This document shows positions 1 to 40,348 of a stretch of 40,348 nucleotides of DNA, piece by piece. Each line of letters begins with the position of its first letter. Positions within the stretch are counted from its first letter, which is position 1. Made by a program: the position numbers and the translations under genes. The stretch is from a virus. Under the pieces are notes generated by a model. That model made no database searches, was not told the origin of the DNA, and was given only the letters and a program-made list of their open reading frames with translations. The stretch is from IMG/VR virus record IMGVR_UViG_3300023181_000049, positions 1 to 40,348 of that record; one strand, 5' to 3'.

Positions 1-22
1 AAAACGATAAAAAGGAAGGGGT

Positions 23-54
23 TTTGCCTTTGTATTAAATTATTCGTATGTTTG
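23..54 (+). promoter_or_regulatory. Bacteroidota-type promoter before the terminase genes
   Basis: TTTG at 23-26 and TATGTTTG at 47-54 are separated by 20 bp, matching the Bacteroidota sigma-70 pattern TTTG / TAnnTTTG. The first start codon (83) lies 28 bp downstream, so this probably drives the packaging and tail genes. Sequence match only. Confidence 0.6.
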
Positions 55-82
55 GGTAAAGTAAAGTTTACATTAGTTTACA

Positions 83-601
83 ATGCAAGATAATCATATA
101 AAGTTTGCTGATAAGTATTTTGAAACCCTAAATGCTAGTCAATCAGCAATTTACGCAGGTTTTAGTGAAGATACATCGAGACAAATAGGTTACAATCTTT
201 TGCAACGTGAAGATGTTCAAGGGTATATTGAAAATTTAAGACTTGAACAACAGTCTAAACACGGGGTTACTAAAGATAGATTGATTGAGGAATATGCTAA
301 GATTGCATTTTTTGATATTCGTGAGGTGTTTGATGTTGATGGTGGATTAATAAACATTAAGCAGTTAGACGACAAGTCTGCCGGAGCAATAGCCTCAATT
401 AAATCTTCTGAAGAATGGGGCGAAGATGATAACGGCGATAAAACTATTGTTGGAACTTTGAAAGAGGTTAAGGTTTTTGATAAAATCAGAGCCTTGCAAG
501 ATTTAGGAAAACACTTAGGTTTATTTGAAAAGGATAATGATCAAAAGAAAGCTAACATTCAAATCAACATAGACAGTACGGATGCTCAACTAGGAGAATG
601 A
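83..601 (+). CDS. terS: terminase small subunit
   Basis: 172 residues, Terminase_2-like. The N-terminal part has the usual helical DNA-binding layout: FADKYFETLNASQSAIYAGF (about 8-27), followed by a segment ending LLQREDVQGYIENLR, in which an A-G-F turn precedes recognition helices. The protein would recognise the packaging site on phage DNA and load the large subunit. Its stop overlaps the large-subunit start (ATGA, 598-601), indicating translational coupling. The C-terminal quarter is polar and charged (KDNDQKKAN), as expected for a terminase-interaction tail. Family assignment rests on motif resemblance and on the adjacent large subunit. Confidence 0.85.
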   Translation: MQDNHIKFADKYFETLNASQSAIYAGFSEDTSRQIGYNLLQREDVQGYIENLRLEQQSKHGVTKDRLIEEYAKIAFFDIREVFDVDGGLINIKQLDDKSAGAIASIKSSEEWGEDDNGDKTIVGTLKEVKVFDKIRALQDLGKHLGLFEKDNDQKKANIQINIDSTDAQLGE

Positions 602-1890
602 GTTTTGTTAAAACAATAATCCAATCAAGAGCCGTACAGTTGTTCACTTCTGGAGCAACTAAGTTTTTACTATACGGCGGTTCACGTTCTGGAAAATCAT
701 TCATAATAATATTTTCAATGATTATTATCGCCTGTAAATTTCCAGGCTCAAGACATTTAGTTTGCCGTTTCAGATTTAACCATGTTAAAAATTCTATTTG
801 GTTAGACACTCTAAAAAAAGTTTTAAAGATTTGTTTTCCTTTATTGGAAGTGCATTGGAATAATGTTGATTATTATATAACTCTGCCAAATGGTTCTGAA
901 ATTTGGATTGGAGGACTAGATGATAAGGAACGAAGCGAAAAGATTTTAGGAATGGAGTTCTTAACCGTATTCGTTAATGAGGCAAGTCAAATATCTTATG
1001 AAGCGTTTACTACTTTGTTAACCCGTTTAGCTCAAAAATGCGAGATACTAAACGATAAAGGTGAAGTAATTAAAACTGCAAAGAACTTATTATTCGTAGA
1101 CGAAAATCCGCCATCAAAAAAACATTGGACTTATAGAATATTTGTAGACCATGTTGAGCCAGAAACCAATGTTTCACTTTCTTATGTAGATGAATACGGT
1201 TGCTTAAAGATGAACCCAATGGATAATCTTAGCAACATATCGGAAGAATATTTAAAGTTGTTAGATAGCCTGCCAGAGCGAAAACGTAAAAGGTTTATGC
1301 GCGGTGAGTTTGGTGATGATAGTGAAAACGCTTTATGGACTAGCGATATTATTAATGAAAACAGAGTTCGTGAAGCTCCGCCATTTAAAAGAATAGTAGT
1401 AGCAATCGATCCTGCAGCAAAGGCAAAAGATGGTTCGGATGATACGGGAATTATAGTTGCTGGATTGGGGTTTAATGGACACCTTTACCCATTAGAAGAT
1501 TTAACAGGCAAATACACTCCGACCGAGTGGGCAAAGTTAGCCGTGTCAGCTTATCACAGATGGAAAGCCGACAGGATAATTGGAGAGGTTAACAACGGTG
1601 GCGACATGATTGAAACAATTTTAAGAACCGTAGAAAAGAATATTCCTTATAAAGCAGTTCATGCTACTAGGGATAAAACAACTAGAGCGGAGCCGGTTTC
1701 TGCTTTATATGAGCAGGGTAAAGCTCATCATGTTGGAGAATTATTAGACTTAGAATTAGAAATGACTACATGGGAGGGTAAAATTGGAGAACAATCACCA
1801 AACAGGATTGACGCATTGGTCTGGGCGGCAACAGAATTAATCCCAGATATGATAAGACAGGAAATAAAACGTCCTAAAAGTTATTACTAA
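598..1890 (+). CDS. terL: terminase large subunit (packaging ATPase/nuclease)
   Basis: 430 residues, a normal TerL length. The N-terminal ATPase has Walker A GGSRSGKS at 27-34 and a Walker B-like strand LTVFVNEAS with candidate catalytic Glu128. The C-terminal RNase H-like nuclease has Asp271 in VVAIDPAAK, an acidic segment (IIGEVNNGGDMI) and Asp405 in PNRIDALVWAA, the usual three acidic positions. It would pump DNA into the prohead and cut it at headful or cos ends. A GGAG (593-596) sits just before the start. It is followed by a new promoter and the tail chaperone rather than by the portal, which is unusual. Confidence 0.95.
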   Translation: MSFVKTIIQSRAVQLFTSGATKFLLYGGSRSGKSFIIIFSMIIIACKFPGSRHLVCRFRFNHVKNSIWLDTLKKVLKICFPLLEVHWNNVDYYITLPNGSEIWIGGLDDKERSEKILGMEFLTVFVNEASQISYEAFTTLLTRLAQKCEILNDKGEVIKTAKNLLFVDENPPSKKHWTYRIFVDHVEPETNVSLSYVDEYGCLKMNPMDNLSNISEEYLKLLDSLPERKRKRFMRGEFGDDSENALWTSDIINENRVREAPPFKRIVVAIDPAAKAKDGSDDTGIIVAGLGFNGHLYPLEDLTGKYTPTEWAKLAVSAYHRWKADRIIGEVNNGGDMIETILRTVEKNIPYKAVHATRDKTTRAEPVSALYEQGKAHHVGELLDLELEMTTWEGKIGEQSPNRIDALVWAATELIPDMIRQEIKRPKSYY

Positions 1891-1895
1891 ATTAT

Positions 1896-1903
1896 TATAT
1901 TTG
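1896..1903 (+). promoter_or_regulatory. TAnnTTTG -7 element abutting a start codon
   Basis: TATATTTG ends only 3 bp before the ATG at 1907. No clear -33 TTTG is visible upstream. If active, it would give a transcript with essentially no leader. Confidence 0.4.
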
Positions 1904-1906
1904 TTT

Positions 1907-2524
1907 ATGATTAAAGTAATTATCCAAGGTCAGCCATATTCAGTTCCATCTTCAATCGAAGATATTTCGATAGGCAGGTTTATCGAATTTAGAAATTTAG
2001 ATCCGAATAATCACTTAGATAAAATACATTGGCTGTTAAATGCAAAGCCGATATTTAAACAGACTTCAAGTATTGAACTTGAATTAGCCAACACGTTAGC
2101 TATTGCTAAACCCTGCATAGATGAGATTTACGCATTCATGAATAACAAGGCTAAAAACCAAACGCCAACCCATATTGAAGTATTAGGCGAAACGTTTGAA
2201 CTTAAAAAAGGTTTGCTTAATGATTTACCGTACTGGCCATATGTGGTCACTAAATCGATTATCATTAAGAACTTAGAAAACACTAACTTTGATCCGACTG
2301 ATGATATTCCAAAAGTATTGGCGCATTATCTTTATAATTACATAACCAAAAACGAATACACCGAAAAGAAAGCGGAGGAATTTATTGATATAGTTAACGA
2401 TATTCCAATGGCTAAGGCTATTCCTTTAGGTGTTTTTTTTTTGAAGAAGCAACAAAGCTTGTGGAAGTCGAGCAAAAACAGTTTGCAAGCGAAGTTGAAC
2501 CGAACCATGTTGAAGCTGGTATAG
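1907..2524 (+). CDS. tail assembly chaperone, upstream (G-like) frame
   Basis: 205 residues. I start it at ATG 1907 (MIKVIIQGQPY) rather than at the in-frame TTG at 1901, which lies inside the promoter box. The middle is a helical protein with no catalytic motif. Near the end it reads AKAIPLGVFFLKKQQ over a run of ten T residues (2433-2442), after which the zero frame becomes basic and soon stops. In long-tailed phages the tape measure is chaperoned by a pair made by frameshifting (lambda G and GT). The arrangement here, including a second open frame in -1, fits that pattern, although the pair lies far upstream of the tape measure. The function is inferred from this architecture. Confidence 0.65.
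   Translation: MIKVIIQGQPYSVPSSIEDISIGRFIEFRNLDPNNHLDKIHWLLNAKPIFKQTSSIELELANTLAIAKPCIDEIYAFMNNKAKNQTPTHIEVLGETFELKKGLLNDLPYWPYVVTKSIIIKNLENTNFDPTDDIPKVLAHYLYNYITKNEYTEKKAEEFIDIVNDIPMAKAIPLGVFFLKKQQSLWKSSKNSLQAKLNRTMLKLV
2433..2442 (+). promoter_or_regulatory. probable -1 ribosomal frameshift site (T10)
   Basis: Ten consecutive T residues read GTT TTT TTT TTG in the zero frame. Slipping one base back gives TTT GAA GAA GCA and enters the downstream frame. The -1 frame is open only from 2416, after a TAA at 2413-2415, and contains no ATG before the slip site. Confidence 0.6.
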
Positions 2525-2718
2525 AAATTTTCAATAAGTACGGCGACATGAATAATCTGGAAACGTTGTCTTTGGGTGACGTGACCAAATGGGAGGCAAT
2601 AAAAGCTATTGATAGGGGAACGATTTATGCTAAGTTGATGTTCAATAAGGATAAGCATGAGTTTCAAAGGAAGTTAAACGAAATATTGAAAGATGAATAT
2701 AAGAGACAAAATAGGTAA
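2440..2718 (+). CDS. tail assembly chaperone, frameshift extension (T-like)
   Basis: About 92 residues entered by -1 slippage, giving a fusion of about 270 residues from 1907 to 2718. The segment is acidic then mixed (EEATKLVEVEQKQF), followed by IFNKYGDMNNLETLSLGD and GTIYAKLMFNKDKHEFQ, which recalls a helical domain common in Bacteroidota phage genomes just before tail genes. The only independent start in frame is a GTG at 2461, so separate translation is possible but less likely. It overlaps the next gene by 26 bp. Confidence 0.6.
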   Translation, partial: FEEATKLVEVEQKQFASEVEPNHVEAGIEIFNKYGDMNNLETLSLGDVTKWEAIKAIDRGTIYAKLMFNKDKHEFQRKLNEILKDEYKRQNR

Positions 2719-3154
2719 TTTAGCTTTAAACCTAGATGGGGTTGCGAGTTTTAACTATGCCCGTAAATCAGAGCAAAATGTTAGTGCTGATGATTTATGT
2801 TTTCCAAATATTCTTTTTATCGAGCCAGATAGCTTCGGTTTTATCCCATCAATAGTTAGCGGAACTTTAAAATCATATACCAATATATTTATCCAGTTCA
2901 CCACTCGGATGCCATATAGCAACGACGAGCATAAAGACGAAATTGGCAGGGATGCAAATTACCGCAATGCAATGATTGAGGAAATGAAAACACTAGCGGC
3001 CGAGTTTGTTCAATTAATATTAAGAGACGAGGCGTTTGAAAACGTTGTTAACGATATGCCGATGATACCAGTTATCGAGGCTTACGATGCAAATGTATTC
3101 GGTGTTGAACTTCAAATACCTAAGCTTATACACGCTTTCCCGTTGCCATGTTAG
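2693..3154 (+). CDS. probable tail completion or connector protein
   Basis: 153 residues with no recognisable enzyme motif. It is a mixed alpha/beta protein with acidic helices in the middle (EMKTLAAEFVQLILRDEAFE) and a C-terminal IPKLIHAFPLPC. Size and position, directly before an HK97 gp10-like gene (7-bp overlap) and in the tail block, suggest a tail terminator or head-tail joining role. That is inferred from context alone. It begins inside the end of the frameshifted chaperone gene. Confidence 0.5.
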   Translation: MNIRDKIGNLALNLDGVASFNYARKSEQNVSADDLCFPNILFIEPDSFGFIPSIVSGTLKSYTNIFIQFTTRMPYSNDEHKDEIGRDANYRNAMIEEMKTLAAEFVQLILRDEAFENVVNDMPMIPVIEAYDANVFGVELQIPKLIHAFPLPC

Positions 3155-3600
3155 AGTTCCAAACATACGGCGAAACCATTATTCGTGACTTTCTCGACAC
3201 GATGAAAGATGAATTGATTGCCTACATGGATAGTAACGACCGAAATGCAACAGGTCAATCAAAGGCTAGTATTCAAGTTATAAACGTTACAGGATCAACA
3301 GGTCAATTAGTCGGGGCAGAATGGATCAACTATGTTTTTAAAGGTCGTGCGCCTGGCAAAATGCCACCGCTTGATAAAATTATTGATTGGTGCAACGCTA
3401 GAGGCATTCCAAGAGGCGTGGCGTGGGTAATTGCTAAGAACATAGCCGACAGCGGGACAAAGCTATGGCAAGAACGAAGAAATATATTTAATGAGGTAAT
3501 AACGGAAGAAAAAGTTAATACCTTTATAAAAAACCTTTCTGATATTTATACGGCAAGGTTTAGGACAGAAATCATATCTATGTTTTATACAGCGGCGTAA
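3148..3600 (+). CDS. HK97 gp10-like neck/tail component
   Basis: 150 residues. The central segment carries a loop FKGRAPGKMPP (about 69-79) and then I-x-x-W-C-N-A-R-G-I followed by GVAWVIAKNIADSGTKLW. This basic loop, then W...RGI, then a helix with G-T, is the pattern of gp10/neck-type phage proteins that join head and tail. There is a 7-bp overlap with the preceding gene and TAATG coupling with the following one. Structural role inferred from family resemblance. Confidence 0.6.
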   Translation: MLEFQTYGETIIRDFLDTMKDELIAYMDSNDRNATGQSKASIQVINVTGSTGQLVGAEWINYVFKGRAPGKMPPLDKIIDWCNARGIPRGVAWVIAKNIADSGTKLWQERRNIFNEVITEEKVNTFIKNLSDIYTARFRTEIISMFYTAA

Positions 3601-5405
3601 TGGCATTAATATTAGTAGACGTATTTACATTTCCCTCTGCCACGATTGGCGACGAAGTATATCAATTATATTTCGATAACGTTGGTATTGCTATTACGGT
3701 GACGTATTCGGGTGTTGATGGGCAATTATCAACGGTAAGCGAGGCGCAAAGGCAACGAACAACTGGTGAAGCTATAAGCACAGTTAATAACGAAACCAAT
3801 ACATTTTCTTACAACTTAACAGCGTCTTATAACACCCCGTTTGTAGACATAAGTACAGGCACGCCGATTGCGCCGCTACCTCCGAGTTGCGATTTGGCTA
3901 TGACAAAAGTCGTTACGAATGAAACCGAGCAAGACGGAGGCGACGGGACGGTTACTTTGACCGCTACCTCGACCTATCCTAATCCGATGGTGTCAATTAA
4001 CGGTACTGATTTTTACATATCGGGTACGCTATTCGTTGGATTAATACCTGGTAATTATACGGCATATGCTAAAGATGATAACGATTGTGTATTAGAGCAG
4101 CCTTTTAACGTAGAAGCATTCGACAACCCAATAGAGGGAGGATTTGAAAACGGCTTACCTGTTGTTGAAGTTTCACCTGGAAATATTTCAAAATGGAATG
4201 CGGCATTTAATCCTATCGTTCTTAACTTTCAAACAACTCCAGATCCAGAGAAAAAGAACTTTAGAATAGAAATTGAAATAACCGCAGGTGATGCCGTTGT
4301 TGTTGGCGTTTACTCTCCAAACACTTCTGGATTTACCAGGGCAGATATTTCTGCTTATTTAAAATCATTGGTAAATGCTAATGATGAATTTTTGTATGAC
4401 GTGCTGAATTGGAGGGATTTGAATAGAGCCGCATCATTTACTATTCGTTACCGTGAGGTTTGGGATGGTGATTTATCGGTATGGTACGATGCGCCATATC
4501 CATTTTACGTTACATGGTCAGCAAAACAGTTAGGCGATAAATACGGTGGCAACATGGCCGAATACGTTACGTTTTCAGATGAGCCAAATCCAGACTTTAA
4601 AGCTAAATGGCTTACCTTATTTACCGAGCCTACCGCATGGGTTGGATTGCCTTATGACAATTCATTCATCTTATCCGAATATGTAGTAGACGAAGAGATT
4701 AAACTAAGAACAACGTCTTTGGATATTAACCGACAACCGATAGGAGTGGCTTCTGATTTATTTTTAATAAATAATGATGCTGGATATATTATTGCCGATG
4801 ACGATAGTAGGTTGATTATACAAAAAGGTGCTTTGCCCGCAATTTCAAATGATGGTATTTTTGAAGCGTTAGGAATAAATCGATTGATGTTGGCAGGGTT
4901 GCCGGCGTCGAATGTTCATTATTTTGTTATTCAGCTTTATACAGGTGATGACGAGGAGCCTAATTTCATTACACAACCATTAACGATTAAGATTAATGGT
5001 CAATGTAACGACCCTTATGTTTACATTAAATGGCTGAATACATTAGGGGGTTGGGATTACTGGAGATTTGGCAAAGACCAAATTTTACAATTAACTACTT
5101 CAGATGACATTACAATCGATCGTAATGTTTTTGATTGGGAAAATGATGAAACGATTGCCGACACGATTAGTAAGAGCGCATTCAATCGGATTTCATTCGG
5201 CGCAACTGTTGACGATTTAAAAGTTAATGGATTAAAGGGATTAAATACTTCTACCAAAATTCAAATGCTTACTTCGGTAAGTCCTATAAAATGGCAAACG
5301 GTTATCCTTGCAAACGGTAGCTTCGAGATTAAACGCTCAAGAAATAAATATTCTGATTTACGGTTTACCGTAACATTACCTCAAATAAATATTCAACAAC
5401 AGTAA
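3600..5405 (+). CDS. tail protein with a SprB-like repeat domain
   Basis: 601 residues. An N-terminal domain (1-95) is followed by a segment at about 97-172 starting CDLAMTKVVTNE and continuing GGDGTVTLTATSTYP, VSINGTDFYISGTL, GLIPGNYTAYAKDDNDC. This matches the pattern of the SprB repeat (G-T-x-x-x-x-A, S-x-D/N-G, F-x-x-L-x-x-G-x-Y-x-x-x-x-K-D-x-x-x-C) known from Flavobacterium surface adhesins. The remaining 400 residues look like beta-rich tail material, including YKIKWLNxxGGWDYW-like text (YIKWLNTLGGWDYWRF). It is translationally coupled to the next tail gene. It is probably a distal-tail or adsorption-apparatus component; its exact position in the tail is unknown. Confidence 0.6.
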   Translation: MALILVDVFTFPSATIGDEVYQLYFDNVGIAITVTYSGVDGQLSTVSEAQRQRTTGEAISTVNNETNTFSYNLTASYNTPFVDISTGTPIAPLPPSCDLAMTKVVTNETEQDGGDGTVTLTATSTYPNPMVSINGTDFYISGTLFVGLIPGNYTAYAKDDNDCVLEQPFNVEAFDNPIEGGFENGLPVVEVSPGNISKWNAAFNPIVLNFQTTPDPEKKNFRIEIEITAGDAVVVGVYSPNTSGFTRADISAYLKSLVNANDEFLYDVLNWRDLNRAASFTIRYREVWDGDLSVWYDAPYPFYVTWSAKQLGDKYGGNMAEYVTFSDEPNPDFKAKWLTLFTEPTAWVGLPYDNSFILSEYVVDEEIKLRTTSLDINRQPIGVASDLFLINNDAGYIIADDDSRLIIQKGALPAISNDGIFEALGINRLMLAGLPASNVHYFVIQLYTGDDEEPNFITQPLTIKINGQCNDPYVYIKWLNTLGGWDYWRFGKDQILQLTTSDDITIDRNVFDWENDETIADTISKSAFNRISFGATVDDLKVNGLKGLNTSTKIQMLTSVSPIKWQTVILANGSFEIKRSRNKYSDLRFTVTLPQINIQQQ

Positions 5406-7312
5406 TGAATAACAAGGAGGTTTATATTAATGATAGGTTAGTTGATTTAGACGAGGTTAAGTCGCCAATACGATTAACGTATGCGATTAACGATTTGGCA
5501 GAATTAAAAGACCGTCAAGCATATTCTACCAATTCATTTAAACTTCCTTTAACACAAAACAATTTAGATATTTGTGGTTATCCAAACAATCCCGAAATAG
5601 TAGGATTGCAACCTTATCGAAAAAATACTGCTAAGATAGTTCAAGGCGGTGTTGAGGTTTTAGTTAATGGCATTGCGATAATTACCTCGTCAGGCGATAG
5701 TATTTCGGTTCAGATTTTAAGCGGTTTGAAAGGCTTCTTTGATACGTTAGGCGAAAAGAAATTAAAGGATTTAGACTTATCAGAGTGGGATCACATTTGG
5801 AATTTGGAAACCGTATGGCAATCACAATTAAATACGGAGGGTTTTGTTTATTCGGTAATTGATTACGGTGGTCTTTCAACATCTGAAAGAATTGCCGACC
5901 CTCGACAATTAAGACCAGCAACATTCAGACATACTATCATTAGTCAAATGGCATCCGATGCAGGTTATACAATTACTGGAAATATTCTTGCAGACACTAA
6001 GCATCTTAATAGCCTAGTTGCTTTTGCTAACGAAAAGTTCGAGCATAGCCAAGCATTCATTGATGAACCAAATACTTATTCGTCGTCGGCCAGAAGTATA
6101 AATGCCCAACAAATGCTTAACGATTTTCGGGATGGTGTTTTGTTTTTTACAGACTATGCAACAACGGACCCTGGTGGTAATTGGGATGGTGACGAATATC
6201 ATGCGCCAACAACCGTTAAGGTCAATGTAAAGTTGTCTTATTCGATAAGGATAAGAGACCAGTATAAGGGAGGGGCAACGCCGTCTGTAGCTATCCGACT
6301 AGAAAAATTTAACGGCAGTACATGGGATATTTTTGCGGCCAATATACATTCAGCAGTTGGCGAGTTTACCGATTACGATTACATAGATCAAGTCTTAGAA
6401 AATGATATTGAGTTATTGTCTGGGCAAAAAATAAGAGTGGTTTGGCATTCAGAACCTGCAACCGACAGGGTTTATGGCGAACTATTCGCAGGGGCGGTTA
6501 TCGATATTAAATACGCACCAGTAGAAGTTCTCTACGGCCAAGAAGTTCAACTTGCAGCAACTTTGCCGAATATTACGCAAAAGAATTTCTTTAAAGATTT
6601 TCTACAACAATTTGGATTAATAATTATTCCCGACAATTATAATAAGTCGTTATTGTTGATTAATATGGAAGAGGTTTATAACAACAAGCCTAACGCCTTT
6701 GACATTAGCGATAAGTTATTTAATTCAGCAGATGACGTTTCATTTTCTTTGGATAACTACGGGGTCAGAAATTTAGCAAAATACAAAGACGACGACAATG
6801 TTGTAGACGGAATTGGCGATGGTGTATTTTTTTTAGACAACCAAACACTAGATGACGAGGTTACGATTATTGAAAGTATTTTTGCGCCAAGCCAATCAGT
6901 ATTTAAAATGGGTGGTCTTTCTGTTACTGAAATAAAGAAGATTGAGGATGCGGAAGTATCGACTGAATTTAAAATCAAAACGCAACCTAGAATTTTATTG
7001 AACACGATCTTAAATACTGATTTTGTTTTTTTTGATAATGTAGCAGGACAAGCTGTTACGCAGATTAGCCTACCTGCATTCAATGGATTAGAATATGAAT
7101 TTCTGCTAAGAGAGAATTATGCCGAGATAATTAAAATGCTTTACCATCCATATTTAGTAACCAAGCAAATATTATTGAGTGAAATTGATATAGCTAACAT
7201 TGATTGGACTATTCCTGTTTATGACAAAAAGACCGCAAGTTATTATTATAAAAATCAGATTACTTATCAGCAAGGAAGTTTAAGCACGATTAGTTTGATT
7301 AGGATGCCTTAG
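5405..7312 (+). CDS. large distal-tail or baseplate-like protein
   Basis: 635 residues. The N-terminus (VYINDRLVDLDEVKSPIRLTY, then DRQAYSTNSFKLPLTQNN) reads like the hub/distal tail proteins I know from Bacteroidota prophages, in which a short beta start is followed by a Y-S/K-N-x-F-x-L-P motif. The middle contains a beta-rich, possibly carbohydrate-binding section (about 255-360), and a later stretch (QKNFFKDFLQQFGLIIIPD) resembles a gp27/hub-like segment. No catalytic motif was recognised. The gene is coupled to the preceding one by TAATG and ends in a convergent overlap with a leftward gene (14 bp). Confidence 0.55.
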   Translation: MNNKEVYINDRLVDLDEVKSPIRLTYAINDLAELKDRQAYSTNSFKLPLTQNNLDICGYPNNPEIVGLQPYRKNTAKIVQGGVEVLVNGIAIITSSGDSISVQILSGLKGFFDTLGEKKLKDLDLSEWDHIWNLETVWQSQLNTEGFVYSVIDYGGLSTSERIADPRQLRPATFRHTIISQMASDAGYTITGNILADTKHLNSLVAFANEKFEHSQAFIDEPNTYSSSARSINAQQMLNDFRDGVLFFTDYATTDPGGNWDGDEYHAPTTVKVNVKLSYSIRIRDQYKGGATPSVAIRLEKFNGSTWDIFAANIHSAVGEFTDYDYIDQVLENDIELLSGQKIRVVWHSEPATDRVYGELFAGAVIDIKYAPVEVLYGQEVQLAATLPNITQKNFFKDFLQQFGLIIIPDNYNKSLLLINMEEVYNNKPNAFDISDKLFNSADDVSFSLDNYGVRNLAKYKDDDNVVDGIGDGVFFLDNQTLDDEVTIIESIFAPSQSVFKMGGLSVTEIKKIEDAEVSTEFKIKTQPRILLNTILNTDFVFFDNVAGQAVTQISLPAFNGLEYEFLLRENYAEIIKMLYHPYLVTKQILLSEIDIANIDWTIPVYDKKTASYYYKNQITYQQGSLSTISLIRMP

Positions 7313-7514
7313 CTTTGATTGTTAGATTATCCAATTCGTGAAAATATTTATTTATCTCTAGTAATCTATCAACAATTAATGTTAAAATAATATCGCACTC
7401 TTTTGGACATTCATTAAATGCGTTGGCTAAATGTTTTTGTTCTTCCCTTAGTCTTTGAAATGATGAGTTAAAAATCAAAACACTATTCTTATTTACAAAA
7501 CCATCTAATGCCAT
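7299..7514 (-). CDS. small leftward gene, helical protein of unknown function
   Basis: 71 residues, not recognised. It is helical with two Cys in ANAFNECPKECDIILTLIVD. It occupies the only non-coding stretch between two large rightward tail genes, has a sensible start and no competing rightward frame, so it is probably real. Its orientation against the structural operon suggests an independently expressed cargo (moron) gene or a regulator. Confidence 0.5.
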   Translation of the reverse strand: MALDGFVNKNSVLIFNSSFQRLREEQKHLANAFNECPKECDIILTLIVDRLLEINKYFHELDNLTIKAKAS

Positions 7515-7531
7515 AATAATAAAATTAAAAA

Positions 7532-7560
7532 CGGTAGCCGTGTTGATTCACGAACTACCG
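7532..7560 (-). terminator. hairpin with a U-tract on the leftward strand
   Basis: CGGTAG (7532-7537) pairs with CTACCG (7555-7560), and CGTG (7539-7542) with CACG (7549-7552), around a TTGATT loop. Read leftward it is followed by TTTTTAATTTT, as in an intrinsic terminator, and it lies just upstream of the leftward gene that starts at 7514. Attenuator or terminator; the role is inferred. Confidence 0.45.
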
Positions 7561-7635
7561 CCATCTAAATTAACGCTCTCGAAATAAAGGTAATAAATAA
7601 AATTATATCTTTACATTTAAAACAAATTTGTTACA

Positions 7636-10509
7636 ATGGCAGAGCAGACCGTAATTATTGATGTAACCTTAAATGCGCAGGATGCAACGCAAAAGGCAAA
7701 GGATTTAGGTAATAGTATTAAGGCTATTCGTGAAGAGCAAAAGGCTTTAAAGGCTCAAGGCAAGGAAAACGACGTAGCTTTTCAATCTAACAAGGCTAGT
7801 TTATCGCAATTAAACGCAGAGCAAAAGGCGTATATTCAGATAGCCAACGCCGCCGAAGGTTCTAACAATCAATTACGGGCGCAATTAGCTATACTAACCC
7901 AACAATATAATGCTTTAGGTAAAGCCGAAAGAGATAGTACGGTAGCTGGGCAATCTTTACAACTTCAAATTCGTGGCATATCTGATGAATTAAAGAAAAA
8001 TGAAAGTGCTGTAGGTGATAATAGGCGCAATGTTGGTAATTATAAGGATGCTTTAACCCAATCAAATGATGCTACAGGTCAAGCAATATCGGCTAACAAA
8101 CAATTATTATCTTCATTAGCGCCAAATACAATAGGTTTTCAGTTAGGCGCTAATGCGATTGATACCGCAAAGGCTCATTTGCAAGCTTTTAGACAGGCTA
8201 CCCAGGAAGCAAAAGAAGCGCAAACAGCATATCAACAAGCGCAAATCATATCAACACAAGCAACTGAAGCATCAAACATAGCTACAGAACAAGCAACGGC
8301 TATCGGTTTTAAGTTTACGCAAGGTGAAGCAACGCAAGCTGAAGTTATTGCGGCCAATACATTAGCCACCGATGCTAACATAGTAGCAACTGGAGCGCAA
8401 ACAGCGGCCACAGAGGCGCAAGTAGTAGCAACAAATACAGCTACAAGCGCAATGAAGATTTTTAAGGTTGCGTTAGCCTCCACAGGAATTGGAGCGATAC
8501 TTATTTTAGTAGCCACTTTAGTTAGTTACCTTTCTTCTTTCGATCCTTTGATTGATACTATCGAGCAATTGTTTTCGGGGTTTAAAGCAGGTATCGATGC
8601 GGTTGGTAGAATTATAACGGGGTTCATAACTAATATTAAATCGGTTGGTGATTTAGTTGGTAAGCTAGGTAACTTCTTTGCTCATCCGATTGACAGTATA
8701 AAATCATTCGGTAAGGCGGTTGCCGATGCAGCAGTTGCCGCAGCCAAATTAAAAGAGGCTCAACAAGATTTAGCCGACCAACAAAATGCACAGGAAGTTA
8801 TCAACGCAAGGGCAGAGCAACAGATTAAGCAATTAATCCTACAATCCAAAAATAGAACGATTAGCGATAAGCAAAGACAGGCTTTCTTGAAACAGGCCGA
8901 GGATTTGGAAAATAAAACATTTGCACAACGATCTAAGCTAATTGAAAAGGATAATAACAATGCCGTTGAAGCGGCTCGGATTAAAGGCAATCTTAATGCC
9001 CAAGAAATTAAAAAGTTAAAAGAGTTTGGAATTGAATATGCTATCCAATTACAAAACAGGGGTAAGCTTTCTGATGATGAAGTTGAGAATTTAAAGAAAG
9101 CACAGTTAGCTAGGATTGGAAATTTAGAAGAAAGTACTCAACGTTTAGAAAAAATTCAGAACAGGCAAGATGAAAGCGCAAAACGTGCCGCCGATGCTGA
9201 AGAAAAAAGACAGGCTAAGGCGCAAGCATTAAAAGAAAAAGGTATTGAAGCAGAACAAGCACGACTTGAAAGTGTTATAAAAACCAATGAAAGCATCCAA
9301 ACACAACGTAAAAACGAAGAGGATGCAGTAAATAGAGATATTGATGAAAAAGTTGCCAAGTATAAAAAGTATGGTAAAACAACAGAGCAATTAGAATTAG
9401 AGCGCACTTCGAGGTTAAAGGAAATCAATAAGCAATATAATGAAAGCATTGCCAAATCTACTCAAGATGTTTTAGATAAGGTTGCTGAAATTTATATAAA
9501 TCGTATTGCCGATAGAAATGATAGGGAATTAGCGCAAATAGCTTTTCAGAACGAAAAGAAATTAGCGTTAATCGACGCTGATATCCTTGCCACTCAAGAG
9601 CGAATAGCGTTAGGCGAGGAAGGATTGACCGAATTAATGGTGGCTCAACAATCATTAAGGGATGCTACTGTATCAGAAAACCAATCCGCTATTGACGCTA
9701 AGAATTTAGAAATACAGAATGAAAAAAACATAGCACTTGATGAGGACGCAAAAAGGCAAATCGAACGGGAACAATCAGTATTAGAAGCCAAGATTAAAAT
9801 CCAAGAGGAAGAGCGAAAGTTAACAGATGACGGATTAAAATTACTGGAGGACGTTTTTGGCAAAGAAACCGCAATCGGTAAGGCCGCATTCTTAGCGCAA
9901 AAGGCTTTTGCAATAGCCAGGGTTATAATCGATACTCAAGCCGCTTTAGCCGCCAACGTTGCGGCACAACAAGCGAGGGCTGTTTGGTTGTCAGTAATTC
10001 CATTTGGACAAATAGCGATAGCCGCCGATGCCGTTGCATCTCAAATCGCAAGAACCAAGATTATAATTGGAGCAGCTATTGCCGCAGGAACTATTGCCTC
10101 TACTGCTGTAGCTGGATTTTCAGACGGTGTTATTGGGTTTAATTCGGATGGTCAAGGCTCTATGGTTAGAGGGAAAGGCACTTCGAAATCTGATAGTATT
10201 AATGCAAGATTGAGCAACGGCGAAAGTGTAATCAATGCGAGAAGTACGGCTATGTATGCGCCTTTGTTATCAATGATAAATGAAATGGGCGGAGGTAGAC
10301 CTTTATCGGCCGGTTATGCTATGGCTCAAGGAGGGATTGCTCAAGGTGGCTTTGTATCTAAAATGAATGATGATTTTAATAATCAGATTGGATCGGCTAA
10401 CATAATTATAAACGCTATAAAAGCATTGCCTAATCCTGTTGTTTCGGTTGAGCAGATACTATCGGCTGAACAGGTTCGTCAGCAGGTAGCGGTTCAACAG
10501 AATTTATAA
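7636..10509 (+). CDS. tape measure protein
   Basis: 957 residues, the second longest protein here, which sets tail length and is threaded through the tube. The N-terminal 250 residues are Ala/Gln/Thr-rich helix and coiled coil. A hydrophobic segment (GIGAILILVATLVSYLSS, about 283-302) follows. A long Lys/Glu/Gln coiled coil covers about 370-750. A second hydrophobic Ala-rich region (IIIGAAIAAGTIAS) lies near 810-825, and near 845-870 comes KGTSKSDSINARLSNGESVI, a C-terminal motif typical of Bacteroidota tape measures. The start is ATG 7636 after an AT-rich leader. Its last 80 bp are overlapped by a leftward gene. Confidence 0.9.
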   Translation: MAEQTVIIDVTLNAQDATQKAKDLGNSIKAIREEQKALKAQGKENDVAFQSNKASLSQLNAEQKAYIQIANAAEGSNNQLRAQLAILTQQYNALGKAERDSTVAGQSLQLQIRGISDELKKNESAVGDNRRNVGNYKDALTQSNDATGQAISANKQLLSSLAPNTIGFQLGANAIDTAKAHLQAFRQATQEAKEAQTAYQQAQIISTQATEASNIATEQATAIGFKFTQGEATQAEVIAANTLATDANIVATGAQTAATEAQVVATNTATSAMKIFKVALASTGIGAILILVATLVSYLSSFDPLIDTIEQLFSGFKAGIDAVGRIITGFITNIKSVGDLVGKLGNFFAHPIDSIKSFGKAVADAAVAAAKLKEAQQDLADQQNAQEVINARAEQQIKQLILQSKNRTISDKQRQAFLKQAEDLENKTFAQRSKLIEKDNNNAVEAARIKGNLNAQEIKKLKEFGIEYAIQLQNRGKLSDDEVENLKKAQLARIGNLEESTQRLEKIQNRQDESAKRAADAEEKRQAKAQALKEKGIEAEQARLESVIKTNESIQTQRKNEEDAVNRDIDEKVAKYKKYGKTTEQLELERTSRLKEINKQYNESIAKSTQDVLDKVAEIYINRIADRNDRELAQIAFQNEKKLALIDADILATQERIALGEEGLTELMVAQQSLRDATVSENQSAIDAKNLEIQNEKNIALDEDAKRQIEREQSVLEAKIKIQEEERKLTDDGLKLLEDVFGKETAIGKAAFLAQKAFAIARVIIDTQAALAANVAAQQARAVWLSVIPFGQIAIAADAVASQIARTKIIIGAAIAAGTIASTAVAGFSDGVIGFNSDGQGSMVRGKGTSKSDSINARLSNGESVINARSTAMYAPLLSMINEMGGGRPLSAGYAMAQGGIAQGGFVSKMNDDFNNQIGSANIIINAIKALPNPVVSVEQILSAEQVRQQVAVQQNL

Positions 10510-10648
10510 TTTTTCGGTTGCGCTCAAATGCATTATTCATTTTCTCTAACTGATATTTATTAAACCCGAAAGGATTTGAAAACACATTTTTCTTTAATGC
10601 ATTAACTTCTTTAATCTTTTTACGCAGGTCTGATTTGTTTCGTATCAT
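10430..10648 (-). CDS. small leftward basic protein, unknown function
   Basis: 72 residues. The N-terminal half is basic (MIRNKSDLRKKIKEVNALKK) and may bind nucleic acid; the C-terminal tail is Pro/Gln-rich (VEPLPADEPVQPIV) and is encoded opposite the end of the tape measure gene. It is coupled by ATGA to the leftward HTH gene upstream of it, so the two form a two-gene operon. The function is not recognised. Confidence 0.5.
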   Translation of the reverse strand: MIRNKSDLRKKIKEVNALKKNVFSNPFGFNKYQLEKMNNAFERNRKIINSVEPLPADEPVQPIVSAQPKQQD

Positions 10649-10872
10649 TTGAATGATTTTAAAATATTAAATACGGTTGCCCTGCATACATTTAGCTTTG
10701 CGCTTGCTTCATTTACAGCCTCTGTTTTTTTGGATCCTGTTTTCATTCGCATATCTACAAATCTATAAATCTCTAAATGAGTTCCAATTTTAACAGGCAT
10801 CAATCCGTTACGCACTAAATACTTTAGTTCGCCACTAGCGTCAAGTCTATTTAAAATGTCGTATGTATTCAT
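10645..10872 (-). CDS. small helix-turn-helix protein, leftward
   Basis: 75 residues. After an N-terminal segment (MNTYDILNRLDASGELKYLV) the C-terminal half reads EIYRFVDMRMKTGSKKTEAV, then NEASAKLNVCRATVFNILK. The end is a classic HTH: A-x-K-L-N-V-C-R-A-T-V-F-N-I. It resembles small HTH proteins found across Bacteroidota mobile elements. It lies divergent to the protease/capsid genes, with a palindrome (10892-10905) between the two starts, so it may regulate itself and the capsid genes. Regulation is inferred. Confidence 0.65.
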   Translation of the reverse strand: MNTYDILNRLDASGELKYLVRNGLMPVKIGTHLEIYRFVDMRMKTGSKKTEAVNEASAKLNVCRATVFNILKSFK

Positions 10873-10891
10873 TTTTAATAAAGGTATAAAT

Positions 10892-10905
10892 AATAGTAGA
10901 CTATT
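10892..10905. promoter_or_regulatory. palindromic operator candidate
   Basis: AATAGT AG ACTATT is a perfect 6-bp inverted repeat with a 2-bp spacer, placed between the leftward HTH gene (start 10872) and the rightward protease gene (start 10935). It is a reasonable binding site for the neighbouring HTH protein; not demonstrable from sequence. Confidence 0.45.
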
Positions 10906-10934
10906 TTAAAACTATTTGAATTTACTTTTACATC

Positions 10935-12176
10935 ATGGCGGAAATAAAGCTTTACGATTACGAAGTTGCAGACGATTGGGGATGGTGTGAATTCTTTTGC
11001 ATTGGGCAAGGTAACCTATCTGCTTCAGTTGTTGTTCCTTTAATTGAAGCCGTTCCCGAAGATGAAGAAATTTTAGTTAAGATTAATTCGGTTGGCGGTT
11101 TTGTTTTTGACGGTTGGGCGATTTACAACGCGCTAAAAGCACATAAAGCTAAAGTTGTAGTTCGTATCGATGGATTAGCCGCAAGCATTGCCTCTATTAT
11201 AGCAATGGCAGGTGATGAAGTTAATATTTGTCAAGCGGCTATGTTAATGATACATAAGCCAACTGTTGATGGTTTTTGGATGGGTTCGGTAGATGCCGAA
11301 ACTTTAAAGAAAGAAGCCAACGCATTAGACCAAATCCAAGCGGTTTTAAATTCAATATATGTTTCAAAAACAGGAATGGATGCCGCCGCTATTGATGGTA
11401 TGATTAACGCCGAAACATGGATAACTCCAGATGTTGCAAAGGCTTTAGGTTTTGCTGATAGTATTTTAGGAACTATTTCTAACGAGGTTATCGAAACTAC
11501 ATTAAGCGAAAACATTTTTAAACACGTATTTAAAAATGCAAATGCGCAAACAATGGCTTATGCCAATAAAACGATTAAAGTAAATAAAGAAAATAAAAAT
11601 ATGGATAACGTAAAGGAGGCTTTAGAAAAGCACAACACTCTATTAACAGAGATTGGAAATTTCTTCAAAAACATTGTTAAGCCAAAAAATGAAGGCGAAG
11701 AAAACAATGAAGTTGTAAACTCATCGGTTCAACTTGAAAACGAAAGTTACATTTATTTCGATGGCGCGTTAGCCGTTGGGACTAAAGTATATACAGATGA
11801 GGCGATGACGGAAGCGGCAAGCGATGGTGACCATACATTAATGGACGGCAGAACTATTACGGTTGCAGATGCTGAAGTTACAAACATTCAGGAGGTAGTT
11901 GACGAAGCAGTTTCTAACGAAGCTTTAGTTGCTGAAAATACTTCCTTGAAAGAAAGAATTACGGCACTAGAAGAAAGCGTTAATTCACTAACAACTGCTG
12001 TTACTAATTCTAACGAGGCACTTGAAAAGATTAACAAAATCAAGTCTACCTACAAACCAGAAAATAGAGAGCAAGAGTTTTCTACTACTACTGTACCATC
12101 TACTAAGCCAGACTTTAGCAATGAAGCTAGAGAGGCAAGAAAACAAGAAATTAAAGACAAAAAAAATAAAAAATAA
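10935..12176 (+). CDS. ClpP-like prohead protease with scaffold-like C-terminus
   Basis: 413 residues. Residues 1-190 form a ClpP/SppA-type serine protease: NSVGGFVFDGWAIYNAL oxyanion region, catalytic Ser84 in DGLAASIASIIAMAGD, and His107 in MLMIHKPT. After about residue 205 the protein changes to a charged, low-complexity and coiled-coil region (ENTSLKERITALEESVNSL near 340-358) with a Lys-rich end, as in scaffolds that the protease digests during capsid maturation. An in-frame ATG at 11601 (MDNVKEALEKHN) could start a separate scaffold of 191 residues. It is immediately followed by the capsid gene (2-bp gap). Confidence 0.85.
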   Translation: MAEIKLYDYEVADDWGWCEFFCIGQGNLSASVVVPLIEAVPEDEEILVKINSVGGFVFDGWAIYNALKAHKAKVVVRIDGLAASIASIIAMAGDEVNICQAAMLMIHKPTVDGFWMGSVDAETLKKEANALDQIQAVLNSIYVSKTGMDAAAIDGMINAETWITPDVAKALGFADSILGTISNEVIETTLSENIFKHVFKNANAQTMAYANKTIKVNKENKNMDNVKEALEKHNTLLTEIGNFFKNIVKPKNEGEENNEVVNSSVQLENESYIYFDGALAVGTKVYTDEAMTEAASDGDHTLMDGRTITVADAEVTNIQEVVDEAVSNEALVAENTSLKERITALEESVNSLTTAVTNSNEALEKINKIKSTYKPENREQEFSTTTVPSTKPDFSNEAREARKQEIKDKKNKK

Positions 12177-12178
12177 TT

Positions 12179-13588
12179 ATGGCATTACCAGCAAACATTG
12201 TTGACCTAGACCCAGTAGATTTCTGCGGTAAACAGGTAATGAGCTTCAAGGAAGCTCTTTGGACACAAGCCTTTGAAGATCCGCAGTTAAGCGAATTATT
12301 AACCATAATTCCTGGCGTTAAAGCAAAGCAACAAGTTGTTATTTTAGGTTTCTTAGGTTTACTAGGTAAAAAAGCAAGCACTACGCAATGTGCGCCAGAT
12401 GCAAGCGATCAAGAAATTCCATCTGTTCAAAAGTTTTACGAACCTGCTGATATTGAGGATCGTTTTACCGAGTGCTGGAAAAACCTTTTAGATAAATTCA
12501 CAGTTTGGGGATTAGGCAACGGCTTGAAAAAAGCAGACCTAACAGGAACAGACTTTGCAAATTTCCTAGAAGAAAGAGTTTTAGAAAGTTTAAGACAAGC
12601 GGTTTACCGTATTGTTTGGTTTGGCGATACCGCTGCTGATAATGTAGGCGATGGCGGTCATTTAACAGCTGGTATCGATCCATTATACTTTACTGCGATT
12701 GACGGGTTCTGGAAACAATTTTTTGCGATTGCTACGGCAAATCCTACGCAAAGAGTTATCATTGCTCAAAACAATGGTGGTTTAGTTGCTCCAGCTACTC
12801 CAACAACTGAAACTGCGGCTTCGGGAGGTACTTTGGCTGCGGCTACGTATTATATCAGAGTAGCGGCTATTAATGCAAATGGCGTATCTGCCGCAGGAAC
12901 GGAAGTTTCTCAAGTTACTACCGGTTCAACTTCAACTATTACGGTTACTTATGCACCTGTTACGGGAGCAACTGGTTATCGTGTTTATATTGGAACTTCA
13001 CCAGGCGCACAAACTGTTTACTTTGCAGATACCGCTTCGCCTTTAGTAATTACTACTTTATCAGGCGCTTTAGCGGGTACTCCACAAACAAGCGGAACGG
13101 CTTCAACTTATGCAGGTCAAGCGTTTACGCCAACCGATACAACCAACCAAGTAGTTACTGGCTATTTACAGTCGATGATTACCAACATGGACGAGCGTAT
13201 GGCGGGAATGTCGCCTAAGTTCTTTGTTACACGTTCTATTGCAGAACAGTATCGCGCAGAACGTAGAGCGTTTGCTAATATTGATTTAGCTTATATGCGT
13301 ACCGAAGAAGGATGGGATATGTTGGAGTTTGCAGGTTATCCGGTTATCGTTTTAAACTTTGAGGATAGAATGATTAAAGAATACTTCAATGACGGAGTTT
13401 CTTATTATTTACCTCACCGTATTTACTTTACTCCGATTACAAACTTGCATTTAGCAACAGGAGAAGAGGGTGAGCTTTCAACCTTAAAAGCGTGGTTTAG
13501 AGATTTCGATATGCAATACTACATTGATATTCTTTTCAGTGTAGATGCTTTAGTGATTGAAGATTACAAGTTAATGGTTGGTTACTAA
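12179..13588 (+). CDS. major capsid protein with inserted Ig/FN3-like domain
   Basis: 469 residues. Its position after the protease/scaffold, its length, and sections such as FLEERVLESLRQAVYRIVWFGD, TAIDGFWKQFF and the C-terminal QYYIDILFSVDALVIEDYKL fit an HK97-fold capsid subunit of the Bacteroidota type. Between about residues 200 and 310 is a Thr/Ala/Gly-rich segment with GTLAAATYYIRVAAINANG and VTYAPVTGATGYRVYIGTS. This has the strand pattern of an FN3/Ig-like domain and looks inserted into the capsid fold. The fold then resumes with TDTTNQVVTGYLQSMITNMD. The insertion probably protrudes from the capsid. Confidence 0.8.
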   Translation: MALPANIVDLDPVDFCGKQVMSFKEALWTQAFEDPQLSELLTIIPGVKAKQQVVILGFLGLLGKKASTTQCAPDASDQEIPSVQKFYEPADIEDRFTECWKNLLDKFTVWGLGNGLKKADLTGTDFANFLEERVLESLRQAVYRIVWFGDTAADNVGDGGHLTAGIDPLYFTAIDGFWKQFFAIATANPTQRVIIAQNNGGLVAPATPTTETAASGGTLAAATYYIRVAAINANGVSAAGTEVSQVTTGSTSTITVTYAPVTGATGYRVYIGTSPGAQTVYFADTASPLVITTLSGALAGTPQTSGTASTYAGQAFTPTDTTNQVVTGYLQSMITNMDERMAGMSPKFFVTRSIAEQYRAERRAFANIDLAYMRTEEGWDMLEFAGYPVIVLNFEDRMIKEYFNDGVSYYLPHRIYFTPITNLHLATGEEGELSTLKAWFRDFDMQYYIDILFSVDALVIEDYKLMVGY

Positions 13589-13592
13589 TTTA

Positions 13593-13600
13593 AAAGGAGG
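13593..13600 (+). promoter_or_regulatory. strong Shine-Dalgarno before the tail-tube-like gene
   Basis: AAAGGAGG lies 8 bp before the ATG at 13609. Most genes here lack such a site, so this is noteworthy and supports the chosen start; it may ensure high expression of a structural subunit. Confidence 0.6.
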
Positions 13601-13608
13601 AAATTATC

Positions 13609-14187
13609 ATGGCATTTATTTGCGGAGAAATAACAGCCGATATTGAAAGAGATTGCGCCATCCTACCTGTAGGAGGCGTAAAATCTACAATGCGCATCGG
13701 AAATACTGAAGACATTGCAACTGTAACATTCGATGCTACAAATCCATTGATCGTAACTGATATAGTTATGAAAGACGGTAAGCAGATGTTTACTTGGGAA
13801 GTCTTTAAAAGAGGTCATAAGCCTAGATTTGAAAAGGTTAACGGCGATTTTGCAGACCGTTATCGCCACATTATCGACACATCGGTGCAAACGTGGGATA
13901 ACACCACAAAAGCGCAGGTAGAGGGTTTAAATGCGGCGAGCGTGTTTGTTATTGTGGAAAACCTACAAAATACAGGCGATGCACGTTTTGAGATCTACGG
14001 ACTTGACGCAGGAATGTTTGTTGCTGACGGAGCGGTTAGAAACTTGAATGAAAATGACGGGGTTTATTCGTTGTCATTATCAAGTGATGATTTGAGTTTA
14101 GAGCCTCATATCCCTCGCTCATTCTGGGATACTACTTACGAAGGAACGTTGACGGCCTTGGCTACTTTAGATATACCAGCGGTTTAA
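13609..14187 (+). CDS. probable major tail (tube) protein
   Basis: 192 residues. It begins MAFICGEITADIERDC and PVGGVKSTMRIGN and contains EVFKRGHKPRFEKV, then FEIYGLDAGMFV near the centre. This resembles a conserved family I recall from Bacteroidota prophages, with sizes and beta-rich content like tail tube subunits. The strong Shine-Dalgarno, the place right after the capsid gene, and the terminator following it all suit a highly expressed structural protein. The exact role (tube versus capsid decoration) is uncertain. Confidence 0.5.
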   Translation: MAFICGEITADIERDCAILPVGGVKSTMRIGNTEDIATVTFDATNPLIVTDIVMKDGKQMFTWEVFKRGHKPRFEKVNGDFADRYRHIIDTSVQTWDNTTKAQVEGLNAASVFVIVENLQNTGDARFEIYGLDAGMFVADGAVRNLNENDGVYSLSLSSDDLSLEPHIPRSFWDTTYEGTLTALATLDIPAV

Positions 14188-14210
14188 TTTAAAAATAATA
14201 TTTAACTTTA

Positions 14211-14237
14211 AAGGCGAGCTAGTGGTTCGCCTTTTTT
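14211..14237 (+). terminator. intrinsic terminator after the capsid/tail-tube genes
   Basis: AAGGCGA (14211-14217) pairs with TCGCCTT (14227-14233) around a 9-nt loop, and the T-run extends to 14237. It separates the tail-tube gene from the portal gene block. Confidence 0.75.
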
Positions 14238-14251
14238 GTAAACATAATTAT

Positions 14252-14788
14252 ATGACGGCTACCGAAATTTATAACAGCATTCAAGGGCTTGAAAAGCTTA
14301 TCTATCAGATAAACAAAAGAGAGCCATCGGCGATAAAAGAATTAAATAGGCTTCATCGTATTGCCTTTGGCGAAAGCGTAGTAGCTGACTGTTCAAATTG
14401 CCATATAAAAGCTTATAAAAAATTATTATCTTTAACCATACAAGATTTACAAATTATGGAAAGTCAAAAATTTAAGATTAAAAAGGACGCTCTTATTGAA
14501 TATCCTTTTAGAAGCGGCCAATTTTATAGCTCGAAAAGCGGAATTGAGGACAGTATTGCAATTGCATACCTAGAACAGTTCCCAAAATTGGTTAAAAACT
14601 TTGAAACTTATCCAGGTTCTGAAAGCGAAAGCAAAGAATTGGATTTATCTTCTGTAGTAGAAGCTGAAATACCTGCCGAAAACGTGGAAGTTGTCGAAGA
14701 AACAGTTGAAAATGAAGCGGTAGAAGCTGAAATTCCTGCCGAAAAAGAACAAAAACACCCATCGAAACAAGGTAAAAACAAAAAATAG
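14252..14788 (+). CDS. virion-associated protein of unknown function before the portal
   Basis: 178 residues from ATG 14252; a longer GTG start at 14222 would lie inside the terminator and is rejected. The N-terminal half is helical (SIQGLEKLIYQINKREPSAI) with Cys residues at DCSNCHIKAYKKLL. The C-terminal third is acidic and contains a duplicated block VEAEIPAE, encoded by 26-bp near-identical repeats at 14657-14682 and 14720-14745. The end is Lys-rich. It sits directly before the portal gene (stop TAG adjoins ATG at 14789). A head-related role is inferred only from position. Confidence 0.55.
   Translation: MTATEIYNSIQGLEKLIYQINKREPSAIKELNRLHRIAFGESVVADCSNCHIKAYKKLLSLTIQDLQIMESQKFKIKKDALIEYPFRSGQFYSSKSGIEDSIAIAYLEQFPKLVKNFETYPGSESESKELDLSSVVEAEIPAENVEVVEETVENEAVEAEIPAEKEQKHPSKQGKNKK
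14657..14745 (+). repeat. 26-bp direct repeat within the pre-portal gene
   Basis: Two copies (14657-14682 and 14720-14745) differ at one position and encode VEAEIPAE-type segments within an acidic, probably disordered, tail. Likely a recent local duplication. Confidence 0.65.
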
Positions 14789-16105
14789 ATGTCAAAAATC
14801 TTCAATCTTCCAGATGCAGCACCTAGAATAGTAGTTATCGACGGTAGTAAGTTAGGAATAAAGACTTATGGCGAAGATAACGGCTATCCGCAACGTATGC
14901 AGAACCTTTACAACGCTTCGGGATCGGCTAAGATGTGCGCTAATTTAGCGGCTAGTTATGTTGTAGGTAAGGGATTTGAGGATAAATATTTCTATAAAGC
15001 TATAATTAACGAAAAAGGCTTAACGCCTGATAAGTTAATTCGTATTCTTGCGCCAGACAAAAAGAAATTAAGAGGGATCGCCGTTCACATTAACTATAAT
15101 GCAAGCTATCAAAAGACCGAGGTCAACTTTGTTCCTTTTGAAAATTGTAGAATAGGTGATGGAGATTTTAAAGGCAAAATTGGATTAAAAAAAGATTGGT
15201 ATACGACAAAAAGATTTGGCAGTAAAAAAGCTGATGATATTGATTTTATCGACCGTTACAATCCAGACCCTTTGGTTATCGAAGCGCAAGTTCAAGCTTC
15301 GGGAGGTTGGGAAAATTACAAAGGACAGGTTTTATTTCATTCAGATGATTACGGGACTTACCCTTTAGCAACAATTGATCCTGTATTAAATGACGTTCAA
15401 GCCGAAATAGAAAGCTCGAACACCCGAAAGAACAATCTTAAGAACAATTTCCAGCTTAAAACTATTTGGGTTGAAAAGGGACAGGTTCAAGATGAAGATG
15501 AACAACAAGAAACGGTTGAGGGTATTAGAAAGTTTGTTGGTAGTGATGGCAATCAAGTAAGCGTCGTTTTTTCAAAAGACCCAGACGGAAAAGACGTGCC
15601 AGATTTAAAAAGCATTTCTTCTGGTGTTAACGATAAGTTATTCCAATACACAGACCAAGCGGCAAGATTAGCTATTTATACGGCATTCGGTCAACCTGCT
15701 ATTTTGCATTCAGATTACCAAGGAACTAACGGATATAACGAGGGGCAGTTGCCTCAAAGTATGGCTTATTACAATGCCTACACTGAGCCGGATAGGATTT
15801 TCTTTGAAGAACTATTTACCGAACTATTTGAAAATTGGCACGAAAATATTAACCCTAGTAAAAGCTACAGGATTATACCTTTAGATACGGTTACAAATGG
15901 CGAAGTGTCAACTGAAGATGATAAACCTCTGATTGAAACAATTGGAATTGGAGGTACGCAGGCATTACAAGCTATATTAGCCGATCCTGCAACAACTCCC
16001 GAGCAAAAGAAAAATACTTTGGTTATTGTATTTGGGCTAAGTCAAGAAAATGCATCATTGTTAGCAGGGGTTACGACAGGAGATATTAAAACACCAGAGG
16101 AATAA
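14789..16105 (+). CDS. portal protein
   Basis: 438 residues. The N-terminus has YGEDNGYPQRMQNLYNAS, a motif I recognise from Bacteroidota phage portals, followed by a conserved Ala/Gly helix. Further on are FHSDDYGTYPLATIDPVL and a central helical stem region with polar residues. Near the end comes GGTQALQAILADPATTPEQK, again typical. The portal forms the dodecameric vertex ring through which DNA is packaged. It precedes a connector-like gene with single-base overlap (TAATG, 16105). It lies about 13 kb from TerL instead of next to it. Confidence 0.8.
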   Translation: MSKIFNLPDAAPRIVVIDGSKLGIKTYGEDNGYPQRMQNLYNASGSAKMCANLAASYVVGKGFEDKYFYKAIINEKGLTPDKLIRILAPDKKKLRGIAVHINYNASYQKTEVNFVPFENCRIGDGDFKGKIGLKKDWYTTKRFGSKKADDIDFIDRYNPDPLVIEAQVQASGGWENYKGQVLFHSDDYGTYPLATIDPVLNDVQAEIESSNTRKNNLKNNFQLKTIWVEKGQVQDEDEQQETVEGIRKFVGSDGNQVSVVFSKDPDGKDVPDLKSISSGVNDKLFQYTDQAARLAIYTAFGQPAILHSDYQGTNGYNEGQLPQSMAYYNAYTEPDRIFFEELFTELFENWHENINPSKSYRIIPLDTVTNGEVSTEDDKPLIETIGIGGTQALQAILADPATTPEQKKNTLVIVFGLSQENASLLAGVTTGDIKTPEE

Positions 16106-16713
16106 TGGCAACACCGTTACTAATTTTCAAAAAAGATTTTGTTGGCAGAATTGAACTGCCTAACAATTTGGCTATCGAAAAATATAGTCAGCATCTTTTG
16201 CATGCACAGGATTTCGATTTGTGCAAATTAATGGGTGATAAATTTTACTTCTACTTCATTAGTAATTTCGAAGCTAACGGAGCGGTTAAAGAAGATGCAC
16301 CAGGACAGATTAAAAATTTGTTTAATGGGTCTTCATATACGGTTGATGAAATACCCTATCAGAACCCAGGCATTAAACCTGTTTTAGTTTATTTTACTGG
16401 ATCGAGGTTAATAAAAGGAATAGGCGAACACATTACGCCAAACTCTTTCGCTCAAAAGATTAATGAATTTTCAGAACCTGTTAGCAATTCATCAAAGGCT
16501 TTTAAGGCCAATGAATACGAAAATCAAGCGATTGCATATTGGAATAAATGTTTATTGTTCATGCGTAATAATGCAGATGATTTTCCGCAATTTTATGATG
16601 TGTGCGGTTGTGACGACAAAAGGTCAAACGGTAAACGACCTACTATGATTGCCGTGGGCGGATGCGATTACGATAACTATTATTACAGAAGAAATGGCAT
16701 ACGTCGACGATAA
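16105..16713 (+). CDS. probable head-tail connector (DUF6712-like)
   Basis: 202 residues, coupled to the portal gene. The N-terminus (MATPLLIFKKDFVGRIELPNN) and segments YFTGSRLIKGIGEHITPNSF and ANEYENQAIAYWNKCLLFM match the general pattern of a family of head-completion proteins in Bacteroidota phages. The C-terminal tail CGCDDKRSNGKRP is Cys/Lys-rich, and the last residues are Tyr/Arg-rich. The reading frame overlaps the next gene by 20 bp. Function inferred from position after the portal. Confidence 0.55.
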   Translation: MATPLLIFKKDFVGRIELPNNLAIEKYSQHLLHAQDFDLCKLMGDKFYFYFISNFEANGAVKEDAPGQIKNLFNGSSYTVDEIPYQNPGIKPVLVYFTGSRLIKGIGEHITPNSFAQKINEFSEPVSNSSKAFKANEYENQAIAYWNKCLLFMRNNADDFPQFYDVCGCDDKRSNGKRPTMIAVGGCDYDNYYYRRNGIRRR

Positions 16714-17212
16714 ACGGATAAGGGATTTAGACACCCAGCCAACGCCATTGTTAAATGATTTTTTAGTAATGGACAGGGCTGGAGCTTTAGAGGCTACAAA
16801 ATTTACCATACAGGCTTTAGCAAACTTAATTAATGCACAAGGTGTTAAGCAAATTGCATACGCAAATACAACAGCACCAGATAATGCTTTTGGTGCTAAA
16901 GGCGATTTATTTTATCAAATACCTGCTAATGGTTCATTTATTAAAATGTTCCAAAAAGGCGTATCTACATGGGCGTTAGTTTTTAACCTGCCATTGCCTT
17001 ATGAGGAAACCTATACACAAGCTAATTTAGTTTTTAGAAGTGAGGATGATTACACATTAAGCGTAACTATTCCAAGTGGCAGAGCAATTACTGCAGTAGC
17101 TATAGTTTACCCAGATGCAACGCCTAGATACTGGCTATCTGGAGGACAGAGTGAATTAATAACTGGATTTACTAATAATAATACACAGACAATAAAAGTA
17201 AAATATCAATAA
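16694..17212 (+). CDS. tail-fibre-related protein (N-terminal adaptor type)
   Basis: 172 residues from ATG 16694 (MAYVDDKRIRDLDTQP); an upstream in-frame start at 16649 lies deep in the preceding gene. The start is typical of phage fibre/adaptor proteins with D-L-x-x-x-P...L-N-D-F-L-V-M-D. The rest is beta-rich (GAKGDLFYQIPANGSF, TLSVTIPSGRAITAV). It begins a chain of overlapping genes up to 23.5 kb that looks like the receptor-binding block. Structural role inferred. Confidence 0.5.
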   Translation: MAYVDDKRIRDLDTQPTPLLNDFLVMDRAGALEATKFTIQALANLINAQGVKQIAYANTTAPDNAFGAKGDLFYQIPANGSFIKMFQKGVSTWALVFNLPLPYEETYTQANLVFRSEDDYTLSVTIPSGRAITAVAIVYPDATPRYWLSGGQSELITGFTNNNTQTIKVKYQ

Positions 17213-17213
17213 T

Positions 17214-17555
17214 ATGTGCTGTCCAGAATTTAACTGTAAACTACCGATTATAAACGAATGTTCACGAAATGGCGATGCAATTGGCGATTGGCAATATTTG
17301 TTTGATATTGACATTACGGGTATGCTTTTCTTTTATGAGAGCTATGAAGTTGACGGCGTACAGGTAGTAAAAAAATCAATTGGTGACGGCCTTACCTTGA
17401 TTTTACCAAATACATTAATTTTCGATGGCGTTACGTCGGACGAAAGGGTTGAGGGCAAACACAGGGGTTTTTTAAAGGTAGTCGAGAATGGCGATCAACC
17501 AAGCACGATTATTCAATTCAATATTAATATTAACAAAAAGGAGGTTTACGAATGA
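17214..17555 (+). CDS. small Cys-rich N-terminal protein of the fibre block
   Basis: 113 residues. It starts MCCPEFNCKLPIINECSRNG and then is beta-rich; several Cys cluster in the first 20 residues. It has no recognised family. It is 1 bp after the preceding gene and overlaps the next by 4 bp (ATGA). Its likely role, as a small tail or assembly component next to the spike, is only contextual. Confidence 0.5.
   Translation: MCCPEFNCKLPIINECSRNGDAIGDWQYLFDIDITGMLFFYESYEVDGVQVVKKSIGDGLTLILPNTLIFDGVTSDERVEGKHRGFLKVVENGDQPSTIIQFNININKKEVYE
17540..17544 (+). promoter_or_regulatory. Shine-Dalgarno before the spike gene
   Basis: GGAGG lies 7 bp before ATG 17552, inside the preceding reading frame. 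It supports the chosen start and separate initiation of the spike. Confidence 0.5.
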
Positions 17556-18718
17556 TAGTATCTAGTTGCAATGTGAACGATAGTTTGCAGAGAGTTGAGG
17601 TTCATGTTTCTCCTTATTTGGATTTATCTAATTATTACACATCACAGCAAATAGATGCTATTGTAGAGGGTATAAAAAGTAAGGTTGTTTACCTTTCGGA
17701 TAACGGATGCGTTAGCGATGCTGGGGATTTAAGCATTGAAAAAGGGGTTGGCGCAATAGCAGGAACGTTGAACACGGCAGCGATACAAGCTGTTTTGGAC
17801 TTAGCAATCACCGAGCCTTTAACGGTTGTAGTCGATGGCCAGTATAATACAGGTGCTTTAACGATTTATTCAAACACTACTTTAATTTTTAAAGATGATT
17901 GCGGATTTATTCTAGCCAACGGCACAAACACGGACATGTTTAGAAATTTTAACTTTGCTTTTTCTGGTACACGGTTAGATAAAAACATCGCAATACTTGG
18001 AGGCAGAGGGGTGTTTAACTTAAACGCTGCAAACCAGTCTCCGCGCAATCCTACATTGTTGCTTACTTTCAAAGGCGCTTTCCGTTTGGCAGGGGTAGAA
18101 CGAATAGTTTTCGAAGGAGGGGAGTATCTTTATGCAAGCGAGTTCACCAATTCGATAATGAACTGTAAGGACATCTATATCAACGGAAGTAAAATCGATG
18201 TAGGTACAACTAATTACATAGATAATAAAGATGGGTTTCACTTTAATGGCCCATGTGAAAATATTGTTATCAACAACATACAGTTAAAAACAGGTGACGA
18301 CGGCATCGCTCTGAATGCCGACGAAGGATTAACTACTGACTGCCCTAATATAGGCGGGGCAATTACGAATGTTTCCATAAACAACATGAAGATACTAGAT
18401 GGCGGAGCGAAAGGAATACGCCTGCTATCTGGAACAAGTTTAATCGATAACGTTTCGATTACAAACGTTAAAGGAAATACAAAGGACTTCTTTTTGATAG
18501 CCGACAATCTAAGAGGGGGCAACATGGAATGTACCCACCCAGGAGCTGGAAATTTCGGAAGGATTAGCATTGACGGTATAAATGTTGAAGTTACTGAAGC
18601 TACCAATTCGACACAGTATTTATCTTACTTCAGCTTTTCTGGAACATTCAAAGACCTTAGCCTTAAAAATATTATAAGGAACGATTTTTTCACAAGGTCA
18701 AAATCCTGCGTTCAATAA
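17552..18718 (+). CDS. beta-helix tail spike, N-terminal part (frameshifted)
   Basis: 388 residues of a right-handed parallel beta-helix of the pectate-lyase/glycosyl-hydrolase-28-like type. The frame reads VVVDGQYNTGALTIYSNTTL, then repeated rungs such as NIVINNIQLKTGDDGIALNA and NVSINNMKILDGGAKGIRLL. The TGDDGI rung resembles the DD motif of glycoside hydrolases, so depolymerase activity on surface polysaccharide is possible. At 18685-18690 (T6) the frame would have to shift by +1 to continue into the next open frame. Without the shift it ends within 10 codons as a basic stub (TRSKSCVQ), which looks unnatural. Confidence 0.7.
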   Translation: MIVSSCNVNDSLQRVEVHVSPYLDLSNYYTSQQIDAIVEGIKSKVVYLSDNGCVSDAGDLSIEKGVGAIAGTLNTAAIQAVLDLAITEPLTVVVDGQYNTGALTIYSNTTLIFKDDCGFILANGTNTDMFRNFNFAFSGTRLDKNIAILGGRGVFNLNAANQSPRNPTLLLTFKGAFRLAGVERIVFEGGEYLYASEFTNSIMNCKDIYINGSKIDVGTTNYIDNKDGFHFNGPCENIVINNIQLKTGDDGIALNADEGLTTDCPNIGGAITNVSINNMKILDGGAKGIRLLSGTSLIDNVSITNVKGNTKDFFLIADNLRGGNMECTHPGAGNFGRISIDGINVEVTEATNSTQYLSYFSFSGTFKDLSLKNIIRNDFFTRSKSCVQ

Positions 18719-20033
18719 ATTATTTCCTTTAATCGAAGTACAGAATACTGATTTATTTGGTAAAAGTTCTTTTGGTAGCCTAACGATTGACGGTATTAAC
18801 TGTAATATCGATGATAACGACGATCAACCCGCCTTAGTTAAAATTTATGATGTAGAGGTAAAAAACCTATCATTGACTAACTTTAATATAGCGAATAACG
18901 GCGGTAAAATGCAAGAAGGTTTGCACATCGCGGCAATATGCGATACGTTGATTATCGATAAAATAGCTATTGGAAATTCATTTGTAAATGACTTAGTTCT
19001 TTCTGGAGCAGCAACTGCAAAATCTTTATTGATAAACGGGTTAGCTGTTGAAGATGAGGTCGGGGATGCATCTATAGCTTTCTCTCCAGTTGTTGACTTT
19101 GAAAAATCGATAGTTAATAACGTAACGAGCGCAAATAATTTTAAACAGCTTAAAACTAATTTGGCTAATCCATCGGTTCAATACCCATTTACCGAGGCTA
19201 CGGGGGCGGATAGACTTGATGTATCGGGGAATAATGTTACATTAGTCGATGTGAACGATAATGTAGAACTTATCGACGGACGCGGAACAGCAAAAGCGGT
19301 AAGATTGCAACCGCCAACTCAACGTAGATTATTAGGTGACTTTTCTGTAACGGATAATTTTTCATGCTATTTTGAGTACAGGCACATAGGTGAAGATGCC
19401 ATAAATATTTTAGGCACTTCATCTGCCGACAATAACAGGGGTTGGAATTTTATTGAAATTCTCGATGTGGCAAGGGGGGTTAAGATACTTCAGTTTCAAT
19501 CATCATTCAACGGTGATGCTACTGGTGTAACTCCGTACAATTTCGGTCTTATAAACGATGGAGAATGGAATAAAATAGGATTTTCATTTGAGAGAATGAA
19601 TAACGTTAATGGGTTGAACGTTTGGGTAAATGGTACTAGGCAATGGTTTTCAGGGGTTAGTTTTGCATTCAATACGGGGAAGCTAAACATTGGCTACGGT
19701 AGTGGTTTGCCTTGGGATGGAGCAGATATTTTAGACGTATCGGGGCTTGTTATTTTTAATAACTATTTGATGAGCGAAACGGATTACGAGACTTTAGCCA
19801 ACGGAGAACAACCTTATCAGCCTAAGGCGCAATTAGGGGCTTCTTTAGCAAACAATACCATTCAATCTGTAACTAACGCCACTACATCGGTATTAACAGA
19901 AAGCCAACTTAACACTACCTATCCCGATGCTCAAATAGGCATGGAAGTAATTTGCCCTAGTATTTCTGGAGGCGGATTAATTTATAAAAAATATAGCACT
20001 ACATGGGTAAAAACCTCAATAACAACGGTATGA
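18678..20033 (+). CDS. tail spike, C-terminal part with LamG-like domain (out of frame)
   Basis: The +1 frame is open from 18678 (after TAA at 18675-18677) to 20033 and continues the beta-helix without interruption: FNKLFPLIEVQNTD, SFGSLTIDGINCNI, VKNLSLTNFNIANN. It has no ATG until far inside and its first alternative start (TTG 18873) falls in mid-rung. Later comes a concanavalin/LamG-like domain (about nt 19200-19800: DGRGTAKAVRLQPPTQRRLL, LINDGEWNKIGFSFERMNNV, ANGEQPYQP) and a C-terminal segment before the fibre gene. Together with the upstream part it would give about 826 residues. Either a sequencing or real single-base change in the T-run, or regulated slippage, separates them. Confidence 0.65.
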   Translation, partial: GTIFSQGQNPAFNKLFPLIEVQNTDLFGKSSFGSLTIDGINCNIDDNDDQPALVKIYDVEVKNLSLTNFNIANNGGKMQEGLHIAAICDTLIIDKIAIGNSFVNDLVLSGAATAKSLLINGLAVEDEVGDASIAFSPVVDFEKSIVNNVTSANNFKQLKTNLANPSVQYPFTEATGADRLDVSGNNVTLVDVNDNVELIDGRGTAKAVRLQPPTQRRLLGDFSVTDNFSCYFEYRHIGEDAINILGTSSADNNRGWNFIEILDVARGVKILQFQSSFNGDATGVTPYNFGLINDGEWNKIGFSFERMNNVNGLNVWVNGTRQWFSGVSFAFNTGKLNIGYGSGLPWDGADILDVSGLVIFNNYLMSETDYETLANGEQPYQPKAQLGASLANNTIQSVTNATTSVLTESQLNTTYPDAQIGMEVICPSISGGGLIYKKYSTTWVKTSITTV

Positions 20034-23000
20034 AATTAAAGCTATTACTAATCATTTTATTGGCGTCAATTGGCGTTAATGCGCAAACATTCACAAATTT
20101 TAACGCCTACGGTTTACAACGTAAAATAGTTGGATCGGATACCACATGGCGTTTTGTGGGTAGTGGCTCGAACGGTTTTAGGTATTTCAATCCTAATGGC
20201 ATTTTGCCAGACAGCACGATTTTTAGAACTGTAGCCAATTCTTATTCGCTTTCTGCCATGCAAATGAAGCTAAACGATTATACGCTTCAAACAAGGTCTA
20301 TATCTACTGGATTTGGATTAACTGGAGGCGGTAACTTTACGGCAAACAGAACGTTCATTGTAGATACCACACAAGTTAGAAGTGTTTTAAATTCCTATAC
20401 AAAAGCACAGGTTAATGCGTTAATATCTTCAGCAAGTCCAGACAGTACAGTATTTAGAACTACTGCAAATAGCTTGACATTGGCACAGCTACAATCTAGG
20501 TTTAATTTATATACTCCTTTGAACGGGGCGGGGGCTACGGGTACATGGGGAATAAATATAAGCGGGATTTCTGCGTTTTCTACACTAGCTACAAACTCTA
20601 ATAACTGGGGTTCTGTTCCGAATAACTTTGCATTTGGCAATAGAACAAGTGATTTGCAAAGCGTTATTGGAAAAGATGGAGGTGGTACGGCTTACACGTT
20701 TACAGCGGGTGCGGTAAGGACTTTTATCAATTCTGATGGTCTTTATCAACCATTGGAAAATCAAAGGGTAAGCACTTCCAACTCGGTAACGTTTGGAAAT
20801 GTAACGGCAGGACATAGTATTTTTACGGGAACTGGAAATACATACAATATAGCAGGACTAGAGACTAGAGGTAACGGGTCAAGCGTTAAGCCTATCATGG
20901 GTTTTCACCAACCTGGAGATTATGCGGGGGCAATATCATTAATGGCTAACTCACAGTTTGCTTTTTTCAATGACGATGGAACGACATACGCTAATATTAA
21001 TTTGGCAAATGCAACGATAAACGGAACGCCAACAGCATCAAGCAATCAAGCGGCTAGAATGGTTGACTTAGATAGTTACATACCTTTAACGCAAAAAGCG
21101 GCGGCTTCGGGTGTGGCTACTTTGGATGGTAGCGGGAAAGTACCTTTATCCCAACTACCAACTGGATCAGAGGTGTATAAGGGTACATGGAATGCAAGTA
21201 CAAATACACCAACTTTAATAGATGGCACGGGTACGAACGGGTGGAAATACATTGTAAACGTAGCTGGTACGCAGAATTTAGGTAGTGGCTCCGTTTCGTA
21301 TCTAGTTGGCGATGCGGTTATTTACAACGGCACGATTTGGCAAAAGGTAGCGAGCGGAACGGCGGTAACCTCTGTAAACACCTATACTGGTGCGGTTGTT
21401 TTGGTAAAAGGTGATATTGGACTTGGTAACGTGGATAACACTACGGATCTGAACAAGCCTGTATCGACAGCGCAACAAACAGCTTTAGATTTAAAACTTA
21501 GTATAGCTACTGCAGCATCTACCTATCAGACATTAGCGAATTTAAGTACGTCGACATCTTTAGGTACTTCAAACACACTATATCCATCGCAATTAGCGGT
21601 TAAAACCTATGTAGATGCAAACGTACCTGCCTTGACCAATTACGCTTTAAAAGACGGAACTAATTCAACTGGGACATGGACTATAAGCACAACTGGGAAT
21701 GCGTTAACAGCTACAACAGCGGTAAGCACAAATAATTGGGGTTCAATACCTAATAATTTTGCATTTGGGATTAGGACTAGTGGTATGGATACATTTATAG
21801 GTCAAGATGCTGGCGGTACGGCATATACATTTAGTAGCGGTGCTGTTGCTTCATTATTAGGACTTAGCTCTTATTTAACCGCTTCAAGCACAAACACGCT
21901 AACCAATAAAAGCGGTAACATTTCACAATGGACTAATGATAGTGGTTATATCACTACTGATACCAAATGGGATGGTGGCGCAACTGGATTAACGGCATCG
22001 ACAGGACGTACATCTTTAGGTGGGACAACTGTAGGACAAAATATATTTACCTTAACCAATCCATCCGCTATCCGCTTTATAAGATTAAATGCTGACAACT
22101 CGGTCGATGCGCTTAATGCTTCAGATTTTAGGACGGCAATAGGTGCGGGATCGGCGGTAATAGATAGTACTCAATTTAGAACGGTTGCAAATAGCTACTC
22201 ATTAGCTGGCATGCAAACAAAGTTGAACAACTATACTTTGCAATCAAGGACTTTCTCTGCGGGATATGGACTTGCTGGAGGTGGAGATTTTACTTCGAAT
22301 AAAACCATCTATGCCGATAGTACGGTTGTTAGGTCATGGTCTAACAGCTTAAGTTTAGCGCAACTTCAAACACGATTTAATCTTAAACAAAATTTGGTAA
22401 CGTTAACTACAACGGGAACTGGAGCGGCTACTTTTAACCAATCTACAGGAGCGTTAAATATACCTACTCCTAGCGGTGGTGGCGGTGGAACGGTTACAAG
22501 TGTAACGTCTGCAAATACCGACATATCGGTAGCCAACACTACATCTACTCCAGTACTCACTTTGAATAGCGGACTAGGCGCAAGTAAGATCGTAAAAAGG
22601 GATGCTGATGGTGCTGTTCCAATAACGGCGGGATCAAGGATATGGACGGTAGGGTCAAACGATATTGCCTATCAAGCAGCAATTCATAACTTCTATAGAT
22701 ACACATCAAGTACTATTTCCGGACATTTCATGAATATGAGCAATACTGGTTCTATAGACGAATTGACGATATTCCCTCAAAACGGAACGTTTCCAGGATT
22801 GCTAAATTTCGGCAACTTAAAGAGCGGAACAACTACGCCAACCCCATCGGGGACTGAACATCAACTTACAATAGATGCAAATGGATTAGTTGGGCATAGG
22901 GCTTTCGCTAGTAGTACTACCAACTTAGCTTTAGGCACACCTACATCAACAACTTACCCTATCACTAATAGCAATGGTACAGGTTTTACTTTACCTAGCG

Positions 23001-23521
23001 CAACAACTACGGATGCTGGATTATTTAATGCGTCGGATAAAACTAAATTGGACGGCATTGCAAGCGGTGCCAACAATTATTCTTTGCCTGTCGCAACCGC
23101 TTCGGTGCTTGGGGGTGTAAAACAAGGTACAGGAGTTGCTATCGATGGGTCTGGTGTTATTAGTGCGCTAACACAAGCGACTAGCGGTACATATACGCCG
23201 ACGGTGGCTAACGTATCTAATACATCTTCATTAAGTTTGACGTACGCGGCATATACGCGGATCGGGGACATAGTTACAGTCGATGCGATCATAAACTACA
23301 CTACTACAAGCGGCGTAACCTCTTCGCAGGTTTCAGTAACGCTACCATTCGATGTTTGCTCTAATAATGCTGTAACAGGTATTGCTTCCGTAGTAGGGGC
23401 TAACGAAGCGGGAATAGTTGATTATAACAGTAATACCAGTGCTAGGGTTTACTTTCCTGCAAACGCTTTAACGGGCGCTAGGGTTACGCACATACGATTT
23501 ACTTACACAGTAACAGATTAA
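20030..23521 (+). CDS. large tail fibre with N-terminal signal peptide and internal repeats
   Basis: 1163 residues from ATG 20030 (overlaps preceding TGA). The first 21 residues (MKLKLLLIILLASIGVNAQ) have a basic start, a hydrophobic core and an A-Q cleavage site typical of Sec signal peptides in Bacteroidota, which is unusual for a phage fibre. The body contains repeats: DSTIFRTVANSYSL, later DSTQFRTVANSYSL, and two NNWGS(V/I)PNNFAFG copies. Mid-protein segments such as TLTNKSGNISQWTNDSGYIT and a Gly-rich linker (PSGGGGG) are typical fibre material. The C-terminus (ATSGTYTPTVANVS, YTRIGDIVTVDAI) is a known-looking C-terminal tail-fibre domain. Likely the main adhesin. Confidence 0.75.
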   Translation: MKLKLLLIILLASIGVNAQTFTNFNAYGLQRKIVGSDTTWRFVGSGSNGFRYFNPNGILPDSTIFRTVANSYSLSAMQMKLNDYTLQTRSISTGFGLTGGGNFTANRTFIVDTTQVRSVLNSYTKAQVNALISSASPDSTVFRTTANSLTLAQLQSRFNLYTPLNGAGATGTWGINISGISAFSTLATNSNNWGSVPNNFAFGNRTSDLQSVIGKDGGGTAYTFTAGAVRTFINSDGLYQPLENQRVSTSNSVTFGNVTAGHSIFTGTGNTYNIAGLETRGNGSSVKPIMGFHQPGDYAGAISLMANSQFAFFNDDGTTYANINLANATINGTPTASSNQAARMVDLDSYIPLTQKAAASGVATLDGSGKVPLSQLPTGSEVYKGTWNASTNTPTLIDGTGTNGWKYIVNVAGTQNLGSGSVSYLVGDAVIYNGTIWQKVASGTAVTSVNTYTGAVVLVKGDIGLGNVDNTTDLNKPVSTAQQTALDLKLSIATAASTYQTLANLSTSTSLGTSNTLYPSQLAVKTYVDANVPALTNYALKDGTNSTGTWTISTTGNALTATTAVSTNNWGSIPNNFAFGIRTSGMDTFIGQDAGGTAYTFSSGAVASLLGLSSYLTASSTNTLTNKSGNISQWTNDSGYITTDTKWDGGATGLTASTGRTSLGGTTVGQNIFTLTNPSAIRFIRLNADNSVDALNASDFRTAIGAGSAVIDSTQFRTVANSYSLAGMQTKLNNYTLQSRTFSAGYGLAGGGDFTSNKTIYADSTVVRSWSNSLSLAQLQTRFNLKQNLVTLTTTGTGAATFNQSTGALNIPTPSGGGGGTVTSVTSANTDISVANTTSTPVLTLNSGLGASKIVKRDADGAVPITAGSRIWTVGSNDIAYQAAIHNFYRYTSSTISGHFMNMSNTGSIDELTIFPQNGTFPGLLNFGNLKSGTTTPTPSGTEHQLTIDANGLVGHRAFASSTTNLALGTPTSTTYPITNSNGTGFTLPSATTTDAGLFNASDKTKLDGIASGANNYSLPVATASVLGGVKQGTGVAIDGSGVISALTQATSGTYTPTVANVSNTSSLSLTYAAYTRIGDIVTVDAIINYTTTSGVTSSQVSVTLPFDVCSNNAVTGIASVVGANEAGIVDYNSNTSARVYFPANALTGARVTHIRFTYTVTD
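20210..20386 (+). repeat. fibre internal repeat A, copy 1 (second copy 22163-22339)
   Basis: About 59 residues starting DSTIFRTVANSYSL and ending VVRS/QVRS. The second copy at 22163-22339 begins DSTQFRTVANSYSL. Both include G-Y/F-G-L-(T/A)-G-G-G-x-F-T. This is protein-level internal duplication; nucleotide identity is lower. Confidence 0.7.
20600..20725 (+). repeat. fibre internal repeat B, copy 1 (second copy 21731-21856)
   Basis: About 42 residues starting NNWGSVPNNFAFGNRTS; the second copy at 21731 starts NNWGSIPNNFAFGIRTS. Both continue with D-x-G-G-T-A-Y-T-F and G-A-V. Repeats A and B recur in different order, so the fibre looks assembled from duplicated modules. Confidence 0.7.
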
Positions 23522-23536
23522 CTAACACATAAAATC

Positions 23537-23707
23537 ATGAAACAATTCGAAGAAGAAGTAGAAGATGATGAAAATCAAAACGGTGATTGCGACGTTACCA
23601 CAAAACACCTAGCAGGAGAAAGGCCAGCAGGTTACTCCAATCAATCTTACCTTAAATGCGATAAGATAAACAAGTCTTGGTATTGGTATGATCCGACTAT
23701 TGCTTAA
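23537..23707 (+). CDS. small acidic protein after the fibre gene
   Basis: 56 residues: an acidic start (MKQFEEEVEDDENQNG), then CDVTTKHLAGERPAGYSNQ and CDKINKSWYWYDPTIA. Two Cys and an aromatic end. Not recognised. Lies 15 bp after the fibre gene in the same direction, so may belong to the tail transcript, for example as a small chaperone; unknown. Confidence 0.5.
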   Translation: MKQFEEEVEDDENQNGDCDVTTKHLAGERPAGYSNQSYLKCDKINKSWYWYDPTIA

Positions 23708-23729
23708 AAACAATAATTAGTTATATTTG
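23700..23729 (+). promoter_or_regulatory. promoter before the 87-residue membrane protein
   Basis: TTG at 23700-23702 and TATATTTG at 23722-23729 are 19 bp apart, a good Bacteroidota match. The ATG at 23741 follows after 11 bp. Confidence 0.6.
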
Positions 23730-23740
23730 TTTAATTTAAC

Positions 23741-24004
23741 ATGATGACCAAAGTGGCAGAACAAGAGATAAAAGACAGCCTTAAAAAATCGGAGTTTAGG
23801 GGAATAGTGGCTACGGTAGCAAGTACGGTAACGGTATTGGTCGGTATGTTTTTTGGTGGGCTACAAATCGTCGATGCTGTTAAAAAAAGCATAAGGATTG
23901 AGTACGATGCTAAATTCCAAGAAATGAAAAGCGAACAATACAAAATTGATCGTGAACAGGACTATAAAATATTGGTGTTGGAAAATAACAATTCAAAGAA
24001 ATAA
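23741..24004 (+). CDS. small membrane protein with coiled-coil tail
   Basis: 87 residues (or 86 from ATG 23744). A polar start is followed by one membrane segment (GIVATVASTVTVLVGMFFGG, about 21-40) and then a charged helical C-terminus (DAKFQEMKSEQYKIDREQDY). Topology resembles small lysis-related or phage membrane proteins, but no family was recognised. It has its own promoter and terminator, forming a monocistronic unit. Confidence 0.6.
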   Translation: MMTKVAEQEIKDSLKKSEFRGIVATVASTVTVLVGMFFGGLQIVDAVKKSIRIEYDAKFQEMKSEQYKIDREQDYKILVLENNNSKK

Positions 24005-24030
24005 AAATCTTTTCATAGGTAGTTTGGTTT

Positions 24031-24068
24031 AAGCGTTATTCAAGGATTTGGATAACGCTTTCCTTTTT
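24031..24068 (+). terminator. intrinsic terminator
   Basis: An 11-bp stem, AAGCGTTATTC (24031-24041) with GGATAACGCTT (24050-24060), includes one G-T pair and is followed by TCCTTTTT. Ends the membrane-protein transcript. Confidence 0.7.
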
Positions 24069-24105
24069 AGTACATTTAATAGAGTTTAATTTAGTTTATT
24101 TCATT

Positions 24106-24134
24106 AGCCGTAGTTTGGATGGATTACGGCTTTT
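24106..24134 (+). terminator. second short terminator-like hairpin
   Basis: AGCCGTA (24106-24112) pairs with TACGGCT (24125-24131), followed by a short T-run. It lies between the first terminator and the DUF6948-like gene and may be a backup stop or leader structure. Confidence 0.5.
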
Positions 24135-24213
24135 GTGTGTAATAGCATTGTTGCAAAAAGTTAAGATAATAGATTATATATTCGTTTATTATTTAACAGT
24201 TAAAAAACTTAAC

Positions 24214-24519
24214 ATGAAAACAAATCCAAAAAAATTCTACATTATCAGAACCTATTCAGCAGGTGTTTGGTTCGGTCAAATCGTTTCATTAGATGGCATG
24301 GTATGCATTCTTAAAAATGCACGTAGATTATGGCAATGGGCTGGAGCGGCTTCTTTGTCTCAATTAGCAGTAGACGGCACAAAATCGCCTAATGGCTGTA
24401 AATTTACGGTAACAATTACAGATGAAGATGGTGTTTATTTGCCTCAAGTTATCGAAGCGTTACCATGCACAGATGTCGCAGTTGAAAACATTAACGCCGT
24501 GAAAGAATGGAAACTTTAA
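24214..24519 (+). CDS. DUF6948-type protein
   Basis: 101 residues from ATG 24214 (MKTNPKKFYIIRTYSAG); earlier in-frame starts at 24115 would overlap the hairpin and are rejected. The sequence YIIRTYSAGVWFGQIVS, then LKNARRLWQWAGAASLSQLA and a final ALPCTDVAVENI, matches the DUF6948 pattern I recall from phage and plasmid loci. Function unknown. A weak promoter (TATATTCG, 24177-24184) lies upstream. It overlaps the Gly-X repeat gene by 13 bp, so the two are expected to be co-translated. Confidence 0.65.
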   Translation: MKTNPKKFYIIRTYSAGVWFGQIVSLDGMVCILKNARRLWQWAGAASLSQLAVDGTKSPNGCKFTVTITDEDGVYLPQVIEALPCTDVAVENINAVKEWKL

Positions 24520-25316
24520 TTAAAAAATTCTTAAGCATAGAAGCTAAAAGCTCTGGCTCTGGCGATGGCTCTGGCTCTGGCGATGGCTATGGCGATGGCT
24601 CTGGCTATGGCTATGGCGATGGCTCTGGCTCTGGCTCTGGCTATGGCTCTGGCGATGGCTCTGGCGATGGCGATGGCTCTGGCTATGGCGATGGCTATGG
24701 CTCTGGCTATGGCGATGGCTCTGGCTCTGGCGATGGCGATGGCTCTGGCGATGGCTCTGGCTCAAAATCTCGAAAAACGACTGGCGTAGTTTGTTTTTCT
24801 GATTATTCAAAAGGATTTTTAGATAAAGACAAAAAAATAGCTTCGTTTAGTAAGTTTAACGGAAAGCCTGTTTATTACATTGATAATATTCCTTGTGTAT
24901 TTGTTTCGATAAAAAGAAACACGGCTACGGTTTTGGTTATTAAAGACGATATGTCTACAGAACAGCAATTTGTTGCTAAGTCCGGCAATTTATTTGCGCA
25001 TGGAGACACGAAAGAAGAAGCCTTACAATCGGTCGCCGATAAATTCTATTCATCACTTTCATTTCAAGAGAAAAAACAAGAATTCTTGAAGCTTTTTAAA
25101 GCAAATGAAATTTACGACAATAAGTTGTTTTTCGAATGGCATCATCATTTAACTGGTAGTTGCGAAAGTGGCCGTAGAATGTTTGCTCAATCGAGAGGTA
25201 TTAATTTAGAAAATAAAATGACTACTTTAGACTTCTTAAACTTAACGGTTAACGAATATAATGGAAGTTCAATCAGAGAAATATTAGAAGAAATAACTAA
25301 TCCCGTTTCCCGTTAA
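24507..25316 (+). CDS. Gly-X repeat protein with conserved C-terminal domain
   Basis: 269 residues. A short start (METLIKKFLSIEAKSS) is followed by 35 consecutive Gly-X dipeptides (about 17-86), where X is Ser (16), Asp (12) or Tyr (7). Then comes a non-repetitive domain with FNGKPVYYIDNIPCVFVSIK, LFAHGDTKEEALQSVADKFY and EWHHHLTGSCESGRRMFA. I recall similar C-terminal domains joined to Gly-rich repeats in Bacteroidota phages next to DUF6948 genes, but no function. It could be a flexible linker or surface protein; no signal peptide is seen. The terminator at 25335 ends the unit. Confidence 0.6.
   Translation: METLIKKFLSIEAKSSGSGDGSGSGDGYGDGSGYGYGDGSGSGSGYGSGDGSGDGDGSGYGDGYGSGYGDGSGSGDGDGSGDGSGSKSRKTTGVVCFSDYSKGFLDKDKKIASFSKFNGKPVYYIDNIPCVFVSIKRNTATVLVIKDDMSTEQQFVAKSGNLFAHGDTKEEALQSVADKFYSSLSFQEKKQEFLKLFKANEIYDNKLFFEWHHHLTGSCESGRRMFAQSRGINLENKMTTLDFLNLTVNEYNGSSIREILEEITNPVSR
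24555..24764 (+). repeat. 35-unit hexanucleotide minisatellite coding for Gly-X
   Basis: Each unit is GGC followed by TCT, GAT or TAT (last unit GGCTCA). Only the first two bases of the second codon vary; GGC is constant although GGC is uncommon in this AT-rich DNA. Such a tract is prone to length change by slippage, always in frame because the unit is 6 bp. Confidence 0.9.
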
Positions 25317-25334
25317 GTTTTCGGGAGTGGTTGT

Positions 25335-25367
25335 ACCCGTAGTCCTGACCGATTACGGGTTAATTTT
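25335..25367 (+). terminator. terminator after the Gly-X repeat gene
   Basis: A 10-bp stem, ACCCGTAGTC (25335-25344) with GATTACGGGT (25351-25360), with one G-T pair and a 6-nt loop, followed by TAATTTT. A short TCCCG/CGGGA hairpin lies just before it. Confidence 0.65.
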
Positions 25368-25389
25368 AAATTAATTAACCAAATATAAA

Positions 25390-25659
25390 ATGAAAAAAGA
25401 AGGAATTTACACAATAGCAATATTAGCTATGATGATTATAGGAGTTGGCTTTGTTGCGCCGGCGGACATTAGAATAGTCCTAACTGAACAGGAAGCAGGA
25501 CAATATAGCGAAAAGATTGCAAAGGCTACTCAAATCATTAACGATAGTGATATGAACGCAAAAGAACGAAAAGATTGCAAGGAACTGCTTAATTCAGCTC
25601 AATCATTGTTGATTAGTAAGGTCGTTAAAGACACGGTAAAAACACCGATTAAGAAATAA
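25390..25659 (+). CDS. small exported or membrane-anchored protein
   Basis: 89 residues. MKKEGIYTIAILAMMIIGVG is a strong signal peptide or single membrane segment (about 6-24), followed by an A-P-A-D junction. The rest is charged and helical (EQEAGQYSEKIAKATQIIND). Not recognised. It forms its own unit with the terminator at 25708. It lies just before the amidase gene, which is compatible with a lysis-accessory role, but that is only positional. Confidence 0.55.
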   Translation: MKKEGIYTIAILAMMIIGVGFVAPADIRIVLTEQEAGQYSEKIAKATQIINDSDMNAKERKDCKELLNSAQSLLISKVVKDTVKTPIKK

Positions 25660-25707
25660 TCAGCCTCAAGAGGATTGGCTTAAAGCAAGATTAAGCAAGA
25701 GGTAAAA

Positions 25708-25741
25708 CGCACTACTCATTGATTTGAGTGGTGTTTTTTTT
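25708..25741 (+). terminator. terminator before the lysis cassette
   Basis: CACTACTCA (25710-25718) pairs with TGAGTGGTG (25725-25733) around TTGATT, followed by eight T. Canonical shape. Confidence 0.8.
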
Positions 25742-25768
25742 GTTTTGTAAGTAATTTAGCTATATTTG
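25739..25768 (+). promoter_or_regulatory. promoter of the lysis cassette
   Basis: TTTG at 25739-25742 and TATATTTG at 25761-25768 are separated by 18 bp; the amidase ATG (25784) is 15 bp downstream. The -33 element overlaps the preceding terminator's T-run. Confidence 0.65.
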
Positions 25769-25783
25769 ATAAAACAATTTGTT

Positions 25784-26281
25784 ATGGCAAAGTTTACGAT
25801 TGTAGATAATATTCTTTATCAGAATGGCGTAAAGGTTATTCAAAGACCATCACCTAATCATGGTGGCATAATTAATCCGAATTATATTATAATGCATTAC
25901 ACTGCTTCTAGTAACGCAGAGGGGGCTATATCATGGATGCAAAGTCCACAATCAAAAGTTGCGGCTCATTTGCATATCGATATGAAAGGAAACGTTGTTC
26001 AGCTATTGCCGTTAAATGTATGTGGTTATCATGCGGGTAAAAGCGAATGGCAAGGGATAGTTGGTCTTAATTCTCATTCAATCGGTATCGAGTTACAAAA
26101 TACTGGCACACAGGAATACACGCCAATTCAGCTACAACAAAATATAGATGTGTGCAAAGCGTTAAGTCAATCATTTTGCATAAAAGAGATATTGGGACAT
26201 TCAGAAATATCTCCAGGTCGTAAAACTGATCCTGGACCACAATTTCCAATGATTGAATTAAGAAAAGAAATATTTAAATAA
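25784..26281 (+). CDS. endolysin: N-acetylmuramoyl-L-alanine amidase (Amidase_2)
   Basis: 165 residues from ATG 25784; an upstream TTG lies in the promoter. It would cut the amide bond between MurNAc and L-Ala of peptidoglycan at the end of infection. Type-2 amidase features: IIMHYTAS with His38, VAAHLHIDMKGNVVQLLP (His62/64), GYHAGKSEW, SIGIELQNTG (Glu103) and a C-terminal LGHSEISPGRKTDPGPQF with His139, Lys147 and Asp149, the usual zinc and catalytic positions. No cell-wall-binding domain and no signal peptide, so release needs a holin. Length is close to that of small T7-type lysozymes. Confidence 0.9.
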   Translation: MAKFTIVDNILYQNGVKVIQRPSPNHGGIINPNYIIMHYTASSNAEGAISWMQSPQSKVAAHLHIDMKGNVVQLLPLNVCGYHAGKSEWQGIVGLNSHSIGIELQNTGTQEYTPIQLQQNIDVCKALSQSFCIKEILGHSEISPGRKTDPGPQFPMIELRKEIFK

Positions 26282-26283
26282 TC

Positions 26284-26559
26284 ATGGCAAAGAAAATACA
26301 AGTAGGAAATGCTTTAGTTAATCCATCGGAAACGGTTGTTAAATTCGGTTTAGGTCAAGTAGGCAATACAACTCCACAATGGACTAAGAAAGTCTTTAGA
26401 ATAGTTTTATACACCGCTACAGCTTTAACTTTAGTAACCCAAATAGTTACCGAAATTCCTGTAGAGATAAGTTCGATTATTACTAAGTATTCGATTGAGG
26501 CGGTTGCTTTGGTTCATGCTTTGTCTAAATTATTTGGCGTAGAAGTTAAAGAAGATTAA
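26284..26559 (+). CDS. candidate holin
   Basis: 91 residues starting 2 bp after the endolysin stop. One clear membrane segment (IVLYTATALTLVTQIVTEIP, about 40-59) and a second weakly hydrophobic helix (SIEAVALVHALSKLFGV, about 70-86), with charged ends. Small membrane proteins next to an endolysin gene usually act as holins that form lesions in the inner membrane. The assignment rests on size, topology and position, not on a recognised family. Confidence 0.6.
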   Translation: MAKKIQVGNALVNPSETVVKFGLGQVGNTTPQWTKKVFRIVLYTATALTLVTQIVTEIPVEISSIITKYSIEAVALVHALSKLFGVEVKED

Positions 26560-26643
26560 ATGAAATTCACAACAGCCGATTTACACCAAATAGCATCCTT
26601 TCATAAAATCGTGATGAACTATTTGAAAATGATTAAAAAATGA
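26560..26643 (+). CDS. 27-residue peptide in the lysis cassette
   Basis: MKFTTADLHQIASFHKIVMN then YLKMIKK. It starts directly after the holin stop and overlaps the next start (ATGA). Not recognised and too short for homology; real status supported by tight packing only. Confidence 0.35.
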   Translation: MKFTTADLHQIASFHKIVMNYLKMIKK

Positions 26644-26717
26644 AACCTAAATTCAGACTTATATTAATTGCCTTAGTACTGTTGGCAGTATATGTCTGGA
26701 TTTTATTAACCACATAA
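26640..26717 (+). CDS. 25-residue single-pass membrane peptide
   Basis: It begins MKPKFRLILIALVLLAVYVW, a basic start then one membrane helix, and ends ILLTT. It is packed between lysis genes, so it may modulate the holin. Bioinformatic evidence is limited to composition and overlap. Confidence 0.45.
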   Translation: MKPKFRLILIALVLLAVYVWILLTT

Positions 26718-26720
26718 ATT

Positions 26721-26936
26721 ATGAATGTTGCAAGACGAGAATATGTAGTTCAAGAGCTACAAAAGAAAGATTTCCTATCAAGCGTTGATCCGAAATCAGT
26801 TGCTTTAAAGGCTGGATTAGCATGGTTAAAGAAACTAATATTTATAGCTGTTTGGCCTTTGGTTAAACCATGGATTAGTCAGCATATTAACGAAAAGATT
26901 GCCGATGGAATTGAAGATATTTTGGAAGGGTTATAG
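26721..26936 (+). CDS. small membrane protein, lysis cassette
   Basis: 71 residues. A charged N-terminus (MNVARREYVVQELQKKDFLS) is followed by one hydrophobic segment (LKKLIFIAVWPLVKPW, about 36-51) and an acidic C-terminal helix (NEKIADGIEDILEGL). Not recognised. It is the last gene of the cassette, placed before a bidirectional terminator; it might be a spanin-like or antiholin component, unproved. Confidence 0.55.
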   Translation: MNVARREYVVQELQKKDFLSSVDPKSVALKAGLAWLKKLIFIAVWPLVKPWISQHINEKIADGIEDILEGL

Positions 26937-26944
26937 TATATTTG
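26937..26944 (+). promoter_or_regulatory. isolated TATATTTG element before a terminator
   Basis: It lies just after the last lysis gene, and the terminator follows after about 27 bp, without a reading frame between. The -33 element is poorly spaced (TTG 26911-26913 or TTTG 26921-26924). It could drive a short RNA; weak evidence. Confidence 0.3.
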
Positions 26945-26965
26945 TTATCTCACTACTAATAATCA

Positions 26966-27005
26966 ATTAAAAAACCTGTTACAAATCGTAACGGGTTTAT
27001 TTTTT
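26966..27005. terminator. bidirectional terminator between convergent operons
   Basis: An 11-bp stem, AAACCTGTTAC (26972-26982) with GTAACGGGTTT (26988-26998), has one G-T pair and an AAATC loop. A-rich sequence before and T-rich after (ATTTTTTTA) let it work in both directions, for the rightward lysis genes and the leftward early genes. Confidence 0.8.
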
Positions 27006-27234
27006 ACTTAATCCTATACTTAGAAAGGCTATCTGAAAGCCTTTTAATTTTCTCCTTATCATTTACTCCTTGCATTTGGTCTAAAAACATTTCGTAACGT
27101 TCGTAATTAAGGATGGTTTGCCTTTCGGTTGGATGGGTACATTTTGGAGGGGACGGTTTGTTTTTTATGAGAAGTACCGTTATGATATAAATCGATAATG
27201 CACCACAAATGAAGCCTATTATAAATCTGCTCAT
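27004..27234 (-). CDS. membrane-anchored small protein, end of leftward operon
   Basis: 76 residues from the ATG that overlaps the stop of the upstream peptide (27231-27234); a longer start at 27291 would overlap that whole peptide and is less likely. N-terminal membrane helix MSRFIIGFICGALSIYIITV, then a cytoplasmic or periplasmic helical part (ERQTILNYERYEMFLDQMQG). Not recognised. It is the last gene of the leftward early operon. Confidence 0.5.
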   Translation of the reverse strand: MSRFIIGFICGALSIYIITVLLIKNKPSPPKCTHPTERQTILNYERYEMFLDQMQGVNDKEKIKRLSDSLSKYRIK

Positions 27235-27311
27235 ATTATCTGAATTAAAATCAACAATCCGTAGACCGTTAAAAGGATTATCAATGCCCATTTTACTAGC
27301 TTGGATTTCAT
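27231..27311 (-). CDS. 26-residue membrane peptide
   Basis: MKSKLVKWALIILLTVYGLL then ILIQII; a Lys-rich start and one long hydrophobic helix. Start lies 1 bp from the exonuclease stop, and its stop overlaps the next start (ATGA). The tight coupling supports reality; function unknown. Confidence 0.45.
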   Translation of the reverse strand: MKSKLVKWALIILLTVYGLLILIQII

Positions 27312-27312
27312 T

Positions 27313-27996
27313 TTACAGCGTTTTAATATAATTCCTAATTAATTCAACACGCTCGTATACGGTTTCGATCGCTTCTGTATTTCTGTCTAAAAAGAACCGT
27401 TTAATTCTCAATTCGTCTTTAAAATTAGAATAAGTCATTTCTTCGGCAACCTCGTCGTATAATTCACTATCCAATTCGTCTAATCCCAAATCGTACATTT
27501 TAGATCGTGCTTCTCTCAATATTAAATGCTCTGGAGCATCCATTAACGTATACACCAATCCAGCTTGTGGCTTGTCGAATAATTCGCAATACCCTTGTAA
27601 TTGCCATCCGTAACCATCTACTGGTATTTCAGTTGCAAATAACGGAAATGTATCTTGATGCCAACTATTTTTAATATCTTCAATCGAATTAGCTAAAACC
27701 AAATCGGGTGTGCCGGTTATGTATTCGTTTTCTCGGTACTCATCATTTTTGGCAACCATACCCCATTTGTAATAGTTAGAAGCGAAATCGATACTTCCAT
27801 CCTCACAAAAATTACCTTTATCGGTATATTTTGATTTGAAGTTTTTATGGCGACCGTAAAATTCGGGTTGCTCTTTAATCCACTTATGGACATGGGCCAA
27901 ACACGTTTTGGATAAAATTTCGATTTTAGATTTCGGGTTGGTCATTATTTGACCAATACCCGAACATCTTGCTTTAAATTCTTTGCTCAACTGCAT
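27313..27996 (-). CDS. YqaJ-like phage exonuclease (PD-(D/E)XK)
   Basis: 227 residues. The N-terminus FKARCSGIGQIMTNPKSKIE and the later order of motifs match YqaJ-type viral recombinases: Glu65 in NFCEDGSID, Asp98 in YITGTPDLVL, Asp107-x-Lys109 in IEDIKNSW, and Gln132/Tyr136 in WQLQGYCELF. It would be a 5'-3' exonuclease that resects double-stranded ends for phage recombination or replication. It overlaps the preceding gene by 23 bp; that 169-residue gene is the usual neighbour of such exonucleases. Family assignment is confident, precise activity inferred. Confidence 0.8.
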   Translation of the reverse strand: MQLSKEFKARCSGIGQIMTNPKSKIEILSKTCLAHVHKWIKEQPEFYGRHKNFKSKYTDKGNFCEDGSIDFASNYYKWGMVAKNDEYRENEYITGTPDLVLANSIEDIKNSWHQDTFPLFATEIPVDGYGWQLQGYCELFDKPQAGLVYTLMDAPEHLILREARSKMYDLGLDELDSELYDEVAEEMTYSNFKDELRIKRFFLDRNTEAIETVYERVELIRNYIKTL

Positions 27997-28483
27997 CGCT
28001 AATTGCTTTTTTAGTGGTTTCTGAAATGATATAATGCTTTGATAAAACCTTTACAATGCCATCTAAAGTATTATTACCGCTTAATATGGTTTCAATTACT
28101 TCGTCCCATTGTGGGTTATCAGAGCCAAATTCTGGCAACGTAAATACAGGCGGTTCTTTTTTAACCCGTAAAGCGTCCATAATTTCGCCAAATGCTTTGA
28201 TTTTAACGACGTAAAGCGTTATCTGTTTGCCGAACCAATCCTCGACAAATTCGCTCCCTGTAGATGAGGAGATTGCCTTTGCATTTACGGTATTAACAAT
28301 CATTGGCTTTTGCCCTTTAATGTAAAGAACTAATCCTTGATTTTTTTCGGCATTCTTTAGCTCTTCTTTTTTAGCACCATCAATGGTAACAACCATTTCA
28401 CGGGTTGTACCGTCGCCATTCATAAGTTCGTACGCACCAATATAATTTGGGTCTTTCAATTTTTTGTAGTGTGTCTTTTCCAT
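27974..28483 (-). CDS. conserved phage protein paired with the exonuclease
   Basis: 169 residues. The core reads GLVLYIKGQKPMIVNTVNAK, then SSSTGSEFVEDWFGKQITLY and IMDALRVKKEPP. I recall this pattern (L-V-L-Y-F-x-G...L-V-N-x-T-N-A...G-S-x...W-x-G-K-x-I-x-L-Y...I-R-V) from many phage genomes, where the protein accompanies recombination genes and is sometimes called single-strand-DNA-binding. A beta-barrel first part and a helical end (about 120-169) are visible. Biochemical role not proved; binding of ssDNA is a reasonable guess. Confidence 0.6.
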   Translation of the reverse strand: MEKTHYKKLKDPNYIGAYELMNGDGTTREMVVTIDGAKKEELKNAEKNQGLVLYIKGQKPMIVNTVNAKAISSSTGSEFVEDWFGKQITLYVVKIKAFGEIMDALRVKKEPPVFTLPEFGSDNPQWDEVIETILSGNNTLDGIVKVLSKHYIISETTKKAISDAVEQRI

Positions 28484-28488
28484 TTTGA

Positions 28489-28671
28489 TTAATCTTTAAT
28501 AGTTACTAAAACTTCTTGCAACCCCTCGATAGAGGTTAACAATTGACTTGCTTGTTGTTCAAGCATTGTCTTTTCCCATTCGTTTGTAGACAATTCTGCT
28601 GTTTTAAGCATATTATTATAAATCGTTAACTGCTGATTTAACTGGAATAGCATTTTATCTCGGTTGCTCAT
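28489..28671 (-). CDS. small coiled-coil protein
   Basis: 60 residues from ATG 28671 (MSNRDKMLFQLNQQL). An earlier in-frame ATG at 28713 lies inside the preceding gene and gives a less plausible N-terminus. Almost wholly helical with Leu/Gln heptads (TMLEQQASQLLTSIEGLQEV). Not recognised; in the leftward early operon. Confidence 0.5.
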   Translation of the reverse strand: MSNRDKMLFQLNQQLTIYNNMLKTAELSTNEWEKTMLEQQASQLLTSIEGLQEVLVTIKD

Positions 28672-28696
28672 TATTTCTAGTTTTTGTTTAGTTGGT

Positions 28697-28927
28697 TTAA
28701 AATGCTTGTGCACCCTCGATTAGTGACTTAATTTCTTCATAAGTTTCTTTTACTAGATATGGTTGAGTATCTAACAATGGGTTTAAGTGTATAAATCCAT
28801 CACCAAAAGTTACAATTTTAGAAACATTCAGCATTTCTGGCTTGCCTAGAGATACCTTTCTTTCAATACCCATCATTATATCGCCTAAATCATAGTATCT
28901 AGGCGTTAATTCTATAAAACCTTTCAT
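28697..28927 (-). CDS. small beta-rich phage protein
   Basis: 76 residues. MKGFIELTPRYYDLGDIMMG then NVSKIVTFGDGFIHL; the pattern of a short beta-protein with F-I-E-L and I-V-x-F resembles widespread small phage proteins of unknown function. The C-terminus is a short acidic helix. Its start overlaps the stop of an upstream membrane peptide (ATGA). Confidence 0.55.
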   Translation of the reverse strand: MKGFIELTPRYYDLGDIMMGIERKVSLGKPEMLNVSKIVTFGDGFIHLNPLLDTQPYLVKETYEEIKSLIEGAQAF

Positions 28928-29004
28928 ATCGTCTGAAACATTAAATAACTAGCGACTAAACCTAACGCCCATATAGAGCAGATTAATAAGAATGCTTTTT
29001 TCAT
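28924..29004 (-). CDS. 26-residue membrane peptide in the leftward operon
   Basis: MKKAFLLICSIWALGLVASY then LMFQTI: Lys start and a hydrophobic helix. Start overlaps the upstream gene's stop (29001-29004) and its own stop overlaps the next ATG, giving ATGA at both junctions. That coupling makes a real gene likely despite its size. Confidence 0.5.
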   Translation of the reverse strand: MKKAFLLICSIWALGLVASYLMFQTI

Positions 29005-29147
29005 GATTTAATTTGTTTAGCTTTTTTGTCTAAAAATGTGTTAATTTCTTGATTGAACTTAAATTTATTTCCTTTAAGTTTATCCTTTGTTGCCGTCTTA
29101 ATCCTAGATGTAAGATAGGTCGTTTCTTCAAGTTTTTTTCTGCCCAT
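29001..29147 (-). CDS. ribbon-helix-helix-like candidate regulator, first gene of leftward operon
   Basis: 48 residues: MGRKKLEETTYLTSRIKTAT, then KDKLKGN and a C-terminal helix NQEINTFLDKKAKQ. A basic start, one extended strand (ETTYLTSRI) and two helices are the layout of small RHH (Arc/CopG) DNA-binding proteins. It is the first gene downstream of the leftward promoter and next to a large inverted repeat, so it may act at 29192-29289. The assignment is by pattern only. Confidence 0.5.
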   Translation of the reverse strand: MGRKKLEETTYLTSRIKTATKDKLKGNKFKFNQEINTFLDKKAKQIKS

Positions 29148-29165
29148 TGTTTAAATGTTATAAGG

Positions 29166-29196
29166 CAAATGTATAATTAATATTCTATATATGCAA
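29166..29196 (-). promoter_or_regulatory. leftward early promoter
   Basis: On the minus strand, TTG (29194-29196) and TACATTTG (29166-29173) are 20 bp apart. The leftward operon starts at 29147, 18 bp downstream. Confidence 0.65.
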
Positions 29197-29289
29197 CACA
29201 AATATTTAACGTCTATTATTTTGTTACATTAAACTAACTATTTGTAACATAGTAGATACAAATGAAAATAAATTTATATTTGTGTTGCA
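29192..29289. promoter_or_regulatory. symmetric 14-bp inverted repeat over both early promoters
   Basis: TGCAACACAAATAT (29192-29205) is the exact reverse complement of ATATTTGTGTTGCA (29276-29289). Each arm covers the -33 element of one divergent promoter and lies 18 or 17 bp from the corresponding -7 box, so one regulator could control both. A second 7-bp inverted repeat, TGTTACA/TGTAACA (29222-29249), lies between the arms. Confidence 0.65.
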
Positions 29290-29314
29290 AGTATAAAAAC
29301 TATTCGTACATTTG
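29285..29314 (+). promoter_or_regulatory. rightward early promoter
   Basis: TTG (29285-29287) and TACATTTG (29307-29314) are 19 bp apart; the first start is at 29337. A further TATATTTG (29275-29282) overlaps the right arm of the inverted repeat. Confidence 0.65.
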
Positions 29315-29336
29315 ACTATACAAAAACAACAACGAT

Positions 29337-29555
29337 ATGAAAACTATATTAACAGCACTAAAAAACATACCTAATGTAAATTACGCTAGGTTATCTAAAG
29401 ACAAAAAACAAGTTTTGGTATCAATTAAGCCATTAACAGTTTCTACTTTTAATCACTACTTTAATAAATTGAGAGGAAATATTTTTTCATCTATTAGTTT
29501 TGATACCGCTAAAGACACTAAGGTGTCTACAATAATTAGCTTTTACATTAACTAG
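29337..29555 (+). CDS. first rightward early protein, unknown function
   Basis: 72 residues: MKTILTALKNIPNVNYARLS, then KDKKQVLVSIKPLTVSTFNH. Basic, with no recognised family. Its place as the first product of the rightward early promoter suits a regulator, an anti-host factor or an antirestriction protein, but nothing in the sequence shows which. The protein is alpha/beta with basic residues throughout. Confidence 0.55.
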   Translation: MKTILTALKNIPNVNYARLSKDKKQVLVSIKPLTVSTFNHYFNKLRGNIFSSISFDTAKDTKVSTIISFYIN

Positions 29556-29605
29556 CCCCCATCTAACTCAGATTAAACGATAACAAAAACCCTAACAATA
29601 AGATT

Positions 29606-29746
29606 ATGAAAACTCAATCATTTAACAAAACTCTTTTAAAAGTAGGTAAATTATTAATCGGTTCACAAAGCCGTCATTCTTACAATGGTAAAATTGAATA
29701 CTTTATAGATTTTGGTAGTTTCAATTTATTTACCTTAAAGTTTTAA
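29606..29746 (+). CDS. 46-residue early protein, unknown function
   Basis: MKTQSFNKTLLKVGKLLIGS then SYNGKIEYFIDFGSFNLFTL. Basic amphipathic start, then aromatic strands. It is in the rightward early operon with a 50-bp leader after the previous gene. No family recognised. Confidence 0.4.
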   Translation: MKTQSFNKTLLKVGKLLIGSQSRHSYNGKIEYFIDFGSFNLFTLKF

Positions 29747-29767
29747 CTAACCACTAAATAAAGAAAG

Positions 29768-29872
29768 ATGAAAAAGCAACTATCAATCACCGAACTAGAT
29801 TTACTACAGGCCAAACTAGCATTGCGTAAAATATATCTAAAAGCTAAATTTAAAAATCAAGGGAAATTGTAA
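29768..29872 (+). CDS. 34-residue basic early peptide
   Basis: MKKQLSITELDLLQAKLALR then a basic end. Its stop overlaps the next start by one base (TAATG, 29870-29874), supporting translation. Helical, possibly RNA/DNA-binding. Unknown. Confidence 0.4.
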   Translation: MKKQLSITELDLLQAKLALRKIYLKAKFKNQGKL

Positions 29873-30282
29873 TGGAAAACACAGAAAGAAATAAAAAACT
29901 ATTTTTTGCTCAATATTATGGCCAAATAGTATTGGCGGACTTAAATCATGGATTTGTAGCCGATAACGAAGCTTGTAATTGGCATTTAAATTTTTCGGAC
30001 AATTACTTAATGCTCGCCCCGTTGTCGTCGATTACAGAGGAAGACGCTGTTGAATTTTGTAGGCTAAACTATGGTTATTCTGAAAATCACATTCTTAAAA
30101 ACGATGGCTCAATTTCAATTAGGAGTGGCAGATTTCAGTATACTAGGGTTAATGATGATTTTTATAATTTTAACTCTAAATCTTCTGACTACCTAAGGTC
30201 TAAAGGATATGCTTTACCGTTTATGGATTTATCAGTTGAAAAATTAATCAAATATGGATGGCTTAAACTTAAAACATCATGA
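29872..30282 (+). CDS. conserved phage protein of unknown function
   Basis: 136 residues. Conserved-looking features are KKLFFAQYYGQIVL at the start, YLMLAPLSSITEEDAVEFCR in the middle, and YLRSKGYALPFMDLSVEKLI near the end. I recall this pattern, especially R-S-K-G-Y-A-L-P-F, from many Bacteroidota phages and mobile elements without an assigned role. Its overlap with the following membrane peptide is ATGA. Confidence 0.6.
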   Translation: MENTERNKKLFFAQYYGQIVLADLNHGFVADNEACNWHLNFSDNYLMLAPLSSITEEDAVEFCRLNYGYSENHILKNDGSISIRSGRFQYTRVNDDFYNFNSKSSDYLRSKGYALPFMDLSVEKLIKYGWLKLKTS

Positions 30283-30371
30283 AAAAACTAACCCGCCCCC
30301 AGCTTTCCCTATTCATTATACCTCTTTGGTTCTTTGGTAGATTGGTGTTTACTTTAATAACCGGATCATGA
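30279..30371 (+). CDS. 30-residue membrane peptide
   Basis: It begins MKKLTRPQLSLFIIPLWFFG and ends RLVFTLITGS. Basic start, one aromatic hydrophobic helix. Coupled at both ends by ATGA overlaps, which supports a real gene. Unknown function. Confidence 0.45.
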   Translation: MKKLTRPQLSLFIIPLWFFGRLVFTLITGS

Positions 30372-30505
30372 ACCAACCAACCCCAAAACTAAAACAATCT
30401 TCATCTTATTGGCCGAACAATCCGAAAGAGGATAAGAAATGGCTTATCTTGTTCGTGGTTATTTACCTAATTGCACTCGTTTACTGGGCGGTTAAACATA
30501 GCTGA
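30368..30505 (+). CDS. 45-residue single-pass membrane protein
   Basis: A polar start (MNQPTPKLKQSSSYWPNNPK) is followed by a membrane helix LILFVVIYLIALVYWAV and a short basic end. ATGA coupling with the preceding peptide; 2-bp gap to the Mom-like gene. Unknown; possibly inner-membrane. Confidence 0.5.
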   Translation: MNQPTPKLKQSSSYWPNNPKEDKKWLILFVVIYLIALVYWAVKHS

Positions 30506-30507
30506 TT

Positions 30508-31092
30508 ATGAAGTCTGATTACGCCATAAAAACGATAAGCAAAATAGATGCTTCGTATATAATTTTAAAATATCATTATTTGAAAGACATATCGAAAGGA
30601 TTTAAAAGCGGGTATAACTTCGGGTTATTTAAAAAAGATGAATTAGTCGGAGTTTGCGTATTTACAGGATTTCCAGTACCAGAATTGTCAAAGGGTATGC
30701 TTGGGCTTGAACGAAACGATCAAGATGGTTTATTTGAATTAAGTCGGCTTTGCTTGTCCCCAGAAATTCAATCAACAGAACATAATTTAAGCAGCTACTT
30801 TGTTTCAAAATGCATTAAGAAACTAAGAAAGATGACGAATGTTAGGGTAATACTTTCTTATGCAGATAATGACTTTCACAAAGGAACTGTTTATAAAGCC
30901 TGTAATTTTAAATACTATGGATTGACTGATGCTAAAAAAGATTTTTGGATTGAAAATTCAGATGGTTCTTTTATAAAACACAGCAGAGGTAAAACGAAGG
31001 GCGTTAGAGGGGAATGGAGAAAAAGAAGTCAAAAGCATAGATTTGCCTTAATATTCGACAAATCTTTAACCTGTCAATGGCCTTTATTCTAA
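30508..31092 (+). CDS. Mom-like DNA base-modification enzyme (GNAT fold)
   Basis: 194 residues. The layout matches the phage Mu Mom family, which adds a carbamoylmethyl group to adenine N6 and so protects phage DNA from restriction. Visible pattern: LKYHYLKDISKGFKSGYNFG (early), KDELVGVCVFTGFPVP, ELSRLCLSPEIQ (75-87), and VRVILSYADNDFHKGTVYK (112-130), followed by ACNFKYYGLT and a C-terminal KHRFALIF. These are the acetyl-CoA-type core of GNAT proteins in the Mom variant. Family call by pattern; chemistry not proved. The adjacent helicase-methyltransferase fusion adds a second modification function. Confidence 0.65.
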   Translation: MKSDYAIKTISKIDASYIILKYHYLKDISKGFKSGYNFGLFKKDELVGVCVFTGFPVPELSKGMLGLERNDQDGLFELSRLCLSPEIQSTEHNLSSYFVSKCIKKLRKMTNVRVILSYADNDFHKGTVYKACNFKYYGLTDAKKDFWIENSDGSFIKHSRGKTKGVRGEWRKRSQKHRFALIFDKSLTCQWPLF

Positions 31093-31137
31093 CAACAATA
31101 ATACAAAACTTGAATAAGCTATTTTGTAATTTCGTCT

Positions 31138-31326
31138 ATGTTAAAAATCGAATTTAAAAAACCGCAAAAAGTATTTGGCCGAGATTTGCACGATAGCGTT
31201 TTAGCAAATGATGCTACTTTAGATTATGTTAAAGACATTCAGTTAGTAGTAATTGATGTATCATATAAAAAATGGCCTTTAATATTGGATATTAAATTAA
31301 TTAAAAGCATTAAAAATTTTAAATAA
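31138..31326 (+). CDS. 62-residue protein, unknown function
   Basis: MLKIEFKKPQKVFGRDLHDS, then a short strand-rich end (KWPLILDIKLIKSIKNF). Basic. Not recognised. It lies between the Mom-like gene and the DnaA-like gene; a promoter-like TAATTTCG (31127-31134) is too imperfect to rely on. Confidence 0.45.
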   Translation: MLKIEFKKPQKVFGRDLHDSVLANDATLDYVKDIQLVVIDVSYKKWPLILDIKLIKSIKNFK

Positions 31327-31339
31327 ACCCAACAGAGTT

Positions 31340-31717
31340 ATGAGCCCATTTATATACGCCGGATTAACGGAAGAAAAACAAATCAGTTTTTTGTTAGGAA
31401 CACATTTCATTGAACCAAATGATATTATTACTGGAATTGCTGAATTGATGGGGATTAATTACTCGGATATTCACGGAAATTCAAGGAAAGATGAATTTGT
31501 AATGGCTCGCCAAATATGTATTGGATTGATTGCGTTAAACTTTCCTCATCTTACTTTAAAAGAAATTGGCGGAATGTTTAATAACAGGCACCACGCCACT
31601 ATACTTTATTCAATCGATGAATATAAGCACTCCTACACACATGAAAGGAAGTTTAGAAACATGGTTTTATTATTTAAAAACCAATCTAATCATCACTATA
31701 TTACTAATCCTAATTAA
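31340..31717 (+). CDS. orphan DnaA domain IV protein
   Basis: 125 residues, matching only the C-terminal DNA-binding domain of the initiator DnaA. The signature is SRKDEFVMARQICIGLIALN (48-67), then LTLKEIGGMFNNRHHATILY (71-90), the DnaA HTH plus the G-G-R-D-H-T-T-V-like box (here NNRHHATIL). The ATPase domain is absent. The protein probably binds DnaA-box-like sites on phage or host DNA, either helping phage replication start or blocking host DnaA. The N-terminal 45 residues are unassigned. Confidence 0.75.
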   Translation: MSPFIYAGLTEEKQISFLLGTHFIEPNDIITGIAELMGINYSDIHGNSRKDEFVMARQICIGLIALNFPHLTLKEIGGMFNNRHHATILYSIDEYKHSYTHERKFRNMVLLFKNQSNHHYITNPN

Positions 31718-31731
31718 ACAATTATAAACCC

Positions 31732-31773
31732 AGTCGGGCGGGTAAAGCTATGTCTGTAAGCGACCGCCTGACT
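31732..31773 (+). promoter_or_regulatory. long-loop stem in the leader of the helicase-methyltransferase gene
   Basis: AGTCGGGCGG (31732-31741) pairs with CCGCCTGACT (31764-31773); one G-T pair, a 22-nt loop and no T-run afterwards. GC-rich compared with its surroundings. It ends 20 bp before ATG 31794, so a translational or RNA-stability role is possible. Confidence 0.45.
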
Positions 31774-31793
31774 TAAAATAAATTAAACTTACT

Positions 31794-33977
31794 ATGAAAG
31801 AATATAATGACTTTTTGGAAACGAAAAGAAAGACTTTTATTGAATCAGGTTTCGAGATTGATGAAAGCAAATTAAATAAACACTTATTCGATTTCCAGCG
31901 TTATGCAGTTAAAATTGCGCTTGCTAAAGGTCGCTTTGCATTGTTTGAAGATTGCGGACTAGGTAAGACTTTACAGCTTTTAGTTTGGGCTGAGGAAGTA
32001 TCTAAGTACACCAAAAAGAAAGTATTAATTTTATCACCATTGGCAATTGTAGATCAAACTAAAAATGAAGCGGTTAAATTTGGTATTAAGAATAAATATT
32101 TTGATGTTATAAATTATGATCAGCTACACAATATAGATGTTTCAAAATACTCTGGAGTTGTTTTAGATGAAAGTTCAATATTAAAAGGTCGTGACGGTAA
32201 AACTTCGTCATTAATATTAGAAACATTTAAAGGATTTTCATATAAGTTAGCATGCACCGCTACACCATCTCCTAACGATCACATGGAATTAGGACAGCAT
32301 AGCGAATTTTTAGGCGGGATGAGCTATTTAGAAATGTTAGCTATGTTCTTTGTTCATGACGGTGGAGAAACTTCTAAATGGCGTTTAAGAAAGCACGCTA
32401 AAGACGTATTTTGGAAATACGTTTGCACATGGTCAATAGCTATTGACAACCCTAAAACATTAGGATTTAAAGGTGATGGATATGACTTGCCAGAAATTGA
32501 ATATATCGAACATATTATTTCAGTTGATAACGAAAGTTACTCTCTATTTAACGATGTGGCAATTTCTGCAACTGATATTCATAAGGACTTAAATAGGTCA
32601 TTTGATGCTCGTATTGAAAAGTGTATTGAATTAGTTAATCATTCAGATGGGCAGTCTATTATTTGGGGCCTTAAAAACAATGAAACAGATACGATTGTAA
32701 AGTTAGTCAATAACGCTGTTAATGTTCAAGGATCTGACACGCCTCAATACAAGGCAAAGCATTTAAACGGATTTGCAAATAAAGAGTTTGAAAACCTAGT
32801 TACTAAAACTTCTATTGCTTCTTTTGGTATGAATTATCAGCAATGTAATAATATGGTTTTCCTAAGCTATGATTTTAAGTTTGAGGCATTTTATCAAGCC
32901 GTAAGGCGTTGTTATCGTTTCGGACAAAAAAACAAAGTTACTGTACATATTTTAATCCCAGAAACACAACAAAACGTAAGGGCAACAATTTTACAAAAAC
33001 AACAAAACCATTTTGAAATGATACACGAAATGGCAAAATATTCTGCTGAAGCTGATTACAAATCAAATAAATCTAAATTAATGATTAAAAATAAAGAAAT
33101 TAAAACAGAAAATTACCATTTGATAAATGGAGATTGCGTTCAAGAAACCCAAAAACTAGCTGATAACTGCGCTGATATTGTAGTATTCAGTCCGCCATTT
33201 GCCGAATTATATGTGTATTCTGACAAAGAAGAAGATATGGGTAACGTATCGGATTACAAACAATTCGAACAGCATTTTAAATACCTTATTCCTCAAATTA
33301 AAAGAACGTTAAAGCCTGGTAGAATTTGCGCTATTCATTGCATGGATTTACCAATTCAAAAAGGTAAAGAGGGTTATATAGGTTTAAGGGATTTTAGCGG
33401 AATGATTACAAATTGGTTTCAAGATCAAGGCTTTATTTATCATTCTAGGGTTACGATTTGGAAAAACCCAGTTACGGAAATGCAACGTACTAAAGCGTTG
33501 GGTTTATTGCATAAAACTATAAAAAAAGATAGCGTTATGACTAGGGTAGGTATTCCAGATTATATCCTATTTTTCAGAAATGATGGAGAAAATGAAACTC
33601 CTATTAAACATCAAGATACTGATCCTGCTAAATTAGATTATCTACCTGTAGACCTTTGGCAGAAATACGCATCCCCTGTTTGGTATGATATTGATTATTC
33701 CCGTACATTGCAGTATAGAAGCGGTAGGGATGGAAATGATGAGAAGCACATTGCACCACTCCAACTAGATACAATCGAGAGAATACTGCATTTATATTCT
33801 AATGAGGGCGAAACTGTTTTAAGCACATTTGGAGGTATTGGTAGTGAGGGTTGTTGTGCTTTAAAGATGAATAGAAAATCTATATCAATCGAATTAAAAG
33901 AAAGTTATTTTAAAATAAATGAAGCTAATCATAGGGCGTTTTCTGAAGAAAAAAACAGCGTACTAACTTTATTCTAA
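31794..33977 (+). CDS. SF2 helicase fused to an N-type DNA methyltransferase
   Basis: 727 residues. The N-terminal part is a SNF2-like helicase: FEDCGLGKT (51-59, Walker A), VLDESS (123-128, motif II), CTATPSPND (154-162, motif III) and near 370 QAVRRCYRFGQKNK (motif VI). The C-terminal part (about 437-727) is a beta-type amino-methyltransferase with motif IV VFSPPFAEL (SPPF at 466-469) and a later motif-I-like STFGGIGSEG (677-686). SPPF suggests cytosine-N4 or adenine-N6 methylation; the motif order IV then I is normal for beta class. It may protect phage DNA against restriction, with the helicase aiding tracking along DNA. Confidence 0.8.
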   Translation: MKEYNDFLETKRKTFIESGFEIDESKLNKHLFDFQRYAVKIALAKGRFALFEDCGLGKTLQLLVWAEEVSKYTKKKVLILSPLAIVDQTKNEAVKFGIKNKYFDVINYDQLHNIDVSKYSGVVLDESSILKGRDGKTSSLILETFKGFSYKLACTATPSPNDHMELGQHSEFLGGMSYLEMLAMFFVHDGGETSKWRLRKHAKDVFWKYVCTWSIAIDNPKTLGFKGDGYDLPEIEYIEHIISVDNESYSLFNDVAISATDIHKDLNRSFDARIEKCIELVNHSDGQSIIWGLKNNETDTIVKLVNNAVNVQGSDTPQYKAKHLNGFANKEFENLVTKTSIASFGMNYQQCNNMVFLSYDFKFEAFYQAVRRCYRFGQKNKVTVHILIPETQQNVRATILQKQQNHFEMIHEMAKYSAEADYKSNKSKLMIKNKEIKTENYHLINGDCVQETQKLADNCADIVVFSPPFAELYVYSDKEEDMGNVSDYKQFEQHFKYLIPQIKRTLKPGRICAIHCMDLPIQKGKEGYIGLRDFSGMITNWFQDQGFIYHSRVTIWKNPVTEMQRTKALGLLHKTIKKDSVMTRVGIPDYILFFRNDGENETPIKHQDTDPAKLDYLPVDLWQKYASPVWYDIDYSRTLQYRSGRDGNDEKHIAPLQLDTIERILHLYSNEGETVLSTFGGIGSEGCCALKMNRKSISIELKESYFKINEANHRAFSEEKNSVLTLF

Positions 33978-34145
33978 ATGCAACCATTAAATACGTTAAA
34001 ATATGGAGAAACATACAACGGCAAAAAATATCGAGTTCGTGATGTTTCTCCTAATTCAATCGGTATAATCAGACTTTCTGATCAATGGCTTATCCGATTT
34101 GAAAATACACACCCATCATTTAATACACTAGTTAAAAAAGATTAA
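33978..34145 (+). CDS. 55-residue protein, unknown function
   Basis: MQPLNTLKYGETYNGKKYRV then SPNSIGIIRLSDQWLIRFE. Beta-rich and compact. It starts directly after the preceding stop; likely co-expressed with the helicase-methyltransferase. Not recognised. Confidence 0.45.
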   Translation: MQPLNTLKYGETYNGKKYRVRDVSPNSIGIIRLSDQWLIRFENTHPSFNTLVKKD

Positions 34146-34146
34146 T

Positions 34147-34350
34147 ATGCAAAACGAGACCAACCTATCACGCGTTAAGTCCGCATTTGAAAGTGGATTG
34201 AGACTGACTGTAGTAAGCGCAATTGAATTGTGCCATACTTCCGAATTAAGAGTTTATGTAACTCAACTAATCCGATCAGGACTAAACATTAAATCCGATT
34301 GGTGCTATTCAAAAGAAAAGAAGTGGAAAGTTTATTATTTAGAAAAATAG
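34147..34350 (+). CDS. small winged-HTH-like protein (HTH_39 type)
   Basis: 67 residues. SAFESGLRLTVVSAIELCHT, then SELRVYVTQLIRSGLNIKSD and WKVYYLEK: the layout of a small winged helix (recognition helix around ELRVYVTQLIRSGLNI, wing at the end) as seen in phage HTH proteins. Probably a DNA-binding regulator or replication-associated protein. Confidence 0.6.
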   Translation: MQNETNLSRVKSAFESGLRLTVVSAIELCHTSELRVYVTQLIRSGLNIKSDWCYSKEKKWKVYYLEK

Positions 34351-34382
34351 TTTGCGGATTTAAGAAAAATTAAATATATTTG
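34351..34382 (+). promoter_or_regulatory. promoter of the Xre-type regulator
   Basis: TTTG (34351-34354) and TATATTTG (34375-34382) are 20 bp apart, a near-perfect match. The ATG at 34386 is only 3 bp downstream, so the transcript would be nearly leaderless. Confidence 0.65.
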
Positions 34383-34385
34383 AAT

Positions 34386-34553
34386 ATGAATTTGAGAGAA
34401 AAGATTAAGGCAAGCGGTTTAAAGCAAAAGTTCATTGCTGAAAAATTAGGCTTATCAGAAGCTCACTTAACCATGATGTTAAATGGCAAAGCAACAATGC
34501 CAGAATTTATAAGGAACGACTTAAACACGTTACTTAAATTAGTTGGAGTATAG
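34386..34553 (+). CDS. small Xre/Cro-type regulator
   Basis: 55 residues: MNLREKIKASGLKQKFIAEK, then LGLSEAHLTMMLNGKATMPE. The second segment is a textbook HTH_3 (A-x-K-L-G-L-S...H-L-T-x-M-L-N-G). This size is that of Cro-like proteins without a dimerisation extension. The operator is unknown. Start chosen at ATG; a TTG two codons later is possible. Confidence 0.75.
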   Translation: MNLREKIKASGLKQKFIAEKLGLSEAHLTMMLNGKATMPEFIRNDLNTLLKLVGV

Positions 34554-34586
34554 ATTTTTAATGTTTAAAATTTTAATAAAAATTAA

Positions 34587-35354
34587 ATGGCTTACCGATT
34601 TTCAGATACTTTAAAGTGGAGTGACGAATGGTTTATAGACCTAAAAACTTTGGAAAAATTAATGTTTTTGTACTTATGTGATAATTGCGATGTTGCTGGA
34701 TTTTTTGAAATCTCTATTAGAAAGATAACTTTTGATTTAAACATTACAGAAGTTGAAATTTTAGGGGCTATTAAGGGGCTAGATAGGGGCTTAATTTTAT
34801 CTAATGACGGTAAGATATTACTGGTTAAAAACTTTATAAAGCATCAGAAGAACCTACCTCTTAACTTTAAAAACAATGCTCACAACGGAATTTTAAATCG
34901 GTTTAAACTTTATAAACCAAAATTTACAGGACTATCATTAAACGAAGAAAAAGGATTTATAAAATTAGGGGCTAACAAGCCCCTAGATAGGGGCACTGAT
35001 AAAGGTAAAGATAATTATACTATAGATATACTATTAGTAAAGGAAGTTTTAAATTTTTTCAATTTTACAGAAACTGCAAATTTTGATAAGATGAAGATTG
35101 TAGGAAATCTGCATGAATGCTTAACATTAAATAATCGGATTGAATATTTTACAACTCAATTTAGAAGTTATGTAGAATTAAAAAAAATTAATCCACAGTA
35201 TATACACTCTTTTAAAAATTTCATTGGAACTCAAGAACTTTTATTTGAGGACGGAGCATGGAATGTAGAAAATTGGACTGCTAAGCTATCAGAATACACA
35301 AAGTCGTTAACGCCAACTATTAAACCTAGTGAGCAAAGAAAAGTTTGGAACTAA
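34587..35354 (+). CDS. replication initiator-like protein
   Basis: 255 residues. The N-terminal 100 residues form a winged-helix-like region (WSDEWFIDLKTLEKLMFLYL, then NITEVEILGAIKGLDRGLIL), as in phage replication organisers of the DnaD/gp18 type. The central linker (KPLDRGTDKGKDNY) is polar. The C-terminal section (SYVELKKINPQYIHSFKNFI) could recruit the helicase. It precedes the DnaB-like helicase gene with single-base overlap, a typical initiator-helicase pair. Function inferred from context. Confidence 0.6.
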   Translation: MAYRFSDTLKWSDEWFIDLKTLEKLMFLYLCDNCDVAGFFEISIRKITFDLNITEVEILGAIKGLDRGLILSNDGKILLVKNFIKHQKNLPLNFKNNAHNGILNRFKLYKPKFTGLSLNEEKGFIKLGANKPLDRGTDKGKDNYTIDILLVKEVLNFFNFTETANFDKMKIVGNLHECLTLNNRIEYFTTQFRSYVELKKINPQYIHSFKNFIGTQELLFEDGAWNVENWTAKLSEYTKSLTPTIKPSEQRKVWN

Positions 35355-36343
35355 TGATTAAAAGACTTAACGACGTAAAAGAAAAACTAGAGGTTTTAAG
35401 AACGTCAACTAATCAGAAAGGTGAAGTAACAGGGTTTAAGTGTTTAGATGATTTATACACCATTAAAAACGGTTCATATACCTTTATTCTAGGTTCACCT
35501 ACACATGGAAAATCGGAATTGATATTTGAATTATTAATGAACCGAGCGCATAAAGGTTTTAGGTCCTTAATTTATTCTCCAGAAACGGGCAGCGTAGAAG
35601 AAATAATGGCAGAGTTAATTCATAAGTTTATTGGAAAATCTGCTTACCTAACTAGCTTTGATCCATGCACAGACCAAGATTATAACAAGGCTTTGAACTT
35701 TATTGATTATAGTTTCTTAATAGTAGACAGCGAAGAAAAAGCATATTCCGTAAAGGAATTATTTGAAATGGCTGATAAATACGAAAAGGAAAATCCATCG
35801 GAGCAAAAAATATCCTACATCATGGCAGAACCTTACAACGAGATTAAGCACGACATGACCGAGTTTGGGGCAAGGCAGGATTTGTATATTGAGCAATTTG
35901 TAGGCGATATAAGGCGTTATTGCAAAAAGACAGGTAAGCACACGTTTATTTCATTACATCCTACTAGCCAACAGATAAAACAGGATAGCGGGTTTAATTA
36001 TTACCCTAAACCCTTACCAAGAGAAGCCGCGGGTGGACAGGCCCTATTTCGTAAGGCTATGAGTTGGCTAACTATTTGGCGACCGCCTGTAGGATTTCCA
36101 CATGATAACGGTGTGCATGGTGAAAATGATTTGATTGTATCGATTGATAAAGCTAAACCAAAAGGTGTAGCTACTAAAGGAGAAACAACCTTATATTTTG
36201 ATTGGCAAAGGAATAGGTATTATGAACGAGTAGAAGATAAAAACCTCTACGCATTCGAGCATGAAAATACCGTAATAAGCACCTATACTGCTATGAAACC
36301 GAGTACAAATTTTAGCGAACCAACAGATAAAGCACCTTTTTAA
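35354..36343 (+). CDS. DnaB-like replicative helicase (ATPase domain)
   Basis: 329 residues from ATG 35354 (an earlier in-frame TTG at 35345 would lie inside the preceding gene). RecA-type ATPase: GFKCLDDLYTIKNGSYTFIL, Walker A GSPTHGKS (47-54), and later FISLHPTSQQ and DWQRNRYYE. It lacks a primase or N-terminal DnaB domain, so it looks like the helicase core only. It would unwind DNA at the phage replication fork with the preceding initiator. Confidence 0.8.
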   Translation: MIKRLNDVKEKLEVLRTSTNQKGEVTGFKCLDDLYTIKNGSYTFILGSPTHGKSELIFELLMNRAHKGFRSLIYSPETGSVEEIMAELIHKFIGKSAYLTSFDPCTDQDYNKALNFIDYSFLIVDSEEKAYSVKELFEMADKYEKENPSEQKISYIMAEPYNEIKHDMTEFGARQDLYIEQFVGDIRRYCKKTGKHTFISLHPTSQQIKQDSGFNYYPKPLPREAAGGQALFRKAMSWLTIWRPPVGFPHDNGVHGENDLIVSIDKAKPKGVATKGETTLYFDWQRNRYYERVEDKNLYAFEHENTVISTYTAMKPSTNFSEPTDKAPF

Positions 36344-36345
36344 TT

Positions 36346-36705
36346 ATGAAAACATTAAAAGAATACGAGTATAAAAGTTTATACGAAAAATTACTATTAG
36401 AAATAGAAACCTATCATACTTTTTATAATGATTTTAGTAAGCATATTATGTTAATTTCAATAGGCAGAGGATTATTAATTGATATGTATTCTGATTTGAT
36501 TAAATTTAAGAAAGCAAACCCAACAAATCCGAAAATACCAGAAAAGGAAGCAAAATTAAAGCAGTTGTTAGATGTGTTTGATGAATTTGATGGTTTACAT
36601 TCTAAGTGTATTCAAATGCAATTACAGCTACGCAGGTCTAACGAATTAGTATTTAAATTAACCGAGGAATTAACCGCCATTAAAAAGGCTCATAACGAAA
36701 AGTAA
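36346..36705 (+). CDS. helical protein, unknown function
   Basis: 119 residues, almost all helix: SLYEKLLLEIETYHTFYNDF, KQLLDVFDEFDGLHSKCIQM. Coiled-coil propensity at the end. It begins 2 bp after the helicase gene, so it may be a replication accessory; not recognised. Confidence 0.5.
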   Translation: MKTLKEYEYKSLYEKLLLEIETYHTFYNDFSKHIMLISIGRGLLIDMYSDLIKFKKANPTNPKIPEKEAKLKQLLDVFDEFDGLHSKCIQMQLQLRRSNELVFKLTEELTAIKKAHNEK

Positions 36706-36737
36706 AGATTAAAACAATAAAAACAAAATTTCCATGG

Positions 36738-36977
36738 GTGTTTTGGATAACATTCGAAAAAAGACAATGGTTTTCTAAATTATGGAAAACAAGGGGCGCA
36801 AACTTCATGAACATTCAAATATTTGGATTAATGATTTCAATTGGTTTGCCCTGGAAAAATGTTTATATAAATGTTCATAACAGAGATTACAGAACTCTTA
36901 AACATTTAAAAACCACCAACGATGCTAATTTAGCAAAAGGAATTTTAATTGGTAGCTATAAGAAATTTGGTTTATGA
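36738..36977 (+). CDS. small protein with unusual start
   Basis: 79 residues from GTG 36738; the frame is open from 36696 with no ATG until 36807. The sequence around KTKFPWVFWITFEKRQWFSK looks protein-like before the GTG, so a rarer start (ATT 36708) is possible. NFMNIQIFGLMISIGLPWKN is hydrophobic. It ends in an ATGA overlap with the following peptide. Unknown function. Confidence 0.45.
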   Translation: MFWITFEKRQWFSKLWKTRGANFMNIQIFGLMISIGLPWKNVYINVHNRDYRTLKHLKTTNDANLAKGILIGSYKKFGL

Positions 36978-37045
36978 TTAAAATTTATACTTGGAAAACC
37001 TACCGAATGATTAAACGCCTTAAATGGTTAATCGGTAAAAATTGA
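36974..37045 (+). CDS. 23-residue basic peptide
   Basis: MIKIYTWKTYRMIKRLKWLI then GKN. Rich in Lys/Arg/Trp. Coupled by ATGA to the preceding gene. Very short; low certainty. Confidence 0.3.
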   Translation: MIKIYTWKTYRMIKRLKWLIGKN

Positions 37046-37050
37046 AAAAT

Positions 37051-37311
37051 ATGGAAAGAGATTTCAATAAGCATTTTAATTTAAGCGAAAACGACCATTC
37101 TAAATTATGGAATTTATTCCTTGAACACGGCATGACTAGAGGAGAGGCTTTTCACCGAACAAAAGGCAACCATTATTATTTACAAGCTATCTGTCAATAT
37201 CATTCGGTTGAATGGAAAACATGGAAAAGTAAGCTATCTCCTTTTGTTAAAAATTTAATAGAAACTGAATACCCACAATTAATGGTTCAAGACAAATCAT
37301 TTGAAAAGTAA
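37051..37311 (+). CDS. helical basic protein, unknown function
   Basis: 86 residues from ATG 37051; an in-frame TTG at 37042 overlaps the previous stop and remains possible. NHYYLQAICQYHSVEWKTWK is aromatic-rich. Not recognised. Followed by the DUF1064 gene after 3 bp. Confidence 0.5.
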   Translation: MERDFNKHFNLSENDHSKLWNLFLEHGMTRGEAFHRTKGNHYYLQAICQYHSVEWKTWKSKLSPFVKNLIETEYPQLMVQDKSFEK

Positions 37312-37314
37312 ATT

Positions 37315-37680
37315 ATGAAAAACGAACTAACCATCCAGGAATACAAAGAACTTCAATTCCAGGTTACGCCACAAATGAAGTATCGTAACCAAAAGACTAC
37401 AGTAGATGGAATTGTGTTTGATAGCAAATTAGAAGCTGAATATTACGGTAAACTTAAATTGTGGGTTAAGTCTGGGGTTGTATTATCATTCGAAAGACAG
37501 GTTGTTTATCCTTTTATTCACAATGGCGTTAAAATCGGATCGTATAAATCAGACTTTGATGTAATTTGGAAAGATAGCGGTTTAAAGGTTACGGATGCAA
37601 AAGGTTTTCGTACTGATTTGTATAAGTGGAAAAAGAAAATGATGCTTGCTTTTTATGGTATAGTGATAAAAGAAGTATAG
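37315..37680 (+). CDS. DUF1064 PD-(D/E)XK nuclease
   Basis: 121 residues. MKYRNQKTTVDGIVFDSKLE (21-40) is the typical start of DUF1064, followed by AEYYGKLKLWVKSG, SYKSDFDVIW with Asp80, and KVTDAKGFRTDLYKWKKKMM with Asp94 and Lys96. This is a PD-(D/E)XK endonuclease fold; DUF1064 members are thought to act as junction resolvases or structure-specific nucleases in phages. Location in the replication module fits. Catalytic residues are present. Confidence 0.8.
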   Translation: MKNELTIQEYKELQFQVTPQMKYRNQKTTVDGIVFDSKLEAEYYGKLKLWVKSGVVLSFERQVVYPFIHNGVKIGSYKSDFDVIWKDSGLKVTDAKGFRTDLYKWKKKMMLAFYGIVIKEV

Positions 37681-37741
37681 CAATCATGTTACATTTTCGC
37701 ATCGTTTTAACTCGTAAATTGCACTAACAAAACCAATTGAT

Positions 37742-38002
37742 ATGTCAGCGTTCGAAGCATTAGTAAAAGTAGCTAAAATAGATAATGAATACGGTAAAAA
37801 AATGTTCTTAGAGCAATATGTTACGCCTATGTTGGAAAATGCTTACGGAAAAGACCAACCTATTCACTTGCTGTCTAAACTTATTATTCAGTCATATTTG
37901 ATTAAAGCAATTTGCAAGCTGTTAGGATTGAATAAAATCACTGAAATAAATAAAGCTCAAACAGAGCAGATAAATACAATTTTTAACGGATTAATTAAAT
38001 AG
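37742..38002 (+). CDS. small helical protein, unknown function
   Basis: 86 residues. MSAFEALVKVAKIDNEYGKK then LLSKLIIQSYLIKAICKLLG. A hydrophobic central helix and polar ends, but not clearly transmembrane. Not recognised. Confidence 0.45.
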   Translation: MSAFEALVKVAKIDNEYGKKMFLEQYVTPMLENAYGKDQPIHLLSKLIIQSYLIKAICKLLGLNKITEINKAQTEQINTIFNGLIK

Positions 38003-38004
38003 AA

Positions 38005-38103
38005 ATGAAATGGTACCAAAAAATAGCAACTGCCATATTGGTAATATGCGGTTTATTAATGTTTGCAATAATGATTTTTGGAGCGTACTTATCAGTTAGA
38101 TAA
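38005..38103 (+). CDS. 32-residue membrane peptide
   Basis: MKWYQKIATAILVICGLLMF then AIMIFGAYLSVR; one membrane helix with a basic end. Starts 2 bp after the previous stop; the next gene starts 1 bp after its stop. Unknown. Confidence 0.45.
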   Translation: MKWYQKIATAILVICGLLMFAIMIFGAYLSVR

Positions 38104-38104
38104 T

Positions 38105-38392
38105 ATGAAAACAGCAGAAGAAATATCTAAAGATTTTTATCAAGCAAAAGATTTAGCAGATCAAGATTATAACATAATTAATGCGCTAAGAGAGGGTTTT
38201 ATTCAAGGCTACACCCTACAAAAAAAAATCTTATACTTTACTAACGATAAAAACATGATGGTGAAATATGATGATGACAATATTGTAATTCGACACGATA
38301 ATGAAACTGGTGAATTTGTATTTGAAAGAGTTTTGTACAGAGGTCATTCGGGCGAAAGATTAACACCACATTACGTTTTAAAAACCAATTGA
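38105..38392 (+). CDS. small acidic protein, unknown function
   Basis: 95 residues from ATG 38105 (an in-frame TTG at 38078 lies in the preceding gene). MKTAEEISKDFYQAKDLADQ then DNIVIRHDNETGEFVFERVL. Acidic alpha/beta. Not recognised. Confidence 0.45.
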   Translation: MKTAEEISKDFYQAKDLADQDYNIINALREGFIQGYTLQKKILYFTNDKNMMVKYDDDNIVIRHDNETGEFVFERVLYRGHSGERLTPHYVLKTN

Positions 38393-38393
38393 T

Positions 38394-38630
38394 ATGGAGA
38401 CAGCACAGGAGACAGCAATTAGAGTATTAGAACTAGACCCTAATTGGGTTCAAGATAAGATATGGTTAGATAGTCACAAAATAGTAGAAGCGATGAAAGC
38501 CTATGCCATGCAGGAATGCGAAAAGGTTAGGCGAGAATGTGCGGATAATGCTAAGGAATGGGTAACCGTTCCATTGTATAAGAAGAAATGTACGGATGCA
38601 ATCCTCTCAACCCCTATAACCCTTAGCTGA
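38394..38630 (+). CDS. small helical protein, unknown function
   Basis: 78 residues: METAQETAIRVLELDPNWVQ then HKIVEAMKAYAMQECEKVRR and a C-terminal LYKKKCTDAILSTPI. Cys-containing helices. Similar short early proteins are common in phages; no assignment. Confidence 0.45.
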   Translation: METAQETAIRVLELDPNWVQDKIWLDSHKIVEAMKAYAMQECEKVRRECADNAKEWVTVPLYKKKCTDAILSTPITLS

Positions 38631-38631
38631 T

Positions 38632-38760
38632 ATGGAAAAGAAACTTACCCTCTGTCAATACGTAGGACATTCTTATTGGAGGATTGGAATGACAAATAAA
38701 TTTGAATGTAAATGGTGCTATCATATATCCACTTTTAAATTACCCATAACCCGTCCATAA
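38632..38760 (+). CDS. 42-residue possible zinc-binding peptide
   Basis: MEKKLTLCQYVGHSYWRIGM then NKFECKWCYHISTFKLP. A Cys-x-x-Cys in CKWC and nearby Cys/His residues could bind zinc, but the arrangement is incomplete. Basic, early operon. Confidence 0.4.
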   Translation: MEKKLTLCQYVGHSYWRIGMTNKFECKWCYHISTFKLPITRP

Positions 38761-38784
38761 TAGGGCTTAAATAAAAGAGAGAAA

Positions 38785-38934
38785 ATGATACCCGCAAATA
38801 AAATTAAAGAGATAAGCAACAACATCCACTCTAATAATTTAAATAACGATAATGATGTTATGCCCCCTTTAAAACCTATTTTTATTATTTTGATAATAAT
38901 TTCTATCCTTTTTTTAATGGTAAAATATTACTAA
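38785..38934 (+). CDS. 49-residue membrane protein
   Basis: A polar Asn-rich start (MIPANKIKEISNNIHSNNLN) is followed by a membrane helix (IFIILIIISILFLMVKYY) at the end. C-terminally anchored; unknown. Confidence 0.45.
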   Translation: MIPANKIKEISNNIHSNNLNNDNDVMPPLKPIFIILIIISILFLMVKYY

Positions 38935-38958
38935 CCCAATCACATAAACAAGAAGATA

Positions 38959-39216
38959 ATGAAAGCTACAATTGAAAATGAAGAATTGTTAATTAAACAG
39001 TCTGACGAAAAAAAATTATTAAGTTCATTGAACAGAATTAAAAAAGCTGTCGATGATATAAATAAATTAGGTTATGAGGTTTTTATGGCAGAGCATGGTT
39101 CTTTTAACGTAATGAACGTAAAAGGTTCTGGTGGCTATAAAAATAATCTTGATTATGACACAAGTATGGTTGTAGCTAACATTCGTGTTGACGGTATAGA
39201 TGGAGGGGCTTGGTAA
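38959..39216 (+). CDS. small protein, unknown function
   Basis: 85 residues: LIKQSDEKKLLSSLNRIKKA then MAEHGSFNVMNVKGSGGYKN. Its stop overlaps the next start (TAATG, 39214-39218). Not recognised. Confidence 0.45.
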   Translation: MKATIENEELLIKQSDEKKLLSSLNRIKKAVDDINKLGYEVFMAEHGSFNVMNVKGSGGYKNNLDYDTSMVVANIRVDGIDGGAW

Positions 39217-39584
39217 TGACCCAATATCAGTTAAACGGAAAAACTTTAGGGGTGGTGGAGGTTGAACACGACAATCCTTTTCATATTAATGTAAGAAATA
39301 CAACTTTGTGGTATAGGTATTTTGATAATGAAAAAGTTAGACAATTTACAGGAGTAGAGCTGAACGATCATGCATTTAATTTCTTTTCTCTAAGTAAAAA
39401 CATTACGGAGGAACAAGCGTCTACCATAATGCCAGGATTATCAACAGGACAATTAGATGGGGTTTGGTATTCAATTGGTAAAGGTGAAAGATACTGTTTT
39501 GACAATGCTGTTGATGCATTCAATTCATGGCTCAAAGCCAACTCAATTAAAGGGAATAGTGTGATTTTAATTAAAGATAAGTAA
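39216..39584 (+). CDS. small protein, unknown function
   Basis: 122 residues from ATG 39216 (MTQYQLNGKTLGVVEVEHDN); an in-frame TTG at 39210 is rejected because the ATG overlaps the preceding stop. ITEEQASTIMPGLSTGQLDG and YSIGKGERYCFDNAVDAFNS are visible. Not recognised; coupled to its predecessor. Confidence 0.5.
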   Translation: MTQYQLNGKTLGVVEVEHDNPFHINVRNTTLWYRYFDNEKVRQFTGVELNDHAFNFFSLSKNITEEQASTIMPGLSTGQLDGVWYSIGKGERYCFDNAVDAFNSWLKANSIKGNSVILIKDK

Positions 39585-39585
39585 G

Positions 39586-39813
39586 ATGGGAATGTATGAC
39601 ACGGTTTTAGTCCCTTGCCCTAAGTGTGGTGAGGAAGAACAATTTCAAAGTAAAAGCGGAGAATGTTTACTTCAATGTTTTAAGCTTTCAGAATGTCCCG
39701 ATTACATTTTACGAAATGTAAATAGACATTCACCTTACGAATGTGAAAAGTGTAGTTCAGTATTTGAAGTTCATGTAGATAGTAGAAAAAGTGTTTTAGT
39801 AAAGGAGGAATAA
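39586..39813 (+). CDS. zinc-ribbon-like protein
   Basis: 75 residues with two Cys pairs: VLVPCPKCGEEEQFQSKSGE and YECEKCSSVFEVHVDS. C-P-K-C and C-E-K-C, about 40 residues apart, form a standard zinc ribbon. It probably binds nucleic acid or a host protein; exact role unknown. Confidence 0.6.
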   Translation: MGMYDTVLVPCPKCGEEEQFQSKSGECLLQCFKLSECPDYILRNVNRHSPYECEKCSSVFEVHVDSRKSVLVKEE

Positions 39814-39816
39814 AGG

Positions 39817-40128
39817 ATGCAACTAACCCAACAAGAAATTCAAGAACAGGCAGAGAAGCTCCTGCAGGCATCACCCGATTTAGTTGATGAGAGAAGTTTT
39901 ATTCAGGGTTTCAATTCTTGCGCCCAATGGATGCAGGAAAGAGAGAAGTGGATTAGTGTGAAAACTCAAACCCCGCCAATTTGCGGTGATGGATGCTTAA
40001 CCAGTCATAAAAATGGAGGCGTTAATATAACTTACTTTTCAAGAGGGTATGAAGAAAAAGATGCTGATTATTTTTTAAGTGTTGGACATACCCACTGGAT
40101 GCATTTACCCTCACCTCCTAAAGATTAG
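39817..40128 (+). CDS. DUF551-like protein
   Basis: 103 residues. A helical start (MQLTQQEIQEQAEKLLQASP) precedes the C-terminal DUF551 pattern W-I-S-V-x...P-P, here KWISVKTQTPPICGDG, ending in THWMHLPSPP. DUF551 is a small domain common in phage early regions, of unknown function. A GGAGG (39805-39809) lies upstream of the start. Confidence 0.65.
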   Translation: MQLTQQEIQEQAEKLLQASPDLVDERSFIQGFNSCAQWMQEREKWISVKTQTPPICGDGCLTSHKNGGVNITYFSRGYEEKDADYFLSVGHTHWMHLPSPPKD

Positions 40129-40130
40129 AT

Positions 40131-40348
40131 ATGGAAAATACAACTCACGAATTAAAAACAATAGAGCCGTATTATTTAAAGGTTTATCTCGGTTTAAAGA
40201 ACTTTGAATTAAGGAAATTCGACAGAGATTACAAAGTCGGAGACACTCTTATTTTAAAGCAGTATAATGCGGAAAACAAAACCTATACAGGTCAATTTAT
40301 GACTAGAAAAATAACCTATATTCTTTCTGACGCCACTCAATTCGGCTT
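40131..40348 (+). CDS. DUF3850-like protein, cut by the window edge
   Basis: At least 72 residues: MENTTHELKTIEPYYLKVYL, then KNFELRKFDRDYKVGDTLIL and a final SDATQFG. H-E-L-K...Y-x-x-x-x-x-x-x-K-x-F-E-x-R-x-x-D-R-D-(F/Y)-K-V-G-D is the DUF3850 (ASCH-like) pattern. The expected ending after F-G-L is missing because the window stops. A putative RNA-binding fold; function unknown. Confidence 0.7.
   Translation, partial: MENTTHELKTIEPYYLKVYLGLKNFELRKFDRDYKVGDTLILKQYNAENKTYTGQFMTRKITYILSDATQFG

Follow-up and report, generated by a model that had tools for sequence, protein, structure and literature searches.

The question raised by this locus is whether one regulator could act on two early operons at once from the short junction between them. 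The window, that is, the stretch of DNA analysed here, is the whole of IMG/VR virus record IMGVR_UViG_3300023181_000049 (40,348 bases). In this Bacteroidota phage, the divergent early control region spans positions 29148-29336, and the layout of the open reading frames places early functions on both sides of it, with the divergent transcription units meeting at 29,148-29,336 (Table 1). An initial annotation had described two promoters there, each covered at -33 by an arm of an inverted repeat, and had proposed that one regulator could close or open both operons, perhaps by looping.

Gene layout and the two divergent promoters

The leftward early operon serves small genes and recombination functions, and the rightward early operon also carries genes for a Mom-family DNA modification protein (30508-31092, Pfam Mom E=3e-30), a stand-alone DnaA domain IV protein (31340-31717, Bac_DnaA_C E=5.8e-16) with weakly similar proteins at several other phage loci, a SNF2 helicase-methyltransferase fusion (31794-33977), a Cro-like HTH protein, a replication initiation protein and a helicase. 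Of 187 viral matches to the SNF2-methyltransferase fusion, 80 loci were kept, with 75-84% identity; the fusion is also present in Bacteroidota genomes and is a widely exchanged mobile phage gene whose neighbours are not conserved. These 80 loci, which are without synteny, were rejected as kin of the region. Between the DnaA-domain and SNF2-methyltransferase genes lies a GC-rich intergenic hairpin (31712-31782; -20.4 kcal/mol, z -3.3; no Rfam match), which is 93% conserved in the related record L206 (IMG/VR 3300020045_002637; 41,439 bp, helicase 94% identical) and there stands before a different gene. An open reading frame for a hydrophobic 30-residue peptide, MKKLTRPQLSLFIIPLWFFGRLVFTLITGS, was also observed at 30279-30371, its DNA 94% identical in L206, and a terminator-like hairpin, AAACCTGTTACAAATCGTAACGGGTTT, at 26972-26998, where the late operon and the leftward early operon converge.

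Table 1. Features of the window around the divergent early control region (+, rightward strand; -, leftward strand)
Feature	Position	Strand	Description
Structural and lysis genes	terminase at 83 to about 26,936	rightward	
Leftward early operon	29,147 down to 27,004	-	48-aa gene, two small genes, phrog_21613, exonuclease
Exonuclease gene	27313-27996	-	phrog_5715, E=2e-46
phrog_21613 protein gene	27974-28483	-	in leftward early operon
Small leftward genes	28697 and 28489	-	within the 27313..28927 part of the operon
First leftward gene	29001..29147	-	48 aa, putative ribbon-helix-helix candidate
Leftward early promoter	29166..29196	-	-33 TTG 29196..29194, 20 nt, -7 TACATTTG 29173..29166
Left operator candidate	29187..29205	-	19-bp imperfect palindrome, ATATTTGTGTTGCATATAT on promoter strand; holds arm 29192-29205
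Inner inverted repeat	29222-29249		TGTTACA-N14-TGTAACA; overlaps 16-mer TATTTTGTTACATTAA at 29217-29232
Right operator candidate	29276..29294	+	19-bp imperfect palindrome, ATATTTGTGTTGCAAGTAT; holds arm 29276-29289
Rightward early promoter	29285..29314	+	-33 TTG 29285-29287, 19 nt, -7 TACATTTG 29307-29314
First rightward early gene	29337..29555	+	72 aa, matches no family
Rightward early operon	from 29,337	+	small genes, DNA modification, replication functions
Small winged-HTH-like protein	34147..34350	+	HTH_39 E=0.03; in L206 and L207, 39-40% identity
Cro-like HTH protein	34380..34553	+	57 aa (55 from ATG 34386); HTH_3 E=9.5e-6, above cut-off

Both divergent promoters of the initial annotation were borne out. 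Each carries the Bacteroidota sigma-A elements, with a -7 box TACATTTG on either strand (the leftward one reads CAAATGTA on the given strand) and a TTG 19-20 nt upstream, and the distance from the -7 box to the start codon is 18 nt leftward and 22 nt rightward. In a survey of 390 intergenic TAnnTTTG (-7) sites in 83 related phage loci, a TTG stood 19 nt upstream at 48 sites and 20 nt upstream at 21, with about 3-16 at other spacings. In Flavobacterium psychrophilum, the sigma-A -7 box has been mapped as TAnnTTTG (PMC9723704). The two promoters are credible because the TTG spacing is enriched in related loci and the -7 elements fit the F. psychrophilum box. Related phage promoters have a generic -33 context made up mostly of A/T, and -33 elements here and in the relatives usually start with TTGC.

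The 14-bp repeat and the 19-bp operator candidates

The inverted repeat that had been reported over the two -33 boxes was confirmed without a mismatch at the place described: TGCAACACAAATAT / ATATTTGTGTTGCA, with 70 nt between the arms, one arm over each -33 box, the TTG inside each arm, and 18 nt (leftward) and 17 nt (rightward) from the arm to the -7 box. Of 1000 dinucleotide-shuffled versions of the region, 4 (about 0.4%) had a repeat of at least 14 bp, 14 bp is the longest repeat among all 189-bp windows of the record, and a TTG-anchored identical run of at least 14 was present in 10 of 5054 random Bacteroidota-phage promoter pairs (about 0.2%), a statistic that excludes loci chosen by the TTGTGTTGCA pattern, which biased it. 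The 14-bp repeat is non-random, moderately beyond chance. The suggested search for the 14-mer elsewhere in the full record gave no exact copy beyond the pair (7 matches at up to 3 mismatches, two of them exact, versus 9.5 expected), and the twin 14-mer pattern had no match in the viral contigs scanned.

Both arms belong to a shared 19-bp imperfect palindrome, ATATTTGTGTTGCAWRTAT, and each 19-bp copy forms an imperfect dyad, ATATTTG-N5-CAWRTAT, with half-sites 6/7 about a common centre. For a dyad common to both copies, shuffling core and flanks gave P=0.003 and shuffling the flanks alone P=0.034; the form of the dyad suits a putative dimeric regulator. The arm sequence upstream of the TTG, ATATTTGTG, contains G residues and is unlike the generic -33 context. 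The two spacers between arm and -7 box had a similarity score of 9.0, where shuffles averaged 7.2 and 51 of 500 reached the observed value; the spacers are not clearly alike, and a recent duplication of the whole promoter was rejected on this weak similarity. Operator copies are therefore favoured over such a duplication, in view of the 19-bp dyads, the unusual ATATTTGTG and the unlike spacers.

Other known kinds of site were also sought. A host regulon site was discarded, with 4 matches in 395 Bacteroidota genomes versus 2 for the reversed control. Bacteroidetes LexA operators read GGA-N5-TCC, CTAA-N5-TTAG or TTAC-N5-GTAA (PMC8565304), and none of these reported SOS motifs is present in the control region.

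The second inverted repeat described between the arms was likewise found (Table 1). This inner 7-bp repeat alone is not significant, and the 16-mer that it overlaps also occurs in L206, within its early control region; sharing of at least 16 bp was reached in 4 of 2000 shuffles. Part of the early control region may thus have been inherited in common by the window and L206. Of the candidate control sites, the inner repeat is perhaps the better conserved.

Relatives, a parallel case and the candidate regulators

Close kin are few. A corresponding divergent early region is carried by L206, by L207 (helicase 51% identical) and by L003, a 2,125-bp contig joined at about 850, of which the part 850-2125 corresponds to window 28,560-29,840. 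Near 850 in L003, two stretches of opposite orientation are joined inside the exonuclease gene, which is a misassembly or a rearrangement. Two further loci, L004 and L005, share the exonuclease, and no homologous control region was found in them; scans of viral contigs with a conserved linker and with a conserved small peptide gave no further loci. Several window stretches (24-58, 29576-29609, 36670-36696, 36992-37051, 37705-37744, 38610-38638 and 40107-40142) are 90-100% identical to L206 or L003; a number of them lie at gene junctions, many of the neighbouring genes are unrelated, and the stretches look like shared linkers at gene exchange points.

None of the homologous regions in L206, L003 and L207 contains the 14-mer. 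The first leftward gene of L206 and L003 encodes proteins of about 85 aa, 49% identical to each other, that of L206 being XRE/HTH_3-like; in L207 the first leftward product is an uncharacterised 49-aa protein and the second is a clear Arc/HicB-type ribbon-helix-helix protein. L003 is without the first rightward gene of the window, and its own first rightward gene uses the leader of the second gene of the window. Since the 14-mer is absent and the leftward gene swapped in these relatives, the first leftward gene and the -33 sequences change together on a constant layout. The initial annotation had held that absence of the repeat from relatives, together with failure of the proteins to bind, would tell against its model; the absence is real, but it does not refute the model, because the first leftward gene has been swapped too.

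A parallel case occurs in a second divergent control region of L206, at 10665-10862, where the palindrome TGCAAATATATTTGCA lies on both divergent -33 boxes, with centres 70 bp apart and TTG-20 and TTG-19 spacing, and a third promoter at 11313 has a degenerate copy, GTGCTAAATAATTTGCAC, on its -33 box. As in the window, twin candidate operators cover both divergent -33 boxes; the L206 region differs from the window in its sequence, its perfect 16-20-bp palindrome, its third degenerate copy, its neighbours and its spacing (70 versus 89 bp). It lies inside a block of about 1.9 kb (10039-11904) that is missing from the window and whose flanks match window 37,315-37,680 and 37,705-37,744. The block carries leftward genes for an HTH-like 75-aa and a 130-aa protein and three promoters with GTGCAAATATATTTGCAC or its degenerate copy at -33. 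We met this region while tracing TGTAACA copies and not by a search for twin -33 sites. Among 164 divergent promoter-like pairs, the L206 pair shares 17 bp, the window pair 14 bp and all others at most 9 bp, and roughly 0.03% of random control pairs shared at least 14 bp, an upper estimate given that the controls include TTGTGTTGCA-selected loci. Six additional phage genomes, of which several have Flavobacteriia hosts, contained no twin -33 pair. The L206 case is the strongest support for reading 29148-29336 as a twin-operator region.

Small proteins of the phage are candidates for the regulator. The 48-aa first leftward product had been put forward as a ribbon-helix-helix candidate, and the family searches did not sustain that call: the protein had no match in Pfam or PHROGs at E<=1, hence no ribbon-helix-helix family, and reached E=0.077, far below cut-off, with the NCBIfam VapB antitoxin model. 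No significant homologue was present in phage or plasmid records, and AlphaFold returned a single helix where the ribbon-helix-helix fold has a beta strand and then two helices, although a monomer predicted from 1 or 2 sequences is an unfair test for an intertwined dimer. Its position is fitting, and it is absent from the relatives, as is the 14-mer. The Cro-like protein, whose gene has its own promoter at 34352, is a genuine HTH protein and a second candidate regulator; it has a homologue in L207, which is without the 14-mer. The HTH_39 protein is a putative regulator common to the relatives. None of these candidates is tied to the site by homology.

The proposed switch and its alternatives

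We consider that 29148-29336 is a real, and probably a functional, twin-operator early control region. As to how it works, we lean somewhat towards twin 19-bp candidate operators on the -33 boxes, at which a dimeric phage regulator shuts both early operons. A dimeric phage-encoded protein would bind each 19-bp copy independently, the bound dimer would block RNA polymerase holoenzyme from the -33 box, and both early operons would be shut at equal protein level. The gene for the regulator would probably sit in an operon under its control, so that the protein would repress its own synthesis (negative autoregulation); there would be two candidates, the first leftward product of 48 aa and the Cro-like protein of 57 aa. 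The sequences themselves show the gene layout, the promoter elements, the repeat with its placement and the parallel case in L206; protein binding, repression and the choice of protein are what we infer from them. The small candidate DNA-binding proteins encoded beside the homologous regions (first leftward in L206, second leftward in L207) favour twin operators. Against them, there are two copies only, the 14-mer is in no relative found and so lacks a phylogenetic footprint, the half-sites of the dyad do not match fully (P=0.034, flanks only), and 14-bp matches arise in 0.2% of unrelated promoter pairs. One regulator acting on both operons is the best reading because of the shared -33 cover and the same architecture in L206; this much of the original proposal stands, with the divergent promoters, and the sequence of that cover is not generic; the binding protein that it named is a candidate. 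The looping suggested with it gained nothing: the operator centres, 89 bp apart in the window (8.5 turns at 10.5 bp per turn, 8.1 at 11.0) and 70 bp apart in L206, have no common helical phase, and such spacings give neither support nor disproof.

The main competitor, in our judgement unlikely, is that the 14-mer is promoter sequence alone, a converged or inherited -33 box with its upstream element and no dedicated regulator at the arms. The usual TTGC start, the 0.2% of random pairs that share at least 14 TTG-anchored bases, some with recurrent -33 context, and the lack of conservation of the 14-mer in relatives all agree with it, but the G-containing upstream half of the arm is foreign to the usual -33 context, the spacers are not clearly alike, and twin -33 palindromes recur in L206. 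We regard as improbable that the operator proper is the inner repeat TGTTACA-N14-TGTAACA, served by a regulator common to the relatives such as the HTH_39 protein, with the arms incidental. The 16-mer common to the early control region of L206 (at least 16 bp in 4 of 2000 shuffles), the two inverted TGTAACA copies in both regions, and the HTH_39 proteins common to the window, L206 and L207 speak for this; but the copies stand in opposite order in the window and L206, the window repeat stands at some 50-60 bp from the -7 boxes, far upstream of either promoter, TGTAACA pairs are missing from L003 and L207, and 7-bp repeats are expected by chance here.

The -33 position is also that of class II activators, so that a phage protein at or beside -33 might recruit RNA polymerase to both early promoters, which would open together; both promoters already combine a consensus -33 box with a consensus -7 box, spaced optimally, which leaves activation unneeded, and the TTG itself would be covered. 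This makes activator sites quite improbable. Least probable by far is a replication origin in which the ACACA core of the arms, next to an AT-rich stretch, is the binding site of the DnaA-domain-IV protein. The protein has a strong Bac_DnaA_C match, each arm contains TGCAACACA, matching the CACA half of the DnaA box, and the region is AT-rich; but T-N4-CACA occurs 44 times in the record, there are no iterons, and the sites lie exactly on promoter boxes. A DnaA box cluster was likewise rejected, the full box TTATNCACA occurring a single time in the whole record, at 37514.

The twin-operator region, taken as the preferred reading, can be set beside known switches. P22 Arc and Mnt, CopG and omega are small ribbon-helix-helix repressors beside divergent or self-controlled promoters, with sites overlapping the promoter; in the window, no Arc-, CopG- or heptad-type sites were recognised, and the 48-aa protein is a putative member of that fold. 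Lambda OR, TP901-1 CI/MOR and the switch of S. aureus phage 13 (PMC8516035) resemble the window in their divergent early promoters with repeated operators overlapping promoter elements; small DNA-binding regulators are encoded at the junction in these switches, and XRE-like or ribbon-helix-helix genes sit there in the relatives of the window. The window departs from these temperate phage switches in having just two candidate operators, set as mirror images over the -33 boxes of its early operons, in its Bacteroidota sigma-A promoters (-33/-7), and in showing neither a repressor from a known family nor, among the proteins examined, an integrase. The RcoLS20 switch of pLS20 (PMC4207663) is similar in its divergent promoters, its one regulator (here a proposal) and its repeated operators; looping between two multi-site operators was reported there (PMC4207663), whereas the spacing in the window gives looping no support. 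The twin-operator region belongs to the long-known class of phage divergent switches, here on a Bacteroidota promoter, and the point added is that the relative L206 has this geometry too, with a candidate operator of another sequence. In the literature searched, we found no worked operator-promoter switch of a Bacteroidota phage.

It is possible, though we hold this only tentatively, that mosaic freshwater Bacteroidota phages swap whole control cassettes, each small regulator coming with its own mirror-twin -33 operators; the regulators that we would propose, equally tentatively, are the 48-aa protein, the XRE-like protein of about 85 aa, and the HTH-like plus 130-aa proteins. If this is true, one phage group would hold many orthogonal switches of a single geometry, analogous to lambdoid immunity regions. 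The control circuits of Bacteroidota phages are little known. If confirmed, the twin -33 operators would provide two orthogonal regulator-operator pairs on the Bacteroidota -33/-7 promoter, would aid the reading of early regions of Bacteroidota phages, and may offer gene-control parts for Flavobacterium and Bacteroides.
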